Position numbers and translations under genes: made by a program
Shown: piece after piece, positions 1 through 64,000 of the stretch
Position numbering within the stretch: position 1 is the first letter of the stretch
How the letters are laid out: every line of letters starts with the position of its first letter
Assembly (NCBI GenBank): GCA_022841465.1
Contig: JALHRL010000002.1
Location: 1-64,000, forward strand
Reading direction: 5' to 3'
Origin: Bacteroidia bacterium
GTDB taxonomy: Bacteria > Bacteroidota > Bacteroidia > B-17B0 > Aurantibacillaceae
Length of the DNA stretch: 64,000 bases
The notes under the pieces: generated by a model
Told to the model about the DNA's origin: nothing
Database searches by the model: none
What the model saw: only the letters and a program-made list of their open reading frames with translations

Positions 1-119
1 TATTTTTACCATCACACCTTCTGGTGCTGTTAGTTATACTTATAGCAACGGCTCCAATACTGTTTCACCTTCTATTAACACAACGTATACCGTTACAGGT
101 GCTTCTGCTTTTGGGTGCA
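1..119 (+). repeat. Exact intragenic repeat, copy 1
   Basis: These 119 bases are identical to 601-719 and lie exactly 600 bases upstream, in the same reading frame (three repeat units). Identity stops at position 120 (c versus t at 720). The left boundary is cut by the window edge. Confidence 0.97.
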
Positions 120-1636
120 CTGCATCTGCACAAAGTACAGTTAGCGTTTTGCAAAGTCCAACAGTTTCAGTTAACAGTGGAAGTATTTGTTCCGGAAAAT
201 CATTTACAATTATTCCTAGTGGTGCTTCAACCTATACCATTCAAGGTGGTAATGCAATTGTTTCGCCTTTATCCAGCACGTCTTACACAGTTAAGGGCAC
301 AGGAAGTAATGGTTGTATTTCTGCAAATACTGCCACCGCTAATGTTACTGTTCATGCTAATCCGGTAATTTCTGTAAACAGCGGTTCAATTTGTAATGGA
401 AATACTTTTACAATGGTACCATCCGGTGGTTTAAGTTACACGTTCAGTTCCGGCTCTAACACTATTGCACCCACTATTAATACTAATTATACAGTAACCG
501 GTTCGGGTCCGCAAGGTTGCACAAATACTGCCGTAAGTGCTGTAACTGTTAATCCATTGCCAAACGTTACAGTAAATAGTGGCACTTTATGTTCAGGAAA
601 TATTTTTACCATCACACCTTCTGGTGCTGTTAGTTATACTTATAGCAACGGCTCCAATACTGTTTCACCTTCTATTAACACAACGTATACCGTTACAGGT
701 GCTTCTGCTTTTGGGTGCATAAATTCAGCTGTGTCAAATGTATCGGTTTATACTACACCTTCAGTAAATGTTGCTGGTGGCGCTGTTTGCACAGGTGGGT
801 CATTTACTCTTAATCCAACCGGTGCTTTTTCCTATTCCTATTCAAGTGGTTCATCAATTGTTACTCCAACCACAACAACTACTTACACAATATATGGAAT
901 TTCTAGTGAAGGCTGCATTAGCCCTCCGGCATTAGCAACCATTATTTATACATCAAATTTAAATGTTACAATTACTGGTACTAACCAAGTATGTAGTGGT
1001 AGCAATTTAAACCTAACAGCAAATGGTGCCAGTACCTACAGCTGGAGTAATGGTGCAAACGCCAACGTAATAACTGTTAATCCTACAGTAAACATTACCT
1101 ATACTGTATTAGGAACTAGTGGCTCATGTTCAAATACAGCAATAATTAATGTAACAGTTAATCCTTTACCAAATATAATGGTTTCTGGAAGTCCAAGTAT
1201 TATTTGTTCAGGCTCTTCTGCAACATTATCAGCAAGTGGTGCTAATACATATAGTTGGAATACAAATCAAACAAGTGCTTCAATAATTGTAACACCAACT
1301 GCTACTACTCAATACACTGTTACAGGTACTAATATAAGTGGATGCGAAAATAGTTCAGTTATTACATTGTCTGTTTCGTCATGTGTTGGTACCGAAACAA
1401 TACATAAAAATGAAAACACAATCTTAATTTATCCAAATCCAACGTACGGTAAATTTTATATAAAAATTGATAAATCAGTTAAAGCTGAATTAATTAATTT
1501 GCTGGGAGAGATAATAGAAGTTTTTGATCTTAACGCTTCTAATGTAAACGAAATTAATATACAGCAATACGCTAAAGGGATTTATTATTTGAAAATTAAG
1601 GATGGAGATTATACAAAGAAATTAATACTAAACTAG
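2..1636 (+). CDS. 3' part of a large Ig/PKD-like repeat surface protein with T9SS type A sorting domain
   Basis: The frame is open from the window edge, so the true start lies upstream. The visible part has about seven beta-rich repeats of roughly 66 residues (the first incomplete), each with a conserved C-S-G near its start, a central S-Y-x-Y/W-S and a closing Y-T-V-x-G followed by a Gly-Cys pair. The last 75 or so residues are a T9SS type A C-terminal domain: a YPNP motif, then a K-G-I-Y-Y-L strand and a basic tail ending K-K-L-I-L-N. In this family the tail directs export across the outer membrane and is then cleaved, leaving the protein secreted or surface-attached. The repeats suggest an adhesin or structural role, but no ligand can be inferred. 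Confidence 0.85.
   Translation: MFTITPSGAVSYTYSNGSNTVSPSINTTYTVTGASAFGCTASAQSTVSVLQSPTVSVNSGSICSGKSFTIIPSGASTYTIQGGNAIVSPLSSTSYTVKGTGSNGCISANTATANVTVHANPVISVNSGSICNGNTFTMVPSGGLSYTFSSGSNTIAPTINTNYTVTGSGPQGCTNTAVSAVTVNPLPNVTVNSGTLCSGNIFTITPSGAVSYTYSNGSNTVSPSINTTYTVTGASAFGCINSAVSNVSVYTTPSVNVAGGAVCTGGSFTLNPTGAFSYSYSSGSSIVTPTTTTTYTIYGISSEGCISPPALATIIYTSNLNVTITGTNQVCSGSNLNLTANGASTYSWSNGANANVITVNPTVNITYTVLGTSGSCSNTAIINVTVNPLPNIMVSGSPSIICSGSSATLSASGANTYSWNTNQTSASIIVTPTATTQYTVTGTNISGCENSSVITLSVSSCVGTETIHKNENTILIYPNPTYGKFYIKIDKSVKAELINLLGEIIEVFDLNASNVNEINIQQYAKGIYYLKIKDGDYTKKLILN
601..719 (+). repeat. Exact intragenic repeat, copy 2
   Basis: Second copy of the 119-base sequence at 1-119. The other units of this protein are similar only at protein level, so this copy reflects a recent duplication or gene conversion inside the array. 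Confidence 0.97.
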
Positions 1637-1654
1637 CTTAGGCTTTTTATAATA

Positions 1655-1692
1655 AAAAGAACCCATCAGTTAAAATACTAATGGGTTCTTTT
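1655..1692. terminator. Bidirectional intrinsic terminator
   Basis: A perfect 12-bp stem (1655-1666 with 1681-1692) closes a 14-base loop. The A/T-rich arms give a T-run in either direction. It lies between a rightward and a leftward gene that converge. Confidence 0.75.
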
Positions 1693-1719
1693 ATTTTATA
1701 ATAGAAGGTTTAAGGTGTA

Positions 1720-2130
1720 TTACTTCCCAAAATACTCTACACCAATGCGAGGGGTTTCGTAGAGCCTTATGCAATGTAACTTTACTTCTTTAGGTAAATG
1801 CGGTTCTAATTGTTCCCAAATGGCAATGGCTACATTTTCGGTACTAGGGAATTTATCTTTTAAAAAGGGGACATCTAAGTTTAAATTTTTGTGATCGAGC
1901 TGTTCAGTAACATGCTCTGTAATTAACTCACTTAGCTTTTTTACATCCATTACAAATCCGGTATCAGGATTAACCTCTCCTTTAACGGTAACCATGAGTT
2001 CGTAATTATGTCCATGCCAATTGGCATTTGCGCATTTTCCAAAAACAGCATCGTTTTGTTCTTTACTCCAATTAGGGTTGTATAGCTTATGAGCTGCGTT
2101 AAAATGTTCGTGGCGCGTTAAGTAAACCAT
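1720..2130 (-). CDS. queD: 6-pyruvoyltetrahydropterin / 6-carboxytetrahydropterin synthase family protein
   Basis: This 136-residue protein matches the PTPS/QueD family in length and motifs. H14 (F-N-A-A-H) and H39/H41 (W-H-G-H-N-Y) are the zinc ligands, C33 is the expected catalytic cysteine, and the central T-G-F-V-M-D and L-D-H-K-N-L-N and C-terminal E-T-P motifs are present. The family converts dihydroneopterin triphosphate either to 6-carboxytetrahydropterin (queuosine/7-deazaguanine pathway) or to pyruvoyltetrahydropterin. The bacterial QueD role is more likely, but no other queuosine gene is nearby. It is transcribed alone, divergent from mqnB. Confidence 0.88.
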   Translation of the reverse strand: MVYLTRHEHFNAAHKLYNPNWSKEQNDAVFGKCANANWHGHNYELMVTVKGEVNPDTGFVMDVKKLSELITEHVTEQLDHKNLNLDVPFLKDKFPSTENVAIAIWEQLEPHLPKEVKLHCIRLYETPRIGVEYFGK

Positions 2131-2134
2131 GCTG

Positions 2135-2142
2135 CAAATATA
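2135..2142 (-). promoter_or_regulatory. Putative -7 box of queD
   Basis: Read on the minus strand this is TATATTTG, a match to TAnnTTTG. It is only four bases from the start codon, so the transcript would be nearly leaderless. No clear -33 TTG was found. Confidence 0.3.
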
Positions 2143-2176
2143 AGAATTTGAGCTAAATTAGCTGTACATTTAAATT

Positions 2177-2845
2177 ATGCCACACATTTTATTAGTTGCC
2201 GCAACGGCCCAGGAAATTCAACCCACACTTGATAAGTACGTTATTTTGCCCACCAGCGAGGGGATAACCGAATGTATGATAAATGATAAAGATTATCTGT
2301 CGGTTTTAATTACGGGAGTTGGAATGATAAATACAGCTTATCAAATGGGCCGTTATTCTGAAAATTATTACGACTTTGTGATTAATGCCGGTATTTGCGG
2401 ATCGTTTCAAAACAATTTAAAAATTGGTAGCGTTGTGCGTGTTACACATGATGAAGTTACCGAAATGGGTGCCGAAGATGGTGATGAGTTTATTCGGTAT
2501 CCAGGCTTAGGTTTAGGAGGCACTAATTTGTATAAAGAAAATTTTACATTAAAAATTCCTTCGGTTGAAAAGCTAAAAAAGGTAAAAGGTATTACTGTTA
2601 ATAAAGTACATGGTAATGATGCTAGTATTGAAAAAACAAAACTCTTGTTTAAACCCGATGTAGAAAGCATGGAAGGCGCCGCTTTTTTTTCAGGTTGCAG
2701 AAGGTTTGCTAATTACATTCAAATTAGAGCGGTATCTAATAAAGTAGAAAAACGCGACCGAAGTAAATGGAATATTCCTTTAGCTATTACAAACTTAAAC
2801 ACAACACTTATAACTGCATTAGAAGAAGTTTTTTATGTTGATTAA
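2177..2845 (+). CDS. mqnB: Futalosine hydrolase
   Basis: MqnB cleaves futalosine (or aminofutalosine) to dehypoxanthinyl futalosine in the alternative menaquinone pathway. The 222-residue protein has the nucleoside-phosphorylase-like fold signatures: V-A-A-T-A-Q-E-I near the N-terminus, N-A-G-I-C-G-S-F at 70-77, and E-S-M-E-G-A-A-F at 163-170, which binds the ribose and supplies the purine-site acid. Its last 11 bases overlap mqnD, consistent with translational coupling. Futalosine hydrolase fits better than MTA/SAH nucleosidase because mqnD is adjacent. Confidence 0.92.
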   Translation: MPHILLVAATAQEIQPTLDKYVILPTSEGITECMINDKDYLSVLITGVGMINTAYQMGRYSENYYDFVINAGICGSFQNNLKIGSVVRVTHDEVTEMGAEDGDEFIRYPGLGLGGTNLYKENFTLKIPSVEKLKKVKGITVNKVHGNDASIEKTKLLFKPDVESMEGAAFFSGCRRFANYIQIRAVSNKVEKRDRSKWNIPLAITNLNTTLITALEEVFYVD

Positions 2846-3665
2846 AATAGGATACTCGCCCTGCCCTAATGATTGTTTTATATTTGATGCGCTGATTCAT
2901 AAAAAAATTGATACCGGCAATTTTACCTTTGAGCCAGTTTTGGAAGATGTGGAAACCCTTAATAAATGGGCGCTTGATGGAAAACTGGAAGTTACCAAAT
3001 TAAGCTACCATGCTTTTATATATGTACTAGATAAATATTCACTTTTAAGAAGTGGAAGTGCATTGGGTTTTAATTGCGGGCCTTTAATAATTTCTAAAAA
3101 AGAAATTAAAAATCCGGAAACGGAAATTAAATCTATTGCTATCCCCGGAAAATTAACTACAGCTAATTTTTTATTAAGTATTGCCTACCCGCAATTAAAA
3201 AATAAAACAGAAATGCTTTTTAGTGAAATTGAAAATGCAGTACTTAACAATGCAGTTGATGCAGGATTAATAATTCATGAAAACAGATTTACCTATGAGC
3301 AAAAAGGTTTAAAAAAAGTAAAAGATTTGGGTGAATTTTGGGAAAGCCTTATACATGCTCCTATTCCATTAGGAGGCATTGTGGCCAATAGAAAATTAGA
3401 TTTAAAAACTAGAAACGAAATTGGCGATTTAATTAAAAAAAGTGTTGAATTCGCTTTTGAAAATCCGGAAAGTAGTATGCTCTATGTTAAACAACACGCG
3501 CAAGAAATGAGTGAGGAGGTAATGAAAAAACACATACAATTATACGTAAATGATTTTTCTGTTGATTTAGGTGAGGTTGGAATGAACGCTGTTAAACTTT
3601 TATTTAATAAGGCAAAAGAAGTTGGACTGATAAAAGAATTTTCAGAAGGAAATTTATTTCAATAA
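2835..3665 (+). CDS. mqnD: 1,4-dihydroxy-6-naphthoate synthase
   Basis: MqnD converts cyclic dehypoxanthinyl futalosine to 1,4-dihydroxy-6-naphthoate. The 276-residue protein begins with the family hallmark G-Y-S-P-C-P-N-D-C-F (residues 6-15) and has the two-lobed periplasmic-binding-protein-like fold expected for MqnA/MqnD. It also retains the L-G-G-I-V segment in its second half. It overlaps mqnB by 11 bases, forming a two-gene operon. The remaining mqn genes must lie elsewhere. Confidence 0.93.
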   Translation: MLIKIGYSPCPNDCFIFDALIHKKIDTGNFTFEPVLEDVETLNKWALDGKLEVTKLSYHAFIYVLDKYSLLRSGSALGFNCGPLIISKKEIKNPETEIKSIAIPGKLTTANFLLSIAYPQLKNKTEMLFSEIENAVLNNAVDAGLIIHENRFTYEQKGLKKVKDLGEFWESLIHAPIPLGGIVANRKLDLKTRNEIGDLIKKSVEFAFENPESSMLYVKQHAQEMSEEVMKKHIQLYVNDFSVDLGEVGMNAVKLLFNKAKEVGLIKEFSEGNLFQ

Positions 3666-3695
3666 AAAAAGGCAAACTTTTCTGTTTGCCTTTTT
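3666..3695. terminator. Bidirectional intrinsic terminator
   Basis: A 12-bp stem (3666-3677 with 3684-3695) with core ggcaaac/gtttgcc, a 6-base loop and A/T arms. It immediately follows the mqnD stop and precedes the convergent TPR gene. Confidence 0.85.
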
Positions 3696-3712
3696 AAAAA
3701 ATTACTTTTTAT

Positions 3713-5404
3713 TTATTTAGTTCCCGGTTTTTTAGGGCTTAAATAATTATTTGCTTTTACATTCGCCGGATCAAGCTCTTTTAAGGCTGTCCACATAGCG
3801 GTTGCATTATCATTGTCTTTTACCTCGGTATAATAAGCGCCTAAATATTCGTAAGCCTCTATCACATTGTTTTTGTTTGCGCCGGCTCTTTCTTCGGGTT
3901 TTACTAATTCTAAAACTTTTTCATAATAAGATTTTGCTAAGCCGCTGCTTTTATTAATATAATCAATAGAGGCGCTTGAACGTCCTTTATTAATATAAGC
4001 AACAACCCATTTTGGGTTAGATCTGATTAAACCACTAAAAGCTGTATCTGCTTTAACATACCATGGCATTGCTTCCTCTATTTTTGCAGCTCGTTGCTTT
4101 GCATCTTTAATGGAATTAGCTTCAGTTAATTTGGTTGAGGCTAAACTATAATAAGATCTGCCTAAATTAAAGTAATCAGTAGTGCTCATTGTTTTTGCAT
4201 CAATACCTTGCTTTTTTTCTAATACCGCAATTACCTGATTGTGTTTTTTTGCGCGATAAGAAATGTTTCCCATTTCGGTATACAATTCGTTTGCGGCACT
4301 TGGTTCTAATGCAATTGCTTTTTCTAATTCCATCATAGCAATTGAGTCTTTACCGGTACGCGATAATAATATTCCTTTGTATTTATAATCATTCGCCAAA
4401 TATTTAAAATTAGAACCGGCCATTTCAAAAAACTTATTGATGGCTACTAAACCTTTGTTGTATGCTTCTTTATCGGTTTTATCCCCCATTTCTGCGTAAC
4501 TGTATCCCGCTAATCTTTCTAAATACAAATTATTAAAGCCTTTTGTTTTTAATCCTTCGTATTCAGTAACCGCATCGGCATATTGTTTATTGGTAAACAA
4601 AGCACTCATAAAACGATAACGTGCATAATCGCTGTTGTTTAATTCTAAATATTTTTTCCAGTTTTCAATAGATTTTGATGCTTGCCCTGATAAGAAAAAC
4701 AATTCTGCTTTTTCGCGGTAAGCAGGCGCATAATTTTGGTCAATTGCTTCCGCTTGTTTGTACATATCTAAAGCCAATTGATAATTTCTTCCGCGTTGGT
4801 ATAATTTTCCTTCCCTAATAATTCCTTTGGCTGACTTAGGATCTAAAGTAGTAGCCATTTTATAATTTTTAATTGGTCCGCTACCTTCCGATGGATTTTT
4901 TTCTAATAATGCATCGCCTAACACAATGTAGCCATCAGGGTTTTTAGTATCTAACTTAATGGCCATGTTGGCTGCAGCAATTGCTTCATCAGGATTTTTA
5001 TATTCTGTTTCTAAATAAGCCTCGGCAATTTTACGATATACCTCAGCACTTTTGCTTTGCGATAAGCTGGTTGCTTTAAAGAAGTTTGTTTTAGCACCGT
5101 TCACATCATTTTTAGAAAGTAAAACTTTACCTATTCCTACAAAGTTTAATGCGTATGTAGGACTTAATTCTGCGCCTTTTTTATAAAACATATCTGCGCT
5201 GTCTACTTCTCCACTCTTAAAAAAGTTTTCGCCGTAATAAAAATAATTATCGCCTTTGGTTGATTCTTTTGCAATTAAAGCACGAAAATCAGAAGCAGCA
5301 GCTTCATAACGTTCGTTATAGGTTTTTAAAATGGCTTCTTGTAAGTTTTGAGCGCTAACAATTCCTGTAAAGCTTAGGGCTCCTGCAAATAATATCTTTT
5401 TCAT
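3713..5404 (-). CDS. Exported tetratricopeptide-repeat protein
   Basis: The 563-residue protein starts with a Sec signal peptide (M-K-K-I-L-F-A-G, cleavage after V-S-A-Q). I chose this start because the in-frame extension up to 5470 would bury the signal peptide behind 22 residues. The rest is a chain of TPR-like helical hairpins, with recurring A-Y and Y-A-P-A-Y type positions and linkers such as L-D-P-K-S-A-K and L-E-P-S-A-A-N. This suggests a periplasmic scaffold. It is the last gene of the leftward TonB/PstS-like cluster, which supports a role in the same envelope process. The partner is unknown. Confidence 0.82.
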   Translation of the reverse strand: MKKILFAGALSFTGIVSAQNLQEAILKTYNERYEAAASDFRALIAKESTKGDNYFYYGENFFKSGEVDSADMFYKKGAELSPTYALNFVGIGKVLLSKNDVNGAKTNFFKATSLSQSKSAEVYRKIAEAYLETEYKNPDEAIAAANMAIKLDTKNPDGYIVLGDALLEKNPSEGSGPIKNYKMATTLDPKSAKGIIREGKLYQRGRNYQLALDMYKQAEAIDQNYAPAYREKAELFFLSGQASKSIENWKKYLELNNSDYARYRFMSALFTNKQYADAVTEYEGLKTKGFNNLYLERLAGYSYAEMGDKTDKEAYNKGLVAINKFFEMAGSNFKYLANDYKYKGILLSRTGKDSIAMMELEKAIALEPSAANELYTEMGNISYRAKKHNQVIAVLEKKQGIDAKTMSTTDYFNLGRSYYSLASTKLTEANSIKDAKQRAAKIEEAMPWYVKADTAFSGLIRSNPKWVVAYINKGRSSASIDYINKSSGLAKSYYEKVLELVKPEERAGANKNNVIEAYEYLGAYYTEVKDNDNATAMWTALKELDPANVKANNYLSPKKPGTK

Positions 5405-5472
5405 GGTTTCCAAGTTCGTTATTTTTATTGTTTTAATTAATTCAAGTACGGTGCCAGGTATTAAAAACAAGG

Positions 5473-5480
5473 CAAATTTA
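5473..5480 (-). promoter_or_regulatory. Putative -7 box upstream of the TPR gene
   Basis: Minus-strand TAAATTTG matches TAnnTTTG and lies 68 bases before the chosen start. No convincing -33 TTG is visible, and the gene may also be read from upstream. Confidence 0.3.
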
Positions 5481-5493
5481 GCATATTTTAAGA

Positions 5494-5925
5494 TTATTTT
5501 TTCTTTGTAAAGGTAATTGGCAAGGTAAACCAGGTATCAACAGCTACATGGTTTTCTACCGCAGGTTTCCAATTGGGCATCATACTCACAACGCGTATGG
5601 CTTCCTCTGAACATTCTTTACATTTCTTTATTGATTTTACTACTTCTACACTACCTACTTTTCCGGTTTTATCTACCAAAAATTTCATAACTATTTTGCG
5701 AGAATGTATAGAAGTATCCTGGTCTAATTTTGCCGGATAATTTAAATTATTTATAATAAAATTTTCCATAGCTGCATTTCCTCCAACGTATTCTGCTTTT
5801 GCATCCTCTAAAGCAAGTGCCTCTGTTTTTACAGCTGTAGATTTTCCTGCTTTTTTAACCGGTGCCTTTGTTTGACCGTATGTTACACCGCATACTAAAA
5901 TGAATAAGGCTGCAATTTTTTTCAT
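5494..5925 (-). CDS. Exported protein with a TonB C-terminal domain but no membrane anchor or proline-rich arm
   Basis: This 143-residue protein has a signal peptide (cleavage near G-V-T-Y-G-Q, residue 18), a short Lys/Ala-rich linker, and a TonB C-terminal domain from about residue 45 to the end. The domain has the N-L-N-Y-P-A start, G-K-V-G-S-V-E-V-V strand and final W-F-T-L-P-I-T-F strand. C102 and C105 form a C-x-x-C at exactly the same distance from the C-terminus as in the nearby TonB. Without the TM anchor it cannot itself take energy from ExbB/ExbD. It may be a periplasmic partner, decoy or adaptor. It lies nine bases downstream of the PstS-like gene. Confidence 0.8.
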   Translation of the reverse strand: MKKIAALFILVCGVTYGQTKAPVKKAGKSTAVKTEALALEDAKAEYVGGNAAMENFIINNLNYPAKLDQDTSIHSRKIVMKFLVDKTGKVGSVEVVKSIKKCKECSEEAIRVVSMMPNWKPAVENHVAVDTWFTLPITFTKKK

Positions 5926-5934
5926 AATACATAT

Positions 5935-6870
5935 TTATTTTATATTCATTGGTTCCATAACCACTTGTACGTTTCTTTCTTGTTGTTTAAACGGTAAAAG
6001 GCCCTGCTTTAAAAAAGTAGTTTGGCCTTTAGGTCCTGCAACAAAAGCTTCAAACCCTTTTGCCAAACTAAATTCTCCGGTATTTCTGTACAAATATACC
6101 GGCCTAACCAAAGGATAATCGTTTGTTTTAAAACTACTTTGATTTGGTTCTGAAAATTTTCCATCACCACGACCAACAGCCACAAATTTTATTTTTGAAA
6201 TAAAGTGTTTGTATAAAGAATCGTCTACATCACTTAACCATGCAAAATTAAAAAAACCAATTGCGTTTTTATTTGTGGAAATATAGTTCAAAAGTTCTAA
6301 CGTGTTTTTTGAGGCATTACAATTTTCAGAAAAATTTTCGCCATTTATTATCGAATCTTTTAAAAAATTTAAGGTAGATGTGTTGTTGCCATCAAAAACA
6401 GCTGTTAAGGCTAATTCAATTCCGCTGGAGTCTTTTGTTGTAAGGCCTTTTGTTAGTAATGCAGCTATTTGTTCCATTGTAATTTTATTAATAGAAGAGG
6501 TAACATTGGTAATTAAACCTATACCACTGTATGCAACTATACTAAACCGCGGATTAGCATTTTTAGATGCAAACATTTTTACTTCTTGTTGGCTTAAATT
6601 CCTTGAAATAACAATTGCTTTGCAGCTGTCTTTATACAACGCTTCTATTGCTTCTTTTTCTGTAACTGAAGTACTGTTAATGTAAACGTTATGGTATTGA
6701 CTTTCAAAAGTTGCTATTTGATTTTTTACATGTAGGAGTAAACAATCGTCGTAATACACATTTAGCTTACCAGAAGTTGGTGAGTTATCTTGCGCGTCGT
6801 TTTTAAAATAATTTCCGCACGAAGATAAAAGCAAGATGAATAAACTATTTAAAACTAAAATTTTCTTCAT
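5935..6870 (-). CDS. PstS-like substrate-binding lipoprotein
   Basis: The 311-residue protein has a lipoprotein signal peptide with lipobox L-S-S-C (C18), then a type II periplasmic-binding fold of the PstS class: a Y-Y-D-D-C strand start near residue 40, a central region with a T-S-S-I-N-K hinge, and a G-x-G-D-G-K turn. PstS proteins bind phosphate, but no pstCAB genes are present and the classical phosphate-binding Ser/Thr signature is not clear. The ligand is therefore open. Its ATG overlaps the stop of the small 2-TM gene (ATGA), and it sits within a TonB cluster rather than an ABC operon. Confidence 0.75.
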   Translation of the reverse strand: MKKILVLNSLFILLLSSCGNYFKNDAQDNSPTSGKLNVYYDDCLLLHVKNQIATFESQYHNVYINSTSVTEKEAIEALYKDSCKAIVISRNLSQQEVKMFASKNANPRFSIVAYSGIGLITNVTSSINKITMEQIAALLTKGLTTKDSSGIELALTAVFDGNNTSTLNFLKDSIINGENFSENCNASKNTLELLNYISTNKNAIGFFNFAWLSDVDDSLYKHFISKIKFVAVGRGDGKFSEPNQSSFKTNDYPLVRPVYLYRNTGEFSLAKGFEAFVAGPKGQTTFLKQGLLPFKQQERNVQVVMEPMNIK

Positions 6871-7073
6871 TCATTTTCTTTCTTAGGTTTTAAAAGCATT
6901 TTTAAACGATATGCTCTGTATAAGGAATAAAACCCTAAAACAAAAACAAAAACATTTCGTTTTGTACCAAACAACCTATCGCTCCATATATCAGTAAATG
7001 CAAAAGCAATTGCTGCACATGTAACCAACATAATCATTACGGCACTAAACCATATGGTAACTTGTTTATTCAT
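6867..7073 (-). CDS. Small two-TM membrane protein of unknown function
   Basis: The 68-residue protein has hydrophobic segments at about residues 6-28 and 39-55, separated by a short charged loop (D-R-L-F-G-T-K-R), and a Lys-rich tail. Its stop overlaps the start of the PstS-like gene by four bases, so the two are probably co-translated. I do not recognise a family. Its position suggests a membrane partner of the lipoprotein. Confidence 0.6.
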   Translation of the reverse strand: MNKQVTIWFSAVMIMLVTCAAIAFAFTDIWSDRLFGTKRNVFVFVLGFYSLYRAYRLKMLLKPKKENE

Positions 7074-7111
7074 TCTTTCATTTTTATCTGATTAAATATA
7101 ACAATGCAAAA

Positions 7112-7141
7112 AAAAAGCCACAACAAAAGTTGTGGCTTTTT
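7112..7141 (-). terminator. Intrinsic terminator after tonB
   Basis: An 8-bp GC-rich core (7117-7124 with 7129-7136) is extended by five A:T pairs around a 4-base loop. On the minus strand it ends in a T-run. It separates the exbB-tonB unit from the downstream 2-TM/PstS-like genes. Confidence 0.8.
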
Positions 7142-7158
7142 ATAAAGTTTTGTGATTA

Positions 7159-7956
7159 TTATTGAACCTTAAAGCTGATAGGTAATGTGAAATAACACTT
7201 CACTGCTTTACCGGTCATTTTTCCCGGTTTCCATTTCTCCGGATAGGCTTTTAATACACGTATTGCTTCTTTATCACAATCGCCGCAACCATTCACTCCT
7301 TTTACCACTTGAATATCGCCCAATGAGCCATCTTGATTTACAACAAAACGTAAATGTGCTTTACCACTAATACCGGCTTCACGCGCCATTGCAGGATATT
7401 GAATATTTTTACCAACGTATTTGTAGAATTCTCCAATTCCTCCCGGAGGTTCCGGCATTTCTTCTACAATGGTAAAAATTTCAGGTGCTGCAGGTTCTGC
7501 TGGCCCGGTGTTTTCAGTTGGTGGGGCAACAATATCATCACCTTCTTGATCCTTTGTACCAACATTTATATCCTTTACATCTTCTTGTAATTTTTGTGGC
7601 TCTTCTTCTACAGCATCATCCTTAATTACCGGTGGCACAAACTTTACCATTTCAACCATTGGTGGAGGTGGCGGTGGTGGTGGTGGTGGCGGTGTTTCTT
7701 CTTGAGGTGGTGGTGGTGTTAAGTCAACTGCCACATTGGTCATATCAATAACCGGTTCTTCTTCTTGTGGGCGGTTATCAATAAAAAATTTAATGCCAAA
7801 CAAAGCAAAAGAAAAAACAAGCATACCGCCAATAATTACAGTCATGCGTTTGTTGTATTCTTTTCTTAATTGATACGCACCATAACTTTGGTTTCTTCCT
7901 TCAAAAACCAATTCATTACGTTCATCCTGCGTTAGGTCATTCCAAGTTTGTAACAT
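7159..7956 (-). CDS. tonB: Energy transducer TonB
   Basis: TonB passes proton-motive energy from ExbB/ExbD to outer-membrane transporters. The 265-residue protein has a cytoplasmic N-terminus, one TM helix at about 38-60, a proline-rich periplasmic arm (residues 80-103, with eleven consecutive prolines), an acidic linker, and a TonB C-terminal domain from about 172, ending with Y-F-T-L-P-I-S-F. The domain carries C224-x-x-C227. The roughly 35-residue N-terminal extension (L-V-F-E-G-R-N-Q-S-Y-G-A-Y-Q-L-R) is typical of Bacteroidota TonBs. It follows exbD with a one-base gap. Confidence 0.92.
   Translation of the reverse strand: MLQTWNDLTQDERNELVFEGRNQSYGAYQLRKEYNKRMTVIIGGMLVFSFALFGIKFFIDNRPQEEEPVIDMTNVAVDLTPPPPQEETPPPPPPPPPPPMVEMVKFVPPVIKDDAVEEEPQKLQEDVKDINVGTKDQEGDDIVAPPTENTGPAEPAAPEIFTIVEEMPEPPGGIGEFYKYVGKNIQYPAMAREAGISGKAHLRFVVNQDGSLGDIQVVKGVNGCGDCDKEAIRVLKAYPEKWKPGKMTGKAVKCYFTLPISFKVQ
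7661..7693 (-). repeat. GGT/GGC trinucleotide tract encoding the TonB polyproline run
   Basis: Eleven proline codons in a row (minus strand CCA/CCG/CCC/ACC-phase), including five uninterrupted ggt units on the plus strand. Trinucleotide slippage would change arm length without breaking the frame. Confidence 0.85.
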
Positions 7957-7957
7957 T

Positions 7958-8596
7958 TTAACCTCCTGTTTTAGCGTTTACTAGTTCCATTTCCGATTTC
8001 ATTATATCGGTAATTACATACTTCCCTACCAAATTAATGTTTAACTCATCTATTAAGTCAATTACATTTTTATAGGTTGCTTTATCATCTGTTTTAATAA
8101 GGAAAGTATATGTTCTATCCTTATCTACTTTAATTGCTTTTACCAAGCGTTTATAAGTAGTATCGGGAATTTCTTTTCGTTCAAACTTTTCATGTACTTT
8201 TTTAATCTCATCTTGCAACCATTTATTTTTCTCAAGCATATACTTGTGTAAACTTTCTTGCGAAAAATTTAATTCTTCCAAAACAGTTGCAGGCTTATCG
8301 CCTTCGGCTTGTGCTCTAAATTGTCCTTCGTAATAAAAAATACGATCGTCTTTTGTAAGTAAAAAGGTAACACCATTTTTCACTTCATTATCTACTTTTA
8401 TATTTTCATCAGGAGGCACAGGAAAAGTAAGCTCCATAGATTTAGGCTTGCTGAATGTTGATGTTAAAACGAAGAACGTTAACAACAAAAACGCAAGGTC
8501 AACCATTGGCGTCATGTCAATTTTCGTTGACTGCTTTTTGGCGCGTTTTTTACCGCCCTTATGGCCACCGCCGCCGTCTTCTGCTATTTCTGCCAT
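7958..8596 (-). CDS. exbD: ExbD/TolR-type biopolymer transport protein (second copy)
   Basis: The 212-residue protein has a Gly/Lys-rich cytoplasmic N-terminus, then the ExbD signature I-D-M-T-P-M-V-D-L-A-F-L-L-L with the conserved membrane aspartate in the single TM helix (about 32-50), and a periplasmic domain. At 212 residues it is longer than the usual 140 or so, with extra charged helices in the periplasmic part (K-W-L-Q-D-E-I-K-K). It lies between the other exbD and tonB, and probably forms part of the ExbB pentamer-based motor. Confidence 0.9.
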   Translation of the reverse strand: MAEIAEDGGGGHKGGKKRAKKQSTKIDMTPMVDLAFLLLTFFVLTSTFSKPKSMELTFPVPPDENIKVDNEVKNGVTFLLTKDDRIFYYEGQFRAQAEGDKPATVLEELNFSQESLHKYMLEKNKWLQDEIKKVHEKFERKEIPDTTYKRLVKAIKVDKDRTYTFLIKTDDKATYKNVIDLIDELNINLVGKYVITDIMKSEMELVNAKTGG

Positions 8597-8614
8597 TGCT
8601 TAATATTTTTTATG

Positions 8615-9295
8615 TTAGTTTTTCTTCGGGCCTAAAACGGTTGAAGAGCCTTCTAACGATGTTATTAAATTAAACTGATAAATTTTTAAATCGGTAAATG
8701 TTTTTACCACATCTTTTACGCTAATGTATTTGGTTTTTCCATCGCATTTAATTGCATAGCGGGGCTTTTCTGCTTTAAATTCTTGCCCACTACCTTCTGC
8801 TTTATCTTTTGCATCCAAATATATTTTTACTGCTTCTGCTCCACCGTTTGAAATCCAATCTCTTAATTGGTTATTTAATGAATCTAACGGAACACCTTTT
8901 TGAGGTTGAAAGGCCTGGCGCTCTTCCTCTTTGGCATCAATATAACGAGGTAAATCTTTTATATCTACACCAAAACTAGGCAAACCCGTAAACTTCTTTT
9001 TTTGTTCTTCAGTAAATGCAACTCCGTACTTTTGGGCCATTTTTTCAAGCGCAGCTAATTTTGCTGCCCCATTACTAATTCCAAAAAATGCACGGCCATT
9101 GCCATCTATGGTAACCATAATATGGTTATCGGGCAAGGTTACTTCACCAATAGAAGAAGGCGGATCAACCGTTACCGGCTCAGCCATACGAAAAGAAGCG
9201 GTCAACATAAAAAATGTTACCAATAGAAAAGCCAAGTCAACCATGGGTGTCATGTCTAAACTTGGGGCTCCTCCTTTTGATGGTTTTTTTGACAT
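8615..9295 (-). CDS. exbD: ExbD/TolR-type biopolymer transport protein (first copy)
   Basis: The 226-residue protein has the signature L-D-M-T-P-M-V-D-L-A-F-L-L-V and one TM helix near residues 18-37, followed by a periplasmic domain with a long insert (K-Y-G-V-A-F-T-E-E-Q-K-K). The two adjacent ExbDs differ clearly outside the TM segment, so they are diverged paralogues rather than a recent duplication. Paired exbD genes next to exbB and tonB are common in Bacteroidota and may give a heterodimeric ExbD. Confidence 0.9.
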   Translation of the reverse strand: MSKKPSKGGAPSLDMTPMVDLAFLLVTFFMLTASFRMAEPVTVDPPSSIGEVTLPDNHIMVTIDGNGRAFFGISNGAAKLAALEKMAQKYGVAFTEEQKKKFTGLPSFGVDIKDLPRYIDAKEEERQAFQPQKGVPLDSLNNQLRDWISNGGAEAVKIYLDAKDKAEGSGQEFKAEKPRYAIKCDGKTKYISVKDVVKTFTDLKIYQFNLITSLEGSSTVLGPKKN

Positions 9296-9373
9296 CTTTC
9301 TTTTTTTATTTAGATGAATATTTTATTTAATTCCATAAATAATTTAAAACCCTTTTTGAGTTTTAACAATTAT

Positions 9374-10177
9374 TTATTTTCCGCTTGTTTGAAATTCGCC
9401 AATAATAGAGAATCCGGCTTCATCCATTGCATACGTAATTTGATCTACACGATTACTGAAATAGTTATAGAAAATAATTGCAAATGCTGATGTACCAATA
9501 CCTACTAATGTGTTTACAAGTGCCTCAGAAATACCGGTTGCTAATGCAGACGTATCAGGTGCACCTGCGTTTGCTAAAGCGGCAAAGGCACGAATCATCC
9601 CCACAACCGTTCCAATTAGTCCTGTTAAGGTACCAATAGAAGCCATGGTTGAAATAACCACCATGTTTTTAGATAACATAGGTAATTCTAATGCAGTAGC
9701 TTCTTCTAATGCTTTTTGAATAGCGTGAACTTTTGCCTCTTTATCCATATGTGTATCGTTTTGAACGAACTGATATTTTACAATTCCCTCTCTAACAACA
9801 TTAGCTAATGAACCTTTTTGTTTATCGCAAGCTGCAATTGCACCTTCAAAATCATGAGAAGCAATTAAACTTTTAATTGTTGCAATAAACTTTTCTGTAT
9901 TTCCTGCACCTTGTGCTTTTAAAATGGTAATAAAACGCTCAATTGCAAAAGTCCATACCACTAAAAAGAATCCAACCAGAAATGGTACAATTACTCCACC
10001 TTTATACATGGTTCCTAATAAACCGTGCGGGTGGCCTTTTTCAGGGTCGTTGTTTTCGAAGTTAGACGGTGCTCCCATAATTTTTAGGAAAATAAACCAG
10101 CCAATGCCAATACAAATAGCAATCGCTAAAATTGAAACTACCAATGGAAATCCTCCGGATGTTTTGTTCTTGCTCAT
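9374..10177 (-). CDS. exbB: MotA/TolQ/ExbB proton channel family protein
   Basis: ExbB forms the pentameric inner-membrane proton channel that energises TonB. The 267-residue protein has TM segments at about 10-31, 60-83, 172-200 and 215-240. The last two carry the family pattern G-T-L-T-G-L-I-G-T-V-x-G-M and E-A-L-V-N-T-L-V-G-I. The additional N-terminal TM is usual for Bacteroidota ExbB. It is the first gene of the leftward exbB-exbD-exbD-tonB unit. Confidence 0.92.
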   Translation of the reverse strand: MSKNKTSGGFPLVVSILAIAICIGIGWFIFLKIMGAPSNFENNDPEKGHPHGLLGTMYKGGVIVPFLVGFFLVVWTFAIERFITILKAQGAGNTEKFIATIKSLIASHDFEGAIAACDKQKGSLANVVREGIVKYQFVQNDTHMDKEAKVHAIQKALEEATALELPMLSKNMVVISTMASIGTLTGLIGTVVGMIRAFAALANAGAPDTSALATGISEALVNTLVGIGTSAFAIIFYNYFSNRVDQITYAMDEAGFSIIGEFQTSGK

Positions 10178-10221
10178 AATTTATGTTTTATTTAGTTATT
10201 AATTTCGTTTTTAATGCACGC

Positions 10222-10229
10222 CAAACTTA
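10222..10229 (-). promoter_or_regulatory. Putative -7 box of the exbB operon
   Basis: Minus-strand TAAGTTTG matches TAnnTTTG and lies 44 bases before the exbB start, inside a 206-base intergenic region. No good -33 TTG at the usual spacing. Confidence 0.4.
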
Positions 10230-10340
10230 GTAAAAATACTTATAATTAAAAAGTTTTGTAAAATAAATACACTTATTGTTTATAACGTGGTATTAATAGT
10301 AAAATTATACTTAAATAACACCCTAAACCGGTTATTTTAG

Positions 10341-10380
10341 TAAGTGGTGAATTAAAACTAACAATTGGTTTAGCCACTTA
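10341..10380 (-). terminator. Inverted repeat after a lipoprotein gene, possible terminator
   Basis: Outer arms taagtgg (10341-10347) and ccactta (10374-10380) enclose 26 bases. It starts four bases after the stop of the leftward gene, but no good T-run follows, so termination is uncertain. Confidence 0.35.
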
Positions 10381-10383
10381 ATA

Positions 10384-11064
10384 TTACCTAACAGAATAAA
10401 AACTGTTCCCCGCATTTTTAGAAATTAAAAACAATTTATTTTCTATGATAACGTGCTCATAATTAGTGAAGTTTATACTGTAATGTTGTGGTTTAGAAGC
10501 GTTAGCATTGCCGGTGCAGGTTTTTAGCATTACAGAGGTATCATTACTATTTATAAAGGTATTTCCACAACTGGTAATTGTATCGGTATTTATTTTAAAT
10601 CCATCATAGGCTATTTTATACGGAAAATAAAAAAAACTTGTATAGTAATTTAAGCTTCTAACATCATGAACTACATTAGAAAAACCTTTACTTAATTTCA
10701 CCACATAATGCTTTGCATTATATACCAGCTCAAACATTATTAAATTGTTATCTTTTTTATTTTTATAAACTAAAAAACTATTTGCAACAATTAAATCACT
10801 TTCTGTTTTTAAACTACTTGCAATTATATCGTTTCCATAAAACGATCGTTCAATATTTATAAAACAAAAAACCGGAGTGTTTAATTGGTTGCCTTTGCCG
10901 GGATTTGCATTTAAATACTTAGTTGCAACTACTTTGGTGTTTAAAACAGCTGGAACACTTTGTTTATTATCTCGCTCTAAGCTATAGGTAGACTCCGGCA
11001 ATGATTGCTTTTTACACGATGTAATAAGTAGAATAAAAAAAGTAATTTTGAAAAACAAAGACAT
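10384..11064 (-). CDS. Lipoprotein of unknown function
   Basis: The 226-residue protein has a lipoprotein signal peptide, with lipobox I-T-S-C at C17 followed by K-K, typical of Bacteroidota lipoproteins. The mature part is beta-rich, with no motif I recognise. It is a single gene, divergent from the MmcQ/YjbR-type gene (24-base gap), and separated from exbB by about 206 bases, so it is probably not part of that operon. Confidence 0.65.
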   Translation of the reverse strand: MSLFFKITFFILLITSCKKQSLPESTYSLERDNKQSVPAVLNTKVVATKYLNANPGKGNQLNTPVFCFINIERSFYGNDIIASSLKTESDLIVANSFLVYKNKKDNNLIMFELVYNAKHYVVKLSKGFSNVVHDVRSLNYYTSFFYFPYKIAYDGFKINTDTITSCGNTFINSNDTSVMLKTCTGNANASKPQHYSINFTNYEHVIIENKLFLISKNAGNSFYSVR

Positions 11065-11088
11065 TATATAGTTTAACGCCTTTTTTAA

Positions 11089-11439
11089 ATGGATATTGTA
11101 TCACTTCGCGAATTTTGTATTGCTAAACCTTTTGTAGAAGAAGCTTTTCCTTTTGATGAAAGCACCCTGGTTTTTAAAGTTGGCGGTAAAATTTTTCTAT
11201 TGGTTGATATTGAATCTAATCCCCTATCTTTTAATGTTAAGTGCAACCCGGATTTGGCCATTGAACTGCGCGAAAAATATATGCAAGTAAAGCCGGGTTA
11301 CCACATGAATAAAAAACACTGGAATACCATTGTGTGCGAATCAAATTTAAACGATACTTTGCTAAAAAATTGGATAAACTTATCTTATAATTTAGTACTA
11401 AATTCGCTGCCTAAAAAAATAAAAAGCCAATTAAAATAA
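11089..11439 (+). CDS. MmcQ/YjbR family protein
   Basis: The 116-residue protein has the YjbR-like (double-wing) architecture: an N-terminal L-R-E-F-C-I-A-K-P-F-V-E-E motif, the P-F-D-E-S-T-L-V-F-K-V-G-G-K strand pair, the K-P-G-Y-H-M-N-K-K-H-W-N-T motif, and a C-terminal helix with L-I-N-L-S-Y type residues. The family is described as DNA-binding-like, but no function is established for most members. It precedes the thioredoxin-like gene by one base, so the two are likely co-transcribed. Confidence 0.85.
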   Translation: MDIVSLREFCIAKPFVEEAFPFDESTLVFKVGGKIFLLVDIESNPLSFNVKCNPDLAIELREKYMQVKPGYHMNKKHWNTIVCESNLNDTLLKNWINLSYNLVLNSLPKKIKSQLK

Positions 11440-11440
11440 T

Positions 11441-12037
11441 ATGGAACTAAGTGATTATTTAAACAACGCTTACTCTTATCCGAGTTACCGAAAATTATTA
11501 GACGATTTAATTATTCAAAATAAAACAACCGGCCCAAATCAATCAGCAGATTTAATGGAGTATGCAAAACTAAATTTACATAGAATGAAGCGCCTTGAAA
11601 AAACAGCGGTTTTAAGAAACGATGTAACAGAAACGCTTTTAAAAATAAAAAATAAATACACTTTTTTGGTTTTAACAGAAGGTTGGTGTGGTGATGCTGC
11701 CCAAAATATTCCTTTGTTTTGGTTAATGGAAAAAACATGTGCTAACCTTACACTTAAATTAATTCTTAGAGATGAAAATTTAGAATTAATGGATCAGTAT
11801 CTTACCAACGGAGGGCGATCTATACCCAAATTAATTTGTATTGAAAACACAAGCAATAATGTTATTTTTACCTGGGGTCCACGCCCTGAAAAAGCACAAA
11901 ACTTTGTTTTGGATGCCAAGAAAAAAGGGGTAGACAAAAAAAAGATGGCCACTGAGTTACACAGTTGGTACGCCATAGATAAATTACAAAGTACTCAAAA
12001 TGAATTTGTTAAATTAATTTCTGCTTTTTTGGTTTAG
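11441..12037 (+). CDS. Thioredoxin-like protein with a single active-site cysteine
   Basis: The 198-residue protein has a helical N-terminal extension, then a thioredoxin fold. The strand F-L-V-L-T-E-G leads into W-C-G-D-A where classical thioredoxins have W-C-G-P-C. The cis-proline is probably in R-S-I-P-K. Loss of the second cysteine resembles the 'thioredoxin family' proteins of the Thioredoxin_9 type, so monothiol chemistry or a non-redox role is likely. It has no signal peptide and should be cytoplasmic. Confidence 0.8.
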   Translation: MELSDYLNNAYSYPSYRKLLDDLIIQNKTTGPNQSADLMEYAKLNLHRMKRLEKTAVLRNDVTETLLKIKNKYTFLVLTEGWCGDAAQNIPLFWLMEKTCANLTLKLILRDENLELMDQYLTNGGRSIPKLICIENTSNNVIFTWGPRPEKAQNFVLDAKKKGVDKKKMATELHSWYAIDKLQSTQNEFVKLISAFLV

Positions 12038-12122
12038 TGGGTAGAATTAGTGTAACTATCTAAAAATACACCCATTTATCTAAAAATTGGTAGTTTTTAT
12101 ACCGTTTTAGTATCATTAATAG

Positions 12123-12130
12123 TACATTTG
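12123..12130 (+). promoter_or_regulatory. Putative -7 box of the S46 peptidase gene
   Basis: TACATTTG matches TAnnTTTG, 30 bases before the start codon. A TTG at 12087-12089 is too far upstream to be a normal -33 partner. Confidence 0.35.
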
Positions 12131-12160
12131 CCCGCAAATTTTTATTAGTCTAATTATTAT

Positions 12161-14323
12161 ATGAAAAAGTCTCTATTTCTCCTTTCCATTCTGATTTTTT
12201 TAATTAAACCTGTAAAAGCAGATGAGGGAATGTGGTTACCACAACTTTTGGGCGAACAAGTTTATGCTGATATGGTTAAAAAAGGATTAAAGCTTACAAA
12301 AGAACAATTGTACAGCATTAATAAAGCAAGCATTAAAGATGCCATTATTATTTTTGGTGGCGGATGTACAGGCGAAATTGTAAGTAAAGAAGGATTAATT
12401 TTCACTAATCACCACTGCGGTTATAACGCCATTGCTGCGGCAAGTAGTGTAAAAAACGATTATTTAAAAGATGGTTTTTGGGCTAAAAATAAAAGTGAAG
12501 AAATTTACTCTAAAGGTGTGCACGCACAATTTTTAGTAAAAATAGAAGATGTTACCGATAAAGTAAATGAAAAACTAAAAGGCCTTAGCAAAGAAGAAGT
12601 TCCTTTAAAACTACCGGGAATAATGAATGAAGTTGCAAAAAAAGCTACGGAAGGAAGCGAATTAGAAGGACGCGTAAATTCATTTTTTAAAGACAATCAA
12701 TTTTTATTATTTGTTTACGAACGTTATAAAGATGTGCGTTTAGTAGGTACACCTCCTGAAAGCATTGGTAAATTTGGTGGAGATACCGATAACTGGGAAT
12801 GGCCGCGCCACACGGGTGATTTTTCTATCTTTCGTGTTTACATGAGTAAAGATGGTAAACCCGCTGAATACAGCGCAGATAATGTTCCTTACAAAGCCAA
12901 ATATTTTTTACCCATTTCTATAAAGGGTTTAAAAGATGGTGATTACACTATGATTTACGGATACCCCGGTGGAACCAACCGTTACGAAACTTCTTTTGGT
13001 GTGAAATTAAAAACAGATGTAGAAAACCCAAGCTTGGTTGAGTTGCGTGATGTGCGTTTAAAATTTATGTTAGAGGAAATGAAAAAAGATCCGGCAGTAA
13101 AAATTCAATTGGCCGGAAACTACGCATACATTGCCAATTACTGGAAATTTTTTGATGGCGAATCAAAGCAATTATTAAAATACAAAGTTTACGAGCAAAA
13201 ACAAAAATCAGAAACCGAATTTAATACCTGGGCTAAAGGAAAACCTGAGTACGAAAATGTGTTTTCTGAAATTGCACAAACCTATAGTGTATGGAGCCCG
13301 TATGCTAAACAACGTGTTTATATTCGCGAAGGTATTTTAGGTTCTCCGTTATTGGCTTATGCGGCAAATTTAACTGCTTTACATAAAGCGCTTGCTAATT
13401 CAAACACAAAACCGGAAGAAATAAAAGCAATAAAAAACGCGTTAAAAGGTACCTATGAAAAATTTATTGGGGAAGAAAACATTCCTTCTGATAAAAACAT
13501 TTTAGGCGCCATGGTGCAAATGTTTTATAACAATGTAAATCCTTCGCAACACCCATCAGAAATTTATAAAACCATTAATACGCGTTATGGCGATTTAAAA
13601 AGTAACGACACGTATAAAAAATTATCTGAAATCGTATTTAGTAATACTTTGTTTTTAAATAAAGAAAAAACCTTGGCTTTTATTGAAAATCCTGATACTA
13701 ATGCATTATTAAAAGACCCAGCATACGAATTGGCAAATGCATTTGTAAGCAACTTTAATAATAATTACGCAAAATATTTTACAGATTTTACCAATAAAAA
13801 TACTGTTTTAAACCGTGCCTATTTAAAAGGCTATTTAGAGAAAAATAAAGGGAAAACTTTTTATCCGGATGCTAATTTTACCATGCGTGTTTCTTACGGT
13901 CATGTAAAATCTTATTCTCCTAAAGATGCCGTTAAATACAGCCATGTTTGTACCATGAAAGGTGTAATGGAAAAATATGTGCCGGGCGATTATGAATTTG
14001 ATTTACCTCAAAAGCAAGTTGATTTAATTAAAGCTAAAGATTACGGACAGTATAAAGATGCAGCAACTAATGATATTGTAGTTGGGTTTATTACAACAAA
14101 TGATATTACTGGCGGTAACTCGGGCTCACCGGTTATAAACGGAAAAGGAGAATTGGTTGGTTTGGCGTTTGACGGAAATTACGAGGCGCTAAGTCATAAA
14201 ATTGCATTTGATAAAGATTTAAACCGTACCATTTGTGTTGACATTCGTTACGTACTTTGGGTGGTAGAAAAATTGGGTGGCGCAACCAACATCATCAACG
14301 AACTAGATTTGCGCAAAATGTAG
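12161..14323 (+). CDS. S46 family dipeptidyl-peptidase, DPP7-like
   Basis: S46 enzymes remove dipeptides from peptide N-termini in the periplasm of Bacteroidota. The 720-residue length is typical. A signal peptide (cleavage near V-K-A, residue 20) precedes D-E-G-M-W at the mature N-terminus. The triad is visible as H85 (T-N-H-H-C-G-Y), D221 (H-T-G-D-F-S) and S654 (G-G-N-S-G-S-P). The residue 18 after the serine, which in this family separates Asp/Glu-specific DPP11 (Arg) from hydrophobic-specific DPP7 (Gly), is G672. I therefore infer DPP7-type specificity. It is monocistronic, with its own terminator. Confidence 0.93.
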   Translation: MKKSLFLLSILIFLIKPVKADEGMWLPQLLGEQVYADMVKKGLKLTKEQLYSINKASIKDAIIIFGGGCTGEIVSKEGLIFTNHHCGYNAIAAASSVKNDYLKDGFWAKNKSEEIYSKGVHAQFLVKIEDVTDKVNEKLKGLSKEEVPLKLPGIMNEVAKKATEGSELEGRVNSFFKDNQFLLFVYERYKDVRLVGTPPESIGKFGGDTDNWEWPRHTGDFSIFRVYMSKDGKPAEYSADNVPYKAKYFLPISIKGLKDGDYTMIYGYPGGTNRYETSFGVKLKTDVENPSLVELRDVRLKFMLEEMKKDPAVKIQLAGNYAYIANYWKFFDGESKQLLKYKVYEQKQKSETEFNTWAKGKPEYENVFSEIAQTYSVWSPYAKQRVYIREGILGSPLLAYAANLTALHKALANSNTKPEEIKAIKNALKGTYEKFIGEENIPSDKNILGAMVQMFYNNVNPSQHPSEIYKTINTRYGDLKSNDTYKKLSEIVFSNTLFLNKEKTLAFIENPDTNALLKDPAYELANAFVSNFNNNYAKYFTDFTNKNTVLNRAYLKGYLEKNKGKTFYPDANFTMRVSYGHVKSYSPKDAVKYSHVCTMKGVMEKYVPGDYEFDLPQKQVDLIKAKDYGQYKDAATNDIVVGFITTNDITGGNSGSPVINGKGELVGLAFDGNYEALSHKIAFDKDLNRTICVDIRYVLWVVEKLGGATNIINELDLRKM

Positions 14324-14343
14324 TTTTAAGTTTATAATTTAGT

Positions 14344-14379
14344 AAAAAAGGAGTCGGGTAATTTCCGACTCTTTTTTTT
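14344..14379 (+). terminator. Intrinsic terminator after the S46 peptidase gene
   Basis: The 7-bp core gagtcgg/ccgactc (14351-14357 with 14365-14371), extended by a G-T and A:T pairs, has a 7-base loop and ends in eight T. Confidence 0.88.
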
Positions 14380-14419
14380 GTACCTTAGTATCGTTAGAGG
14401 ATAAACACCTTTCATTTGT

Positions 14420-16006
14420 ATGCATAAAAAAATTCAGTTACAATTAAGTCCTGCTGTTGCATTTAACCAACAGCTTCTAAAGGAAGAAGTAGCACAGGCT
14501 TTGCAGCTTCAAAATCAATCATTTCTTATTAAATTAAATAAGCGTAGTATAGATGCGCGATCAAGAAACATTAAAATTAATTTAACGCTTGATGTTTTTA
14601 TTGATGAAATTCCGGTATTTGAAAAAATAGAATTTCCGTATAATGATGTTTCACATGCTAAAAAAACTTGTCATATTATTGGTGCCGGTCCGGCAGGGTT
14701 ATTTTCAGCTTTGCGTTGTTTAGAATTAAATATTAAACCCATCATTTTTGAACGTGGTAAAGATGTGAAAAACAGAAGACGAGATTTAGCTGCCATTAAT
14801 AAAGAACATATAGTTAACCCCGAAAGCAATTATTGTTTTGGCGAAGGCGGTGCCGGAACCTACAGCGATGGAAAATTATACACCCGCAGCAGCAAGCGCG
14901 GAAGTATTGAGAAAATATTAAAAACCTTTGTTTTCCACGGGGCCAGTGAAGAAATTTTAGTAGATGCGCATCCGCACATTGGTACCAATAAACTGCCACA
15001 GCTAATTGAAAAAATTAGAGAAACCATTTTAAATTTTGGTGGCGAAATACATTTTAATACTAAACTTGTTGATTTTAAAATTAAAAACGATAGTATATCC
15101 CAATTAATAATTCATTCTGATAAAGGTGCCGAAACGCACGACATACAAAATGTAATTTTAGCTACCGGCCACTCTGCGCGCGATATTTATGAGTTGCTGC
15201 ATAAAAAAAATATTTCTATTGAAGCCAAACCATTTGCCATGGGTGTAAGGGTAGAACATCCTCAGGAAATAATTGACAGCATACAATACCATTGCAGCAG
15301 CATTAAAGATGTGTTGGAAAAACGCGAGTATTTACCTGCGGCAAGTTACAGTTTAGTAAATCAGGTAAACAATCACGGAGTTTATTCATTTTGCATGTGT
15401 CCTGGTGGTATAATAGCGCCCTGTGCCACCGGAGCAGAACAAGTGGTAACAAACGGTTGGAGCCCTAGTAAAAGAAATAATCCGTATGCCAATAGTGGAA
15501 TTGTGGTTGGTTTAACTTTAAATGATTTTAAACCCTATGCAAAACATGGTGAACTGGCAGGTTTGCAATTTCAAAAAGAATTAGAAAAAAGTGCTTGGCA
15601 TGCCGGAGGTAAAACACAAACAGCACCGGCACAACGATTGCAAGATTTTGTAAACGGAAAAGTTAGTGCTACTCTACCCGATTGTTCGTATCAGCCCGGT
15701 TTAAAAACAAATGATATGCAGCAAGTATTGGGTGAATTAATTGGTAAAAGTTTACAATTAGGTTTTAAAGAATTTGGCAAAAAAATGCGTGGTTATTTAA
15801 CCAATGAAGCCCTTATTGTTGGGGTTGAATCACGCACCTCAACTCCTGTAAGAATCCCAAGAGATAATGATACACTGCAACATCCACAACTAAAAAATTT
15901 ATTTCCGTGTGGCGAAGGTGCAGGCTATGCCGGAGGAATTGTAAGTGCTGCCATGGATGGAGAAAGATGTGCTGATAAAGTTTTTGAATTAATTAATAAA
16001 GCCTAA
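14420..16006 (+). CDS. FAD-dependent oxidoreductase (COG2509-type dehydrogenase)
   Basis: The 528-residue protein has an N-terminal alpha/beta domain of about 80 residues, then the dinucleotide-binding motif G-A-G-P-A-G at 88-93 with the ribose-binding acid at E111. It also has a G-E-G-G-A-G-T-Y-S-D-G-K loop, V-I-L-A-T-G-H-S-A-R, and a C-terminal F-P-C-G-E-G-A-G-Y-A-G-G-I-V-S-A-A-M-D-G motif. This is the layout of a widespread uncharacterised family of FAD-dependent dehydrogenases. The electron acceptor and substrate are unknown. It is the first gene of a possible four-gene run with the DUF1569-like gene, rlmB and the UbiA-like gene. Confidence 0.88.
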   Translation: MHKKIQLQLSPAVAFNQQLLKEEVAQALQLQNQSFLIKLNKRSIDARSRNIKINLTLDVFIDEIPVFEKIEFPYNDVSHAKKTCHIIGAGPAGLFSALRCLELNIKPIIFERGKDVKNRRRDLAAINKEHIVNPESNYCFGEGGAGTYSDGKLYTRSSKRGSIEKILKTFVFHGASEEILVDAHPHIGTNKLPQLIEKIRETILNFGGEIHFNTKLVDFKIKNDSISQLIIHSDKGAETHDIQNVILATGHSARDIYELLHKKNISIEAKPFAMGVRVEHPQEIIDSIQYHCSSIKDVLEKREYLPAASYSLVNQVNNHGVYSFCMCPGGIIAPCATGAEQVVTNGWSPSKRNNPYANSGIVVGLTLNDFKPYAKHGELAGLQFQKELEKSAWHAGGKTQTAPAQRLQDFVNGKVSATLPDCSYQPGLKTNDMQQVLGELIGKSLQLGFKEFGKKMRGYLTNEALIVGVESRTSTPVRIPRDNDTLQHPQLKNLFPCGEGAGYAGGIVSAAMDGERCADKVFELINKA

Positions 16007-16015
16007 TTTTGAAAA

Positions 16016-16477
16016 ATGAGCAAACTAAAAGAACAATTTTTTAAAGAGCAATACATTCCGCTTTTAAAAAAATTAAAAGGAGATGAAAAAGGAAATTGGG
16101 GAGTGTTATCTCCGCAAGGAATGATTGAACACATGAGCGAAAGCATTGCCATTGCCTCTATGCGTATTGTGCATGCATTGCACACACCACCTGAATTGGT
16201 TGAAAAAATGAAAAGTTTTGCTATAAGCGATAAAGAATTTAAACCCAATACTAAAAATGCTTTAATGAGCGATGATGCTGCCCCGCTAAGAAATAAAAAT
16301 ATAGAAGATGCAATACAAGAATTGGAGGCAGAAATAAAAGAGTTTTTAAATTTTTACGAAAGAAAACCGGGCACACAGGTTACAAATCCTTTTTTTGGTA
16401 CACTTAATTACGAAGAGTGGTTGCATTTATTGCACAAACACGCAATTCATCATTTAAAACAGTTTAATTTAATTTAA
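16016..16477 (+). CDS. DUF1569 / DinB-like four-helix protein
   Basis: The 153-residue protein ends with the DUF1569 signature: N-P-F-F-G-T-L-N-Y-E-E-W, then H-K-H-A-I-H-H-L-K-Q-F. An early M-I-E-H-M-S-E-S helix supplies another histidine. The histidines could form a metal site as in DinB-like bundles, but no reaction is established for this family. The final stop base is shared with the rlmB start, which indicates co-translation. Confidence 0.8.
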   Translation: MSKLKEQFFKEQYIPLLKKLKGDEKGNWGVLSPQGMIEHMSESIAIASMRIVHALHTPPELVEKMKSFAISDKEFKPNTKNALMSDDAAPLRNKNIEDAIQELEAEIKEFLNFYERKPGTQVTNPFFGTLNYEEWLHLLHKHAIHHLKQFNLI

Positions 16478-17214
16478 TGGAAGAAGATAATTTAGTATTT
16501 GGTATACGCGCTGTTATTGAAGCAATAAATGCCGATAAAACAATTGAAAAAATATTATTGCAAAAAGGTTTATCCAATGAACTGTTTAATCAGTTAAGAG
16601 CTGCACTGCGCGGAAAAGATATTCCCTTTCAATTTGTACCGCCCGAAAAAATTAAAAAAATTACATCTAAAAATCATCAAGGGGTAATTGCTTACTTGGC
16701 TGAAGTAACGTATTACACTACCGAAGATTTACTGCAAGAGGTTTTTGAAAAAGGTAAAACTCCATTTATTTTAATTTTAGACAGAATTACCGATGTGCGC
16801 AATTTTGGAGCAGTTGCACGAAGTGCGGAATGCGCCGGGGTTGATTTTATTATCATTCCGTCTCGCGGCGCGGCACAAATAAATGCAGATGCCATAAAAA
16901 CCAGTGCAGGTGCATTGCATCGAATTAAAGTTTGCCGAGAAGATAATTTAAAAGATACCATTGAATATTTAAAAGAATACAAAATAAAAATTATTGCTTG
17001 TCACGAAAAAACAGATAAACTAATGTACGATGCCGATTTAACGCAGCCCACTGCAATTATTATGGGTAGCGAAGAAAATGGAATAAGTGGTGAGTATTTA
17101 AAGAAAAGCGATGTACAGGTAAAAATTCCTATGGAAGGCAGTATTGCTTCTTTAAATGTATCGGTAGCCACCGGTATAATTTTATTTGAAGCAATTAGAC
17201 AACGATTAAAATAA
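16477..17214 (+). CDS. rlmB: TrmH-family 23S rRNA ribose 2'-O-methyltransferase (RlmB type)
   Basis: RlmB methylates the 2'-OH of G2251 in 23S rRNA using SAM. The 245-residue protein has an N-terminal substrate-binding domain (F-G-I-R-A-V-I-E-A-I) and a C-terminal SpoU trefoil-knot domain with its three motifs: D-R-I-T-D-V-R-N-F-G-A-V-A-R, G-S-E-E-N-G-I-S, and L-N-V-S-V-A-T-G-I-I-L-F-E-A. Assignment to RlmB over other TrmH members rests on length and the N-terminal domain. Confidence 0.92.
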   Translation: MEEDNLVFGIRAVIEAINADKTIEKILLQKGLSNELFNQLRAALRGKDIPFQFVPPEKIKKITSKNHQGVIAYLAEVTYYTTEDLLQEVFEKGKTPFILILDRITDVRNFGAVARSAECAGVDFIIIPSRGAAQINADAIKTSAGALHRIKVCREDNLKDTIEYLKEYKIKIIACHEKTDKLMYDADLTQPTAIIMGSEENGISGEYLKKSDVQVKIPMEGSIASLNVSVATGIILFEAIRQRLK

Positions 17215-17215
17215 T

Positions 17216-18067
17216 TTGGTACAAAGTAAAAATATAGGCATAAAACTTTTAGATTTTTTTATTTACTCTAATCTGTTAATTTCTGTTGCTTGTTTTTTAT
17301 TTACACTACAAACAGCTTTAGCCTTTCATGCATCAGAAACCGCAGCTGCTTTTTTTGGAATCACAAATTTTATTGCCACTTTTTCTTTATATAACCTACA
17401 ACGCATCTATCAGAGTACCAAGCCTTACACCGACCATCGTTTGGCTTGGTATCAACGCAACAAAAAATATTTATTTACTCTTATTTTACTTTTTATTAGT
17501 TTATACTACAGCGTTTTTATTAATAATTATATAGTGTTTAAAAATGGCCTGTTGTTATACCTACCTGCTGTTGCATTAAGTGTAGTTTATTTTTTACCTC
17601 CATTTGCCTTGCGTCGTATGCCCGTTTCAAAAATATTTTTAATTGGCGGCGTTTGGGCTTACACCTCTGTATTTATTCCTTTACTTTATAACGATAGTGT
17701 TTTCTCATTTTCAAATATTGGCCTGCATGAAACGTCTTACATTTTAGCACAGCTTTGTTTTATTGCTGCCATTTGTGTTCCATTTGATATTAGAGATTTT
17801 GAAAATGACCGGCAAAATTCTATTAAAACTTTGCCGGTACAATTTGGTTTGGGTAAATCAAAAACCATTGGTATTGTTGTTTTGCTGACTTATATTTTTC
17901 TTGCGCAAAACACTACACAATTTGCCGTTTTTGGAATTACCGGTTTTTTGGGTATCCTTTTAATTTATTTTTCTTATGAGCACAAACACCGTTATTATTT
18001 TTCGGTATTAGTAGATGGTTTAATAATATTGCAATTTGTGCTTTACATTTTACTTACTCGCAACTAA
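17216..18067 (+). CDS. UbiA-like polytopic membrane protein
   Basis: The 283-residue protein has about eight hydrophobic segments. The loop P-F-D-I-R-D-F-E-N-D (about residue 191) matches the second Asp-rich motif of UbiA prenyltransferases, followed by the family-like K-T-L-P-V-Q-F-G. The first motif is weaker (N-L-Q-R-I-Y-Q instead of N-D-x-x-D), so catalytic activity is uncertain. The start is a TTG, one base after the rlmB stop, with no upstream ATG. The last 18 bases overlap the convergent gene. Confidence 0.7.
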   Translation: MVQSKNIGIKLLDFFIYSNLLISVACFLFTLQTALAFHASETAAAFFGITNFIATFSLYNLQRIYQSTKPYTDHRLAWYQRNKKYLFTLILLFISLYYSVFINNYIVFKNGLLLYLPAVALSVVYFLPPFALRRMPVSKIFLIGGVWAYTSVFIPLLYNDSVFSFSNIGLHETSYILAQLCFIAAICVPFDIRDFENDRQNSIKTLPVQFGLGKSKTIGIVVLLTYIFLAQNTTQFAVFGITGFLGILLIYFSYEHKHRYYFSVLVDGLIILQFVLYILLTRN

Positions 18068-19207
18068 AACACGTTCGTTTTGCAATACCATTCTTTCTAC
18101 CTGAATAAGTTGCTCTAAAGCCATAATGATATTAATATTGTTGATATAATGAAAATCACTATCGTCAAAAAACATTCCGGCATAATCAACTTTAGTAGTT
18201 GCCTTTTGATTGTATGCTTCTAAAATGCTTTTTAATACCTGACTTTCTTTACTAACGGTAGTGTTATTAAATACATCAGAAAACGAATGATCGCCAATAC
18301 TTGCCCCTTCATTTTTTAGTTGATGAATCTCTAAACCGTTTGTTTGTTCTTTTACTATGTGTTGCTTTATGTTTTCACACATTTGTAAAACTTTTTCTGC
18401 TTCAGCATTTAATCCTTTTGAAAGTGAATCGGATTGTTTTTCTTTTAAAAGTGCCCACTCAGCTTGTAATAATTTTTCGTTGCGTAAAAAGTTTGCGGTA
18501 AATTGTTGATCACGTATTTGTGTTCCTTTTGGTGAACGCATTAATGTAAACAATAATCCACAAGCAGAAAGAAGGATGATAGATGAAACAATGGTGTTTA
18601 CTTTTGTTTCAGGGTTTCTGATTCCGGTAAAAAAGTAAAAAGGTAAAAACAAGAGCAACATAACGGCAATAGAACCTTGCATCATAATGTTAGCCCCCGG
18701 CCAATGCATTACTTTAAATAAAATACCCATACTAATTAAGATACCCGACAGAGTGCCTAAACCAATGGTTACTTTATCTTTTGTACTTTGTTTCTCTTTT
18801 ACTTTTAATAAGAACATAAGTGGTAAAAAAACCAAACTTAATATGCCAATGCCCAAAATGAGCATTATACCTGCACCGGGCCAGTGCAAAAACTTAAAGA
18901 TTAAACCCGTTGTAAAAAAGGAAGCAGAAACTGCTCCGCTAATTATCATTGCTTTTTTCATGGTGTAGTAGTTTTTAAAAATTATAAGAGAAATTGTTTC
19001 GTCTTCTATTTCTTTCAATTCGTTTTTAAAAAAAGATTGAACTGTTTTTTGATAGAAGTGCTCGAAGTCTCCATTTTCCTCGAGGTTGTTTTCAATAATA
19101 CAACATACATGATCTAAGAGGTTATACTGCAGGTCCTCAATCGTAACGCCACGTGCACTAATGTCGTTAAGAATAAAATCAATATGCCGATCTTTTATTT
19201 GGTACAT
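18050..19207 (-). CDS. PadR-linked membrane protein with three tandem GldL-motif TM repeats
   Basis: I start this 385-residue protein at the ATG rather than the TTG 12 bases upstream. Residues 1-75 form a helical cytoplasmic domain resembling the HAAS/DUF1700-type domains often encoded beside padR. Six TM segments follow as three repeats. Repeat 1 has F-K-F-L-H-W-P-G (K105, H108) and repeat 2 F-K-V-M-H-W-P-G (K165, H168). Repeat 3 is degenerate, F-T-L-M-R-S-P-K (T221, R224). The K-x-x-H-W-P-G motif is characteristic of GldL, but the TM2 glutamate of GldL is missing. A helical C-terminal region follows. The function is unknown, and envelope sensing is a guess. Confidence 0.75.
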   Translation of the reverse strand: MYQIKDRHIDFILNDISARGVTIEDLQYNLLDHVCCIIENNLEENGDFEHFYQKTVQSFFKNELKEIEDETISLIIFKNYYTMKKAMIISGAVSASFFTTGLIFKFLHWPGAGIMLILGIGILSLVFLPLMFLLKVKEKQSTKDKVTIGLGTLSGILISMGILFKVMHWPGANIMMQGSIAVMLLLFLPFYFFTGIRNPETKVNTIVSSIILLSACGLLFTLMRSPKGTQIRDQQFTANFLRNEKLLQAEWALLKEKQSDSLSKGLNAEAEKVLQMCENIKQHIVKEQTNGLEIHQLKNEGASIGDHSFSDVFNNTTVSKESQVLKSILEAYNQKATTKVDYAGMFFDDSDFHYINNINIIMALEQLIQVERMVLQNERVLVASK

Positions 19208-19248
19208 TTTTAATTTCAATTATTTGAAATAAAAATATTTTCTATTTA

Positions 19249-19590
19249 TTAAATGGTTTTTGGTTCAATATTTAAAAGTGTTTTCATGGTGCTTACAAAA
19301 TCTGCAAACTCACTCACTTTTTCATCACTTAATTTTTTTCCGGTATCACTTAACGAATAATACTTTCGTACACGCTTTCCAATAAATTCAGTTTCTGTTG
19401 TTAACAAACCTTCTGCCTCCAATGCATGAAGAGAAGGGTACAACGCTCCTTCCGTTAACTGAATTTTATTATTGGTTAAATCTTTCACGGTTTGTGTAAT
19501 TTCATAACCATACATTCTTTTGTTTTCTTTTAAAAGTTTAAGAATAATGGTTTTTAATGTTCCTTTTATGAGCTCAGATGAATAAATCAT
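19249..19590 (-). CDS. PadR family transcriptional regulator
   Basis: The 113-residue protein is a winged-helix PadR of the short type. It shows L-K-T-I-I-L-K-L-L at the start, M-Y-G-Y-E-I-T in helix 2, the recognition helix L-T-E-G-A-L-Y-P-S-L-H-A-L-E, and the wing V-R-K-Y-Y-S-L-S-D-T-G. PadRs usually repress their own operon, and the membrane protein downstream (41-base gap) is the likely co-regulated partner. The divergent phosphatase promoter lies in the same 106-base intergenic region and could also be controlled. Confidence 0.93.
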   Translation of the reverse strand: MIYSSELIKGTLKTIILKLLKENKRMYGYEITQTVKDLTNNKIQLTEGALYPSLHALEAEGLLTTETEFIGKRVRKYYSLSDTGKKLSDEKVSEFADFVSTMKTLLNIEPKTI

Positions 19591-19595
19591 GATAA

Positions 19596-19611
19596 TATAT
19601 TGTTTTACTTA
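19596..19611 (+). repeat. Direct repeat flanking the padR -7 box, copy 1
   Basis: The sequence tatattgttttactta recurs as tacattgttttctta at 19621-19635 (one substitution and one deleted base). Position and similarity suggest a regulator-binding site, possibly for PadR. Confidence 0.4.
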
Positions 19612-19614
19612 AGA

Positions 19615-19622
19615 CAAAGATA
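19615..19622 (-). promoter_or_regulatory. Putative -7 box of padR
   Basis: Minus-strand TATCTTTG matches TAnnTTTG, 24 bases before the padR start. The -33 region has no clear TTG. Confidence 0.42.
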
Positions 19623-19635
19623 CATTGTTTTCTTA
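19621..19635 (+). repeat. Direct repeat flanking the padR -7 box, copy 2
   Basis: Second copy, 25 bases (about 2.4 helical turns) from the first. It overlaps the edge of the padR -7 box and lies just before the -33 TTG of the divergent phosphatase promoter, so one bound factor could affect both directions. Confidence 0.4.
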
Positions 19636-19643
19636 TGCATTGG

Positions 19644-19674
19644 TTGATTATTTATAAAATAATTCCTATATTTG
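19644..19674 (+). promoter_or_regulatory. Promoter of the SpoIIE-type phosphatase gene
   Basis: TTG at 19644-19646 and TATATTTG at 19667-19674, separated by 20 bases, fit the Bacteroidota -33/-7 pattern. The -7 box lies 22 bases before the ATG. This is the only promoter in the window where both elements fit well. Confidence 0.55.
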
Positions 19675-19696
19675 ATGTAAATTACTGATTGTGAGT

Positions 19697-21067
19697 ATGA
19701 AAAAAATTGGGAAGTTACTTTTAATTACGGGCATTTTACTAATTGTTCTGGTAATTTTTTTTGAAATAATTAAATTTTCTGCTTTTAAAGATAATGCAAA
19801 GCCCATTTTTATTCTATTCACTCTTGGTGGACTTTTATGTATTAGTTTAAGCATCCCCGCATTTTACTTTAAAAGCGAAAGCAAAAAAGTAAACAGGGTA
19901 ATTTTTATAACAACATTTCTCTGCGCCGTTGTTTTAGCCTTTGCTATATATAGTAAGAAAAACTATTATGCAGGTGCAGCCATTGAATTTATTTTATCAA
20001 TTCTTTTTTTCTCATTTTCTGCATTGCCTCTTATAATTAAAAAAAGGTACGACAAGCGAAAACATCTTTTTTCATGGAAACAACTTGTGTTAAGTTTCTC
20101 TGATATGATTTCTATTGCATTAATTATTCTTTCAGTTTTGTTTAAAATTATGCACTGGCCTGGCGCTAATACAATGCTAACTATTGGAAGTTTTGGATTT
20201 ATTATTACAATGATTTTCTGGAACAGAACATTTAGTAAAGAAGTAATGCTTAGGCATGATGCAGAACAAAAACTGAAACATGCTTTTATGGAACTGGAAG
20301 AAAAAAATAACGAAATTCTTGATTCTATAAATTACGCGCAACGAATTCAAAAAGCTTTATTGGCCAGTGATGGGATATTGAATAAAAATTTACCGGAACA
20401 TTTTGTGTTATTTCATCCGAAAGATATTGTAAGCGGTGATTTTTATTGGGCTTGCGAGGCGCATGGTAAATTTTATTTTATTGTTGCCGATTCTACCGGG
20501 CATGGCGTACCGGGCGCCTTTATGAGTTTGCTGAATATTTCATTTTTAAACGAAGCCATCAACGAAAAAGGAATTGAAAAACCAAATGAAACTTTAGAAC
20601 ACGTTAGAAAGCGCCTGATAGAAAGTTTAGCCATTGAAGGAGTTAGCGAAGGTGGTAACGATGGCATGGATTGTACTTTAATGGTGTTTGATTTTAAAAA
20701 CAATTTGATGGAAGTAAGTTGTGCCAATAATCCACTCATTATTTTACGAAACAATGAGTTTATAGAAATTGTCGAGGATAAAATTCCCGTAGGTAAATCA
20801 GTAAAAAACAATCAAACATTTACAACTCATCAAATTTCACTTCAAAAAAACGATATTTTATTTGCCTTTACCGATGGATTTGCAGACCAGTTTGGCGGAC
20901 CAAAAGGAAAAAAATTAAAGTATAAACAATTATGCAATTCTCTTATAGAAAACAAAGAGCTGCCCATGCAAGTTCAAAAAGAAAATTTACTGGCATTGTT
21001 CTCAGATTGGAAAGGCAAGTTAGAACAAGTAGATGATGTATTGATTGCAGGAATTAAAATTAGCTAA
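19697..21067 (+). CDS. Membrane-bound SpoIIE/PP2C-type protein phosphatase with a GldL-motif TM domain
   Basis: I start at the ATG; a GTG six bases upstream is possible. The 456-residue protein has six or so TM segments in residues 1-175, including F-K-I-M-H-W-P-G (K150, H153) identical in pattern to the neighbouring PadR-linked protein. A coiled-coil linker (about 183-212) leads to a PP2C domain with the SpoIIE metal-site motifs S-G-D-F-Y-W (D248), V-A-D-S-T-G-H-G-V-P-G (D265) and F-T-D-G-F-A-D-Q. Such phosphatases act on anti-anti-sigma-like or other Ser/Thr-phosphorylated proteins. No partner kinase or STAS protein is nearby. Confidence 0.85.
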   Translation: MKKIGKLLLITGILLIVLVIFFEIIKFSAFKDNAKPIFILFTLGGLLCISLSIPAFYFKSESKKVNRVIFITTFLCAVVLAFAIYSKKNYYAGAAIEFILSILFFSFSALPLIIKKRYDKRKHLFSWKQLVLSFSDMISIALIILSVLFKIMHWPGANTMLTIGSFGFIITMIFWNRTFSKEVMLRHDAEQKLKHAFMELEEKNNEILDSINYAQRIQKALLASDGILNKNLPEHFVLFHPKDIVSGDFYWACEAHGKFYFIVADSTGHGVPGAFMSLLNISFLNEAINEKGIEKPNETLEHVRKRLIESLAIEGVSEGGNDGMDCTLMVFDFKNNLMEVSCANNPLIILRNNEFIEIVEDKIPVGKSVKNNQTFTTHQISLQKNDILFAFTDGFADQFGGPKGKKLKYKQLCNSLIENKELPMQVQKENLLALFSDWKGKLEQVDDVLIAGIKIS

Positions 21068-21123
21068 ACGGTACACTTCAAAACTCTTCATTACTTCCTT
21101 ATATGAATACTCAATTATTTCAA

Positions 21124-21131
21124 TAAATTTG
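21124..21131 (+). promoter_or_regulatory. Putative -7 box before the small membrane protein/SPFH pair
   Basis: TAAATTTG matches TAnnTTTG only five bases before the ATG, implying a very short leader. No -33 TTG at normal spacing. Confidence 0.28.
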
Positions 21132-21136
21132 TATAC

Positions 21137-21328
21137 ATGAACACATTTGTTAAACTAACCCTGCTAAGTATTGCAATGATTGCCTTGTTGGGCTTGTATT
21201 TTGAATTTTGCGTTAATCGTCCGCTTAATATTTACATTCAGTATGCCGCTAGTGCTGTAGTTATTATTTTAACTGTTGCATTTGTAGTTTACTTTGTAAA
21301 ACAAATTATTAAAATATTAAATCCCTAA
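21137..21328 (+). CDS. Small two-TM membrane protein upstream of an SPFH gene
   Basis: The 63-residue protein is almost entirely two hydrophobic helices (about 5-24 and 34-57) joined by a short polar turn with a cysteine (F-E-F-C-V-N-R-P). It ends four bases before the SPFH gene, so co-expression is likely. I do not recognise a family; an accessory subunit of the SPFH assembly is an inference from position. Confidence 0.6.
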   Translation: MNTFVKLTLLSIAMIALLGLYFEFCVNRPLNIYIQYAASAVVIILTVAFVVYFVKQIIKILNP

Positions 21329-21332
21329 ACTT

Positions 21333-22253
21333 ATGATTTCAACCTACATTTTTATTGCATTTTTGGTTGTTGCAATAGCAACACTTTTTAGAACGCGAAA
21401 AAACTATAATTTAAAAATAGAATTTGGTAAATGGATTTTAAAACCCATTTTAATTTTAATTATTGGTATTGTTATTAGTTTAATAAACCCCTTTTCTTTA
21501 GAACGTGTTGATGCAGGACATATTGGTTTAAAAGTAAATCTTACCGGCGACGAGCGAGGTGTATCTGATTACACCTACAAAACCGGCTGGGTTGTTTTTA
21601 ATAACTGGACAGAAAAATTATATGAATTCCCCACCTTTCAACAACACATAGATTATAGCATACAAACAGTAATTACCAAAGGTGGTTTTAGTGCAGATAT
21701 TAAACCCTCTTTTAATTATGCATTAGTTGCAAATACAGTTGGCGATATGTTTCAAAATTTACGCCTGCCAATTAAAGAGGTAGAACAAGGTTGGCTTAAA
21801 ACGGCTATTGTAGGCTCGGTAAATGATGTAGCCAATAAATGGGCAGTAGATAGTATTTTTAATCACCGTGAATTGTTTGAATCATCAATCATAATAGAAT
21901 GTAATAAAAGAATTTCAAAGTGGTTTACCGTTAGTCAGCTTCGTACCAACATTACTCCTCCACCGGCCCTGCAATCAGCTATTGAAGCCAAAACAAAAGC
22001 CTTACAAGAAGTTCAGGTAGCAGAAAATCAAAAACAGGTTGCTGTTGCAGAAGCTTTCAGAAAAATTGCAATAGCAAGAGGTGATTCGGCACAAATGGTT
22101 ATTGAGGCTGCGGGTGAGGCAGAGGCAATAAAACGTAAACAACTAACGTTAAGTAATATGTACATTGAATACATGAAGATTCAGAAGTGGGACGGAAAAA
22201 ACCCAACTACTGTTTTAGGAAAAGAAGGAAGTACCATTATTTCAGTTAAATAA
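21333..22253 (+). CDS. SPFH (prohibitin/band 7-like) membrane protein
   Basis: The 306-residue protein has two N-terminal hydrophobic segments (about 3-17 and 36-52). The SPFH domain begins near R-V-D-A-G-H-I-G-L-K and includes F-P-T-F-Q-Q-H-I-D. A long helix rich in Ala, Glu and Lys (about 205-275, V-A-E-A-F-R-K-I-A, A-A-G-E-A-E-A-I-K-R) is typical of the oligomerising stalk. SPFH proteins form large rings that organise membrane domains or bind membrane proteases. No protease gene (HflK/C partner FtsH, NfeD) is adjacent. Confidence 0.85.
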   Translation: MISTYIFIAFLVVAIATLFRTRKNYNLKIEFGKWILKPILILIIGIVISLINPFSLERVDAGHIGLKVNLTGDERGVSDYTYKTGWVVFNNWTEKLYEFPTFQQHIDYSIQTVITKGGFSADIKPSFNYALVANTVGDMFQNLRLPIKEVEQGWLKTAIVGSVNDVANKWAVDSIFNHRELFESSIIIECNKRISKWFTVSQLRTNITPPPALQSAIEAKTKALQEVQVAENQKQVAVAEAFRKIAIARGDSAQMVIEAAGEAEAIKRKQLTLSNMYIEYMKIQKWDGKNPTTVLGKEGSTIISVK

Positions 22254-22276
22254 TAATTCGCACTAACATTAAATAT

Positions 22277-23476
22277 ATGATTCGTAAAATTTTTATACTT
22301 TTTTTGGTTTGTTTTGTGAGCATAGTTTTTTGTCAGGCACCAGCTGCAATTGATAAAAAGAAACTACAAGAGATAAAAAAAGCAACTTACCCTTTAAAAG
22401 ATTTTACTATAAAAGATACCACGTTTTCTGATCTTAAATTTTTAGATAAATTATTAGCTAATAAAAATATTTTTTTAATTTCTGATGGTAGACAAGCAGG
22501 TAGTAATAAAACAGATATAGGAAGAATAATAAAATATTTGCACGAAAAACATGGTTTTGATTTACTAATAGTTGAAAGTGGATTTTACAATACAGAAAAA
22601 ATGTATTCCCAACTTTGCAGAACTCCTAAACAGTACGACACACTATCAAAATACGGACTGGTAAATTTTATCGGTACTTGTAAAGAAAATTATCCCCTAC
22701 TTGAATACATTGCGAATAAAAGTAATTCTAAACACCCACTTAAATTAGCAGGCTTTGATATAAATTTTAATTCCGGAGATTATGCACATAAATATCTACT
22801 GCATGAAATAGATTCAATTTTAGAAGACAGAAAATCTGCAATAGTTAACAGTAATCGCTATAAAAAATTTAAAGTTGGCTTAGATACTTTGTTTTTAGGA
22901 TTAGGTAGAAAATTAAATAAAGAATACAAAGCCTTTTTAGCAAGCTATAGCGATACTTTATTTAATGAATTAAAAGGCCTTGATGATGTTGGCAGTTATT
23001 GGCCATTGATACTTGAAAATTTAAATGCTTACATAAAAACAAATACACCGGGTAAAGAAATTCCAGATGAATTAAGTAAAAACACCCTTATCTTAAAAAA
23101 CTTTAACTGGCTGTTTAATGCCAAATCTAAAAATCAAAAATTTATTGTGTGGGCACCAACAAACCACCTTTGCAAATGCAGTTTTCCGGATTGCAATAAA
23201 ACTACCAACTCTTTAGGCGATTACATTTACAATGTAATGGGAACAGACAAAATATTTTATTTAAACTGTATGAATTACATTACCAATAATACAACAAAAG
23301 GAAATGCAGATGATTTACCTTTTATAATAAATGCAGCCGAAGTTAAACACGGAATTTTAATGTTAAATAAAAAAGAGAAAGTATTAAAAGAATTAGGCGT
23401 AAAAATAAATTATCCCAATTTTTTTGATGCCGTTTTGTATCATGAAAATGTGAATACCTGTAATTGGGTGAGGTAA
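22277..23476 (+). CDS. Exported erythromycin-esterase-like protein with substituted active-site residues
   Basis: The 399-residue protein has a signal peptide (cleavage near V-F-C-Q, residue 20). Residues 60-105 align by eye with the Ere-like hydrolase core: a strand N-I-F-L-I-S-D followed by I-I-K-Y-L-H-E-K-H-G-F-D and V-E-S-G-F-Y. The usual L-G-E-x-x-H-G motif is replaced by I-S-D-G-R-Q-A, so the glutamate and histidine needed for catalysis appear to be D70 and Q73. E100 of the second motif is kept. I suggest an inactive or repurposed relative, not a resistance enzyme. Confidence 0.6.
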   Translation: MIRKIFILFLVCFVSIVFCQAPAAIDKKKLQEIKKATYPLKDFTIKDTTFSDLKFLDKLLANKNIFLISDGRQAGSNKTDIGRIIKYLHEKHGFDLLIVESGFYNTEKMYSQLCRTPKQYDTLSKYGLVNFIGTCKENYPLLEYIANKSNSKHPLKLAGFDINFNSGDYAHKYLLHEIDSILEDRKSAIVNSNRYKKFKVGLDTLFLGLGRKLNKEYKAFLASYSDTLFNELKGLDDVGSYWPLILENLNAYIKTNTPGKEIPDELSKNTLILKNFNWLFNAKSKNQKFIVWAPTNHLCKCSFPDCNKTTNSLGDYIYNVMGTDKIFYLNCMNYITNNTTKGNADDLPFIINAAEVKHGILMLNKKEKVLKELGVKINYPNFFDAVLYHENVNTCNWVR

Positions 23477-23477
23477 T

Positions 23478-24749
23478 TTATTTCATTGCCAATTTAAACA
23501 CCTCAATAGTTCTCTGAATATCGGCATCAGTGTGCGCTTCGTTCACAAAACCAACTTCATATCCGCTAGGCCCAAGATAGACTCCATTCTCTAATAAATG
23601 ATGAAATAAGGATTTAAAATATTTCATGCTATCTGCATCTATATCTTCTGCAGTTTGAATTTTTTCCCTTTTAGTAAATGCAATCCAAAAAATAGAACCT
23701 ACACTAAATAATTTAAAATCGTTTGTTTTAATTTCCGATAATCCTTTTACAAGTGTTTCTGTTTTCTCTGCTAAATCATTATAAAAATTTGGTTTCAAAC
23801 ATTCTGTTAACTGGGCAATACCCGCGCTCATAGCTACCGGGTTACCACTTAAGGTGCCGGCCTGGTATACATTTCCATCCGGACTAATACTTGCCATAAT
23901 TTCTTTACTGGCACCGTAAGCACCAACAGGAAAACCACCGCCAATAATTTTTCCGTAAGTAACAATATCCGGTTTAATATCATAATAACCGGCTGCTCCT
24001 TCAAACCCAACCCTAAATCCGCTTATTACCTCATCAAATAATAAAAGCGTTCCGTTTTTTGTACATATGTCACGTAAAAATTGTAAGTATTCTTTATCCT
24101 GTAACAACAAACCGTTATTTGCCGGAATGGGTTCAATAATTACACAGGCTATTTGATTCATAAACTGTGCAAAGGCTTCTTCTACTGCTTTTGTATTATT
24201 TAAAGAAACCACTATTGTTTCCTGAACAAAACTTTCCGGAACGCCTGCAGATGATGTATTACCAAATGTTACCAAACCTGATCCTGCTTTCACTAAAAGC
24301 GAATCACTATGTCCGTGATAACATCCTTCAAACTTTAAAATTTTATTTCTTCCGGTATATCCGCGTGCTAAACGAATGGCACTCATCACCGCTTCTGTTC
24401 CACTGCTTACAAATCTAATTTTCTCTATGTATTTATTATTTGAAATAATCAATTCCGCTAATTCATTCTCTAAACGTGTTGGTGCTCCAAAAGAAGTTCC
24501 GTTTTGCATTGTTTTTGCAACAGCGTTTAAAACCTTATCGTTTGCATGACCTAATATAAGTGGACCCCAACTGCCACAATAATCAATAAACTCATTGCCA
24601 TCTGCATCCCAAACGTGTGCACCTTTTCCTTTCTCAATAAAAATGGGTGTACCGCCTACACTTCTAAATGCACGTACCGGTGAGTTTACTCCGCCCGGAA
24701 AAAACTTTTTTGCCTTCTCAAATAATTGTATTGATTTTTCGTTCTTCAT
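23478..24749 (-). CDS. hemL: Glutamate-1-semialdehyde 2,1-aminomutase
   Basis: HemL converts glutamate-1-semialdehyde to 5-aminolevulinate for haem synthesis using PLP/PMP. The 423-residue length is typical. It shows the diagnostic F-P-G-G-V-N-S-P-V-R-A-F start, S-S-G-T-E-A-V-M-S-A-I-R, C-Y-H-G-H-S-D, D-E-V-I-S-G-F-R, and the PLP lysine in T-Y-G-K-I-I-G-G-G-F-P. It is a single gene; its stop is one base from the convergent gene upstream. Confidence 0.96.
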   Translation of the reverse strand: MKNEKSIQLFEKAKKFFPGGVNSPVRAFRSVGGTPIFIEKGKGAHVWDADGNEFIDYCGSWGPLILGHANDKVLNAVAKTMQNGTSFGAPTRLENELAELIISNNKYIEKIRFVSSGTEAVMSAIRLARGYTGRNKILKFEGCYHGHSDSLLVKAGSGLVTFGNTSSAGVPESFVQETIVVSLNNTKAVEEAFAQFMNQIACVIIEPIPANNGLLLQDKEYLQFLRDICTKNGTLLLFDEVISGFRVGFEGAAGYYDIKPDIVTYGKIIGGGFPVGAYGASKEIMASISPDGNVYQAGTLSGNPVAMSAGIAQLTECLKPNFYNDLAEKTETLVKGLSEIKTNDFKLFSVGSIFWIAFTKREKIQTAEDIDADSMKYFKSLFHHLLENGVYLGPSGYEVGFVNEAHTDADIQRTIEVFKLAMK

Positions 24750-24787
24750 GTGTATTACTTCTGAAACTATAAATTCTAATTAGTTTG

Positions 24788-24795
24788 CAAATTTA
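24788..24795 (-). promoter_or_regulatory. Putative -7 box of hemL
   Basis: Minus-strand TAAATTTG matches TAnnTTTG, 38 bases before the hemL start. No -33 TTG at the expected spacing. Confidence 0.38.
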
Positions 24796-24838
24796 GCTTT
24801 TTAGCTGATATTCGTAATATAATTCAAGCCATTTATTC

Positions 24839-26467
24839 TTGTTTAACAAGCTTCAAAAAAACAACTTTTTCTATCCAATTGTAATTATATTGCTTTTTGG
24901 TATTGTTGAATTAATTATTAACCCTTTTGGTAATTTTCCATTAAATGACGACTGGTGGTATGCTCATTTCTATAAAAAGTTTTTTGAAGAATATACACAA
25001 CCTAAACTCATTTGGCCTGCTGCTGGTATATGGGGACAATTACTTTTAACTAAACCCTTCGCGCTTTTATTTGGATATTCTTACACTGGATTACGTTTTT
25101 TTACTTTACTATTATCTGTTCTATCTGTTATGCTTTTCTATAAAATTGGCACCAAACATTTTAAACTAGATAATAAAGTTGCCTTTGTTTTTAGTACACT
25201 TTTATTATTTAATCCGTTGTTTTTAAATCTTTCTAATTCTTACATGACAGATGTGCCCTTTCTTTTTATGCTTTTTGCGGCCGTTTACTTTTATTTAGAG
25301 TTTACAGAAAAACAAAATAATTACCTCTTTGTTTTAAGTTTAGGGTTTTTTTGTTTGGGTGTATTAACTCGGCAAATGATGATTGCCTTTATAGCTGGTA
25401 TTGCCATAACAGAATTTTTCATTTCTAAAAAAATATCCTGGCGCATTTTGTTTATTATCGCAATTCCTGCTATTGTTTTATTACTTTTTGAAATTTGGAT
25501 GAAATATGAAATTAAAAGTATTTCATATACCTATATAATCTTAAGGAATACAACCATGATGAATAAAATACCATTAATAGATTCCATTTTATTTTTAGGT
25601 AAACGATGGGTACATTACATTAGCTTATCAGGTTTTGCATTATTTCCTTTAACTATACCTTACGTTTATCTCTTTTTTAAATCATATCAAACCAATTCCT
25701 CACTTAAAGTTTTAATTGTTGCTATTAGTTTTTTCATTCCTGTTTTTATTTCCCTTCTTAATTTTCCCTTAGGAAATTATATCTTTGATTGCGGTGTTGG
25801 GCCTGATACCCTTTACGATGCATTAATTCCTACTGCCAACTCTTATCAATTTAGTACATCAACAACATTTACGGTTATCAAATTAATTGCTTTTGTTGGT
25901 TCTTTTGGTTTTTTGTTGGCATGTGTAAATTTTTTATTTAGTTTTCTAAACAAAAAAACCTTTTCAAATTTTAATGATCATAAACTTGTTTTTATTTTTC
26001 TAATTTCCCTACTTTTTTACTACGGATTTCTGGCTTTTAATACCTCGTTGTTTGACAGATATACTCTGCCTTTTACCTTTATTAGCCTGCTGATATTACA
26101 CAAGGAATTATTTACTTCGCAGTATAAAATTAAACTCATCTTCCTTTTCATGATTCCTCTGTTACTATTTTCATTGTTAGGTACAAAAGATTATCTAAAT
26201 GAAAACAGAGCAAGATGGCAAGCCGTTGCATTATTAAAGAAAAAATTTAATGCAACTGATATGGATATTAACGCGGGTTATGAACACGAAGGAAGCTGCT
26301 TTGCAGACAGTAGTTTTTGGTTGCAAAAATGGTACAACACAAACCCTAATTTATATTTAGTTACGCGAAAAACATATAAAAACTACACACCCCTTGGTGC
26401 TATTACATTTCAGCGATATATGCCAATAAAAAAAGACAGTATTTTTTATTCTAAATTAAACAACTAA
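24839..26467 (+). CDS. GT39-like (ArnT/PMT-type) polytopic glycosyltransferase
   Basis: The 542-residue protein has about 11-12 TM segments. The first periplasmic loop carries L-N-D-D-W-W-Y-A, which fits the acidic D-D/E motif that binds metal and lipid-linked sugar in GT-C enzymes. The C-terminus is a soluble periplasmic part of about 90 residues. It probably transfers a sugar from a polyprenyl carrier to a lipid or protein. The start shown is a TTG, since the next in-frame ATG would delete the catalytic loop. Confidence 0.72.
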   Translation: MFNKLQKNNFFYPIVIILLFGIVELIINPFGNFPLNDDWWYAHFYKKFFEEYTQPKLIWPAAGIWGQLLLTKPFALLFGYSYTGLRFFTLLLSVLSVMLFYKIGTKHFKLDNKVAFVFSTLLLFNPLFLNLSNSYMTDVPFLFMLFAAVYFYLEFTEKQNNYLFVLSLGFFCLGVLTRQMMIAFIAGIAITEFFISKKISWRILFIIAIPAIVLLLFEIWMKYEIKSISYTYIILRNTTMMNKIPLIDSILFLGKRWVHYISLSGFALFPLTIPYVYLFFKSYQTNSSLKVLIVAISFFIPVFISLLNFPLGNYIFDCGVGPDTLYDALIPTANSYQFSTSTTFTVIKLIAFVGSFGFLLACVNFLFSFLNKKTFSNFNDHKLVFIFLISLLFYYGFLAFNTSLFDRYTLPFTFISLLILHKELFTSQYKIKLIFLFMIPLLLFSLLGTKDYLNENRARWQAVALLKKKFNATDMDINAGYEHEGSCFADSSFWLQKWYNTNPNLYLVTRKTYKNYTPLGAITFQRYMPIKKDSIFYSKLNN

Positions 26468-26509
26468 AACACAAATAATTTCTACTTTTACACCGTTAAA
26501 CTTGCCTTT

Positions 26510-27772
26510 ATGAAATTTGAACCTACTTTAGAATGCGCTAAACAATTGGATGCAAATGATCCGTTAAAACAATATCGCTCCAAATTTTTATTTCCTCAGC
26601 ACAATGGCCGTGAAGTTGTATATTTTACAGGAAACTCTTTGGGTTTACAACCTACTTCAACTCAATCCTACATTCAACAAGAATTAAACGATTGGGCGAA
26701 ATTTGGTGTAGAAGGCCATTTTCTGGCAAAAAACCCTTGGATGCATTATCATGAATTTTTAACTGAAAAAATGGCGAAAATTGTAGGCGGCAAAAACAGT
26801 GAAGTGGTAATGATGAATCAACTAACCGTTAATTTGCATCTATTAATGGTTTCGTTTTATCGCCCAACAAAACAACGCTATAAAATTTTATGTGAAGCAA
26901 AAGCTTTCCCGAGCGATCAATATGCGCTTCAATCGCAGGTAAAATTTCACGGACTCAATCCTAAAGATGCTTTAATAGAAATTGCTCCACGCGAAGGCGA
27001 ATATCATGTGCGCCATGAAGATATTTACGAGGCTATTGAAAAAAATAAAGAATCTTTAGCATTAATAATGATTGGCGGAGTAAATTACTTTAGCGGTCAG
27101 GTTTTTGATTTAAAATCCATTACAGAAGCCGGACATAAAGCAGGCGCAGTTGTTGGATTTGATTTAGCGCATGGTGCCGGCAATATTCATTTAGAATTGC
27201 ATAATTGGAATGTTGATTTTGCCTGTTGGTGCAGCTACAAATATTTAAACAGCGGTCCCGGGAGTGTTGCCGGTGCTTTTGTTCACGAGAAACATCATAA
27301 AAATACAGAACTACCTTTGTTTGCAGGTTGGTGGGGAACTAAAAAAGAAACGCGTTTTTTAATGAAACCCGAATTTGAACCGATTGAAAGTGCAGAAAGA
27401 TGGCAATTAAGTAATGCACCTGTTTTTGCTATGGCAGCTTGTAAAGCATCGTTAGATGTTTTTGATGAAGTAGGTATGCAAAAATTAATTGAAAAAAGTA
27501 AAGACTTAACAGAATACTTAGAATACATTGTTGCCGAAGTAAACAAAGTAAAAAACAATTGCTTGCAAATAATTACTCCTAAAGAAAATCGTGGTTGCCA
27601 AATTTCTATAGTTGCAAACGGATACGGCAAGCCACTTTACAATAAATTAATAGAAAATGGTGTAATCCCCGATTGGCGAGAACCAAACGTTATACGCTGT
27701 GCACCGGTACCTCTTTACAATAATTTCGAAGATATTTACAGATTTGGTGAGATTTTAAAAGCATTGCTTTAA
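26510..27772 (+). CDS. kynU: Kynureninase
   Basis: Kynureninase is a PLP enzyme that cleaves kynurenine (or 3-hydroxykynurenine) to anthranilate (or its 3-hydroxy form) and alanine. The 420-residue protein has F-T-G-N-S-L-G-L-Q-P at the N-terminus, G-F-D-L-A-H-G-A-G-N with the cofactor-binding Asp, and the PLP lysine in C-S-Y-K-Y-L-N-S-G-P-G, all strongly diagnostic. Neighbouring genes are unrelated; no kmo, tdo or nad genes are in the window. Confidence 0.95.
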   Translation: MKFEPTLECAKQLDANDPLKQYRSKFLFPQHNGREVVYFTGNSLGLQPTSTQSYIQQELNDWAKFGVEGHFLAKNPWMHYHEFLTEKMAKIVGGKNSEVVMMNQLTVNLHLLMVSFYRPTKQRYKILCEAKAFPSDQYALQSQVKFHGLNPKDALIEIAPREGEYHVRHEDIYEAIEKNKESLALIMIGGVNYFSGQVFDLKSITEAGHKAGAVVGFDLAHGAGNIHLELHNWNVDFACWCSYKYLNSGPGSVAGAFVHEKHHKNTELPLFAGWWGTKKETRFLMKPEFEPIESAERWQLSNAPVFAMAACKASLDVFDEVGMQKLIEKSKDLTEYLEYIVAEVNKVKNNCLQIITPKENRGCQISIVANGYGKPLYNKLIENGVIPDWREPNVIRCAPVPLYNNFEDIYRFGEILKALL

Positions 27773-27845
27773 CAAAAAACGATTTTTAACTTTTTTGGCG
27801 TAGGTTTTTTCTTTATCTTGGAGGAAACGAAAAAAATTATCTAAA

Positions 27846-30800
27846 ATGTTCAGATTTAAATTGTTACTTACTATTAGTTCTATTCTGCTTTTATCCTTTT
27901 CTGGCCATGCACTTATTGAAAATAAGGCCGAAACCAAAAACACCTTTCTGTTTATTGAAAACAAAGGTCAAATTGGCGATCAGTTTTACAAACCACGTAC
28001 AGATATTTTATTTGGAGGAACAGATGGGAAATTGGTGTATCATTTAAAAGCAAACGGAATTAGCTACCAACAATACAGAATTGATGAATGGAAAGAGGAA
28101 CCTGATTTTAGAAATAATAAAAAAATAAAAGTTCCATCGTTAACAACAATTTATCGCATTGATATTAATTGGTTGAATTCAAATAAAAATTCTTTTATAG
28201 AAAAATATAATCCAATTAATGGTTTTAATAATTATTACAACGAGGTTTGCCCCAATGGCGTAACCGGTGTTAAAGCTTATCAAGAACTCCTATACAAAAA
28301 TATTTATAATGGTATTGACTTGCGTTGGCACAACACCAACAATATTTTAAAATACGATTTTATAGTGGCTCCCGGTGCTGATTATAAATTCATTCAATTG
28401 GAAATTAAAGGAGCAACTGCACTTAGCATAAATAAAAATGGTGAACTAATTATACAAACACCTTTAGGTAAAATTATTGAACAAGCTCCTTACGTGCATC
28501 AATTAGGGAAAGAACTAAAAAGCAAATGGTTTATTAAAAACAATGTTGTAAGTTTTGAAATTGAAAATATTAATCCTTCACTTCCCTTAGTAATAGATCC
28601 GGGAGTTAGACAATGGGGCACCTATTATGGTGGTGGTGGAAACGATTCTAGTTTAAACAGTGCAAACGATGCAAATGGAAATACATATATGGCCGGTACA
28701 ACTGCTTCTAACGGCGGAACAGGAATTGCTACGGTTGGTAGTCATCAAGCAATATATGGCGGTGGACAAGACAACGGATACATTGTAAAATTTAATAGCG
28801 CAGGCGTTCGTCAGTGGGGGACCTATTATGGCGGACCTGTAAGAGAATTCGGTTTAAATTGTGCTGTAGATGCAAACAGTAATGTTTATTTAGTTGGGCA
28901 TTCTTTGGGCAACACCGGAACTCAAGTTGCAACATTAGGGAGTCATCAACCAACTTTTGGTGGAACTTGGGATGCTTATCTTGTAAAATTTAATACAAAC
29001 GGTGTGCGCCAATGGGGAACTTATTACGGTGGCCCCGGTTTAGAACATGGTAATGCCGTTGCTTGCGATGCTGCCGGAAATGTTTACATAACAGGTAAAA
29101 CAGATAATCCTTCGGGAACAGCCATTGCAACTATTGGTTCGCATCAAGCAAATTTTGGCGGTGTTGAAGATGCTTTTCTTGCAAAGTTTAATACAAACGG
29201 TATTCGTCAGTGGGGAACCTATTACGGTGGAACAGGAACAGATATGGGAAGAGGTTTAACCGTAGATAAAAACAACGATATTTATTTAGCAGGCTGGACA
29301 GATAACAGTGTGGCAAATGTTATTGCAACTCCGGGAGCTCACCAGAACGTATATGGCGGCGGAAGTTACGATGCTTTTGTGGTGAGGTTTAATACAAACG
29401 GTGTGCGCCAATGGGGTACGCAATACGGTGGAAGCGGAACTGATATGGGATACAGTGTTGCCGTAGATGATAATTTAAATGTTTACTTAGCAGGAAAAAC
29501 CAGTAGCAGTTTTAGTATTGCTAATGCATTAGCACATCAATCTGTTTACGGTGGTGGACCCAACGATGCATTTTTAGCAGCATTTGATGCAGCAGGTGTT
29601 AGAAAGTGGGGAACGTATTATGGCGGAAGTGGCGATGATGATGCGTGGGGATGCGCAGTGCATAAAACCGGGCATATTTATATTGCAGGATCTACAAGTT
29701 CGCAAGCAGCCAATGTTATTTCAACAGCCGGAAGTCATCAAGTAGGTTTTGGCGGAGGAACTTGGGATGGTTATATTGCGCAATTTGATTGGGATGGAGT
29801 GAGACAATGGGGTTCTTATTATGGAGAAACAGGCGACGATGTTGTTTACGGATGCAGTACCGATAATTTTTTTCATGTATTTATTACAGGCTCAACTGAT
29901 ACAAATAGTGGAACAGCCATTGCATCAACAGGAAGTCACCAACCCAATCACAACGGTGGTTGGGGCGATGCTTTTTTAGCAAAATTTTACGATTGTCCTG
30001 CTCCTTTAGCTCCAACAAATACTACAACACCGTCAAATTTACTTTTTTGTGCTGGAGCTGCAACTACATTAAATGCAACCGGTACCGGAACACTTAATTG
30101 GTATGCCACTTCAACATCAACTACAAGTTTAGGTACAGGCACAGTTTATGTTACACCTGTGTTAACAGCAGGCACGCATACCTATTATGCAGAAGCAAAA
30201 ACCTGTACTGTTGGCCCAAGAACAGCTATTACCATTACGGTAAACCCTACTCCAACCATAAACATAATAGCAACACCCACCACCGTTTGTGCAGGAAAAA
30301 ATACAACTTTAACAGCAAGCGGTGCAGTTTCTTACACCTGGGGTTTGGGTTCTAACAATGCGCAAATTACAGTTACACCAACTACAACTACCATTTTTTC
30401 TATTGCTGCCACAAACACCTTTGGTTGCATTGGAAATAATACTATACAAATTAATACGCATCCTTTAGATCCGGTTACCTTAACGCCATCAACTTATACA
30501 AGTTGTTTAACCATATTTGGCGGTGGCCCTATTACCTTAACCGGAAATCCTCCGGGTGGAACTTACTCCGGACCAAACGTTGCAGGAAACCAACTAAACC
30601 CAACTGCATTAGGAACATTTAATCCGGTTTATACTTATACAAACAGTGTTACCGGCTGTACTAACAATGCCACTACCAATATAGAAGTGTTTAGTTGCCT
30701 GAGTGTAAATGAAATTTCAGCCAACTATAATAAATTTAAAATATCTCCCAACCCAAGTAATGGAATATATGTTGTTACCTGCGAACACGATAATTTAAAA

Positions 30801-30959
30801 ACAATTGAAGTAACAGACATCAACGGAAAAATAATTTATTTTATTTCTAATAAAGAAAAAATGTATAAAATAGATATTAGCAACTATGCCAATGGAATTT
30901 ATTTTCTACAGATAAAATCTGAAAAAGGAAAAGATTCGGCAAAACTTATAAAGGAATAA
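27846..30959 (+). CDS. Secreted seven-repeat SBBP beta-propeller protein with T9SS sorting domain
   Basis: The 1037-residue protein has a signal peptide (about 1-24), then a DUF7948-type N-terminal domain starting F-I-E-N-K-G-Q-I-G-D. Seven SBBP repeats follow (about 253-715), each beginning near G-V-R-Q-W-G-T-Y-Y-G-G, likely one closed seven-bladed propeller. Next come Ig-like/C-G-A-A-T-T-L type domains (about 720-950), and a T9SS type A domain with S-P-N-P-S-N-G and G-I-Y-F-L-Q. It is exported to the cell surface or medium. The ligand is unknown. Confidence 0.88.
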   Translation: MFRFKLLLTISSILLLSFSGHALIENKAETKNTFLFIENKGQIGDQFYKPRTDILFGGTDGKLVYHLKANGISYQQYRIDEWKEEPDFRNNKKIKVPSLTTIYRIDINWLNSNKNSFIEKYNPINGFNNYYNEVCPNGVTGVKAYQELLYKNIYNGIDLRWHNTNNILKYDFIVAPGADYKFIQLEIKGATALSINKNGELIIQTPLGKIIEQAPYVHQLGKELKSKWFIKNNVVSFEIENINPSLPLVIDPGVRQWGTYYGGGGNDSSLNSANDANGNTYMAGTTASNGGTGIATVGSHQAIYGGGQDNGYIVKFNSAGVRQWGTYYGGPVREFGLNCAVDANSNVYLVGHSLGNTGTQVATLGSHQPTFGGTWDAYLVKFNTNGVRQWGTYYGGPGLEHGNAVACDAAGNVYITGKTDNPSGTAIATIGSHQANFGGVEDAFLAKFNTNGIRQWGTYYGGTGTDMGRGLTVDKNNDIYLAGWTDNSVANVIATPGAHQNVYGGGSYDAFVVRFNTNGVRQWGTQYGGSGTDMGYSVAVDDNLNVYLAGKTSSSFSIANALAHQSVYGGGPNDAFLAAFDAAGVRKWGTYYGGSGDDDAWGCAVHKTGHIYIAGSTSSQAANVISTAGSHQVGFGGGTWDGYIAQFDWDGVRQWGSYYGETGDDVVYGCSTDNFFHVFITGSTDTNSGTAIASTGSHQPNHNGGWGDAFLAKFYDCPAPLAPTNTTTPSNLLFCAGAATTLNATGTGTLNWYATSTSTTSLGTGTVYVTPVLTAGTHTYYAEAKTCTVGPRTAITITVNPTPTINIIATPTTVCAGKNTTLTASGAVSYTWGLGSNNAQITVTPTTTTIFSIAATNTFGCIGNNTIQINTHPLDPVTLTPSTYTSCLTIFGGGPITLTGNPPGGTYSGPNVAGNQLNPTALGTFNPVYTYTNSVTGCTNNATTNIEVFSCLSVNEISANYNKFKISPNPSNGIYVVTCEHDNLKTIEVTDINGKIIYFISNKEKMYKIDISNYANGIYFLQIKSEKGKDSAKLIKE
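28602..29990 (+). repeat. Seven SBBP repeats (about 66 codons each)
   Basis: The motif G-V/I-R-Q/K-W-G-T/S-Y/Q-Y-G recurs seven times, followed each time by a V/I-Y-L/I-A/T-G strand and an S-H-Q or equivalent turn (A-H-Q). Codons differ between units, so the repeats are old. Confidence 0.9.
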
Positions 30960-31004
30960 TTTAATAGTTAAACAATAATCCTTCTTGTTTTACGTTTAAG
31001 TTAT

Positions 31005-31670
31005 ATGAAAAAATTACTTTTGCTAATATTGTTTGGCGCAGTTTTTTTTATAGCTTGTAAAAAACAAATTGTAAGTGAGCCTGAAAGAATAAGGCCACAT
31101 AAGTTTGTGTATTTAGATTCAAGCTCTAAAGCCTTGGTAAATTTTAAACCTGGAAGTTATTGGATAATCAGAGACACTATTTCAATGCAAACAGATAGTT
31201 TATTTGTATATAATTACAGAAATACGCTAGAAGAAGTTCGGGGTGTAAATATTATAAATGACACCAATTATATCTTTGAGCAAATTACAACTAACATTGT
31301 AAATAAAACAGAGAGTAAATTTCTGTTAAACTGCGCTGTATCTTCAGACACTATTATTCCTCCACAAAACATTGTATGGACTTGTGTAAATTCTACTTTT
31401 TGTGGCTTAGGATTAAATAGTCAGCATCTAGCTTTTTCCAAGCAAGGAAATAGTATTACTAACTCTTATCTTGCTGATTCTGTTTTAGTAGGTGGGATTT
31501 GGTACAAAAATATTGAAGTGAATTATTTTAAAAACTTAGGTGCTAACCAAACCAGCTTTGCAACAGGTTATACTTATTGGCAAAAGAATAAAGGTCTTTT
31601 AAAGTATTATTGCAATTACAACAATACCACTACCTGTTATGAAATGATAAGAAGAAATATTGTTCAATAA
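31005..31670 (+). CDS. Lipoprotein of unknown function
   Basis: The 221-residue protein has a lipoprotein signal peptide with lipobox F-I-A-C at C18, followed by K-K. The mature part begins with a proline/charged linker, and contains F-K-P-G-S-Y-W-I-I-R-D, a pattern seen in many Bacteroidota hypothetical lipoproteins. Four later cysteines could form disulfides. It follows the SBBP gene by 45 bases in the same direction and may be cotranscribed. Confidence 0.65.
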   Translation: MKKLLLLILFGAVFFIACKKQIVSEPERIRPHKFVYLDSSSKALVNFKPGSYWIIRDTISMQTDSLFVYNYRNTLEEVRGVNIINDTNYIFEQITTNIVNKTESKFLLNCAVSSDTIIPPQNIVWTCVNSTFCGLGLNSQHLAFSKQGNSITNSYLADSVLVGGIWYKNIEVNYFKNLGANQTSFATGYTYWQKNKGLLKYYCNYNNTTTCYEMIRRNIVQ

Positions 31671-31731
31671 CATTTAAACATTAATTTAATTCTTTCTTAT
31701 TTCTTCTTTTAGTTTAACTTCGCGTTCAACT

Positions 31732-32400
31732 ATGCTCAACCCCCAAATACACGAAAGTTGGAAAGAACTTTTACTAAATGAATTTCAAAAAGATTATTTT
31801 GTTCAATTGAAATCATTTTTGGTTGAAGAAAAAAAATCACATGTAATTTATCCGCCGGGTAATTTAATTTTTGCTGCGTTTAATAACGCGCATTTTAATG
31901 AAGTAAAAGTGGTTATTTTAGGCCAAGACCCCTACCACGGGCCGGGGCAAGCCAACGGGTTTTGTTTTTCGGTAAACGATGGGGTAAAATTTCCGCCAAG
32001 CTTGGCCAACATCTTCAAAGAATTAAAAAGTGATATTGGTTGTGAAATTCCGCTATCCGGAAATTTAGAACACTGGGCAAAACAAGGCGTATTTTTATTA
32101 AACGCAACTTTAACCGTGCGTCAGAACACAGCGGGTAGTCACCAAAACAAAGGTTGGGAAACTTTTACAGATTCAGTAATAAAATTAATATCCGATAAAA
32201 AAGAAAAAGTTGTGTTTTTGTTATGGGGCAATTATGCAAAAGCAAAAGCACCATTAATTGATGCAAATAAACACTTAATACTAGAAGCAGCGCATCCTTC
32301 GCCACTTGCACGCGGAGCGTTTTTTGGAAGTAAACACTTTTCAAAAACAAATGAGTATTTAGAAAAAAATGGTTTTGAAAAAATAAATTGGTGTTTGTAA
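31732..32400 (+). CDS. ung: Uracil-DNA glycosylase, family 1
   Basis: Ung removes uracil from DNA to start base-excision repair. The 222-residue protein has the water-activating motif G-Q-D-P-Y-H-G-P-G-Q-A-N-G, the uracil-pocket F-C-F-S-V, the L-L-L-N-A-T-L-T-V strand, and the minor-groove loop A-H-P-S-P-L-A. Its stop directly abuts the stop of the convergent glycosyltransferase gene. Confidence 0.97.
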   Translation: MLNPQIHESWKELLLNEFQKDYFVQLKSFLVEEKKSHVIYPPGNLIFAAFNNAHFNEVKVVILGQDPYHGPGQANGFCFSVNDGVKFPPSLANIFKELKSDIGCEIPLSGNLEHWAKQGVFLLNATLTVRQNTAGSHQNKGWETFTDSVIKLISDKKEKVVFLLWGNYAKAKAPLIDANKHLILEAAHPSPLARGAFFGSKHFSKTNEYLEKNGFEKINWCL

Positions 32401-33474
32401 TTACGCATTAAATACTTCTAAGTACTTCTCTCTCCACGTATTTACCGAATATTTTTCTAAAATAGTTTTTCTTCCCAACTCACCCATTGTTTTTCTTAAT
32501 AACTCATCTTGTATTAATTTATCCAATGCAATAAACCATTCTGCTTCTGATGAAACTAAAATTCCGTTCTTGTTATTTTCAATAATTTCATTATTTACTC
32601 CTACCGAACTTAATACAGCTGGAACTCCGCAGGCCATATAACTTAAGGCTTTCAATCCGCATTTACCATTCGTCCAATTATCAGCAGGTAAAGGCATTAT
32701 GCCCATGTCAAAACTATTTAATTCGTCTACTTCCGTTTCAGAACTCCAGGCTTTTCCCTTTATGTTTAATTCTGAATTAAAATAATTAGCATCGCCATAA
32801 ACCTTAAACTCAATTTTGCTTTTGTGTTTATCTTTTAATTTTAATAATACAGGTATAATACTTTCAAAATGCTTTATGGTGCTTATACTTCCGCTCCATC
32901 CAATTACAATTTTATCTTTTCCGCGTAATTCCGGCTTTGGTAAATGAAAATCGGTATTAATGGTTGTAGGAATTACAACAACATTTTTATTGTACTTTAA
33001 TGCTTGTTCTGCTAAGTATTTATTTCCCGCAATTACTATACTTGCGCTTGCTACACTTTCATTAAACTTTTCTGCTTTTTTTAACCAAGCCCATTTTTTA
33101 TTTCCGGGGCTGGTATCTTGTATCCAAATGGCATCATCAAAATCAAAAATTACTTTTTTACCGCTTTGTTTTGCTTTTTTCTCAAAATATGAACTACCAA
33201 AAAACAAAGCTTCGCGCTGAATAAAAATAATATCAAAACGGTTAAACTGTTTTACATCTCTTAAACGAATAAAAATTGAATTCAGCAAAATCTGTATTTT
33301 CTTTAATATATTGCCCTTGCTATAAAAAACAGAATCATCCTTTTCAGAAATTAAATAAGACCAGGTAAAACTATATCCTTTCGATTCTAAAAAAAGTAAA
33401 TATTGCTCAAAACGGTAACGTTGACTGGGCGAGCGATTTGGACGATGGGCTACAAGTATTAAAACCTTTGGCAT
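32401..33474 (-). CDS. GT4-type glycosyltransferase
   Basis: The 357-residue protein has the two-domain GT-B layout. The N-terminal domain contains A-H-R-P-N-R-S-P-S-Q-R-Y-R-F and I-F-D-F-D-D-A-I-W. The C-terminal domain has I-V-I-G-W-S-G-S, the G-L-K-A-L-S-Y-M-A-C-G-V-P donor-site helix (an E-x7-E variant), and G-I-L-V-S. It is probably a cytoplasmic enzyme of surface polysaccharide or glycoprotein synthesis. It stands alone, without a polysaccharide cluster. Confidence 0.83.
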   Translation of the reverse strand: MPKVLILVAHRPNRSPSQRYRFEQYLLFLESKGYSFTWSYLISEKDDSVFYSKGNILKKIQILLNSIFIRLRDVKQFNRFDIIFIQREALFFGSSYFEKKAKQSGKKVIFDFDDAIWIQDTSPGNKKWAWLKKAEKFNESVASASIVIAGNKYLAEQALKYNKNVVVIPTTINTDFHLPKPELRGKDKIVIGWSGSISTIKHFESIIPVLLKLKDKHKSKIEFKVYGDANYFNSELNIKGKAWSSETEVDELNSFDMGIMPLPADNWTNGKCGLKALSYMACGVPAVLSSVGVNNEIIENNKNGILVSSEAEWFIALDKLIQDELLRKTMGELGRKTILEKYSVNTWREKYLEVFNA

Positions 33475-33481
33475 TCTGTTT

Positions 33482-33489
33482 CAAAGATA
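33482..33489 (-). promoter_or_regulatory. Putative -7 box of the GT4 gene
   Basis: Minus-strand TATCTTTG matches TAnnTTTG, seven bases before the start codon. A near-leaderless transcript would result. Confidence 0.3.
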
Positions 33490-33543
33490 TTTAATTAAAA
33501 GTAATTATTTTAATTATTCGGCTTAAACTCATAAATTAGAGCT

Positions 33544-34203
33544 ATGAAACTTAAGCGTCTTTCTTTTCTTTTACTACTCTCTATAACTTTATCATTTCAA
33601 GGAAAATCACAAGTACAAGATTCCATTTATTTAATGAACGGTTTAGTAATTGGAGAAAAAGTAATAGATACCTTATTAGGTGCCGTAACCATTTTTGATC
33701 CTAAAAAACCCGGAGCTAAATTAAATTACGAATGGGATCAAATGTACATGGTGCGTTTTTCAAATGGAGATAACCGTTATTACTACCGACAAGATACTTC
33801 TATTTACAATTGGTTTACACGAGAAGAAATGTGGCACTTTATGAAAGGTGAAAAAGATGCTCGCCGTGGATTTAAACCCGTTGCCTGTGCAATTGGTGCT
33901 GGTATTGCAGGCCTGGTTGGCGGAATGAGCGGTACTTTTTGGGGACCCATTTTACCGTATAGTTACATGGCATTTAGTGGTATTACACGAATTAAAATAA
34001 AACACAAAACGGTAAGTCACCCTAATTTTTTAGATTACGATGCATACATTTTAGGATATGAACGAGTAGGAAGACAAAAACGTAAAATTTGGTCTATCAT
34101 TTACGGTACTGCCGGATTAGCCGTTGGATACGGAATATACGCGGCCTTTCATAATAAATATCCGGAAAGTGTTCAGATAAATTTTTTAAAAATTAAGTTA
34201 TGA
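33544..34203 (+). CDS. Exported protein of unknown function with glycine-rich hydrophobic segments
   Basis: The 219-residue protein has a signal peptide (cleavage near G-K-S-Q, residue 24) and a beta-rich N-terminal half around Y-L-M-N-G and V-R-F-S-N-G-D. Two Gly/Ala-rich hydrophobic stretches follow (about 118-145 and 188-205), the latter with [11 protein letters not shown]. It overlaps purT by four bases (ATGA). The family is not recognised. Coupling to purT may reflect only compact gene order. Confidence 0.6.
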
Positions 34204-35369
34204 TTCAGAAAAAAATTGTTTTACTGGGGAGCGGAGAATTAGGAAAAGAATTGGTAATTGCTTTGCAACGTTTAGGCCAATATATAGTTGCAGTAGACAG
34301 TTACGAAGGTGCCCCCGCTATGCAAGTTGCGCACGAACATGAAGTAATTAATATGTTAGATGGAGATGCCTTAGATAAAGTAATTGCAAAACATAAACCC
34401 GATTTAATAATTCCGGAAATAGAAGCGATAAGAACAGAAAGGTTTTACGATTACGAAAAGCAAGGTATAACGGTTGTGCCCAGTGCAAAGGCCGCCAATT
34501 TTACCATGAACAGAAAAGCAATTAGAGATTTGGCTTCAAAAGAATTAGGAGTAAGAACAGCTAATTATTTATATGCAACAACTTTAGAAGAATTTAAAAC
34601 CAATGTTTCTAAAATTGGAATTCCTTGTGTGGTGAAACCTTTAATGAGTAGTAGCGGAAAAGGGCAAAGTGTTATTAAAACAGAAATGGATGTGGAGAAA
34701 GCCTGGAATTACGCAATGGAAGGATCGCGTGGAGATTACAAAGAAGTTATTATTGAAGAGTTTATTAAATTTAATTCTGAAATTACTTTGTTAACGGTTA
34801 CTCAAAAAAACGGAACTACTTTATTTTGCCCGCCTATTGGCCACCGACAAGAGCGCGGTGATTATCAAGAAAGCTGGCAGCCCTGCACCATTAATGAACA
34901 TGATTTAAAAGAAGCGCAACAAATGGCCGATAAAGTTACCAAAGCTTTAAGCGGCGCAGGAATTTGGGGAGTAGAATTCTTTTTAACAGATAAAGGTGTT
35001 TACTTTTCGGAGCTATCACCTCGTCCGCACGACACCGGAATGGTTACGCTTGCCGGCACACAAAACTTTAGTGAATTTGAATTACATGCAAGAGCAGTAA
35101 TTGGTTTACCTATTCCGCAAGTTACATTAGAAAGAGTCGGTGCTTCGGCAGTTGTGTTGGCAAACCAAGAGGGTACAGTTAAATCATACGAAGGGGTTAC
35201 GGAAGTGCTAAACAACCAACAAACCGATATAAGAATTTTTAATAAACCCACTACTCGCCCTTATAGAAGAATGGCTGTTGTGTTAACTTACGACAAAACA
35301 GGCAGTGATATTAATACCATAACACAAAAAGCAAAAGATTTTGCGAAGCAAATAAAAATTATTTATTAA
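34200..35369 (+). CDS. purT: Formate-dependent phosphoribosylglycinamide formyltransferase
   Basis: PurT formylates GAR using ATP and formate in purine synthesis. The 389-residue protein has the N-terminal domain [11 protein letters not shown], the ATP-grasp domain with [14 protein letters not shown], and [14 protein letters not shown] near the metal site. The C-terminal R-P-Y-R-R-M-A-V motif is present. It is the middle gene of three tightly packed genes. Confidence 0.96.
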
Positions 35370-35917
35370 TGACGAGAAAATATTTTTGTTTGTTTATACT
35401 TCTTTATTGTGCGGCTTTGCTTAATGCGCAAGGCAACTTAAATGAAAAACTTAGTAAAACGTATATTTACAATTTAAAGGAAAACGACTCTGTCACTTAT
35501 TATCAATGCAGAGTTGTAAAAGCAGCACTTAGTATAAATGATGGTACTACCACCGTAAATACGAAAGAGCAAGCCCTTACCATTACCGAGAAATTTGTAA
35601 TTAAAAAATTAAATGGGAAATTATCGGTGAAAAATTACGTAAGTAGTTTAACGATTTTTCCAAACCGAAAATTTTCCGGTTTAAAATTAAGAGAAAAACC
35701 TTATTGGAATTTTCTATTTAAATCAGAAAAAGTTTTAGATGATAATGAATCGTCTTATTTACAAGGCTTACAGATAATTGGAAAAGAAACAACCGAATAC
35801 GATTTTGCAATTACAAAATATACCACCAACCAATTAATAATAAAAAAGAAAAAAGATTTTGAGCAACTTTTACTGAAAGAAGATGTGGTAATTAGCAAAT
35901 CATTAAAGCTACAATGA
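35369..35917 (+). CDS. Exported protein of unknown function
   Basis: The 182-residue protein has a signal peptide (cleavage after L-N-A-Q, about residue 21). The mature part is mixed alpha/beta and Lys-rich, with V-T-Y-Y-Q-C-R-V-V-K-A and E-K-F-V-I-K-K-L-N-G-K-L. Its start shares one base with the purT stop. The stop lies one base from the convergent cdaA stop. No family is recognised. Confidence 0.55.
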   Translation: MTRKYFCLFILLYCAALLNAQGNLNEKLSKTYIYNLKENDSVTYYQCRVVKAALSINDGTTTVNTKEQALTITEKFVIKKLNGKLSVKNYVSSLTIFPNRKFSGLKLREKPYWNFLFKSEKVLDDNESSYLQGLQIIGKETTEYDFAITKYTTNQLIIKKKKDFEQLLLKEDVVISKSLKLQ

Positions 35918-35918
35918 T

Positions 35919-36728
35919 TTAATCTGATGATTCCAGGTTTTTTTCTAAAAGATACGCTAACTTTTCTTTGTTTAAATTAGGGTTAATTTCTCCGTTTACG
36001 GTTAATGAAACAGAGCCGGTTTGTTCGCTTACGGTTATAGCAAGCGCATCGGTAACCTCGGTAATTCCAACTGCCGCACGGTGACGCATTCCGTAATGCT
36101 CCGGAAAATTTTCTTTTTCAGTTACCGGCAAAACACATCGTGCAGCTACAATTCTGTTATCTTTTACAATAACCGCCCCATCGTGTAAGGGTGAGTTTTT
36201 AAAAAAAATATTTTCAATCATTTTACTGTTTACAACCGAATCAACCGAAGTGCCGGAATTAATATAAAACTTTAAATCAGATTTTCTGGATATAATAATT
36301 AATGCGCCGGTTTTGGTAGTACTCATGCTAAAACACGCAGTAGAAATTTCGTTAATATCCGTATAAAAATTTACAGTGCTGGTATTGCCAAAATTTAGCT
36401 TCATTAAATTCTTCCAATTCTTTCTTCTAAAAAAATCGTTTGAGCCAATGTATAATAAAAATTTACGTATTTCTTGCTGAAAAACAACCATAACGGCAAT
36501 AACGCCAACATTCACAAACTTACTTAGTATAGAGCCCAATAACTTAAATTCAAAAGCTCTAACAACAATATAAGCAACATAAATTAACGCCAAGCCTATA
36601 AATACATTTATGGCCGAAGTGCCTTTTACCATGTTATAAACCAGGTAAAGTATAAATGCCACTAATAAAATATCTATTGCATCGGTAATGCCAAAAGAAA
36701 TAAATTGTATGAAAATAAAATTACTCAA
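35919..36728 (-). CDS. cdaA: Diadenylate cyclase (c-di-AMP synthase), CdaA type
   Basis: CdaA makes cyclic di-AMP from two ATP. The 269-residue protein has three N-terminal TM helices (about 10-80), a short linker, then a DAC domain with P-L-H-D-G-A-V-I-V (the DGA catalytic motif) and G-M-R-H-R-A-A-V-G (the RHR motif). The start used is a TTG two bases after the ppx stop; the next ATG would remove the first TM helix. No CdaR regulator or GlmM is next to it. Confidence 0.92.
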   Translation of the reverse strand: MSNFIFIQFISFGITDAIDILLVAFILYLVYNMVKGTSAINVFIGLALIYVAYIVVRAFEFKLLGSILSKFVNVGVIAVMVVFQQEIRKFLLYIGSNDFFRRKNWKNLMKLNFGNTSTVNFYTDINEISTACFSMSTTKTGALIIISRKSDLKFYINSGTSVDSVVNSKMIENIFFKNSPLHDGAVIVKDNRIVAARCVLPVTEKENFPEHYGMRHRAAVGITEVTDALAITVSEQTGSVSLTVNGEINPNLNKEKLAYLLEKNLESSD

Positions 36729-36730
36729 TA

Positions 36731-37615
36731 CTATTTTTTGCTTGCGTACTTTTCATACATCTCATGAACCAATCCGTCAGATAAACCAATTTGCGGAACA
36801 TATACGCGTTCAATATCTGCAGTTTTCATTACCGTTAAAAATATTTTGGCGGCAGGCACAATTACGTCTGCTCTATCGGGCTTTAAACCTAAACGTTCTA
36901 TGCGCTCTTGATAGGTGTAAGAATTAAGCATATCGTATAAGCCTTTTAATTTATCGTAACTTAAATGCTTGGTTTCCTTCTTACCACTCATTTTAAAAAT
37001 TTTATTAATGTTGCCGCCCGATCCAATTGCATTTAAGGGATGGACCCCAACCGTGTTTCTCTTTAACCAAATTTTCATTTCTTCCCACTCCTCCTTTTCT
37101 ACTTTATCCAACAACATCCTTACTGTTCCAATATTAAAAGATTTGGCTGCAATTACCTTGTTATTAAAATACAAAGTTAGTTCGGTGCTGCCACCGCCAA
37201 CATCAATATACAAATAAGCGTATTTTGGATTTAATAACTCTTCTATGTGATTAGAAAAAACCAAAGCGGCCTCTAGTTTACCATCTATTATTTCAATACT
37301 TAATCCGGTTTCTATTTTAACTTTATCCATTAAGGCTTGGCCATTCGCCGCATCGCGCATAGCACTGGTAGCAACTGCTCTGTAAGACTGAACACCGTAA
37401 GCCTTTATTAATTCGCTAAATCCCTTTAAGGAAGTAATTAATCTATTGCATTTTTCTTCTGAAATTTTTCCGTAAAGAAACACATCTTCACCTAACCTTA
37501 TTGGCATTCTTATTAACTCTTCTTTGCTGAAATGCGGTTTACCATCTACTTTATAAACCCTGCAAAACAACAATCGAATAGCGTTACTACCAATATCAAT
37601 TGCCGCAAATACCAT
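36731..37615 (-). CDS. ppx: Exopolyphosphatase / Ppx-GppA family
   Basis: The 294-residue protein is a Ppx/GppA phosphatase with an actin-like ATPase fold. Phosphate-1 motif A-A-I-D-I-G-S-N-A-I-R-L, phosphate-2 motif Y-I-D-V-G-G-G-S-T-E, and C-terminal motif G-S-G-G-N-I-N-K are present. At under 300 residues it lacks the C-terminal HD-like domain of longer enzymes. It could hydrolyse polyphosphate or pppGpp. Its start overlaps the ppk1 stop by one base. Confidence 0.9.
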   Translation of the reverse strand: MVFAAIDIGSNAIRLLFCRVYKVDGKPHFSKEELIRMPIRLGEDVFLYGKISEEKCNRLITSLKGFSELIKAYGVQSYRAVATSAMRDAANGQALMDKVKIETGLSIEIIDGKLEAALVFSNHIEELLNPKYAYLYIDVGGGSTELTLYFNNKVIAAKSFNIGTVRMLLDKVEKEEWEEMKIWLKRNTVGVHPLNAIGSGGNINKIFKMSGKKETKHLSYDKLKGLYDMLNSYTYQERIERLGLKPDRADVIVPAAKIFLTVMKTADIERVYVPQIGLSDGLVHEMYEKYASKK

Positions 37616-39723
37616 TAGTTCATTATTAATTTATTTTGCTTAGCAGGACTTGTATTTGTTTGTTTATCCTTTAGCAAGTAATTATACACTTCATCCTGAA
37701 CTCGAATTTGTTTTTCATTCGGTTTAGGTTTAACGTAACCATTTTCTTGTCGTTTATCTATTATTCTAACCTTTGTATTTCCTTTTAATTGAATTTGAAT
37801 AATATCTTTTAGTTGCTTTCTTATTTCTTCATCATAAATGGGCACAGCTACTTCACTTCTGCTATCTAAATTTCTGCTCATCCAATCGGCCGATGAAATA
37901 TAAATTTTTTCTTTCCCGTTATTATTAAAAATAAAAACACGGGCATGCTCTAAAAATTTATCTACAATGCTGTAGGCTTTAATATTATCGCTCCAGCCCT
38001 CCATTTCAGTAACTAAAGAACAAGCACCACGAACTATTAATGTAATTTTTACACCTACTTTGCTGGCCTCATATAATTTATCAATCATTTCCCTATCCAC
38101 CAAACTATTCATTTTTAAAACTATGGAAGCGGGTTTTTTCCTTTTTGCAAATTGTATTTCGTTATTAATTAATTGAGTAAATAATTTACGCATATAAAAC
38201 GGGGCTACTGCCAAATGTTTGTATTGTTCTACTTTAAAATTGTTTTCGTAAAACTCAAACACTTTTGCAATTTCTGCTGTTATGTTTTTGTCGGCGGTAA
38301 GTAAGCTAAAATCGGTATAAATTCTGGCCGTTTTTTCATTAAAATTTCCGGTACCAATGTGTGCATACCTTACTTCTTTTCCGTTTTCGCGTGCGGTAAT
38401 TAAAAATAATTTTGAATGCACTTTTAAACCCGGTACCCCGTAAATTACCTTTGCGCCCTCTTCGGCCAATTTACCGGCCCAGTAAATATTGTTTTCTTCA
38501 TCAAACCGCGCTTGCAGTTCAACTAATACCGTTACTTTTTTTCCGTTTTTAATAGCATTAATTAAAGCGTTGGCAATACGTGATGAATCTGCTACCCGAT
38601 ACAAAGTAATTTTAATACTTTCCACAACGGGGTCAATGGATGCATCGCGCAATAAATTGATGATGTGATTAAAAGTATGATAAGGGTAATGCAAAAGCAA
38701 ATCTCTGTTTCTAATTACCTTTAAAATAGTTTGTTTATGATCCTTTAAATATTTGTGTTCTAATGGTGCAGGATTATTATATACCAAAGATTTATCGCCC
38801 AAATTAGGGAAACTAATAAAGTCTTTAAAATTGTGGTATCGTCCGCCCGGAATGGCATTATCTTTCCCAATCATGCCCAGGCGCTTCATAATATAACGCA
38901 ACATATCTTCAGGCATTGCGGCATCATATACAAACCGTACAGGCTGACCCTTTTTTCTTTCCTTAATACTTTTAGAAATTTTTTCAATCATGCTTTTGCT
39001 TACATCGTTATCAATATCTAATTCGGCATCGCGTGTAAGTTTTATATTGTATGCTTCAACGGTTCTATACCCAAATACTTCAAAAATCAAATCGGTATTG
39101 TGTCGTATTACATCATCTAAAAGAATAACGTAATTTTTGTTGCCTTGTTTTGGTAAGGTTATAAAACGAGTAATTACTCTTGAAGGAATTTCAATTAATG
39201 CGTATTTCTTCTTTTTCTTATCACTAACCGTTTCCATTTTTAAATACAAATAACTAGCCTTGTCTTTCATGTAGGGGAAAGACTTTGTATCATCAATCAT
39301 TATTGGAAACAACAGGGGCATTACTTCGTTTAAAAAATAATCTTTACTAAATTCCTTTTGGTAACCGCTTAGTTGTTTTTCGTTAATAATATATACATTG
39401 TTCGCGGCAAGCTCCTTTAAAATTTCCTGGTAAATGGCTTCAAATTTATTTTGCTGTTCTATTACACGGCGTTGTAATTTGGTTAAAAGTTCTTGCGGGT
39501 CTTCACCATAAATATCTATGGCTTTTTTTCCTAATTTAACTAAGCGTTTAACAGTCGCTACACGCACCCGATAAAACTCATCGCGGTTGTTGCTAAAAAT
39601 TCCTAAAAACTTAAGGCGTTCAATTAAAGGAGTTGTTTTGTCGGCTGCTTCTTGCAAAACGCGTTCGTTAAAAGATAACCAACTTATTTCGCGGTTAATG
39701 TAAGGCGATTTCTTTTTTGCCAT
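37615..39723 (-). CDS. ppk1: Polyphosphate kinase 1
   Basis: PPK1 reversibly builds polyphosphate from ATP. The 702-residue protein begins with N-R-E-I-S-W-L-S-F-N-E-R-V-L and has the four expected domains. R-V-A-D-S-S-R-I-A-N-A-L, K-V-H-S-K-L-F-L-I and H-I-G-T-G-N-F-N-E-K-T-A-R include the phosphorylated histidine site. C-terminal region E-V-A-V-P-I-Y-D is also typical. Its gene is flanked by sixA (eight-base gap) and ppx (overlap), indicating an operon. Confidence 0.96.
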   Translation of the reverse strand: MAKKKSPYINREISWLSFNERVLQEAADKTTPLIERLKFLGIFSNNRDEFYRVRVATVKRLVKLGKKAIDIYGEDPQELLTKLQRRVIEQQNKFEAIYQEILKELAANNVYIINEKQLSGYQKEFSKDYFLNEVMPLLFPIMIDDTKSFPYMKDKASYLYLKMETVSDKKKKKYALIEIPSRVITRFITLPKQGNKNYVILLDDVIRHNTDLIFEVFGYRTVEAYNIKLTRDAELDIDNDVSKSMIEKISKSIKERKKGQPVRFVYDAAMPEDMLRYIMKRLGMIGKDNAIPGGRYHNFKDFISFPNLGDKSLVYNNPAPLEHKYLKDHKQTILKVIRNRDLLLHYPYHTFNHIINLLRDASIDPVVESIKITLYRVADSSRIANALINAIKNGKKVTVLVELQARFDEENNIYWAGKLAEEGAKVIYGVPGLKVHSKLFLITARENGKEVRYAHIGTGNFNEKTARIYTDFSLLTADKNITAEIAKVFEFYENNFKVEQYKHLAVAPFYMRKLFTQLINNEIQFAKRKKPASIVLKMNSLVDREMIDKLYEASKVGVKITLIVRGACSLVTEMEGWSDNIKAYSIVDKFLEHARVFIFNNNGKEKIYISSADWMSRNLDSRSEVAVPIYDEEIRKQLKDIIQIQLKGNTKVRIIDKRQENGYVKPKPNEKQIRVQDEVYNYLLKDKQTNTSPAKQNKLIMN

Positions 39724-39731
39724 AGTTCAGT

Positions 39732-40229
39732 TTACTTAAATTCTTTTGGGTAACGATAAAAAATTGTTTTTCCCTGTGTAGCTACAACATCTTTCCAGCT
39801 TTTTGCATCAAATTCTATTGCAACCATTCCTGTAGTTGGTATATTATCAAAATCCATATCGGCACACAATTCATTTGCTAAATTGGTAATGCCGGGGTTG
39901 TGCCCAAAAAGCATTACGGTATTTAATTTATTATCTAAACTTGCTATGCAGGCTTTTAAGGTTTTAGCATCGCTTTCATAAATTTCATGAACAATTGAAA
40001 ATTTAGAAGCGTTAAATTCAAAAAGTCTTGAAAAAATAAGTGCAGTGCTTAAAGCGCGAGTAGCATCGCTAGAAACAATAGCATCGGGTTTGTCATAATG
40101 TTCGCCATACCAATTGCTCATATCGTAAGCATCATTGTATCCTCGTTGATTAATGGGGCGGTCTATATCTTTTAAACCTTCATGTCCCCAATCGCTTTTA
40201 GCGTGACGTACTAAAATAAGTTTTTTCAT
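39732..40229 (-). CDS. sixA: SixA-type histidine phosphatase
   Basis: The 165-residue protein has the R-H-A-K-S-D-W catalytic motif (R8, H9), D-R-P-I-N-Q-R-G, S-S-D-A-T-R-A-L-S-T-A, and the second catalytic histidine in L-F-G-H-N-P-G-I. SixA proteins dephosphorylate phosphohistidine. It is the first gene of the ppk1-ppx-cdaA run, so it may act on phosphorylated histidines of this circuit, but its substrate is unknown. Confidence 0.92.
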   Translation of the reverse strand: MKKLILVRHAKSDWGHEGLKDIDRPINQRGYNDAYDMSNWYGEHYDKPDAIVSSDATRALSTALIFSRLFEFNASKFSIVHEIYESDAKTLKACIASLDNKLNTVMLFGHNPGITNLANELCADMDFDNIPTTGMVAIEFDAKSWKDVVATQGKTIFYRYPKEFK

Positions 40230-40307
40230 ACTCCTAATTAATGTTTATAAATATGCGAATTTGTATGTTATAAAAATTATAAATTTACATACAAAGCGGC
40301 CTTAATT

Positions 40308-41465
40308 ATGAGCAATAAATCAACAATAACGTGTCCTAAATGCAGCCACGAATTTGAGGCAACCGATGCCTTTAGAGATGAAGTGCAAAAGGAGTTAAAC
40401 CAAAAGGCCAAGGAATGGCAGGAAAAAAAGGAAAAGGAATATCAAGACCAACTTAAAAATTCGCTTGCTCAACAAAAATTACAACTAGAAGAAAATATAA
40501 AGAAAAATATTACCAACGATTTTGAAGTAAAATTAAAAGCTTTAACAGAATCCAATACCCAAAACGAAGAGAAATTAAAAGCTGCCCGCCAAAAGGAATT
40601 AGAATTTTTAAAAAAAGAAAAGGAATTAAAAGATAAGGAAGCGGAGTTAGAAATTTCTTTACAAAAAAAATTAAATGAAGAAACTTTGTTAATTACAGAA
40701 AAAGTAAAAAAACAAGAACAGGAAAGAAATGCCCTTGCAATTAAAGAATACGAGAAAAAGCTGGAAGACCAAAAAAAACTAATTGAAGAAATGCAACGCA
40801 AAGCCGAACAAGGCAGCATGCAATTGCAGGGCGAAGTGCAAGAACTGGCATTAGAAGAGTTATTAAAAAACGCTTTCCCTTTTGATGAAATAGAAGAAGT
40901 AGGCAAAGGAGTAAAAGGAGCAGATTGCATACAACATGTAAGAAACCAATTAGCGCAAGCCTGCGGTAAAATTATTTACGAAAGCAAACGCACCAAAGCA
41001 TTTACGAACGAGTGGATTGATAAATTAAAGGCCGACATGCGCTCTACACAAGCCAATATTGCGGTAATTGTAACGGAAGTTTTACCAAAAGATATGGATG
41101 CCTTTGGGATGAAAGACGGTGTTTGGGTTTGCCGGTTTTCTGAATTAAGAGCCGTTTCGTTTTTATTGCGCGATAGTTTAATAAAAATTCATACTGCATT
41201 ATCTACCCAGGAAAACAAAGGCGATAAAATGCAATTGCTTTACAATTACTTAACCGGAAATGAATTTAAACAGCAAATTGAAGCCATTGTTGAAGGATTT
41301 GTTTCATTAAAAGACGGCATTACCCGCGAAAAAATTCAGATGGAAAAAATTTGGAAAGAGCGCGAAAAACAATTGGAAAAAGTGCTTTTAAATACCACAC
41401 ATTTTTATGGTTCGGTAAAAGGAATTGCCGGAAATGCTGTTGGTGATATTAAGTTGTTGGAATAA
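40308..41465 (+). CDS. DUF2130 coiled-coil protein
   Basis: The 385-residue protein starts with a short zinc-ribbon-like C-P-K-C-S-H-E-F, then a long charged coiled coil (about 20-180), then a DUF2130 domain beginning G-E-V-Q-E-L-A-L-E-E-L-L. The domain includes G-A-D-C-I-Q-H-V and I-I-Y-E-S-K-R-T-K. Domains of this type have a possible nuclease-like core (D...E-x-K), as D in G-A-D and E-S-K, but activity is not established. It is divergent from sixA and monocistronic. Confidence 0.87.
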   Translation: MSNKSTITCPKCSHEFEATDAFRDEVQKELNQKAKEWQEKKEKEYQDQLKNSLAQQKLQLEENIKKNITNDFEVKLKALTESNTQNEEKLKAARQKELEFLKKEKELKDKEAELEISLQKKLNEETLLITEKVKKQEQERNALAIKEYEKKLEDQKKLIEEMQRKAEQGSMQLQGEVQELALEELLKNAFPFDEIEEVGKGVKGADCIQHVRNQLAQACGKIIYESKRTKAFTNEWIDKLKADMRSTQANIAVIVTEVLPKDMDAFGMKDGVWVCRFSELRAVSFLLRDSLIKIHTALSTQENKGDKMQLLYNYLTGNEFKQQIEAIVEGFVSLKDGITREKIQMEKIWKEREKQLEKVLLNTTHFYGSVKGIAGNAVGDIKLLE

Positions 41466-41517
41466 ATTCTCTTCGTTTCTTTGCAGCAAGTGCGGATTTT
41501 GAAATCCATAATGGCGG

Positions 41518-41874
41518 TTACTCTTCGTTTCCTTTTTTACTTCCCATCAGCATGTTTAAAATGCCGGTGGTAATAGATAAAAGAAAACTAAAAAAAAGGG
41601 CCCACCAAAAACCGTTAACCGAAAAACCATCTACTAATTTATCGGTAAGTAAAATAATTCCGGCATTTATAACCAGTAAAAAAAACCCGAAAGTAAAAAG
41701 CGTTATTGGTATTGTTAATATAGTAAGTATTGGTTTTACAATTGCATTCATAAAGGCAAGCACCAATGCCACCAATAATGAAGTAACAAAACTATCTACC
41801 TGAACACCGGGTAATAAATTTGCTGCAATTAAAACAGCAATTGCGGTCACTAAAATATTTACAATAAAAGTCAC
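41518..41874 (-). CDS. PF04020-type (phage holin 4 superfamily-like) small membrane protein
   Basis: The 118-residue protein has four TM helices. The A-F-M-N-A-I-V-K-P-I-L-T-I-L-T-I-P motif is the hallmark of this housekeeping family, despite its name. The start is a GTG. It sits ten bases downstream of the secreted 420-residue protein and is likely co-transcribed with it. There are no phage genes nearby. Confidence 0.87.
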   Translation of the reverse strand: MTFIVNILVTAIAVLIAANLLPGVQVDSFVTSLLVALVLAFMNAIVKPILTILTIPITLFTFGFFLLVINAGIILLTDKLVDGFSVNGFWWALFFSFLLSITTGILNMLMGSKKGNEE

Positions 41875-41883
41875 TTTAAAAAA

Positions 41884-43146
41884 TTAAGTTTTTTGCTTTT
41901 TCTTTTTAGCCGCCGGAAATAAAATATTGTTTAATATTAAACGGTAGCCCGGCGAGTTTGGAAATAAATTTAAATCGGTTGGCGGCTCCTCTACTCTGTG
42001 CTCATAATCTTCGGGGTCGTGGCCCGAGTAAAATGTCCATGTGCCTTTGCCATTCTCACCGTGTATATAACGCGCTTCGCCATAAGCTTTACTTTCGCCC
42101 ATTATCAATACATTTTTTTTAATGTATTTTTTATCAAAGGCTGCTGTTTGTCCCCAAAAACCTTTTATGGTTTGCGTGTGATTTTGGCAAAGCATTGTAG
42201 GAACAGGATCCCACTTGGCAGAAAAATCAAAAAGAGTAAATACATCTGTTTTTTCCGTCATGCCAAATTGGCGACGTGTGTTGTAAGTATCAATAGTAGA
42301 ATACTCGTATTCATAAGGATTCATACTTAACTTATAATTTTCAAAAGCAAAACCTTTGGTAAAATCTATTTTACTGTTAGCGTTTTTATCGGCCGGGTCG
42401 TGGTCAAACATGCTTTCACAAATATCAATTCCATCTGCAGCCAAAGCAATATCATAACTATCGGTAGCGCTGCACATGGCAAACAAAAAGCCACCTCCAA
42501 AAACAAATTCTTTAATTTTTTTAGCCGAATGTAATTTCATTTGCGAAACTTTAGAGAATCCTAATTTAGAAGCCAATGCTTCGTTTTGCTTTACTTCGTT
42601 TTGGTACCAGGCAGCATTCATAAACGAGCCGTAAAACTTTCCGTATTGTCCGGTAAAATCTTCGTGATGCAAGTGCAACCAATCATATTCAGTTAACTTA
42701 TCTAAAAACAATTCTTCATCGTAAACAACCGTATAAGGAATTTCTGCATATTTTAAAACCAAAGTAACCGCATCATCCCAGGGTTGTTTTCCGGGAGGCG
42801 AGTATACAGCAATGCGCGGTGCCTTTTCTAACTTCATGGCATCCTGATTTACTTCGGGGTTTGCAATTTCAGATAATAAAGAGGAAGCAGCGGCATCGCT
42901 AATAACTTCGTAGCTCACTCCGCGCACATCGCATTCTTTTGATAATGTTTTAGATGAAGGAATTAAAAAACTTCCGCCACGGTAATTTAACAGCCATCGT
43001 ATTTCTAAATTAGATTCTAAAGTAAGGTAAGCAATACCATAAGCCTTTAAATGGTTTTTTTGCGATTCGTCCATTGGAATTAAAATAGAACTCGAAAACG
43101 CAAATTGTGTAAAAAATAAAAACAGGTATACGAATTTTAGCTTCAT
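41884..43146 (-). CDS. Exported protein of a Bacteroidota family often labelled 'asparagine synthetase B'
   Basis: The 420-residue protein has a signal peptide (about 1-18), then an N-terminal D-E-S-Q-K-N-H-L-K-A-Y-G-I-A-Y region and a glutamine-amidotransferase-like core (I-A-V-Y-S-P-P-G-K-Q-P-W-D-D-A, H-L-H-H-E-D-F-T-G-Q-Y-G-K, F-A-M-C-S-A-T-D-S). The C-terminus has H-G-E-N-G-K-G-T-W-T and S-G-H-D-P-E-D. It lacks the N-terminal catalytic Cys and the ATP-pyrophosphatase loop of real AsnB. The common database name should not be used. Function unknown. Confidence 0.7.
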   Translation of the reverse strand: MKLKFVYLFLFFTQFAFSSSILIPMDESQKNHLKAYGIAYLTLESNLEIRWLLNYRGGSFLIPSSKTLSKECDVRGVSYEVISDAAASSLLSEIANPEVNQDAMKLEKAPRIAVYSPPGKQPWDDAVTLVLKYAEIPYTVVYDEELFLDKLTEYDWLHLHHEDFTGQYGKFYGSFMNAAWYQNEVKQNEALASKLGFSKVSQMKLHSAKKIKEFVFGGGFLFAMCSATDSYDIALAADGIDICESMFDHDPADKNANSKIDFTKGFAFENYKLSMNPYEYEYSTIDTYNTRRQFGMTEKTDVFTLFDFSAKWDPVPTMLCQNHTQTIKGFWGQTAAFDKKYIKKNVLIMGESKAYGEARYIHGENGKGTWTFYSGHDPEDYEHRVEEPPTDLNLFPNSPGYRLILNNILFPAAKKKKQKT

Positions 43147-43272
43147 TGCTTGCTTAAATATACAAAGAAATGACTAAAATGATGATTTTATCGCGTTTAA
43201 AAAAGGTTAATTTATGCTGAAAGCTAATTAGTACCTGTTTAAAAAAATTACTATTTTTAAAAAAACAAAATT

Positions 43273-43644
43273 ATGGAAACAACTCACAACAATAGCAACA
43301 GTAACAGCGACGATAAAACGGTTGCCATTTTAGCATATATTACCATGATAGGTTTTATTGTGGCCATTATTTTAAATAGCAACAACAAAACAAAATTAGG
43401 TACTTACCATTTACGCCAGGCATTGGGTTTAATTGTTTGCAGTGTGGGCATTTGGTTAATGTTAATGTTTTTGGCCTTTTTACCGGTATTAGGGTTTATA
43501 ACCATTTTGCTTTCTCCAATTATGTGGATTGGTGTTTTGGTTTTAATTGTTTTAGGAATTTTAAATGCCTCAAGCGGCCAAGAAAAACCTTTACCGTTGG
43601 TTGGCACTTATTTTGAAAAATGGTTTGCCAACGTATTTGCTTAG
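43273..43644 (+). CDS. DUF4870-like small membrane protein
   Basis: The 123-residue protein has a Asn/Ser-rich polar N-terminus (about 1-15), then three TM helices with A-I-L-A-Y-I-T-M-I-G-F and T-Y-H-L-R-Q-A-L-G-L, the pattern of DUF4870 proteins. It precedes the next gene with a short overlap. No function is known for the family. Confidence 0.72.
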   Translation: METTHNNSNSNSDDKTVAILAYITMIGFIVAIILNSNNKTKLGTYHLRQALGLIVCSVGIWLMLMFLAFLPVLGFITILLSPIMWIGVLVLIVLGILNASSGQEKPLPLVGTYFEKWFANVFA

Positions 43645-44983
43645 CAAAAAATATACCGTTAAACTACTGAAACCCGTATTTATCATATTTCTATTAAGTT
43701 GCCATTTTTTAACGGCTCAAAAAAACGATTCGCCGGAAGAATTGTATGAATGGAGAAATGGCATTACCAAAACTACAAACAAGGGCACATGGGTTAACAC
43801 ATACACCAAAGCCAGGCCGGGTTACGTGATTTTAAATTCGGGCGAAAAGGTTAGAGGAACACTACAACTTAAAAAAGTAAACGATGTTATTGAAAATTTT
43901 ATTGTTGAAAATAAAACACACGGAAAAAAAATATTTGTATCAGATTCCGTTTCGCATTATGGCATAACGCCCATAATTAGCGATATTACAAATGATGGAA
44001 CCAAGATATTTGACGAAGACGGGCGAAATTTTTATAAAGGCTGGTTGATAACAAAAGACAACATACGACTGGATGGTTATGTTGCTTTTGTTGAAAGTAA
44101 AAAAGATAACAAAAGAAATTTAGTTTGGTACGATAAAGTTTATTTTTCTGAGGATGAAAAAGGGGAATTAAAACTCTTTTATTCAGATGAAATTAAAGAA
44201 CTTGTGCAATTGAAGTACAGCAAAGAAATAATGTATATTCGATATAACAAGGGCTTTATTAATAGCGCCGAAATTAATAGGGTAAAAACAGAAGAACAAT
44301 TTAACTTTTATAAAAAAGGAAGCGTTACTGTTACTAAAAATTCGGTATTACATGGCGAAATTGCTCAAGTAATGGGTGACACCAGTACATTTTGCAAAGC
44401 CATTTTATTTAAGGCCGAAAGCGGAATTGAATCGAAATTTAATTCAAATGAAATTGAAGCCTTTAATCAAGAAGTGAATGGTAAAAAATATTTTTTTAAA
44501 TCAACTGAACTTGGTTTTATTCCGTTGATGTTTTCTGGTAATGTTTATGATTTATATAAAAACCCTAAACCAAGTTCTGTAAATACTAAAGCAACCAAAA
44601 TAACGCAAGTGTCAAGTCTATTAGTGTCGCTACTAATTTCTACTGCACTTTTGTCTGATATTGATGTTGCAAAAAAAGAAACAAGTTTACAGGAACAAAA
44701 TAAAAACGCAATGAAATTAGAATTAGCAAACAGTGTAAATGAAATTGGTTCTTCAATTTATGAAAACACAGTAATTTATTACGAAGAATACATTTTATAC
44801 AATAAGTTAAACAACGAAAACACCATCATCCTAGAAAAAGATTTTGAAAAAAGGATGGGAGCAATTTTAAAGTCATGCCATGCATACAGTAAATTAAGCA
44901 AGGAACAAAAAAACAATTTAGCTAACATAGATGCCATAACTGAATCTTTAGAATGGCTTGAAAAATGTACTTCGTTTCAATAA
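43637..44983 (+). CDS. Exported protein of unknown function
   Basis: I start this 448-residue protein at a TTG that leaves a good signal peptide (K-L-L-K-P-V-F-I-I-F-L-L-S-C, cleavage near T-A-Q). The frame is open to an upstream ATG at 43565, but that would overlap the DUF4870-like gene by 80 bases and bury the signal peptide. The mature protein is beta-rich, with G-Y-V-I-L-N-S-G-E-K-V-R-G-T-L-Q-L. It has a hydrophobic helix near residue 325 and a helical C-terminus. No family recognised. Confidence 0.55.
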   Translation: MLSKKYTVKLLKPVFIIFLLSCHFLTAQKNDSPEELYEWRNGITKTTNKGTWVNTYTKARPGYVILNSGEKVRGTLQLKKVNDVIENFIVENKTHGKKIFVSDSVSHYGITPIISDITNDGTKIFDEDGRNFYKGWLITKDNIRLDGYVAFVESKKDNKRNLVWYDKVYFSEDEKGELKLFYSDEIKELVQLKYSKEIMYIRYNKGFINSAEINRVKTEEQFNFYKKGSVTVTKNSVLHGEIAQVMGDTSTFCKAILFKAESGIESKFNSNEIEAFNQEVNGKKYFFKSTELGFIPLMFSGNVYDLYKNPKPSSVNTKATKITQVSSLLVSLLISTALLSDIDVAKKETSLQEQNKNAMKLELANSVNEIGSSIYENTVIYYEEYILYNKLNNENTIILEKDFEKRMGAILKSCHAYSKLSKEQKNNLANIDAITESLEWLEKCTSFQ

Positions 44984-45040
44984 TTAAATAAAAGCAAGCC
45001 ACTGGCCTGGCCAGGTTAATTTGAAAAAGAAAGTAAATTA

Positions 45041-45070
45041 AAAAGGCGATGAAAATTTCATCGCCTTTTT
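45041..45070. terminator. Bidirectional intrinsic terminator
   Basis: The 8-bp core ggcgatga/tcatcgcc (45045-45052 with 45058-45065), extended by four A:T pairs with a 5-base loop, gives T-runs on both strands. It lies between the convergent unknown gene and pntB. Confidence 0.85.
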
Positions 45071-45090
45071 TATGCACTAAACTTTAATTG

Positions 45091-46488
45091 CTACTTTAAG
45101 AAGCTTAAAATTTTCTCAACGCTAACTTTAGCATCACCGTAAAGCATTTCAGAATTTGGTTTGTAGAACAAAGGATTGTCTTCACCGGAGTATCCGGCAG
45201 ACATAGAACGTTTCATTATAATTACTTTTTCTGCTTTCCAGGCTTCAATAACCGGCATACCGTAAATAGAACATCCCGGATCATCTTGCGCAGCAGGGTT
45301 AACAACATCATTGGCACCAATAACCATCACTACATCGGTATTCGGCATATCGTCGTTAATCTCATCCATTTCTAAAACAATATCGTAAGGCACATTTGCT
45401 TCCGCTAATAATACATTCATATGGCCGGGTAAACGCCCTGCAACAGGGTGAATAGCAAAACGAACATTTTTATTTGCTTTGCGTAAAGTTTGCACCATTT
45501 CGAAAATAGGATACTGCGCTTTAGCAACCGCCATTCCATAACCCGGTACAATAACAATTGATTTTGCTTCTTTTAATAAAGCCGCAACTTCTTCGTGATT
45601 TAAAGCTGTTACTTCTCCTTCCATTGCCTTTTTCTCACCACCTTTTGGTGCTAAACTGGCACTGGCAAAAATTACCGAGAAGAAAGAACGATTCATGGCG
45701 TGACACATGTGCATAGAAAGGATGGCACCGGAACTACCTACAAGCGCACCTGTTACAATTAAAAGATCGTTACCTAACATAAAACCTGCTGCTGCTGCTG
45801 CCCAACCTGAGTAAGAGTTAAGCATAGAAACAACCACCGGCATATCTCCACCGCCAATTGCCATTACCAATACAACACCAATAAAAGATGCAATGGCTGT
45901 CATAATTAATAAATACAGCATGCCTTCTGTGCCGTGCGCGTTACAAAAGAAAACACCTAAAACTGTACAAGCCAAAAGTAAAATTAGATTCATTGTTTGA
46001 AGTCCTTTAAAACTCCACGGTTTACTTGGTACTTTTCCATCTAATTTACCCCAGGCAATAATAGAGCCGGTGAATGTAATGGCACCAATAAAAATTCCAA
46101 CAAAAACTTCTACCAAGTGAATGTTGTGCTCTGCACCGGTTAAACTTTGCGTATTCGGATCGAGGTAAGAACCAAAACCAACCAATACGGCTGCTAAACC
46201 AACAAAGCTGTGTAATATTGCAACTAATTGTGGCATGGCGGTCATTTCTACTTTTCGTGCCAGCATAATTCCAATAACGGAAGCAATTGCAATGGCACCA
46301 ATAATGTAAACATGGCCTTCAACACCTTGCCCCAATACGGTGGCAACAATGGCCACTATCATTCCAACAATACCGTAAAGTACACCGCGTTTTGCAGACT
46401 CCTGAGAAGACAACCCGCTTAAACTTAAAATAAACAGGATACTTGCAAATAAGTATGCCGCTGTTTGTATTTCTTTTGCTAATAACAT
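45091..46488 (-). CDS. pntB: NAD(P) transhydrogenase subunit beta
   Basis: PntB is the proton-translocating membrane and NADP(H)-binding subunit. The 465-residue protein has about nine TM helices, a linker, and domain III with [26 protein letters not shown] and [10 protein letters not shown]. The enzyme couples proton influx to NADPH formation. It follows pntA by 61 bases in the same operon. Confidence 0.96.
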
Positions 46489-46549
46489 AATTTCAATTTT
46501 ATCTCTTAATTTTTTTAGTTTTAAATGTCCTATTGAGCTTGTTGAAGCA

Positions 46550-48097
46550 TTATTTTTTAAACATTTTCAACATACGATGCGTAACCACAAAACCACCCAC
46601 TATATTAATACTTGCAATAAGTATGGCTATTGATGCAATAATTGTCATAATATTTGTTGCGTCGTTTTTAGTTTGTAACAAACCACCCACCACAATAATA
46701 CCGCTAATGGCATTTGTAACCGCCATTAATGGTGTATGTAAGGAGTGTGAAACGTTTGATATAACTTGCCAGCCAACAAATACCGCTAATACAAACACCG
46801 TAAAGTGTTGAATAAATGCAGGAGGTGCAAAGGCTCCCACCATTAATAATAAAATACCAACCACTGCTAATGCAATGAAAGTTGAAACAGCTGCTTTTTT
46901 TGCTTTTGCATCATCAGCAACTTTTTGTTCTTCTGCAGTAGGGGGGGCAACTTTTTTAGCCCCGCCACCGGCAGTGGGACTAACTTGTAAAGGTGCAGGT
47001 GGCCAATTAATTTTTCCGTTATACGTTACCATTGCTCTAGAAACAACGGCATCATCCATATCAATTTTAAATTTTTCGGCTTTGCCCATGTCATCTAACA
47101 AATGACATAAGTTGTTACCGTATAATTGCGAAGCTTGATTAGGTAATTGATTTAATTTTCCTACAATGGTTACTCCATTTTCGGTAGTAAATATTTCTCC
47201 GTTTTTGGTAAAGGCGCAGTTTCCTCCGGTAGAAGCAGCAAGGTCAACAATAACCGAACCCGGCTTCATTGCTTGCACATGATAATCTAACCATAATTTA
47301 GGAGCTGGCCTGCCCGGAATTTGCGCAGTAGTAATAACAATATCAACTTCTTTGGCTTGTTCTAAAAACAATTTCATTTCGGCTTCAATAAATTCTTTAC
47401 TCATTTCTTTAGAGTAACCAGAAGCAGTTGCGCCATCTTCTTCAATTTCTACCGTTAAGAATTGGGCGCCCATTGATTCAATTTGCTCGGCCACTTCTTT
47501 ACGGGTATCAAATGCTCTTACAATAGCCCCTAAAGAATTAGCAGCGCCAATAGATGCTAATCCGGCAACACCGGCACCAATAACCAAAACTTTTGCAGGC
47601 TCTACTTTACCGGCTGCGGTAATTTGTCCGTTTAAAAATCTTCCAAAATGAAACGAGCCTTCAATAACGGCTCTGTATCCGGCTATGTTTGCCATGGAGG
47701 ATAGCACATCCATTTTTTGTGCACGCGAAATACGCGGAATGGAATCCATTGCCACCGCATTTACTTTTTTATCGGCTAAAACTTTTAATAAATCCTGATT
47801 TTGTGCAGGCCATAAATAACTCAACAAAACCAAACCTTCTTTCATCATGGCTACTTCGGCCGTTGATGGTTCTTTCACTTTTAAAACAATGTCTGAATTG
47901 CCATAAATTTCGGCTGCAGTTTTTACAATTTTTGCTCCGGCTTCTTCAAACTCTTTATCTGAAAAATTTGCTTTTACTCCGGCGCCTTGCTGAATGTAAA
48001 CTTCAAAGCCTTGCTTTTGCAAGCGCTTAACAGTTTTTGGAGTTGCTGCAACTCTTAGCTCATTAGGAAAAATTTCCGCTGGAATTCCAACTTTCAT
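46550..48097 (-). CDS. pntA: NAD(P) transhydrogenase subunit alpha (fused alpha1-alpha2 form)
   Basis: The 515-residue protein has the NAD(H)-binding domain I ([24 protein letters not shown]) and a C-terminal part with four TM helices, so both halves found split in some bacteria are joined. The linker at about 380-400 is rich in Ala and Lys. It is transcribed first, with pntB downstream. Confidence 0.95.
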
Positions 48098-48216
48098 ATC
48101 GTTTATGATTTATCGTAATTTATTTGTTACGCAGTACATTCTTGAAAATATTCTGATTTAAAACTCAAAATCAAGACTATATACCCGTAACTTTAATTTT
48201 AGGGAATCAAATAACG

Positions 48217-48250
48217 AAAAAAAATCCTTTAAAATCAAACTTTTTATAGG
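48217..48250 (-). terminator. Intrinsic terminator after the acyl-CoA ligase gene
   Basis: On the minus strand a nine-position stem with one A-A mismatch (48242-48250 with 48226-48234) closes a seven-base loop and is followed by eight T after one base. It sits eight bases after the stop codon. Confidence 0.6.
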
Positions 48251-48257
48251 AAAAGAA

Positions 48258-50033
48258 TTAATCCTCTACTGCGTAAATTTTATCGATTATTGGGTGGTAT
48301 TTTTCCTTAATTACCTTGCGTTTAAGGCTTAATTTAGGGGTAACTTCGCCTCCATCTACCGTCCATTCACCCTCTACCAACTCACAGCGTTTTAGTTGTT
48401 CGTAAGGGGCTAAACTTTTATTAATCTGTTTTACGTGATTTTGAATTATTTGTTTTAACTCGGGATGATGGTATAAACTTGGCGAATTGGAAATATCTAA
48501 ATTATTTTGTTGGGCGTACTCTTTAAAATTTGCCACAGAAGGCACTATAATTGCGGAAGCAAATTTCTGGCTTTCGCCAATAACCATACAATTTTCAACA
48601 AATTTACATTCCTTTAAATAGTTTTCTATTGCTATTGGGGCAATGTATTTTCCGGAACTTGTTTTAAATATTTCTTTTTTTCTATCGGTTATTTTTAAAA
48701 ACTTTTCTTCTACAAAAGTGCCTACATCGCCTGTGTGCAACCAGCCATCGGCATCAATCATTTCGGCGGTAGCCTCCGGATTTTTATAATAACCTAACAT
48801 TTTATTAGGCCCTTTCATTAAAATTTCTCCATCTTCTTCGGCAATTTTTACTTCGCAACCATCAATAACCGGCCCAACAGTCCCATATCTGGCTTTACCA
48901 GGGCCTACTCTGTTAACCGAAATAACGGGACTGGTTTCGGTTAAGCCATAGCCTTGGAGAATTTGAATTCCTGCACAAGAAAAAACTCTTTCCAATTTTG
49001 CGTTTAATGCTGCGCCGCCACTTACCAAATATTCTAACTTTCCGCCCACGCCTGCGCGCCATTTTACATATACCAATTTATCTAATAAAGAGCGCTGAAT
49101 GTTGTACAAAAAACCATGCCTCCCTTCACCCTCAAATTGATTTGCAATTTTAACCGCCCAATTAAACATAAATTTTTTAAAGCCGCTTAGTTTTTCGCCG
49201 GCAGCCATTATGCGCTCGTGCACCCTTTCAATTAAACGTGGAACCGCTACAAAAATGCTGGGCTTAATTTCTCGTGCCGTATCGCCAATTGCTTCTAGAT
49301 GTTCTAAATAATATATACTAATTCCGTGATACAAAAACAAGGTGTTTACCATTCGTTCGTACACGTGGTTGAGCGGAAGAAAACTTAAGGCTTTCCAATT
49401 TCTTTTAAATGGAACAATGTTTTTGCAAGCCATAACATTGGACGCTATGTTTTGATGCGAAAGCATTACTCCTTTTGGAATACCTGTAGTACCGGATGTA
49501 TAAAGAATAGTAAATAAATCGTTTTCTTTTATTTCATCTTTAATGCTTTTTATTTTATTGGGATTAGGATTGTTTTTGCCAATTTCTAAAAACTCTGAAA
49601 AGGGCTTGACTCCTTCTACATCATTAAATGAAAAAACAAACTTTAGGTGCGGAATTTCATTTTCTATGGCTGCTAATTTATTGTAAATACCTTTATCGGA
49701 AACAAACACAATTTTTGCTTCACAATGATTTAATATAAATTTTAAATCGTTAATGCTAATGGTAGGGAAAATGGGTGCAGTTACAATGCCCGCTTGTTGG
49801 CATCCGAAATCAAAAAAATTCCACTCGGGGCGGTTGGTTGAAATAATAGCGGCTACATCTCCTTTTTGCAAGCCAAGGCTTAGTAATGCGTAACTAACTA
49901 AATCAACATTTTCTTTAAATTCATTAATACTGTAAGGTTTCCATTCTTTATTTATTTTTCTGTTTAATAAAGTTGGATTTTCTTCTTCCTGTAATAGTTT
50001 ATCTAATACATCAAAAACACGTGTTATTTTCAT
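48258..50033 (-). CDS. Long-chain fatty acid-CoA ligase (AMP-forming)
   Basis: The 591-residue protein is an ANL-superfamily ligase. It has the P-loop-like T-I-L-Y-T-S-G-T-T-G-I-P-K-G, the G-Y-G-L-T-E-T-S-P motif, G-W-L-H-T-G-D-V-G, and K-E-I-F-K-T-S-S-G-K-Y with the hinge region. Length and motifs fit the FadD15-like long-chain group. It activates fatty acids for beta-oxidation or lipid synthesis in the cytoplasm. Monocistronic. Confidence 0.92.
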   Translation of the reverse strand: MKITRVFDVLDKLLQEEENPTLLNRKINKEWKPYSINEFKENVDLVSYALLSLGLQKGDVAAIISTNRPEWNFFDFGCQQAGIVTAPIFPTISINDLKFILNHCEAKIVFVSDKGIYNKLAAIENEIPHLKFVFSFNDVEGVKPFSEFLEIGKNNPNPNKIKSIKDEIKENDLFTILYTSGTTGIPKGVMLSHQNIASNVMACKNIVPFKRNWKALSFLPLNHVYERMVNTLFLYHGISIYYLEHLEAIGDTAREIKPSIFVAVPRLIERVHERIMAAGEKLSGFKKFMFNWAVKIANQFEGEGRHGFLYNIQRSLLDKLVYVKWRAGVGGKLEYLVSGGAALNAKLERVFSCAGIQILQGYGLTETSPVISVNRVGPGKARYGTVGPVIDGCEVKIAEEDGEILMKGPNKMLGYYKNPEATAEMIDADGWLHTGDVGTFVEEKFLKITDRKKEIFKTSSGKYIAPIAIENYLKECKFVENCMVIGESQKFASAIIVPSVANFKEYAQQNNLDISNSPSLYHHPELKQIIQNHVKQINKSLAPYEQLKRCELVEGEWTVDGGEVTPKLSLKRKVIKEKYHPIIDKIYAVED

Positions 50034-50093
50034 GGTTAAAAAGCTATGCTAATATAAATTTATTTTTTTAAGTTTTAAACAAGGATTTATTTT

Positions 50094-50101
50094 TAACTTT
50101 G
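50094..50101 (+). promoter_or_regulatory. Putative -7 box of hldD
   Basis: TAACTTTG matches TAnnTTTG. It overlaps the alternative TTG start at 50099, which favours translation from the ATG 12 bases downstream. Confidence 0.4.
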
Positions 50102-50113
50102 AGCATTTACAAC

Positions 50114-51079
50114 ATGTTAGTAGTTACAGGAGCCGCAGGCTTTATAGGCAGTTGCCTAATAAGTAAGTTAAACGAAATGGGATATAAAAATCTTATTTTG
50201 GTTGACGATTTTTCTAAAACAGAAAAGAATCAAAACTTTTCGGGAAAACAGTTTATTGAAAAAATAGAACGCTCTGTTTTTATAAATTGGTTTAAGAATA
50301 ATGCTTCTAAAGTTGATTTTGTTTTTCATATTGGTGCCAGAACAGATACTACTGAATTTAATGTTGAAATTTTTAACGAATTAAATTTAAACTACAGTAA
50401 AGATATTTGGAACATTTGTACCCAACATAAAATTGGTTTGGTTTATGCATCGTCTGCCGCAACTTATGGTTTAGGTGAACAGGGCTATAAAGATGATGAA
50501 AGTAAAATAAATTTATTAAAGCCATTAAATCCTTATGGCGATAGTAAAAATGATTTTGATAAATGGGTGTTAACGCAAACACAAACCCCTTCGCATTGGT
50601 ATGGATTAAAGTTTTTTAATGTTTACGGACCCAATGAATATCACAAAGGACGTATGGCGTCTGTTATTTTTCATTCGTTTAATCAAATAAAGGCTAACGG
50701 ACATGTAAAATTATTTCGCTCACATAACCCCAATTATAAAGATGGCGGACAATTACGTGATTTTGTTTACGTAAAAGATGTGGTAAGTGTAATTACATTT
50801 CTATTCCGTAAAAAGCCTAAAAACGGAATTTACAATTTAGGAAGCGGAAAAGCGCGATCGTTTTACGATTTAGCTGCTTCTACGTTTAAGGCATTAGATA
50901 AGCCGATAGATATTGCATTTATTGATACTCCAATGGATATTAGAGATAAATACCAATATTTTACTGAAGCAGATATGAGTAAATTAGTTAGTGTTGGTTA
51001 CGATAAAAAATTTACAACTTTAGAAGAGGGTGTTGAAGATTACGTAAAAAACTACCTTAATCAAAATTCTATTTATTAA
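50114..51079 (+). CDS. hldD: ADP-L-glycero-D-manno-heptose 6-epimerase
   Basis: HldD (RfaD) epimerises ADP-heptose for the LPS inner core. The 321-residue SDR protein starts at an ATG directly followed by the Rossmann motif V-V-T-G-A-A-G-F-I-G. It has F-H-I-G-A-R-T-D-T-T, Y-A-S-S-A-A-T-Y-G, the catalytic-type Y-G-D-S-K-N-D-F-D-K, and F-N-V-Y-G-P-N-E-Y-H-K-G. Other heptose genes are not nearby. Its last 11 bases overlap the convergent gene. Confidence 0.93.
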   Translation: MLVVTGAAGFIGSCLISKLNEMGYKNLILVDDFSKTEKNQNFSGKQFIEKIERSVFINWFKNNASKVDFVFHIGARTDTTEFNVEIFNELNLNYSKDIWNICTQHKIGLVYASSAATYGLGEQGYKDDESKINLLKPLNPYGDSKNDFDKWVLTQTQTPSHWYGLKFFNVYGPNEYHKGRMASVIFHSFNQIKANGHVKLFRSHNPNYKDGGQLRDFVYVKDVVSVITFLFRKKPKNGIYNLGSGKARSFYDLAASTFKALDKPIDIAFIDTPMDIRDKYQYFTEADMSKLVSVGYDKKFTTLEEGVEDYVKNYLNQNSIY

Positions 51080-52613
51080 GTTCTCTTATGTTTTGAATTT
51101 CTTGAGCGTAAGTTGTTTCATTAATATGACTACTAACCCAGGCAATTAAATCAAAATACTCTGTTGCAATTGCCTGATAGGGGTCTTTAAATATTTCCGT
51201 TAGTTTATTTCTAAACTCTATAAAGATTTGTTTTTTACTTTCTTCTTTTTTCTTAGAAATTGTCATTAAACGAAAGTATTTTATAAATGCTATTTCATAC
51301 TCAAACGGGAAGTCTATTTTGTTAAAGAAACGTTTAGTTGATTTATAAGAGTATTCCAAAAACTCATCATTATATAATTCATAATGCACAATTAAATTGC
51401 AAATTTTAGCCAGGCGAAATAAATCTTGCCGCGATTCTTCGTAATCTGAATTTACAATTTCGTTGATATACTTTAAAGATTGGCTGTAATTACCAACCGA
51501 AAAATTTGCAACAAACATTAAAAAATTAATAGTGGTAAGTTCAATTTTTGGCAAACGGTTTGCTTTTGTAAGCATCACCTCTTCAATTGCAGGCGCTAAT
51601 TCTAAAGCCTTTTGGTATTGCCCTGAGTAGGTATAAAAAATTAAATCGTAAACAGTTAGTCGGCAGAAAATGGTATTCTGTAAATCATCTGTTTTAAAGG
51701 ATGGATGTGTTTTTATTTCTCTAATATGCTCTATAGAATCTTTTGCCTTTGCAAGATTTGCCGTAATAGCTGAATAACGTGCATAAAATCCATATAAATG
51801 GATATATAATTTTGGATACTCTTCTATTAAAAAATTATTTTGGTTAAATAATTCTATTGCTTTTTGAATTTCATTTCCCAGCTTATCAAAATCTTTTGTT
51901 AACCTAAAACAAACCATCCTTGAATACGTTGCTAAAAGCAAGGCCTTGGTGCTGTTTATGTTTTCTAAATTATTAAGTAACTCATGATTTAAAAAATTAT
52001 CTAAAATGTGTTTCTTGGATTTATCGTGTACTAATAAATTTCTGTCAAAATAATATTGTATCTGGCCTAATATTTCCTGGTAGTTGTTTAGGGTAATAAT
52101 TTTATTCAGGCATTCGTTCTTTTCATCCAGTAAAGCATTTATTTTTTTAACTCGAACCTCACAATCTGTATAACAAGTGTTTACCAAGTTTATTTCTGAT
52201 TCAATTAAGTCTAATAACGAATAAAATAATTCTTCTTTGTAAGCCATTTCGCGAATGCATTTCGATTCAATTTCAGCCAATTCAAATAAATTTTTAGCTG
52301 CCAGTATGCGTATATTTTTAACGCATTCATAGGTTTTTGCAGAGTTTTTTTCTCTAATTCTATTATCGCGTAAGCTCTTTAAAATATGTTTAAACAATTG
52401 GTTTTTTTCGGAAGCTATGTGCTTTACAAAGGTTTCTTTTTTAAAATATTGTTTCACCATTTCCTCATCGTATTCAGGTTCTTTATCTATGTATTTAAAA
52501 AGCTTTAAATAGTTTTTATCGCCTTGTTGCAAATCGGCATTTTTAAGAAACAAAGTTTTTTCTTCATCGCTTAATGATTTTATAAGTTCAAATAATGTTA
52601 AACTAGGCCTCAT
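51069..52613 (-). CDS. Full-length helical (TPR-like) protein, paralogue of the upstream gene
   Basis: The 514-residue all-helical protein has no signal peptide. Its N-terminus has L-F-E-L-I-K-S-L-S-D-E-E-K-T-L-F, followed by N-Y-L-K-L-F-K-Y-I-D-K, and A-S-E-K-N-Q-L-F-K-H-I-L-K-S-L-R. These are features of a Bacteroidota hypothetical family with solenoid-like helices. Its start overlaps the end of the shorter paralogue by 11 bases, so they are probably coupled. Function unknown; a cytoplasmic scaffold or regulator is possible. Confidence 0.65.
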   Translation of the reverse strand: MRPSLTLFELIKSLSDEEKTLFLKNADLQQGDKNYLKLFKYIDKEPEYDEEMVKQYFKKETFVKHIASEKNQLFKHILKSLRDNRIREKNSAKTYECVKNIRILAAKNLFELAEIESKCIREMAYKEELFYSLLDLIESEINLVNTCYTDCEVRVKKINALLDEKNECLNKIITLNNYQEILGQIQYYFDRNLLVHDKSKKHILDNFLNHELLNNLENINSTKALLLATYSRMVCFRLTKDFDKLGNEIQKAIELFNQNNFLIEEYPKLYIHLYGFYARYSAITANLAKAKDSIEHIREIKTHPSFKTDDLQNTIFCRLTVYDLIFYTYSGQYQKALELAPAIEEVMLTKANRLPKIELTTINFLMFVANFSVGNYSQSLKYINEIVNSDYEESRQDLFRLAKICNLIVHYELYNDEFLEYSYKSTKRFFNKIDFPFEYEIAFIKYFRLMTISKKKEESKKQIFIEFRNKLTEIFKDPYQAIATEYFDLIAWVSSHINETTYAQEIQNIRELNK

Positions 52614-53397
52614 TGGAGTTCTTACAAATTTTAATTATATACTCTTTTAAAAAAGCTTTATTATCTACCAATTCATTAATACTGTTATTAACCTGTTCAA
52701 ATTCCTTTTGATAATTTAACCTACTGTAAATTGCGCTCTTGCTTAGGTAAACAAACAATTGCTCTTTTAAACTTAAAGCATCAATATAATCTACCAACAT
52801 GGGGTGTTCTAATAACCGTTTAATATCTTCTTTAAATAAAGCGCTAGTGCATTTTTGATTTATATCTAAAAACAAACGGTAATATTTAATTAATCGCAGT
52901 TCTTTATTAATTACGCTTTTCTCTTCATTTGCAATTAAAGTAGGTCCATTCCCTTTATTTTCAATATCCTCAAAGGCTACCAATTTTTTTTCAATATCAC
53001 TCACTTTTAAAAGATAATTATACTCTTCGTGTTCAAACAATTCGCGTTTTAAGATGTTTAGCATTTTGCGGCATTGTTTATACTGTGCTTTATCAAACAA
53101 ACAACGAATGCTAATAATTTCGTCTTTAATTCTAAAGGCCTCAATGTTTTCGTTATTATAGCGGCGCAAAACTCTTAAAACCAGTGTATACAAATTATTA
53201 AGATCAACCTCTTTAATTTTATATGTTAATGCCAGCTTGTTTAAGTCTTTGCCGTTTCCTTCCAATAAATCAAATAAATTCACCAACCCATCCGTTTCAT
53301 CACCTTCGGTTGAAGCCATCATCTTAAAAAACCTTTTTTCAGCTTTACCCAAACTGTTTATTAAACCGTGTAATTGCTGTATGTTAACGTCAGTCAT
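52603..53397 (-). CDS. Shorter paralogue of the downstream helical protein
   Basis: The 264-residue protein shares the N-terminal pattern L-H-G-L-I-N-S-L-G-K-A-E-K-R-F-F and L-Y-T-L-V-L-R-V-L-R-R-Y with the full-length neighbour, and can be aligned by eye to roughly its first 270 residues. It then stops, while the neighbour continues for about 250 residues. The reading frame is otherwise intact and overlaps the next start by 11 bases. Either a naturally short version or a truncated copy. Confidence 0.62.
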   Translation of the reverse strand: MTDVNIQQLHGLINSLGKAEKRFFKMMASTEGDETDGLVNLFDLLEGNGKDLNKLALTYKIKEVDLNNLYTLVLRVLRRYNNENIEAFRIKDEIISIRCLFDKAQYKQCRKMLNILKRELFEHEEYNYLLKVSDIEKKLVAFEDIENKGNGPTLIANEEKSVINKELRLIKYYRLFLDINQKCTSALFKEDIKRLLEHPMLVDYIDALSLKEQLFVYLSKSAIYSRLNYQKEFEQVNNSINELVDNKAFLKEYIIKICKNSNEA

Positions 53398-53486
53398 GCT
53401 TGTAATTAATACGTGTTAAATATAAATACGTTTTAGCAAAACGAAGCTTTTTTTTGCTATTTTTAAGGTTAATATACATAAAAAAC

Positions 53487-55919
53487 ATGTTGAATTTACG
53501 CATACTTACCATAATTTTAGCTGCTGGTACCATTAATTTGTATTCTCAAATTGGCTGCCAGCATTACAAACAACAATTTTCGCAAACACCACCGTATTAT
53601 TCTGCCGAAAATTTACGAAGTGATACTTTTGATGTGTTTAAATACTGGATTAATTTAGAGATAGGAAATACGCTTGATAAAAACATAAGAGGTTATACCA
53701 CGGTAAAATTTGCACCCAAACAAAACAACAGAAATTTTATTTTCTTTGATTTATTAAAAATGCAAATTGATTCTATTAAAGAAGGAAATACAACACTTAG
53801 CTACGCTTATAACGATACACTTTTAAAAATAAATTTTGCAGGGGCTAAAAACATAAATGACACTTCCTTCATTTCAATTCATTACAAAGGGATGCCACAA
53901 ACCGATGCAAGCGGATGGGGAGGATTTTATTTTGACAATACAGGCAGCGCTCAATACGCCTACAACCTTGGGGTAGGCTTTGCGGCTAAGCCTCATAATT
54001 TTGGTAGAGTTTGGTTTCCATGTTTTGATAATTTTAAAGAACGCAGCAGGTACCAATTTGCAATAACATGCGATACTGCTCGTACCTCTTACTGCAACGG
54101 ATACTTACTTTCTGATATTGTAACAGGGCCAAAAAGAACCCGCACTTGGGTTATGAACAGCGAAATCCCTACTTATTTAGCAAGTGTTGCTGTTGCTAAT
54201 TACGAACAAGTAAGTTGGACCGCTAATTTAATAAATGGACCAACACCAATAATTTTAGCAAGTACTGCCGCCGACACTAACTCGGTAAAAAGTTCGTTTA
54301 TTAATTTAATTAGTTGTTTAAATGGTTTCGAGAATTTTTACGGACCGCATGCTTGGAATAGGGTTGGCTATTGCATGGTTCCTTTTAACAGTGGTGCAAT
54401 GGAACATGCAACCAATATCGCATATCCAAGAGCTGTGTTGGGTTCACTTGCTTACGAAGCAGAATTAATGGCACATGAAATTGCACACCATTGGTGGGGC
54501 GATTTAATTACTTGTGAAACACAAGAAGACATGTGGATTAACGAAGGACTTGCCTCTTATAGCGCACATTTGTTTAATGAGTGGCAATACGGAAAGGCTT
54601 TGTATAATTCGGGAATTAAAAGTCAGCATGACTTTTTACTAAAACAATTGCATCACAAAGAAGGAGGCTTTAGAGCAATTTCAGGTATACCACATAATTA
54701 TACCTATGGCGATCATGTTTACAAAAAAGGATCGGATGTTGCGCATACTTTAAGAAATTATTTGGGCGATACTTTATTTTTTAATGCCATAAAATATGTG
54801 ATGCAACAAAAATCAAATAATACCATTAACAGTATTGAATTGCGTGATTTAATGCAAACATCAAGCGGAAAAAACTTAAATGATTTTTTTAATAATTGGG
54901 TATTTAATGGTGGTTGGCCGCATTTTAGCATTGATTCTGTTAGAATATTAAATCAAGCTGCGGGTAATTCAACGGTATCTGTTTCTATAAAACAAAAACT
55001 GTACGGGGCGCCAGCATTATACAACAACGTTCCGCTTGAAATAAGTTTTTTTAAAACAGACTGGAGTAGAAACATTGAAAAAATAAATTACAGTGGTGCA
55101 GCACAAACATTTACTTTTGCTTTACCGTTTGTTCCGGCAACAACCATTTTAAATTACGATGGGAAAATTGGCGACGCTACCTCAACAGATGTAAGAACTT
55201 TAAAAACAATTTCGAATATGAATTTAGATTATTCGAGAACGCGTTTAATGATACAAAACGTTGGAAGCGACTCAACGTTTATACATATTTCGCATAATTT
55301 TGTGAAACCAGATGCCTTTAAAAACAATCCGCAAGGCGCTTTAATTTCCAATCAACATTACTGGAAAGTAGGTGGTATTTTTTCTCCCGGATTTTTAACC
55401 AAAGCAAGATTTAATTACAACGGAAACAAAGCTGCCGGAAATATATACGGCTATTTAGACACATTGCTTGCCCGCGTAAATGGAGATAGTATTAGAGTTT
55501 ATTATAGAAAAGATGCCGCAGATGATTGGAAAATGGTGAAAAACGCATTTAAATTTGTTACTGGTGTAAAAACAGGATTTATAGATATTGATACGTTAAA
55601 AATTGGAGAATATACCTTAGCAAATTTTGGAGATACCAACGCAGTAATTGGAATTAAAGAAAAGGTAATTGATGATTTAAATCTTATAAAAGTATTTCCA
55701 AATCCAACAAAAGCAATTGTGAATGTTGATTTAAGCAAATTCAATACCGATTATAATCAATTGGTATTAATGAGTAATGAGGGGAAAGTAATAAAAACCA
55801 TTTCAACAACTGATAAATTGGTTAAAATAAATATGGAAGGAATTGCAAGAGGAGTTTATTTTATAGAAATAAGAAATAACAGAAAAACACTTGGTTCTAA
55901 AAAAGTTATTCTCGAATAG
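53487..55919 (+). CDS. T9SS-secreted M1 family metallo-aminopeptidase
   Basis: The 810-residue protein uses the ATG before a good signal peptide (cleavage near L-Y-S-Q), not the upstream TTG that adds 11 residues. It has the M1 N-terminal beta domain, a substrate loop G-A-M-E-H (canonical GAMEN), and the zinc site H330-E331-I-A-H334 with E353 exactly 18 residues on in W-I-N-E-G-L-A. The C-terminal 75 residues are a T9SS type A domain with F-P-N-P-T-K and G-V-Y-F-I-E. It degrades peptides outside the cell or at the surface. Confidence 0.92.
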   Translation: MLNLRILTIILAAGTINLYSQIGCQHYKQQFSQTPPYYSAENLRSDTFDVFKYWINLEIGNTLDKNIRGYTTVKFAPKQNNRNFIFFDLLKMQIDSIKEGNTTLSYAYNDTLLKINFAGAKNINDTSFISIHYKGMPQTDASGWGGFYFDNTGSAQYAYNLGVGFAAKPHNFGRVWFPCFDNFKERSRYQFAITCDTARTSYCNGYLLSDIVTGPKRTRTWVMNSEIPTYLASVAVANYEQVSWTANLINGPTPIILASTAADTNSVKSSFINLISCLNGFENFYGPHAWNRVGYCMVPFNSGAMEHATNIAYPRAVLGSLAYEAELMAHEIAHHWWGDLITCETQEDMWINEGLASYSAHLFNEWQYGKALYNSGIKSQHDFLLKQLHHKEGGFRAISGIPHNYTYGDHVYKKGSDVAHTLRNYLGDTLFFNAIKYVMQQKSNNTINSIELRDLMQTSSGKNLNDFFNNWVFNGGWPHFSIDSVRILNQAAGNSTVSVSIKQKLYGAPALYNNVPLEISFFKTDWSRNIEKINYSGAAQTFTFALPFVPATTILNYDGKIGDATSTDVRTLKTISNMNLDYSRTRLMIQNVGSDSTFIHISHNFVKPDAFKNNPQGALISNQHYWKVGGIFSPGFLTKARFNYNGNKAAGNIYGYLDTLLARVNGDSIRVYYRKDAADDWKMVKNAFKFVTGVKTGFIDIDTLKIGEYTLANFGDTNAVIGIKEKVIDDLNLIKVFPNPTKAIVNVDLSKFNTDYNQLVLMSNEGKVIKTISTTDKLVKINMEGIARGVYFIEIRNNRKTLGSKKVILE

Positions 55920-56994
55920 TTCCGTTTAAGGCTTTTAAAAGAGCATCTGCTTTAAGCAAACATTCTTCATACTCTGCCTCCGGATTACAAAGGTGAGTAA
56001 TAGCACTACCCACGGCAATACTTAAGCGTTTTGTTTTTAGGTTATAAAACACACTTCGTATTAAAACCGATAATTTAAAATTGTCATTGCTTTCAATAAA
56101 GCCTAAAGAACCTGAATAATTATTTCTAGCAAATTGTTCGTACTCGTTAATTAATTCCATTGCTCTAATTTTGGGTGCGCCGGTCATGCTTGGCATTGGG
56201 AAAGTTGCCTGAATAATATCATTAAAAGATAAATTAGGTTTTAATTTACAGCTAACGGTGCTCACCATTTGATGCACTGTTTTAAATGATTCAATTGCAA
56301 AAAGCTTGTTCACTTTTACGCTGGCCTTTTGTGCAATTACAGATAAATCGTTTCTGGCTACATCTACAATCATTACGTTTTCTGTTTGCTCTTTCATACT
56401 TGAGCGCAAACTTTCTTTCAATTTTTCATCTTCCGTTTTATCAGCTGAACGCTTAATGGTACCTTTAATAGGTTTGGTTTCCAGCAACTCATCTTTTCTT
56501 CTTAGGAACAACTCAGGGCTGGCACTTATAATTATTTCGTTATTTAATTTGGCTAAACAGGCGTAGGGTGCTTCGCTTAGTTTGTTTATTCTGTCAAACA
56601 AACTCCAAGGGTTTAATTCAATGTCTTCGGTATAAAACTCTATGCAATAATTAATTTCGTAAATGTCGCCGGCTTGTATGTGCTGTTTAAGCTGATGGAC
56701 TTTGTTAATGTATTCTTGTTTATTGGTCTGTGTTTTAAATACGATTGTATCGCCTGCTTTCTCTTCAATATGCTTTTTATAATCAAATTCTTTTTCATTC
56801 TTTACAATAGTATAAAATAATGTTTCACCATCTGAATCATTCTCTAAAAAACCATTGGCATTGTACTTAACTAAAACAACAGAATTAGGTACATATTCTT
56901 TTTCGCACTCTCCTAAATAATACATTCCTTCAGAAAAACCATTGGGGTGATTGTTTCCGGTAGCGTAAATAAAATTATTAGATGGAATATTCAA
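55906..56994 (-). CDS. pabB: Chorismate-binding enzyme, aminodeoxychorismate synthase component I-like
   Basis: The 362-residue protein covers the chorismate-utilising domain: K-P-I-K-G-T-I-K-R, V-D-V-A-R-N-D-L, S-T-V-S-C, P-M-P-S-M-T-G-A-P-K, and G-S-L-G-F-I-E. The K-P-I-K-G-T motif fits PabB better than TrpE (R-P-I-A-G-T). The protein is shorter than TrpE, having a reduced N-terminal part. It likely makes 4-amino-4-deoxychorismate for folate, with a separate glutamine amidotransferase. The convergent M1 gene overlaps by 14 bases. Confidence 0.82.
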   Translation of the reverse strand: MNIPSNNFIYATGNNHPNGFSEGMYYLGECEKEYVPNSVVLVKYNANGFLENDSDGETLFYTIVKNEKEFDYKKHIEEKAGDTIVFKTQTNKQEYINKVHQLKQHIQAGDIYEINYCIEFYTEDIELNPWSLFDRINKLSEAPYACLAKLNNEIIISASPELFLRRKDELLETKPIKGTIKRSADKTEDEKLKESLRSSMKEQTENVMIVDVARNDLSVIAQKASVKVNKLFAIESFKTVHQMVSTVSCKLKPNLSFNDIIQATFPMPSMTGAPKIRAMELINEYEQFARNNYSGSLGFIESNDNFKLSVLIRSVFYNLKTKRLSIAVGSAITHLCNPEAEYEECLLKADALLKALNGTIRE

Positions 56995-57010
56995 TGCGTT
57001 TAAGTAAATG

Positions 57011-57018
57011 CAAATTTA
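57011..57018 (-). promoter_or_regulatory. Putative -7 box of the pabB-like gene
   Basis: Minus-strand TAAATTTG matches TAnnTTTG, 16 bases before the start. No clear -33 TTG. Confidence 0.35.
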
Positions 57019-57050
57019 GCTTTAATCTTTTAATTAATAGATGTCTTTCA

Positions 57051-59294
57051 CTAAACTGATTCTTCCTTAGAAAAAGATGCTAGAGCAAAACGAATTTCGC
57101 CGTAAGTAAAGCTATCATCCAAATTTTCTTTTATTAGTTTAGCCGATTCTGTTTGCAGTTTTTCAATAACCCTATAAATTACTTTTAGTTTTAAATCAGA
57201 TACAAATTCGTTTACATTCAACATCCCTTCTTTTACGTACTTGGCTAAATGGCCTTCTATTGTTGTTAGAGCCATATTTCTTTCTTTGGCAATTTCTTCA
57301 ATAGTTAATCCTTGTTGATACATCTCAAAAGACGTTTTTTGTGTGGCTCCTTTTTCTCTCTTAACCCCTTTCTCTTTTTTCTCGCTTTGGACAAATTTTT
57401 CGGTGGTTTTTAATTCCTCTAATCTTGTTGCTGTATCAGCTATTTTCTTATAATCGTCTTTTGTAAACTCTTCTCCATTAATTAAGGAATTGCACAACGC
57501 AGTTGATTTGCTTATTTTTTTAATTTGTTCATAAACCAAAAGTTCCAACTTTTTTAGCTCGGTTATAAACTGCTTTGTCTTTTTCTCTTCTAGCAGAAGA
57601 CTAATTTTATTTAAAATTTCCTGACTGGTTTTTTTGAGTAATGGAGTAAAATAGTTTTGAGCATCGGTTACTCTTTTTGTAAGATGTATTTTCCAATCTG
57701 CTTCTTGCTTTTGAATAATAGCATTTAATTGTCCGGAAAACTTGAGGGCAACTTCATTCATTTCCATAATTTTTTCTGTTTGTCCTTTTGTCCATTCCAG
57801 TAAAGAAGCTTTTGGTTTGCTTTTTTTAGATTCCGATAATTCTGCATAATGCTTTTTAAACGAATTGCTTAATAAAGAGAAATCGTAACACACATTTAAA
57901 TAATATTGCAAATATGATACTGTTTCTTTACTTAACTGTTCTGATAAACTTTGTTGTTGTGTTGAGTTTTCTGAAAAGGATGTAATTAATTGATCGCCTT
58001 TTAAACTTTCAAAATTAATAGGAGTAGTTAAAATTAGCCCGTTTAAATCTTTTAACCGCGAAAGAGCCACATAAACCTGGCCCGGAGCAAAAGCATCGGC
58101 AACATCAATTATTGCTTTTTCAAACGTTAAGCCTTGACTTTTATGCACGGTAATAGCCCAAGCTAATTTTATAGGATAGTGTTTAAATTCACCCAATACC
58201 TCTTCTTCAACTTCATTCGTTGTTTCGTTCACTTTAAAACGCTTATTTTCCCAAGTATATTTTTCTAAAGTATGATAAGTGCCGTCTTCAAACTGAACAG
58301 TAATTTCTTTTTGACTTAAACTACTCACTTTCGCAATTTTTCCATTAAAGTAGTTTTGATTGCCGCTAATATCATTTTTAATAAACATTATTTGTGCCCC
58401 AACTTTTAATTCTAACTTAGCATCAACGGGAAATAAATTTTCCTGAAAGTCGCCTGTTACATCTGCATAATAATGATAAGACGGAGATTTTAATTCGTCT
58501 AAAAAACTTTTATTAATGGCATTGGCTTTATAATTGTGTGTAGTAAGGTTAATGTAATTATCGCCATTACTTTGTTTAAACCCGGGTTTATAAAAACTGT
58601 TTAATAATTTAGCATCGTTACTTGTAACAGTATTATTTCTTAAATTATTTAATAAATCAATAAACTGCTGATTGCTTTGGCGAAATATTTTATCCAGCTC
58701 AATGTAAATTGGTGGATTGCTTTGCAAAACGTGTGCGTCAAAAAAATAGGGGCTTTTATAAAATTCGCTTAGCACCTTCCACTCTTCGTCTTTAATAACG
58801 GGAGGTAATTGAAACATATCTCCAATAAACAACACTTGCACACCACCAAACGATAAATTATTTCTACCTCTTGACTGGCGCATTTTTGCATCCATGGCAT
58901 CCAACAAATCGGCACGTAACATACTTACCTCATCAATAATTAATAATTCGATTTCTCGTAGTAAAGATTTTTTTATACTGCTTAAGTGATGGTTTTTAAA
59001 AAGACTTGTTTTATCGTTGAGCTGAATAGAAAGATGAGTATTTCGGTAATTTGAAACCGGTACAAAACTGCCAAAAGGCAACTGAAACATAGAATGAATA
59101 GTAGATCCTCCTGCATTAATTGCCGCAATACCGGTAGGTGCAACAATAGCAGCCTTTTTATGTGTGTTGGCAATAATATGTTTTAAAAAAGTAGTTTTAC
59201 CTGTACCTGCTTTGCCGGTTAAAAATATATGCCTATTGGTTTGATTAATAAATTTGGCGGCTGTATTTGCTGCTTGTGAAAGGGTAATAGACAT
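57051..59294 (-). CDS. Pif1/RecD-like helicase with C-terminal helix-turn-helix
   Basis: The 747-residue protein has an SF1B helicase core: Walker A G-K-A-G-T-G-K-T-T, A-P-T-G-I-A-A-I-N-A-G-G, Walker B I-I-D-E-V-S-M-L, F-I-G-D-M-F-Q-L-P-P-V, and T-V-H-K-S-Q-G-L-T-F and Y-V-A-L-S-R motifs. After a helical region (about 470-640) there is a small HTH domain (M-Y-Q-Q-G-L-T-I-E-E-I-A), as found in Bacteroidota members. Such helicases unwind DNA 5'-3' or resolve structures such as G-quadruplexes. It follows two short ssb genes, possibly as part of one repair group. Confidence 0.88.
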   Translation of the reverse strand: MSITLSQAANTAAKFINQTNRHIFLTGKAGTGKTTFLKHIIANTHKKAAIVAPTGIAAINAGGSTIHSMFQLPFGSFVPVSNYRNTHLSIQLNDKTSLFKNHHLSSIKKSLLREIELLIIDEVSMLRADLLDAMDAKMRQSRGRNNLSFGGVQVLFIGDMFQLPPVIKDEEWKVLSEFYKSPYFFDAHVLQSNPPIYIELDKIFRQSNQQFIDLLNNLRNNTVTSNDAKLLNSFYKPGFKQSNGDNYINLTTHNYKANAINKSFLDELKSPSYHYYADVTGDFQENLFPVDAKLELKVGAQIMFIKNDISGNQNYFNGKIAKVSSLSQKEITVQFEDGTYHTLEKYTWENKRFKVNETTNEVEEEVLGEFKHYPIKLAWAITVHKSQGLTFEKAIIDVADAFAPGQVYVALSRLKDLNGLILTTPINFESLKGDQLITSFSENSTQQQSLSEQLSKETVSYLQYYLNVCYDFSLLSNSFKKHYAELSESKKSKPKASLLEWTKGQTEKIMEMNEVALKFSGQLNAIIQKQEADWKIHLTKRVTDAQNYFTPLLKKTSQEILNKISLLLEEKKTKQFITELKKLELLVYEQIKKISKSTALCNSLINGEEFTKDDYKKIADTATRLEELKTTEKFVQSEKKEKGVKREKGATQKTSFEMYQQGLTIEEIAKERNMALTTIEGHLAKYVKEGMLNVNEFVSDLKLKVIYRVIEKLQTESAKLIKENLDDSFTYGEIRFALASFSKEESV

Positions 59295-59356
59295 GATTAT
59301 AAATTTATAGCTTTATAAATGAATATAATTTGTAATTATTAATACTTATTCAATAA

Positions 59357-59383
59357 AAAGGAACGCGCAATTTACTTGCGCGC
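59357..59383 (-). terminator. Intrinsic terminator after ssb
   Basis: A 7-bp GC-rich stem cgcgcaa/ttgcgcg (59364-59370 with 59376-59382) with a five-base loop. On the minus strand it is followed by TTCC and then five T. It probably ends the ssb unit before the helicase. Confidence 0.7.
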
Positions 59384-59407
59384 ACCTTATCTTGCCGGAA
59401 ATTGTTA

Positions 59408-59749
59408 CTAAGCAGCTTGCTTGGTATAATTCACAATAATTTCACGAGCCACTATTTCTGTTATTAATTTTACTTTTCCGGCTTTATCGGTATAGCTGCG
59501 GTTCACTAATTTCCCATCAACAAGCACCTGAGCACCTTTTTTAGAATGCTTATGTACCAGCTCTGCCAATTTACCCCAAACAATAATGTTGTGCCAATAG
59601 GTTTTTTTACTGGTTTCGCCTTTACGATTGCGTTTATATTCATTTACTGCAACTGCTAACTTGGTAAGTTTGCCGGTTGATACTACTTTTAATTCCGGAT
59701 TATTTCCAATGTTTCCGATTATTTGTACGCGGTTGTTTATTTTACTCAT
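59408..59749 (-). CDS. ssb: Short single-stranded DNA-binding protein, copy 2
   Basis: The 113-residue protein is an OB-fold SSB: N-R-V-Q-I-I-G-N-I-G-N-N-P-E-L at the start and W-H-N-I-I-V-W-G-K-L-A-E, and V-D-G-K-L-V-N-R-S-Y-T-D-K. It lacks the disordered region and acidic D-D-x-I-P-F tail used to recruit repair partners. Housekeeping ssb genes are longer, so this is an accessory copy. It lies 60 bases downstream of its paralogue. Confidence 0.9.
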   Translation of the reverse strand: MSKINNRVQIIGNIGNNPELKVVSTGKLTKLAVAVNEYKRNRKGETSKKTYWHNIIVWGKLAELVHKHSKKGAQVLVDGKLVNRSYTDKAGKVKLITEIVAREIIVNYTKQAA

Positions 59750-59809
59750 GATTTCTTGTTTTTAATTTTATTAAAAAGACCTTACGGGGCCCGTTTGAAT
59801 TATTTTTTA

Positions 59810-60148
59810 TTATGCTTGCTTTTTGTTTACTAAATAAACATCGTTTGCTACAACCTCTGTAACGTATCTTTTTTTGCCTTCTTTATCGGTATAACTTCTA
59901 TTTACTAGTTTACCATCAACCACAACCTGACTCCCCTTTTCAAAATTTTGTTCGGCAGTTTCTGCAAGTTTACCCCAGGCAACAATGTTGTGCCAGTTGG
60001 TTTCTGTAATTGTTTCGCCTGCCTTGTTTTTTTTATACTCGCTGGTTGCCACCGAGAAGCGGGCTAGTTTATTGTTTTCAAATACTTTTAATTCAGGTGC
60101 GCCACCAAGATTTCCTACTAACTGAACGCGATTTTTAATTGTACTCAT
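59810..60148 (-). CDS. ssb: Short single-stranded DNA-binding protein, copy 1
   Basis: The 112-residue OB-fold SSB has the motifs N-R-V-Q-L-V-G-N-L-G-G-A-P-E-L, W-H-N-I-V-A-W-G-K-L-A-E and V-D-G-K-L-V-N-R-S-Y-T-D-K. It is roughly half identical to the next copy by eye, so the pair is an old tandem duplication. It too lacks the acidic tail and ends K-K-Q-A. Confidence 0.9.
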   Translation of the reverse strand: MSTIKNRVQLVGNLGGAPELKVFENNKLARFSVATSEYKKNKAGETITETNWHNIVAWGKLAETAEQNFEKGSQVVVDGKLVNRSYTDKEGKKRYVTEVVANDVYLVNKKQA

Positions 60149-60536
60149 AACTTTTTTGTTTTTAATTATTAATTGTTTTTACTTTTTTTTCTGTCATTTT
60201 TATTCGAACGGCCATTTCAAAACTTTGACGAGACAAAGGTATAGACACAAAAAAATGTAATTCGTATACTAAGCAGTTGTAGTCGACAACAAACGCTTAC
60301 AGTATTTTAAGAAACTCAGAGTATATTTTAATTACTGGATATCAGCATTTTAGAAAACATTTTAAACTAATCGGTAAGCTGGAAATTATTTATTTAAAAG
60401 GCGTTGGAATTTTAATTAGCGCGCTTACCCCACTTATACATCCTTTACAAAAAGGAAAGGTATGAAAAAATCGAGATAGCATTTTTAAAAACTATGTGTT
60501 TCTCTAGAAACAGAAAGTAATTAATGTGAAAAGAAG
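60149..60536. other. Non-coding stretch, 388 bases
   Basis: The longest gap in the window. Besides the -7 box near 60234 I see no ORF of note, RNA gene, clear hairpin or repeat. A short ATG frame near 60462 stops after four codons. It separates the ssb pair from the frameshifted lipoprotein remnant and may hold further degraded sequence. Confidence 0.6.
60234..60241 (-). promoter_or_regulatory. Putative -7 box of the ssb pair
   Basis: Minus-strand TACCTTTG matches TAnnTTTG, 85 bases before the start, within the longest non-coding stretch of the window. The leader would be longer than others here. Confidence 0.3.
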
Positions 60537-60757
60537 TTATTTACATCCGCAACCTTGCCCTGTTGTCCATTTACAACAAGCCGTTGATGCGTCACACTCC
60601 GCTTTAGTTTTAGAAGAACAACCGCAGGCAGCCGTAGTTGGGCAATTAGAAGTGCTTTGACTCGTTGAATTATTTTCCTTTTTACAAGAAATAATTAAAA
60701 TTGCTATTATGCAAGAAGTAAAAAAAATACTCCAAGCCCCTGAACTAAATTTTTCAT
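60537..60757 (-). pseudogene. Cys-rich small lipoprotein with a homopolymer frameshift
   Basis: The ATG at 60757 opens K-N-L-V-Q-G-L-G-V-F-F but reaches a stop after 16 codons. Adding one T to the run of eight T (plus-strand A at 60720-60727) restores a 73-residue protein: a hydrophobic signal with lipobox I-I-S-C (C25) and K-K, a Ser/Thr linker, and a C-terminal domain with eight cysteines in C-G-C, C-C and C-G-C patterns. The present frame without correction has no start codon near the signal. It is either a one-base sequencing error, a pseudogene or a phase-variable gene. Family unknown. Confidence 0.6.
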
Positions 60758-60837
60758 TATATTCATAATATAAAAGTAACAAAATAAGTTTATTTATCAA
60801 TTTTAATTGCCATTTCAGTAATAAGAGATTAATAGTA

Positions 60838-61674
60838 ATGCGCCAAACAGAACAAATGAAAGAAATTGAAGCCGTCTTTAAAAGTTTAAACGAATTTAAA
60901 GTCAACCCTTCAGACTCATCGACATCATCCAAGACTATTCGACTTCATTATTATAAAATTTTCCAAAATTTATTGTCCCAATTCAAACAATTCCGACTTA
61001 AAAATAACACTACATTATATAGAGTTAGAAAAAATGAAGGAGATTTACTTTTTATGTATCCCGACGAACTTTCTCATCCACCTGTTGAGAAAACTAAATT
61101 AGGACGAGTAAATTTACCAATCAGGCCCGTTCTCTACTGTTCGGATAAACAGTCTACCTCAATTTTAGAATTAAAACCTGTCAAAAATGATTATATAACT
61201 ATTGCTGAGTCAGTTTTATCGGAAGAGTTATTGCTTGCAGTAATTGGAGACTTAAACAGATATACTACAAACGGAGAACAAAGTCCTGAGTTAAAGTTGT
61301 TCTATGAAAAAATAACTCCAATCATCACTAGGCTTATAAATAACGATAGTGAATATTTATTTACAGCGGAACTCGCGGAAATAGTCTTTACTGACCCAAA
61401 ATTTAAAGGCGTTATCTATCCTAGTTACTATTCTCAAACAAAAGCAGACAACTTTGCTCTGCTTGCTGACGGACTAGATCAAAAACTGGCTTTAAGAAAA
61501 GTGACTTTAATGAAAGTGGTTGAATGGAAAAATGCTCACAACATAACGACTCAGTGTATTGCAAGTTCAAATCAAATAAACTCCGAAGGAAAATTTATTT
61601 GGAAAAAAATTGAATCTTGCAATTCACATTCTATTCATTTCGACGATGATTTTTCGCATACCAGCGTAACTTAA
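60838..61674 (+). CDS. RES-domain protein
   Basis: The 278-residue protein has a helical N-terminal region of about 55 residues, then RES-domain motifs: L-Y-R-V-R at 60-64, G-R-V-N at 89-92, V-L-Y at 98-100, E111 in I-L-E-L, and Y-P-S at 194-196, with N205 in D-N-F-A-L. RES proteins include NAD+-degrading toxins normally paired with an Xre/MbcA-type antitoxin gene, and no such gene is adjacent. More codons end in C (ttc, gac, tcc) than in the neighbours, which hints at transfer. The start may be ATG 60838 or 60856. Confidence 0.72.
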   Translation: MRQTEQMKEIEAVFKSLNEFKVNPSDSSTSSKTIRLHYYKIFQNLLSQFKQFRLKNNTTLYRVRKNEGDLLFMYPDELSHPPVEKTKLGRVNLPIRPVLYCSDKQSTSILELKPVKNDYITIAESVLSEELLLAVIGDLNRYTTNGEQSPELKLFYEKITPIITRLINNDSEYLFTAELAEIVFTDPKFKGVIYPSYYSQTKADNFALLADGLDQKLALRKVTLMKVVEWKNAHNITTQCIASSNQINSEGKFIWKKIESCNSHSIHFDDDFSHTSVT

Positions 61675-61716
61675 CAATGTAAAATAAATTGATTAGTTGA
61701 ATAGAAGTTAAAATAA

Positions 61717-61746
61717 AAAAGCCCCAACAAAAATGTTAGGGCTTTA
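61717..61746 (-). terminator. Intrinsic terminator after ppiD
   Basis: A stem of nine pairs with one C-A mismatch (arms 61719-61728 and 61735-61744), six-base loop, and a T-run on the minus strand. It follows the ppiD stop by 18 bases and lies between the convergent RES and ppiD genes. Confidence 0.7.
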
Positions 61747-61764
61747 AAATTACGTTGATTTTAA

Positions 61765-63918
61765 TTATTCAAACCTGCCGGTATAATTCTCGATGTTGGC
61801 TTTTTGCTTTAAAGCGTTATAAGCATCGCCGTCTGCTTTATAAGCAATCATTTGTTCTAATTGCATTTTTTGTGCTTTATAGTCGCTTGGTGCAGGCGCC
61901 GCTTCTGCGCTGTTTACTTTAAGTACAAAAACACCCATATCACCCACTAATGGTTTTGATACAATACCTTGCTTAATGCCGGCTGCAGTACCTGTTACTA
62001 CATTATCAATTCCAATACCCATAATATTACGACTTTCCGGTGTTAAGTTTTCTTGCTTAACTACCTCTACTGCTAATTTTGAAGCAATGTCTTCAACACT
62101 TGTTGCACCGGCCGCTTTTGTTTTAAATTCATTTAAAATATATTCCGCTTTCTTTTTTTCAGTTGCGCCAATCACAACTTCATCGCGTACATCTTCTAAA
62201 GGCAAAAACCCTTTTTCTTTAATAGAAGAAACCTTTACTACTAAATGTTTATCGTTATAGGTAAATAAATTAACCTCTCCCTTTTTAGCTGTAAAAACCC
62301 AACGTACTAAATCGCGCGCACTTTGCATTCCCGGAATGGTATAATCGTTTTCTTTTAAATTATCCGCAATACGCTTTGATAATTTTTTTGCTTCCACCGC
62401 TTTATCAAAAGCATCTGCACTACTGTTTTCTCCGGCAAATTGTTTTGCCTCGTTAAAAATATTTTTATTAGTTTCTTCGCTTGGTGCAATAGGTTTAAAT
62501 ATTTGTGCTAAGCGATAACTCTTATGCGATGTGCTGCTTACATCTAACACTTCAATAATATGAATACCAAATTGTGTTTCAACCGGAGTAATATTTCCTT
62601 TAACACCCATTAAACCCGCATTTTTAAACGGTTCTACAAATCCTATATCTTCGGTAAACCATCCGTAATCGCCACCTTTTTCAATACTACCCAAATCATC
62701 ACTCATAGTTTTAACCAAAGTATCAAAGGTTACTTTTTTGTCTTTAATTAAAGCAATTAAACTATCTGCTGTTTTTTTAGCTGCTTCCATAGAACGTTTT
62801 GGTTGATTGGTTTTCATATCCATGGTACCAATTAAAATGTGACGCACTTTTGCGCTATCTGCCAAGGTGTTTACCTTTTGTAATTTGTAAACTTTAAAAT
62901 AAGCTCCTTCGTTATAAGGACCATAAACGGTTCCAACTGCATCTGTGTAAACAGTAGAATCTTTTATTATCATGTTTTTCTTTGTAAAATCCTGTATGGT
63001 AATAGAGCCGTTTTCACTTTCCATCATAATATAAGCACTGTCTTCTGCGGTTGTTTTATTTTTAAATCCTTCGGCAACACGTTGAGCATCTTTTTCAATA
63101 GCTGCTATATCTGATTCGCTAGGCACAATATTAAATGCAACGTATTCTATTTTTCTATTTGTTTCGTCGTTTACGTATTTGTGTTTGTTTTCATTGTAAT
63201 ATTTTTTAATATCCTCTTCTGATACTTTTACCAAACTATCGCTAACCTCATCGTAACGCTTCATTGCAATACTAACGTTAAGTTTTGTGTTTTGCATGGC
63301 ATACATTTGTTTCGCCTCAGCATTGGTAACGTAAATAGCTTTTCTCACCAGCATTGCATACTTTTCGGCTAAACGTGTATTTGTTACATCTTCTTCCATT
63401 TGTTTTACAAACAATTCCATTTCACCGGATGCACCTGAAACAAACTGACGGAATTTGTTTTTATCTAAAGACCCATCCGGTGCAGCTAATTGTTCGTAAA
63501 CTTTACCCGAGTTTGGATCTGTTAATCGTTGCACCACAGTTTGTGCGGGATTAATAATCATGTTCTCGTATAACTCATCTTCGCTAACAGAAAGACCTAA
63601 TTTTGCATATTGAGGTTTAATAACATTATCGGAAATGTACGCTTGAAAAATATAATCAACTACTTGTCTGCGTGTTTCATCGTCAATATCATTCGATTGT
63701 TTTTTCTGACGAATCATGTTTAACTGTCCTTCTACTTTTGCATAAAATTCATTTCTGTCAATTTTTTTGCCCGCTACAACACCAACGGTATTTACATCGC
63801 CTGTAAATATGGTGCTACCCGAACCTAATAAACTTTCTAAAATAAAAATTACAAGAGCTAAACCAACTATGCCTACTAATAAGGCTGTACGCTTTCTAAT
63901 GCTTTCTAAAATATTCAT
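61765..63918 (-). CDS. ppiD: SurA/PpiD-type peptidyl-prolyl isomerase
   Basis: The 717-residue protein is membrane-anchored by one TM helix (about 12-32). A SurA-N-like chaperone region follows, then a parvulin domain at about 350-460 (V-R-H-I-L-I-G, G-G-D-Y-G-W-F, F-G-I-H-I-I-E-V) and a C-terminal region. It assists folding of outer-membrane and secreted proteins in the periplasm, consistent with the T9SS cargo in the window. It is the last gene before the window edge; its promoter lies at 63942-63949. Confidence 0.92.
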   Translation of the reverse strand: MNILESIRKRTALLVGIVGLALVIFILESLLGSGSTIFTGDVNTVGVVAGKKIDRNEFYAKVEGQLNMIRQKKQSNDIDDETRRQVVDYIFQAYISDNVIKPQYAKLGLSVSEDELYENMIINPAQTVVQRLTDPNSGKVYEQLAAPDGSLDKNKFRQFVSGASGEMELFVKQMEEDVTNTRLAEKYAMLVRKAIYVTNAEAKQMYAMQNTKLNVSIAMKRYDEVSDSLVKVSEEDIKKYYNENKHKYVNDETNRKIEYVAFNIVPSESDIAAIEKDAQRVAEGFKNKTTAEDSAYIMMESENGSITIQDFTKKNMIIKDSTVYTDAVGTVYGPYNEGAYFKVYKLQKVNTLADSAKVRHILIGTMDMKTNQPKRSMEAAKKTADSLIALIKDKKVTFDTLVKTMSDDLGSIEKGGDYGWFTEDIGFVEPFKNAGLMGVKGNITPVETQFGIHIIEVLDVSSTSHKSYRLAQIFKPIAPSEETNKNIFNEAKQFAGENSSADAFDKAVEAKKLSKRIADNLKENDYTIPGMQSARDLVRWVFTAKKGEVNLFTYNDKHLVVKVSSIKEKGFLPLEDVRDEVVIGATEKKKAEYILNEFKTKAAGATSVEDIASKLAVEVVKQENLTPESRNIMGIGIDNVVTGTAAGIKQGIVSKPLVGDMGVFVLKVNSAEAAPAPSDYKAQKMQLEQMIAYKADGDAYNALKQKANIENYTGRFE

Positions 63919-63941
63919 TTTCCTTTAAATTTTAAGAGAGG

Positions 63942-63949
63942 CAAAGATA
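63942..63949 (-). promoter_or_regulatory. Putative -7 box of ppiD
   Basis: Minus-strand TATCTTTG, a match to TAnnTTTG 23 bases before the start. No -33 TTG is visible in the remaining 51 bases. Confidence 0.42.
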
Positions 63950-64000
63950 AAATAATATCGCTTAATTAGAAAGAAATTAATTAAAATTGATTGAAGTTAA

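Follow-up and report, generated by a model that had tools for sequence, protein, structure and literature searches.

A receptor phosphatase and the membrane partner of a PadR regulator, encoded by divergent genes, have in common a predicted sensor derived from the type IX secretion motor. Both genes lie in the window, the 64,000-nucleotide stretch of Bacteroidia DNA that was analysed and to which plain coordinates below refer. In a literature search outside subscription papers and preprints, GldL, GldM and SpoIIE did not appear side by side in any paper, and the sole joint match for GldL and PadR was unrelated. We tentatively read the two genes as one two-output module, consisting of a receptor phosphatase and a PadR-tied GldL2-GldM sensor, both built from motor parts, and give this reading close to even credence.

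Architecture of the two divergent proteins

The phosphatase gene and the parts of its product are as follows.

19697–21067, plus strand: GldL-hairpin SpoIIE/PP2C receptor phosphatase, ORF of 456 aa from ATG
19892–20041, plus strand: first GldL-type hairpin, residues 66–115, with the degenerate loop AIYSKKNYYAG (hairpin HMM; profile alignment with the neighbour)
20081–20230, plus strand: second GldL-type hairpin, residues 129–178, with FKIMHWPG and without a TM2 Glu (hairpin HMM and PF22827)
20231–20359, plus strand: coiled-coil linker, about residues 179–221, including NEILDSINYAQRIQKAL (AF2 model; conserved in 14 orthologues)
20465–21052, plus strand: PP2C/SpoIIE domain with intact metal-binding motifs SGDFYWA, ADSTGHGVPGA, GMDCTL, TDGFADQFGG and QVDDVLI

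Six hydrophobic or transmembrane (TM) segments, arranged as an N-terminal TM pair, the degenerate hairpin and the FKIMHWPG hairpin, are followed by one long helix and the PP2C domain. An earlier note on this DNA had placed the motif at residues 150–156 of this ORF, in the last TM pair preceding a coiled coil and a PP2C domain. The placement in that TM pair holds, and FKIMHWPG occupies residues 149–156 (nucleotides 20141–20164). PF22827 (GldL_N) matches residues 141–164 (E = 8.1e-6; score 26.4 bits, cut-off 24) and PF07228 (SpoIIE) matches residues 257–452 (E = 3.7e-19; 69.9 bits against a cut-off of 25). The GldL equivalog model TIGR03513 scored 29 bits, below its cut-off of 68.3. A GldL hairpin HMM trained on all classes recovered two hairpins in the phosphatase and gave no match to its N-terminal TM pair. 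In the AF2 model (mean pLDDT 81), a single helix spans residues 157–221, and loop and linker residues are conserved over 11–14 orthologues.

The divergent operon has these features.

19249–19590, minus strand: padR, 113 aa, first gene of the operon (PF03551, E = 4.7e-19)
18050–19219, minus strand: PadR-partner membrane protein, 389 aa, with an N-terminal helical domain, two GldL hairpins and a GldM-like module (ORF, domain searches, AF2 model)
18629–18958, minus strand: two GldL-type hairpins of the PadR partner, residues 88–137 and 148–197, with a 60-residue period (GldL_N, hairpin model)
18053–18607, minus strand: GldM-like TM helix and periplasmic domain 1 of the PadR partner, about residues 205–389 (structure, PF12081 in relatives, profile chain)

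Three copies of the motif had been reported in this neighbour. That count is ruled out, as HWPG occurs only at residues 108 and 168, exactly 60 apart, and at the third position stands LMRSPKG, within the TM helix of the GldM-like module. With two HWPG hairpins ahead of this helix and a GldM-like periplasmic domain, the protein encoded behind padR is a GldL2-GldM fusion.

Three lines of sequence and model evidence agree in pointing to a GldM-like TM helix and domain 1 in the last 160–185 residues. In a VIA structural search with the AF2 model of the PadR partner (mean pLDDT 84), the top eight rows were all GldM/PorM, with Z of 9.9–11.4 over 145–152 residues, and the next row had Z 8.8; because helical bundles can reach Z of 9.9–11.4 by chance, the weight of the assignment lies on eight of eight rows falling in one family and on the sequence links. 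Foldseek alone gave weak GldM matches (E = 1.4 and 3.5, probability 0.51 and 0.35). PF12081 (GldM_1st) matches six of 21 relatives of the PadR partner (best E = 4.9e-14) and does not match the window's own protein at E 1, so that the GldM module is predicted there at the level of the family. The profile of the PadR partners that are more diverged in sequence matches that of GldL-GldM fusions (E = 1.2e-7), which in turn match true GldM (E = 1.1e-15). Compared directly with true GldM, the profile of these diverged partners was not significant (probability 0.2%), and the link to GldM therefore runs via the fusions.

The N-terminal domain of the PadR partner, of about 80 residues and helical in the AF2 model, takes the position that HAAS has in HAAS-PadR dyads, although no Pfam match to HAAS/DUF1700 was found up to E 10. 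PMC11237479 proposes that the multi-TM protein of such dyads relays signals from the membrane to PadR and so offers another route besides two-component systems. The dyads described there have, as here, padR followed by a multi-TM gene with a helical N-terminal domain of about 80 residues, but a GldL-GldM sensor is absent from the sensors quoted from that source. A stand-alone padR followed by a multi-TM gene is present in the window, and this gene order is kept in nearly all relatives.

Homology to GldL and loss of the motor residue

The match to GldL_N exceeds chance: in the whole genome, this model matches three proteins only, namely true GldL, the phosphatase and the PadR partner. The earlier note had described the divergent genes as two unrelated architectures, a description that fails for their membrane regions. 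Residues 66–115 of the phosphatase form a further, degenerate hairpin, and in a profile alignment its two-hairpin region and that of the PadR partner align over 105 columns with E = 2.9e-23.

The Glu at His+15 of GldL is equivalent to E49, which the Flavobacterium johnsoniae motor cannot do without (PMC8986121). All 22 true GldL hairpins examined have this Glu, and all 13 hairpins with the motif in the phosphatase family lack it, so the lack of a GldL-like Glu in TM2, already remarked on for the window protein, is now confirmed for the family. All 13 have Phe, Leu or Val at His+15 (Phe in the window phosphatase) and no acidic residue within three positions. In the other hairpin classes, no genuine hairpin has Glu at His+15; the L138 and L167 hairpins have an acidic residue at other positions nearby, and the remaining acidic matches are off-target. 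The missing TM2 Glu rules out that these hairpins are working proton motors. A Lys or Arg at His-3 is retained in the phosphatase family, so that, judged by these residues, the loop appears to be under constraint though the motor site is gone. Since the residue that drives the motor is missing, both proteins look like sensors made from GldL motor parts rather than motors. GldL/PorL (PF22827, TIGR03513) and the phosphatase are thus alike in the two-helix hairpin, the FK-x-x-HWPG loop and a cytoplasmic continuation, but GldL/PorL has the motor Glu and one hairpin, whereas the phosphatase has no such Glu, two tandem hairpins and a PP2C fusion.

Retention of the FK-x-x-HWPG loop and of the GldM domain 1 fold, despite the loss of the motor residue, would also fit proteins whose hairpins join the genuine GldLM complex or compete for it, the phosphatase and PadR then reporting on or tuning the type IX motor. 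The genome does encode a true GldL and two GldM-length GldM_1st proteins, and there is a precedent in the regulator PorX, which according to the available text of PMC5005315 and PMC10951265 binds PorL and is linked to motor activity. We nevertheless consider this improbable, as the number and spacing of the covalently joined tandem hairpins would allow closed assemblies of their own, and no neighbourhood link to the gld operon was seen.

The two GldM-length proteins with GldM domain 1 are encoded at G000:C9:20350 and G000:C5:123067, and because there are two of them the genome possibly has two motor types. Within the window, 27846–30959 encodes a large, secreted-looking protein whose C-terminus, by eye, resembles a type IX sorting domain.

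Sensors of the same parts occur in other combinations. GldL hairpins are fused to GldM domain 1 alone in proteins of about 310–350 aa, and single proteins of 715–726 aa contain two GldL hairpins, GldM domain 1, a further TM segment, a coiled coil and SpoIIE.

L102:2823–5003, L103:2980–5127, L104:2616–4769, L105:3725–5872 and L108:4746–6899: GldL2-GldM-SpoIIE fusions

These fusions resemble the phosphatase in having GldL hairpins before a coiled coil and SpoIIE; they differ in the GldM domain 1 and further TM segment ahead of the linker, neither of which the phosphatase has. There is also a two-gene form of the PadR operon, in which the first protein has three GldL hairpins and one GldM-like module and the second has two and one (13 of 13 operons examined: L131, L132, L136–L139, L151, L157, L167, L169, L193, L196 and L074:4926–7660). 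The hairpins (three and two) and the GldM modules (one in each protein) add up to the 5:2 stoichiometry of the GldLM motor, and a heterodimer of the two proteins would hold five GldL hairpins and two GldM helices without the proton glutamate. It is conceivable, though doubtful, that in Bacteroidota the 5:2 rotary motor GldLM has given rise to a sensor of envelope mechanics or secretion state, which signals via PadR and, in the fused or divergent phosphatases, also via PP2C. The window's PadR partner, with two hairpins, and the phosphatase, with two and an unrecognised TM pair, might associate similarly.

Recurrence of the pair and its intergenic region

Orthologues of the phosphatase were collected from 11 same-genus genomes among 60 related genomes, by a search with the N-terminal region, and from L122, L125 and L130 by a contig search (n = 14). 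In six of the 14 loci (the window's own, G008, L122, L125, G002 and G024) the phosphatase is divergent from padR. These six represent five flanking contexts at about 40% protein identity: the outer flanks are hemL/kynU in the window and G008, an M28-type peptidase and purK in L122, a dnaE-like gene in L125, an IleRS-like gene in G002 and other genes in G024 (names other than hemL/kynU were read by eye). In the phosphatase tree, clade A holds the six adjacent loci and two non-adjacent ones, and clade B has none adjacent (UFB 98). The G008 phosphatase, in the shared hemL context, is 64% identical to that of the window. Its PadR-side protein groups with the distant two-gene operon family (support 100). 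Because a PadR-side protein of a distant lineage stands at the same hemL locus, one of the two lineages has replaced its partner at this site with a different protein of similar kind. The pairing of phosphatase and PadR partner is not random.

Co-occurrence across genomes, which had been proposed as a check, is near chance. Among 37 same-genus genomes, both genes are present in six (5.4 expected), the PadR partner alone in 12, the phosphatase alone in five and neither in 14. It was therefore rejected as proof of the pair; only the clade-A subset leans that way, with a PadR partner in the genome for five of six clade-A phosphatases (hypergeometric p about 0.08). In an even sample of the phylum, the phosphatase model matches two of 247 genomes, one of them via a PadR-type protein, and the PadR-partner model four of 296; the contig search found PadR-type proteins in MAGs from several orders. 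L085 and L122 have, by eye, similar loci with an M28-type peptidase, the PadR partner, padR and purK, and the phosphatase is present in L122 and absent in G017, which makes the two a clean contrast for its gain or loss.

The earlier proposal of a functional pair therefore stands in part. The two genes could instead encode sensors that act separately, each reusing a membrane module common in Bacteroidota, and their adjacency would then be inherited from one ancestor with no joint function. The confinement of all adjacent loci to one phosphatase clade is what this would give, as are the near-expected co-occurrence, the genomes with one gene alone, and the PadR partners of G012 and G017, close relatives of those of the window and L122, next to which there is no phosphatase. 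It accounts less well for a pair that persists in five contexts at about 40% identity, for G008, where the partner operon is of another lineage and the arrangement is unchanged, and for a module found in just three proteins of the genome, two of them adjacent. We regard descent without joint function as rather unlikely. The two-output module draws further on the intergenic region, where the following elements were identified.

19620–19640, no strand assigned: predicted PadR operator ATACATTGTTTTCTTATGCAT, consensus ATACATAA-N5-TTATGTAT, conserved upstream of padR in 21 loci
19615–19622, minus strand: predicted padR -7 box TATCTTTG, overlapping the predicted operator (sequence and consensus)
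19644–19674, plus strand: predicted phosphatase promoter TTG-N20-TATATTTG, its TTG beginning three bases past the operator (consensus)

The -7 box of Bacteroidota promoters has the consensus TAnnTTTG. At the 21 padR loci, the inverted repeat, or a sequence near it, runs into such a box. The operator pattern matches twice in the 3.77-Mb genome, one match being 19620–19640, and the reversed control gave none. By the promoter consensus, we take TTG-N20-TATATTTG to be the promoter facing the phosphatase. No good PadR operator was found upstream of the non-adjacent phosphatases, so there is no sign of a wider PadR regulon over them. With the operator conserved at padR and lacking at these phosphatases, PadR probably regulates its own gene through the predicted operator; that it controls the phosphatase as well is plausible at the adjacent loci only.

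Phosphatase output and proposed mechanism

The nearest solved relative of the PP2C domain, by sequence (E = 7.6e-26) and by fold (TM-score 0.86–0.87, on target), is that of SiaA, the receptor PP2C of the Pseudomonas aeruginosa SiaABCD pathway (PDB 6K4E), with which the metal-binding motifs and aspartates line up. SiaA likewise joins a membrane sensor, a helical linker and PP2C, but no GldL hairpins are described for it; the phosphatase scores 145.5 bits with the SiaA equivalog NF038263, below the cut-off of 700, and no SiaC or SiaB gene adjoins it. In P. aeruginosa, SiaC is dephosphorylated by SiaA (PMC7647112). Beside its 43 SpoIIE matches, the genome has seven proteins of SiaC type and about four of SiaB type, but a single STAS protein and one clear RsbW-like kinase. 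Four of the SiaC genes adjoin other SpoIIE genes. The search for STAS or anti-sigma partners proposed earlier thus found candidates in the genome, and none near the phosphatase: a neighbourhood check gave no SiaC, SiaB or STAS gene there. Since the catalytic domain is SiaA-like and SiaC/SiaB outnumber STAS/RsbW, our best guess from these comparisons is that the substrate of the predicted phosphatase would be SiaC-type rather than STAS-type.

Dephosphorylation had been suggested as an output, and the intact PP2C domain of the window protein is in keeping with this. It is not an obligate output, because three orthologues (G002, G014 and G015) end inside the linker, keeping TM sensor and linker without a PP2C domain, and one of them, G002, is among the adjacent loci. 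By tblastn, no PP2C remnant was found downstream of the three.

L077:7702–8961, L075:7372–8103 and L080:7372–8097: phosphatase orthologues without PP2C

The shortened orthologues also bear on whether the hairpins merely keep the phosphatase at the membrane, with PP2C regulated from elsewhere. The 43 SpoIIE matches of the genome lie in frames that differ widely in length, which implies that domain swaps are common, and the loop of the first hairpin is degenerate, as a passive anchor would allow. A mere anchor does not explain three orthologues that retain sensor and linker without PP2C, nor the conservation of loop and linker residues over 11–14 orthologues, and we judge it very improbable.

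Work on RsbU indicated that a coiled coil transmits to the PP2C dimer, and this was proposed as general for the phosphatase family (PMC12143880). The phosphatase would share the proposed transmission of RsbU and other coiled-coil-linked PP2Cs, with a coiled-coil linker, a PP2C dimer and a switch element; RsbU, however, is activated by soluble RsbT, whereas the linker in the window phosphatase runs straight from a TM helix.

In the two-output module, the TM region that would act as the sensor of the phosphatase derives from GldL, one half of the type IX secretion/gliding motor, as the homologous hairpins show, and it has lost the glutamate of the proton drive. With membrane state as a possible input, movement of the hairpins would pass along the continuous cytoplasmic helix to the PP2C dimer, as suggested by the model and by RsbU-type phosphatases, and PP2C would then dephosphorylate a partner-switch protein, more likely SiaC-type than STAS-type. 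The PadR operon would supply a second sensor of the same motor parts, GldL2-GldM, presumably tied to PadR, and the single predicted PadR operator in the common intergenic region may serve both genes. The PadR arm would probably set the amount of sensor, with the phosphatase arm responding quickly, at the post-translational level, to the state of the envelope or motor. We count in favour of the module that other genomes have these sensor parts and SpoIIE in one fused protein, and against it that the genes also occur alone, at a co-occurrence near expectation, that there are orthologues without PP2C, that non-adjacent phosphatases have no such operator, and that SiaC, SiaB and STAS genes are lacking nearby.

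Directly downstream of the phosphatase, at 21333–22253, lies a gene for a Band-7/SPFH protein; Band-7 proteins are tied to PSP envelope-stress systems in PMC11237479. This neighbour is not conserved, since the next gene in G008 is hemL.

Ion-driven 5:2 motors are known as machines, and the module, if true, would be a direct example of such a motor recast as a receptor. It would also give a handle on how Bacteroidota sense the state of the envelope or of type IX secretion. With one intergenic operator, two outputs and one common sensor fold, the pair is a clean genetic test bed.
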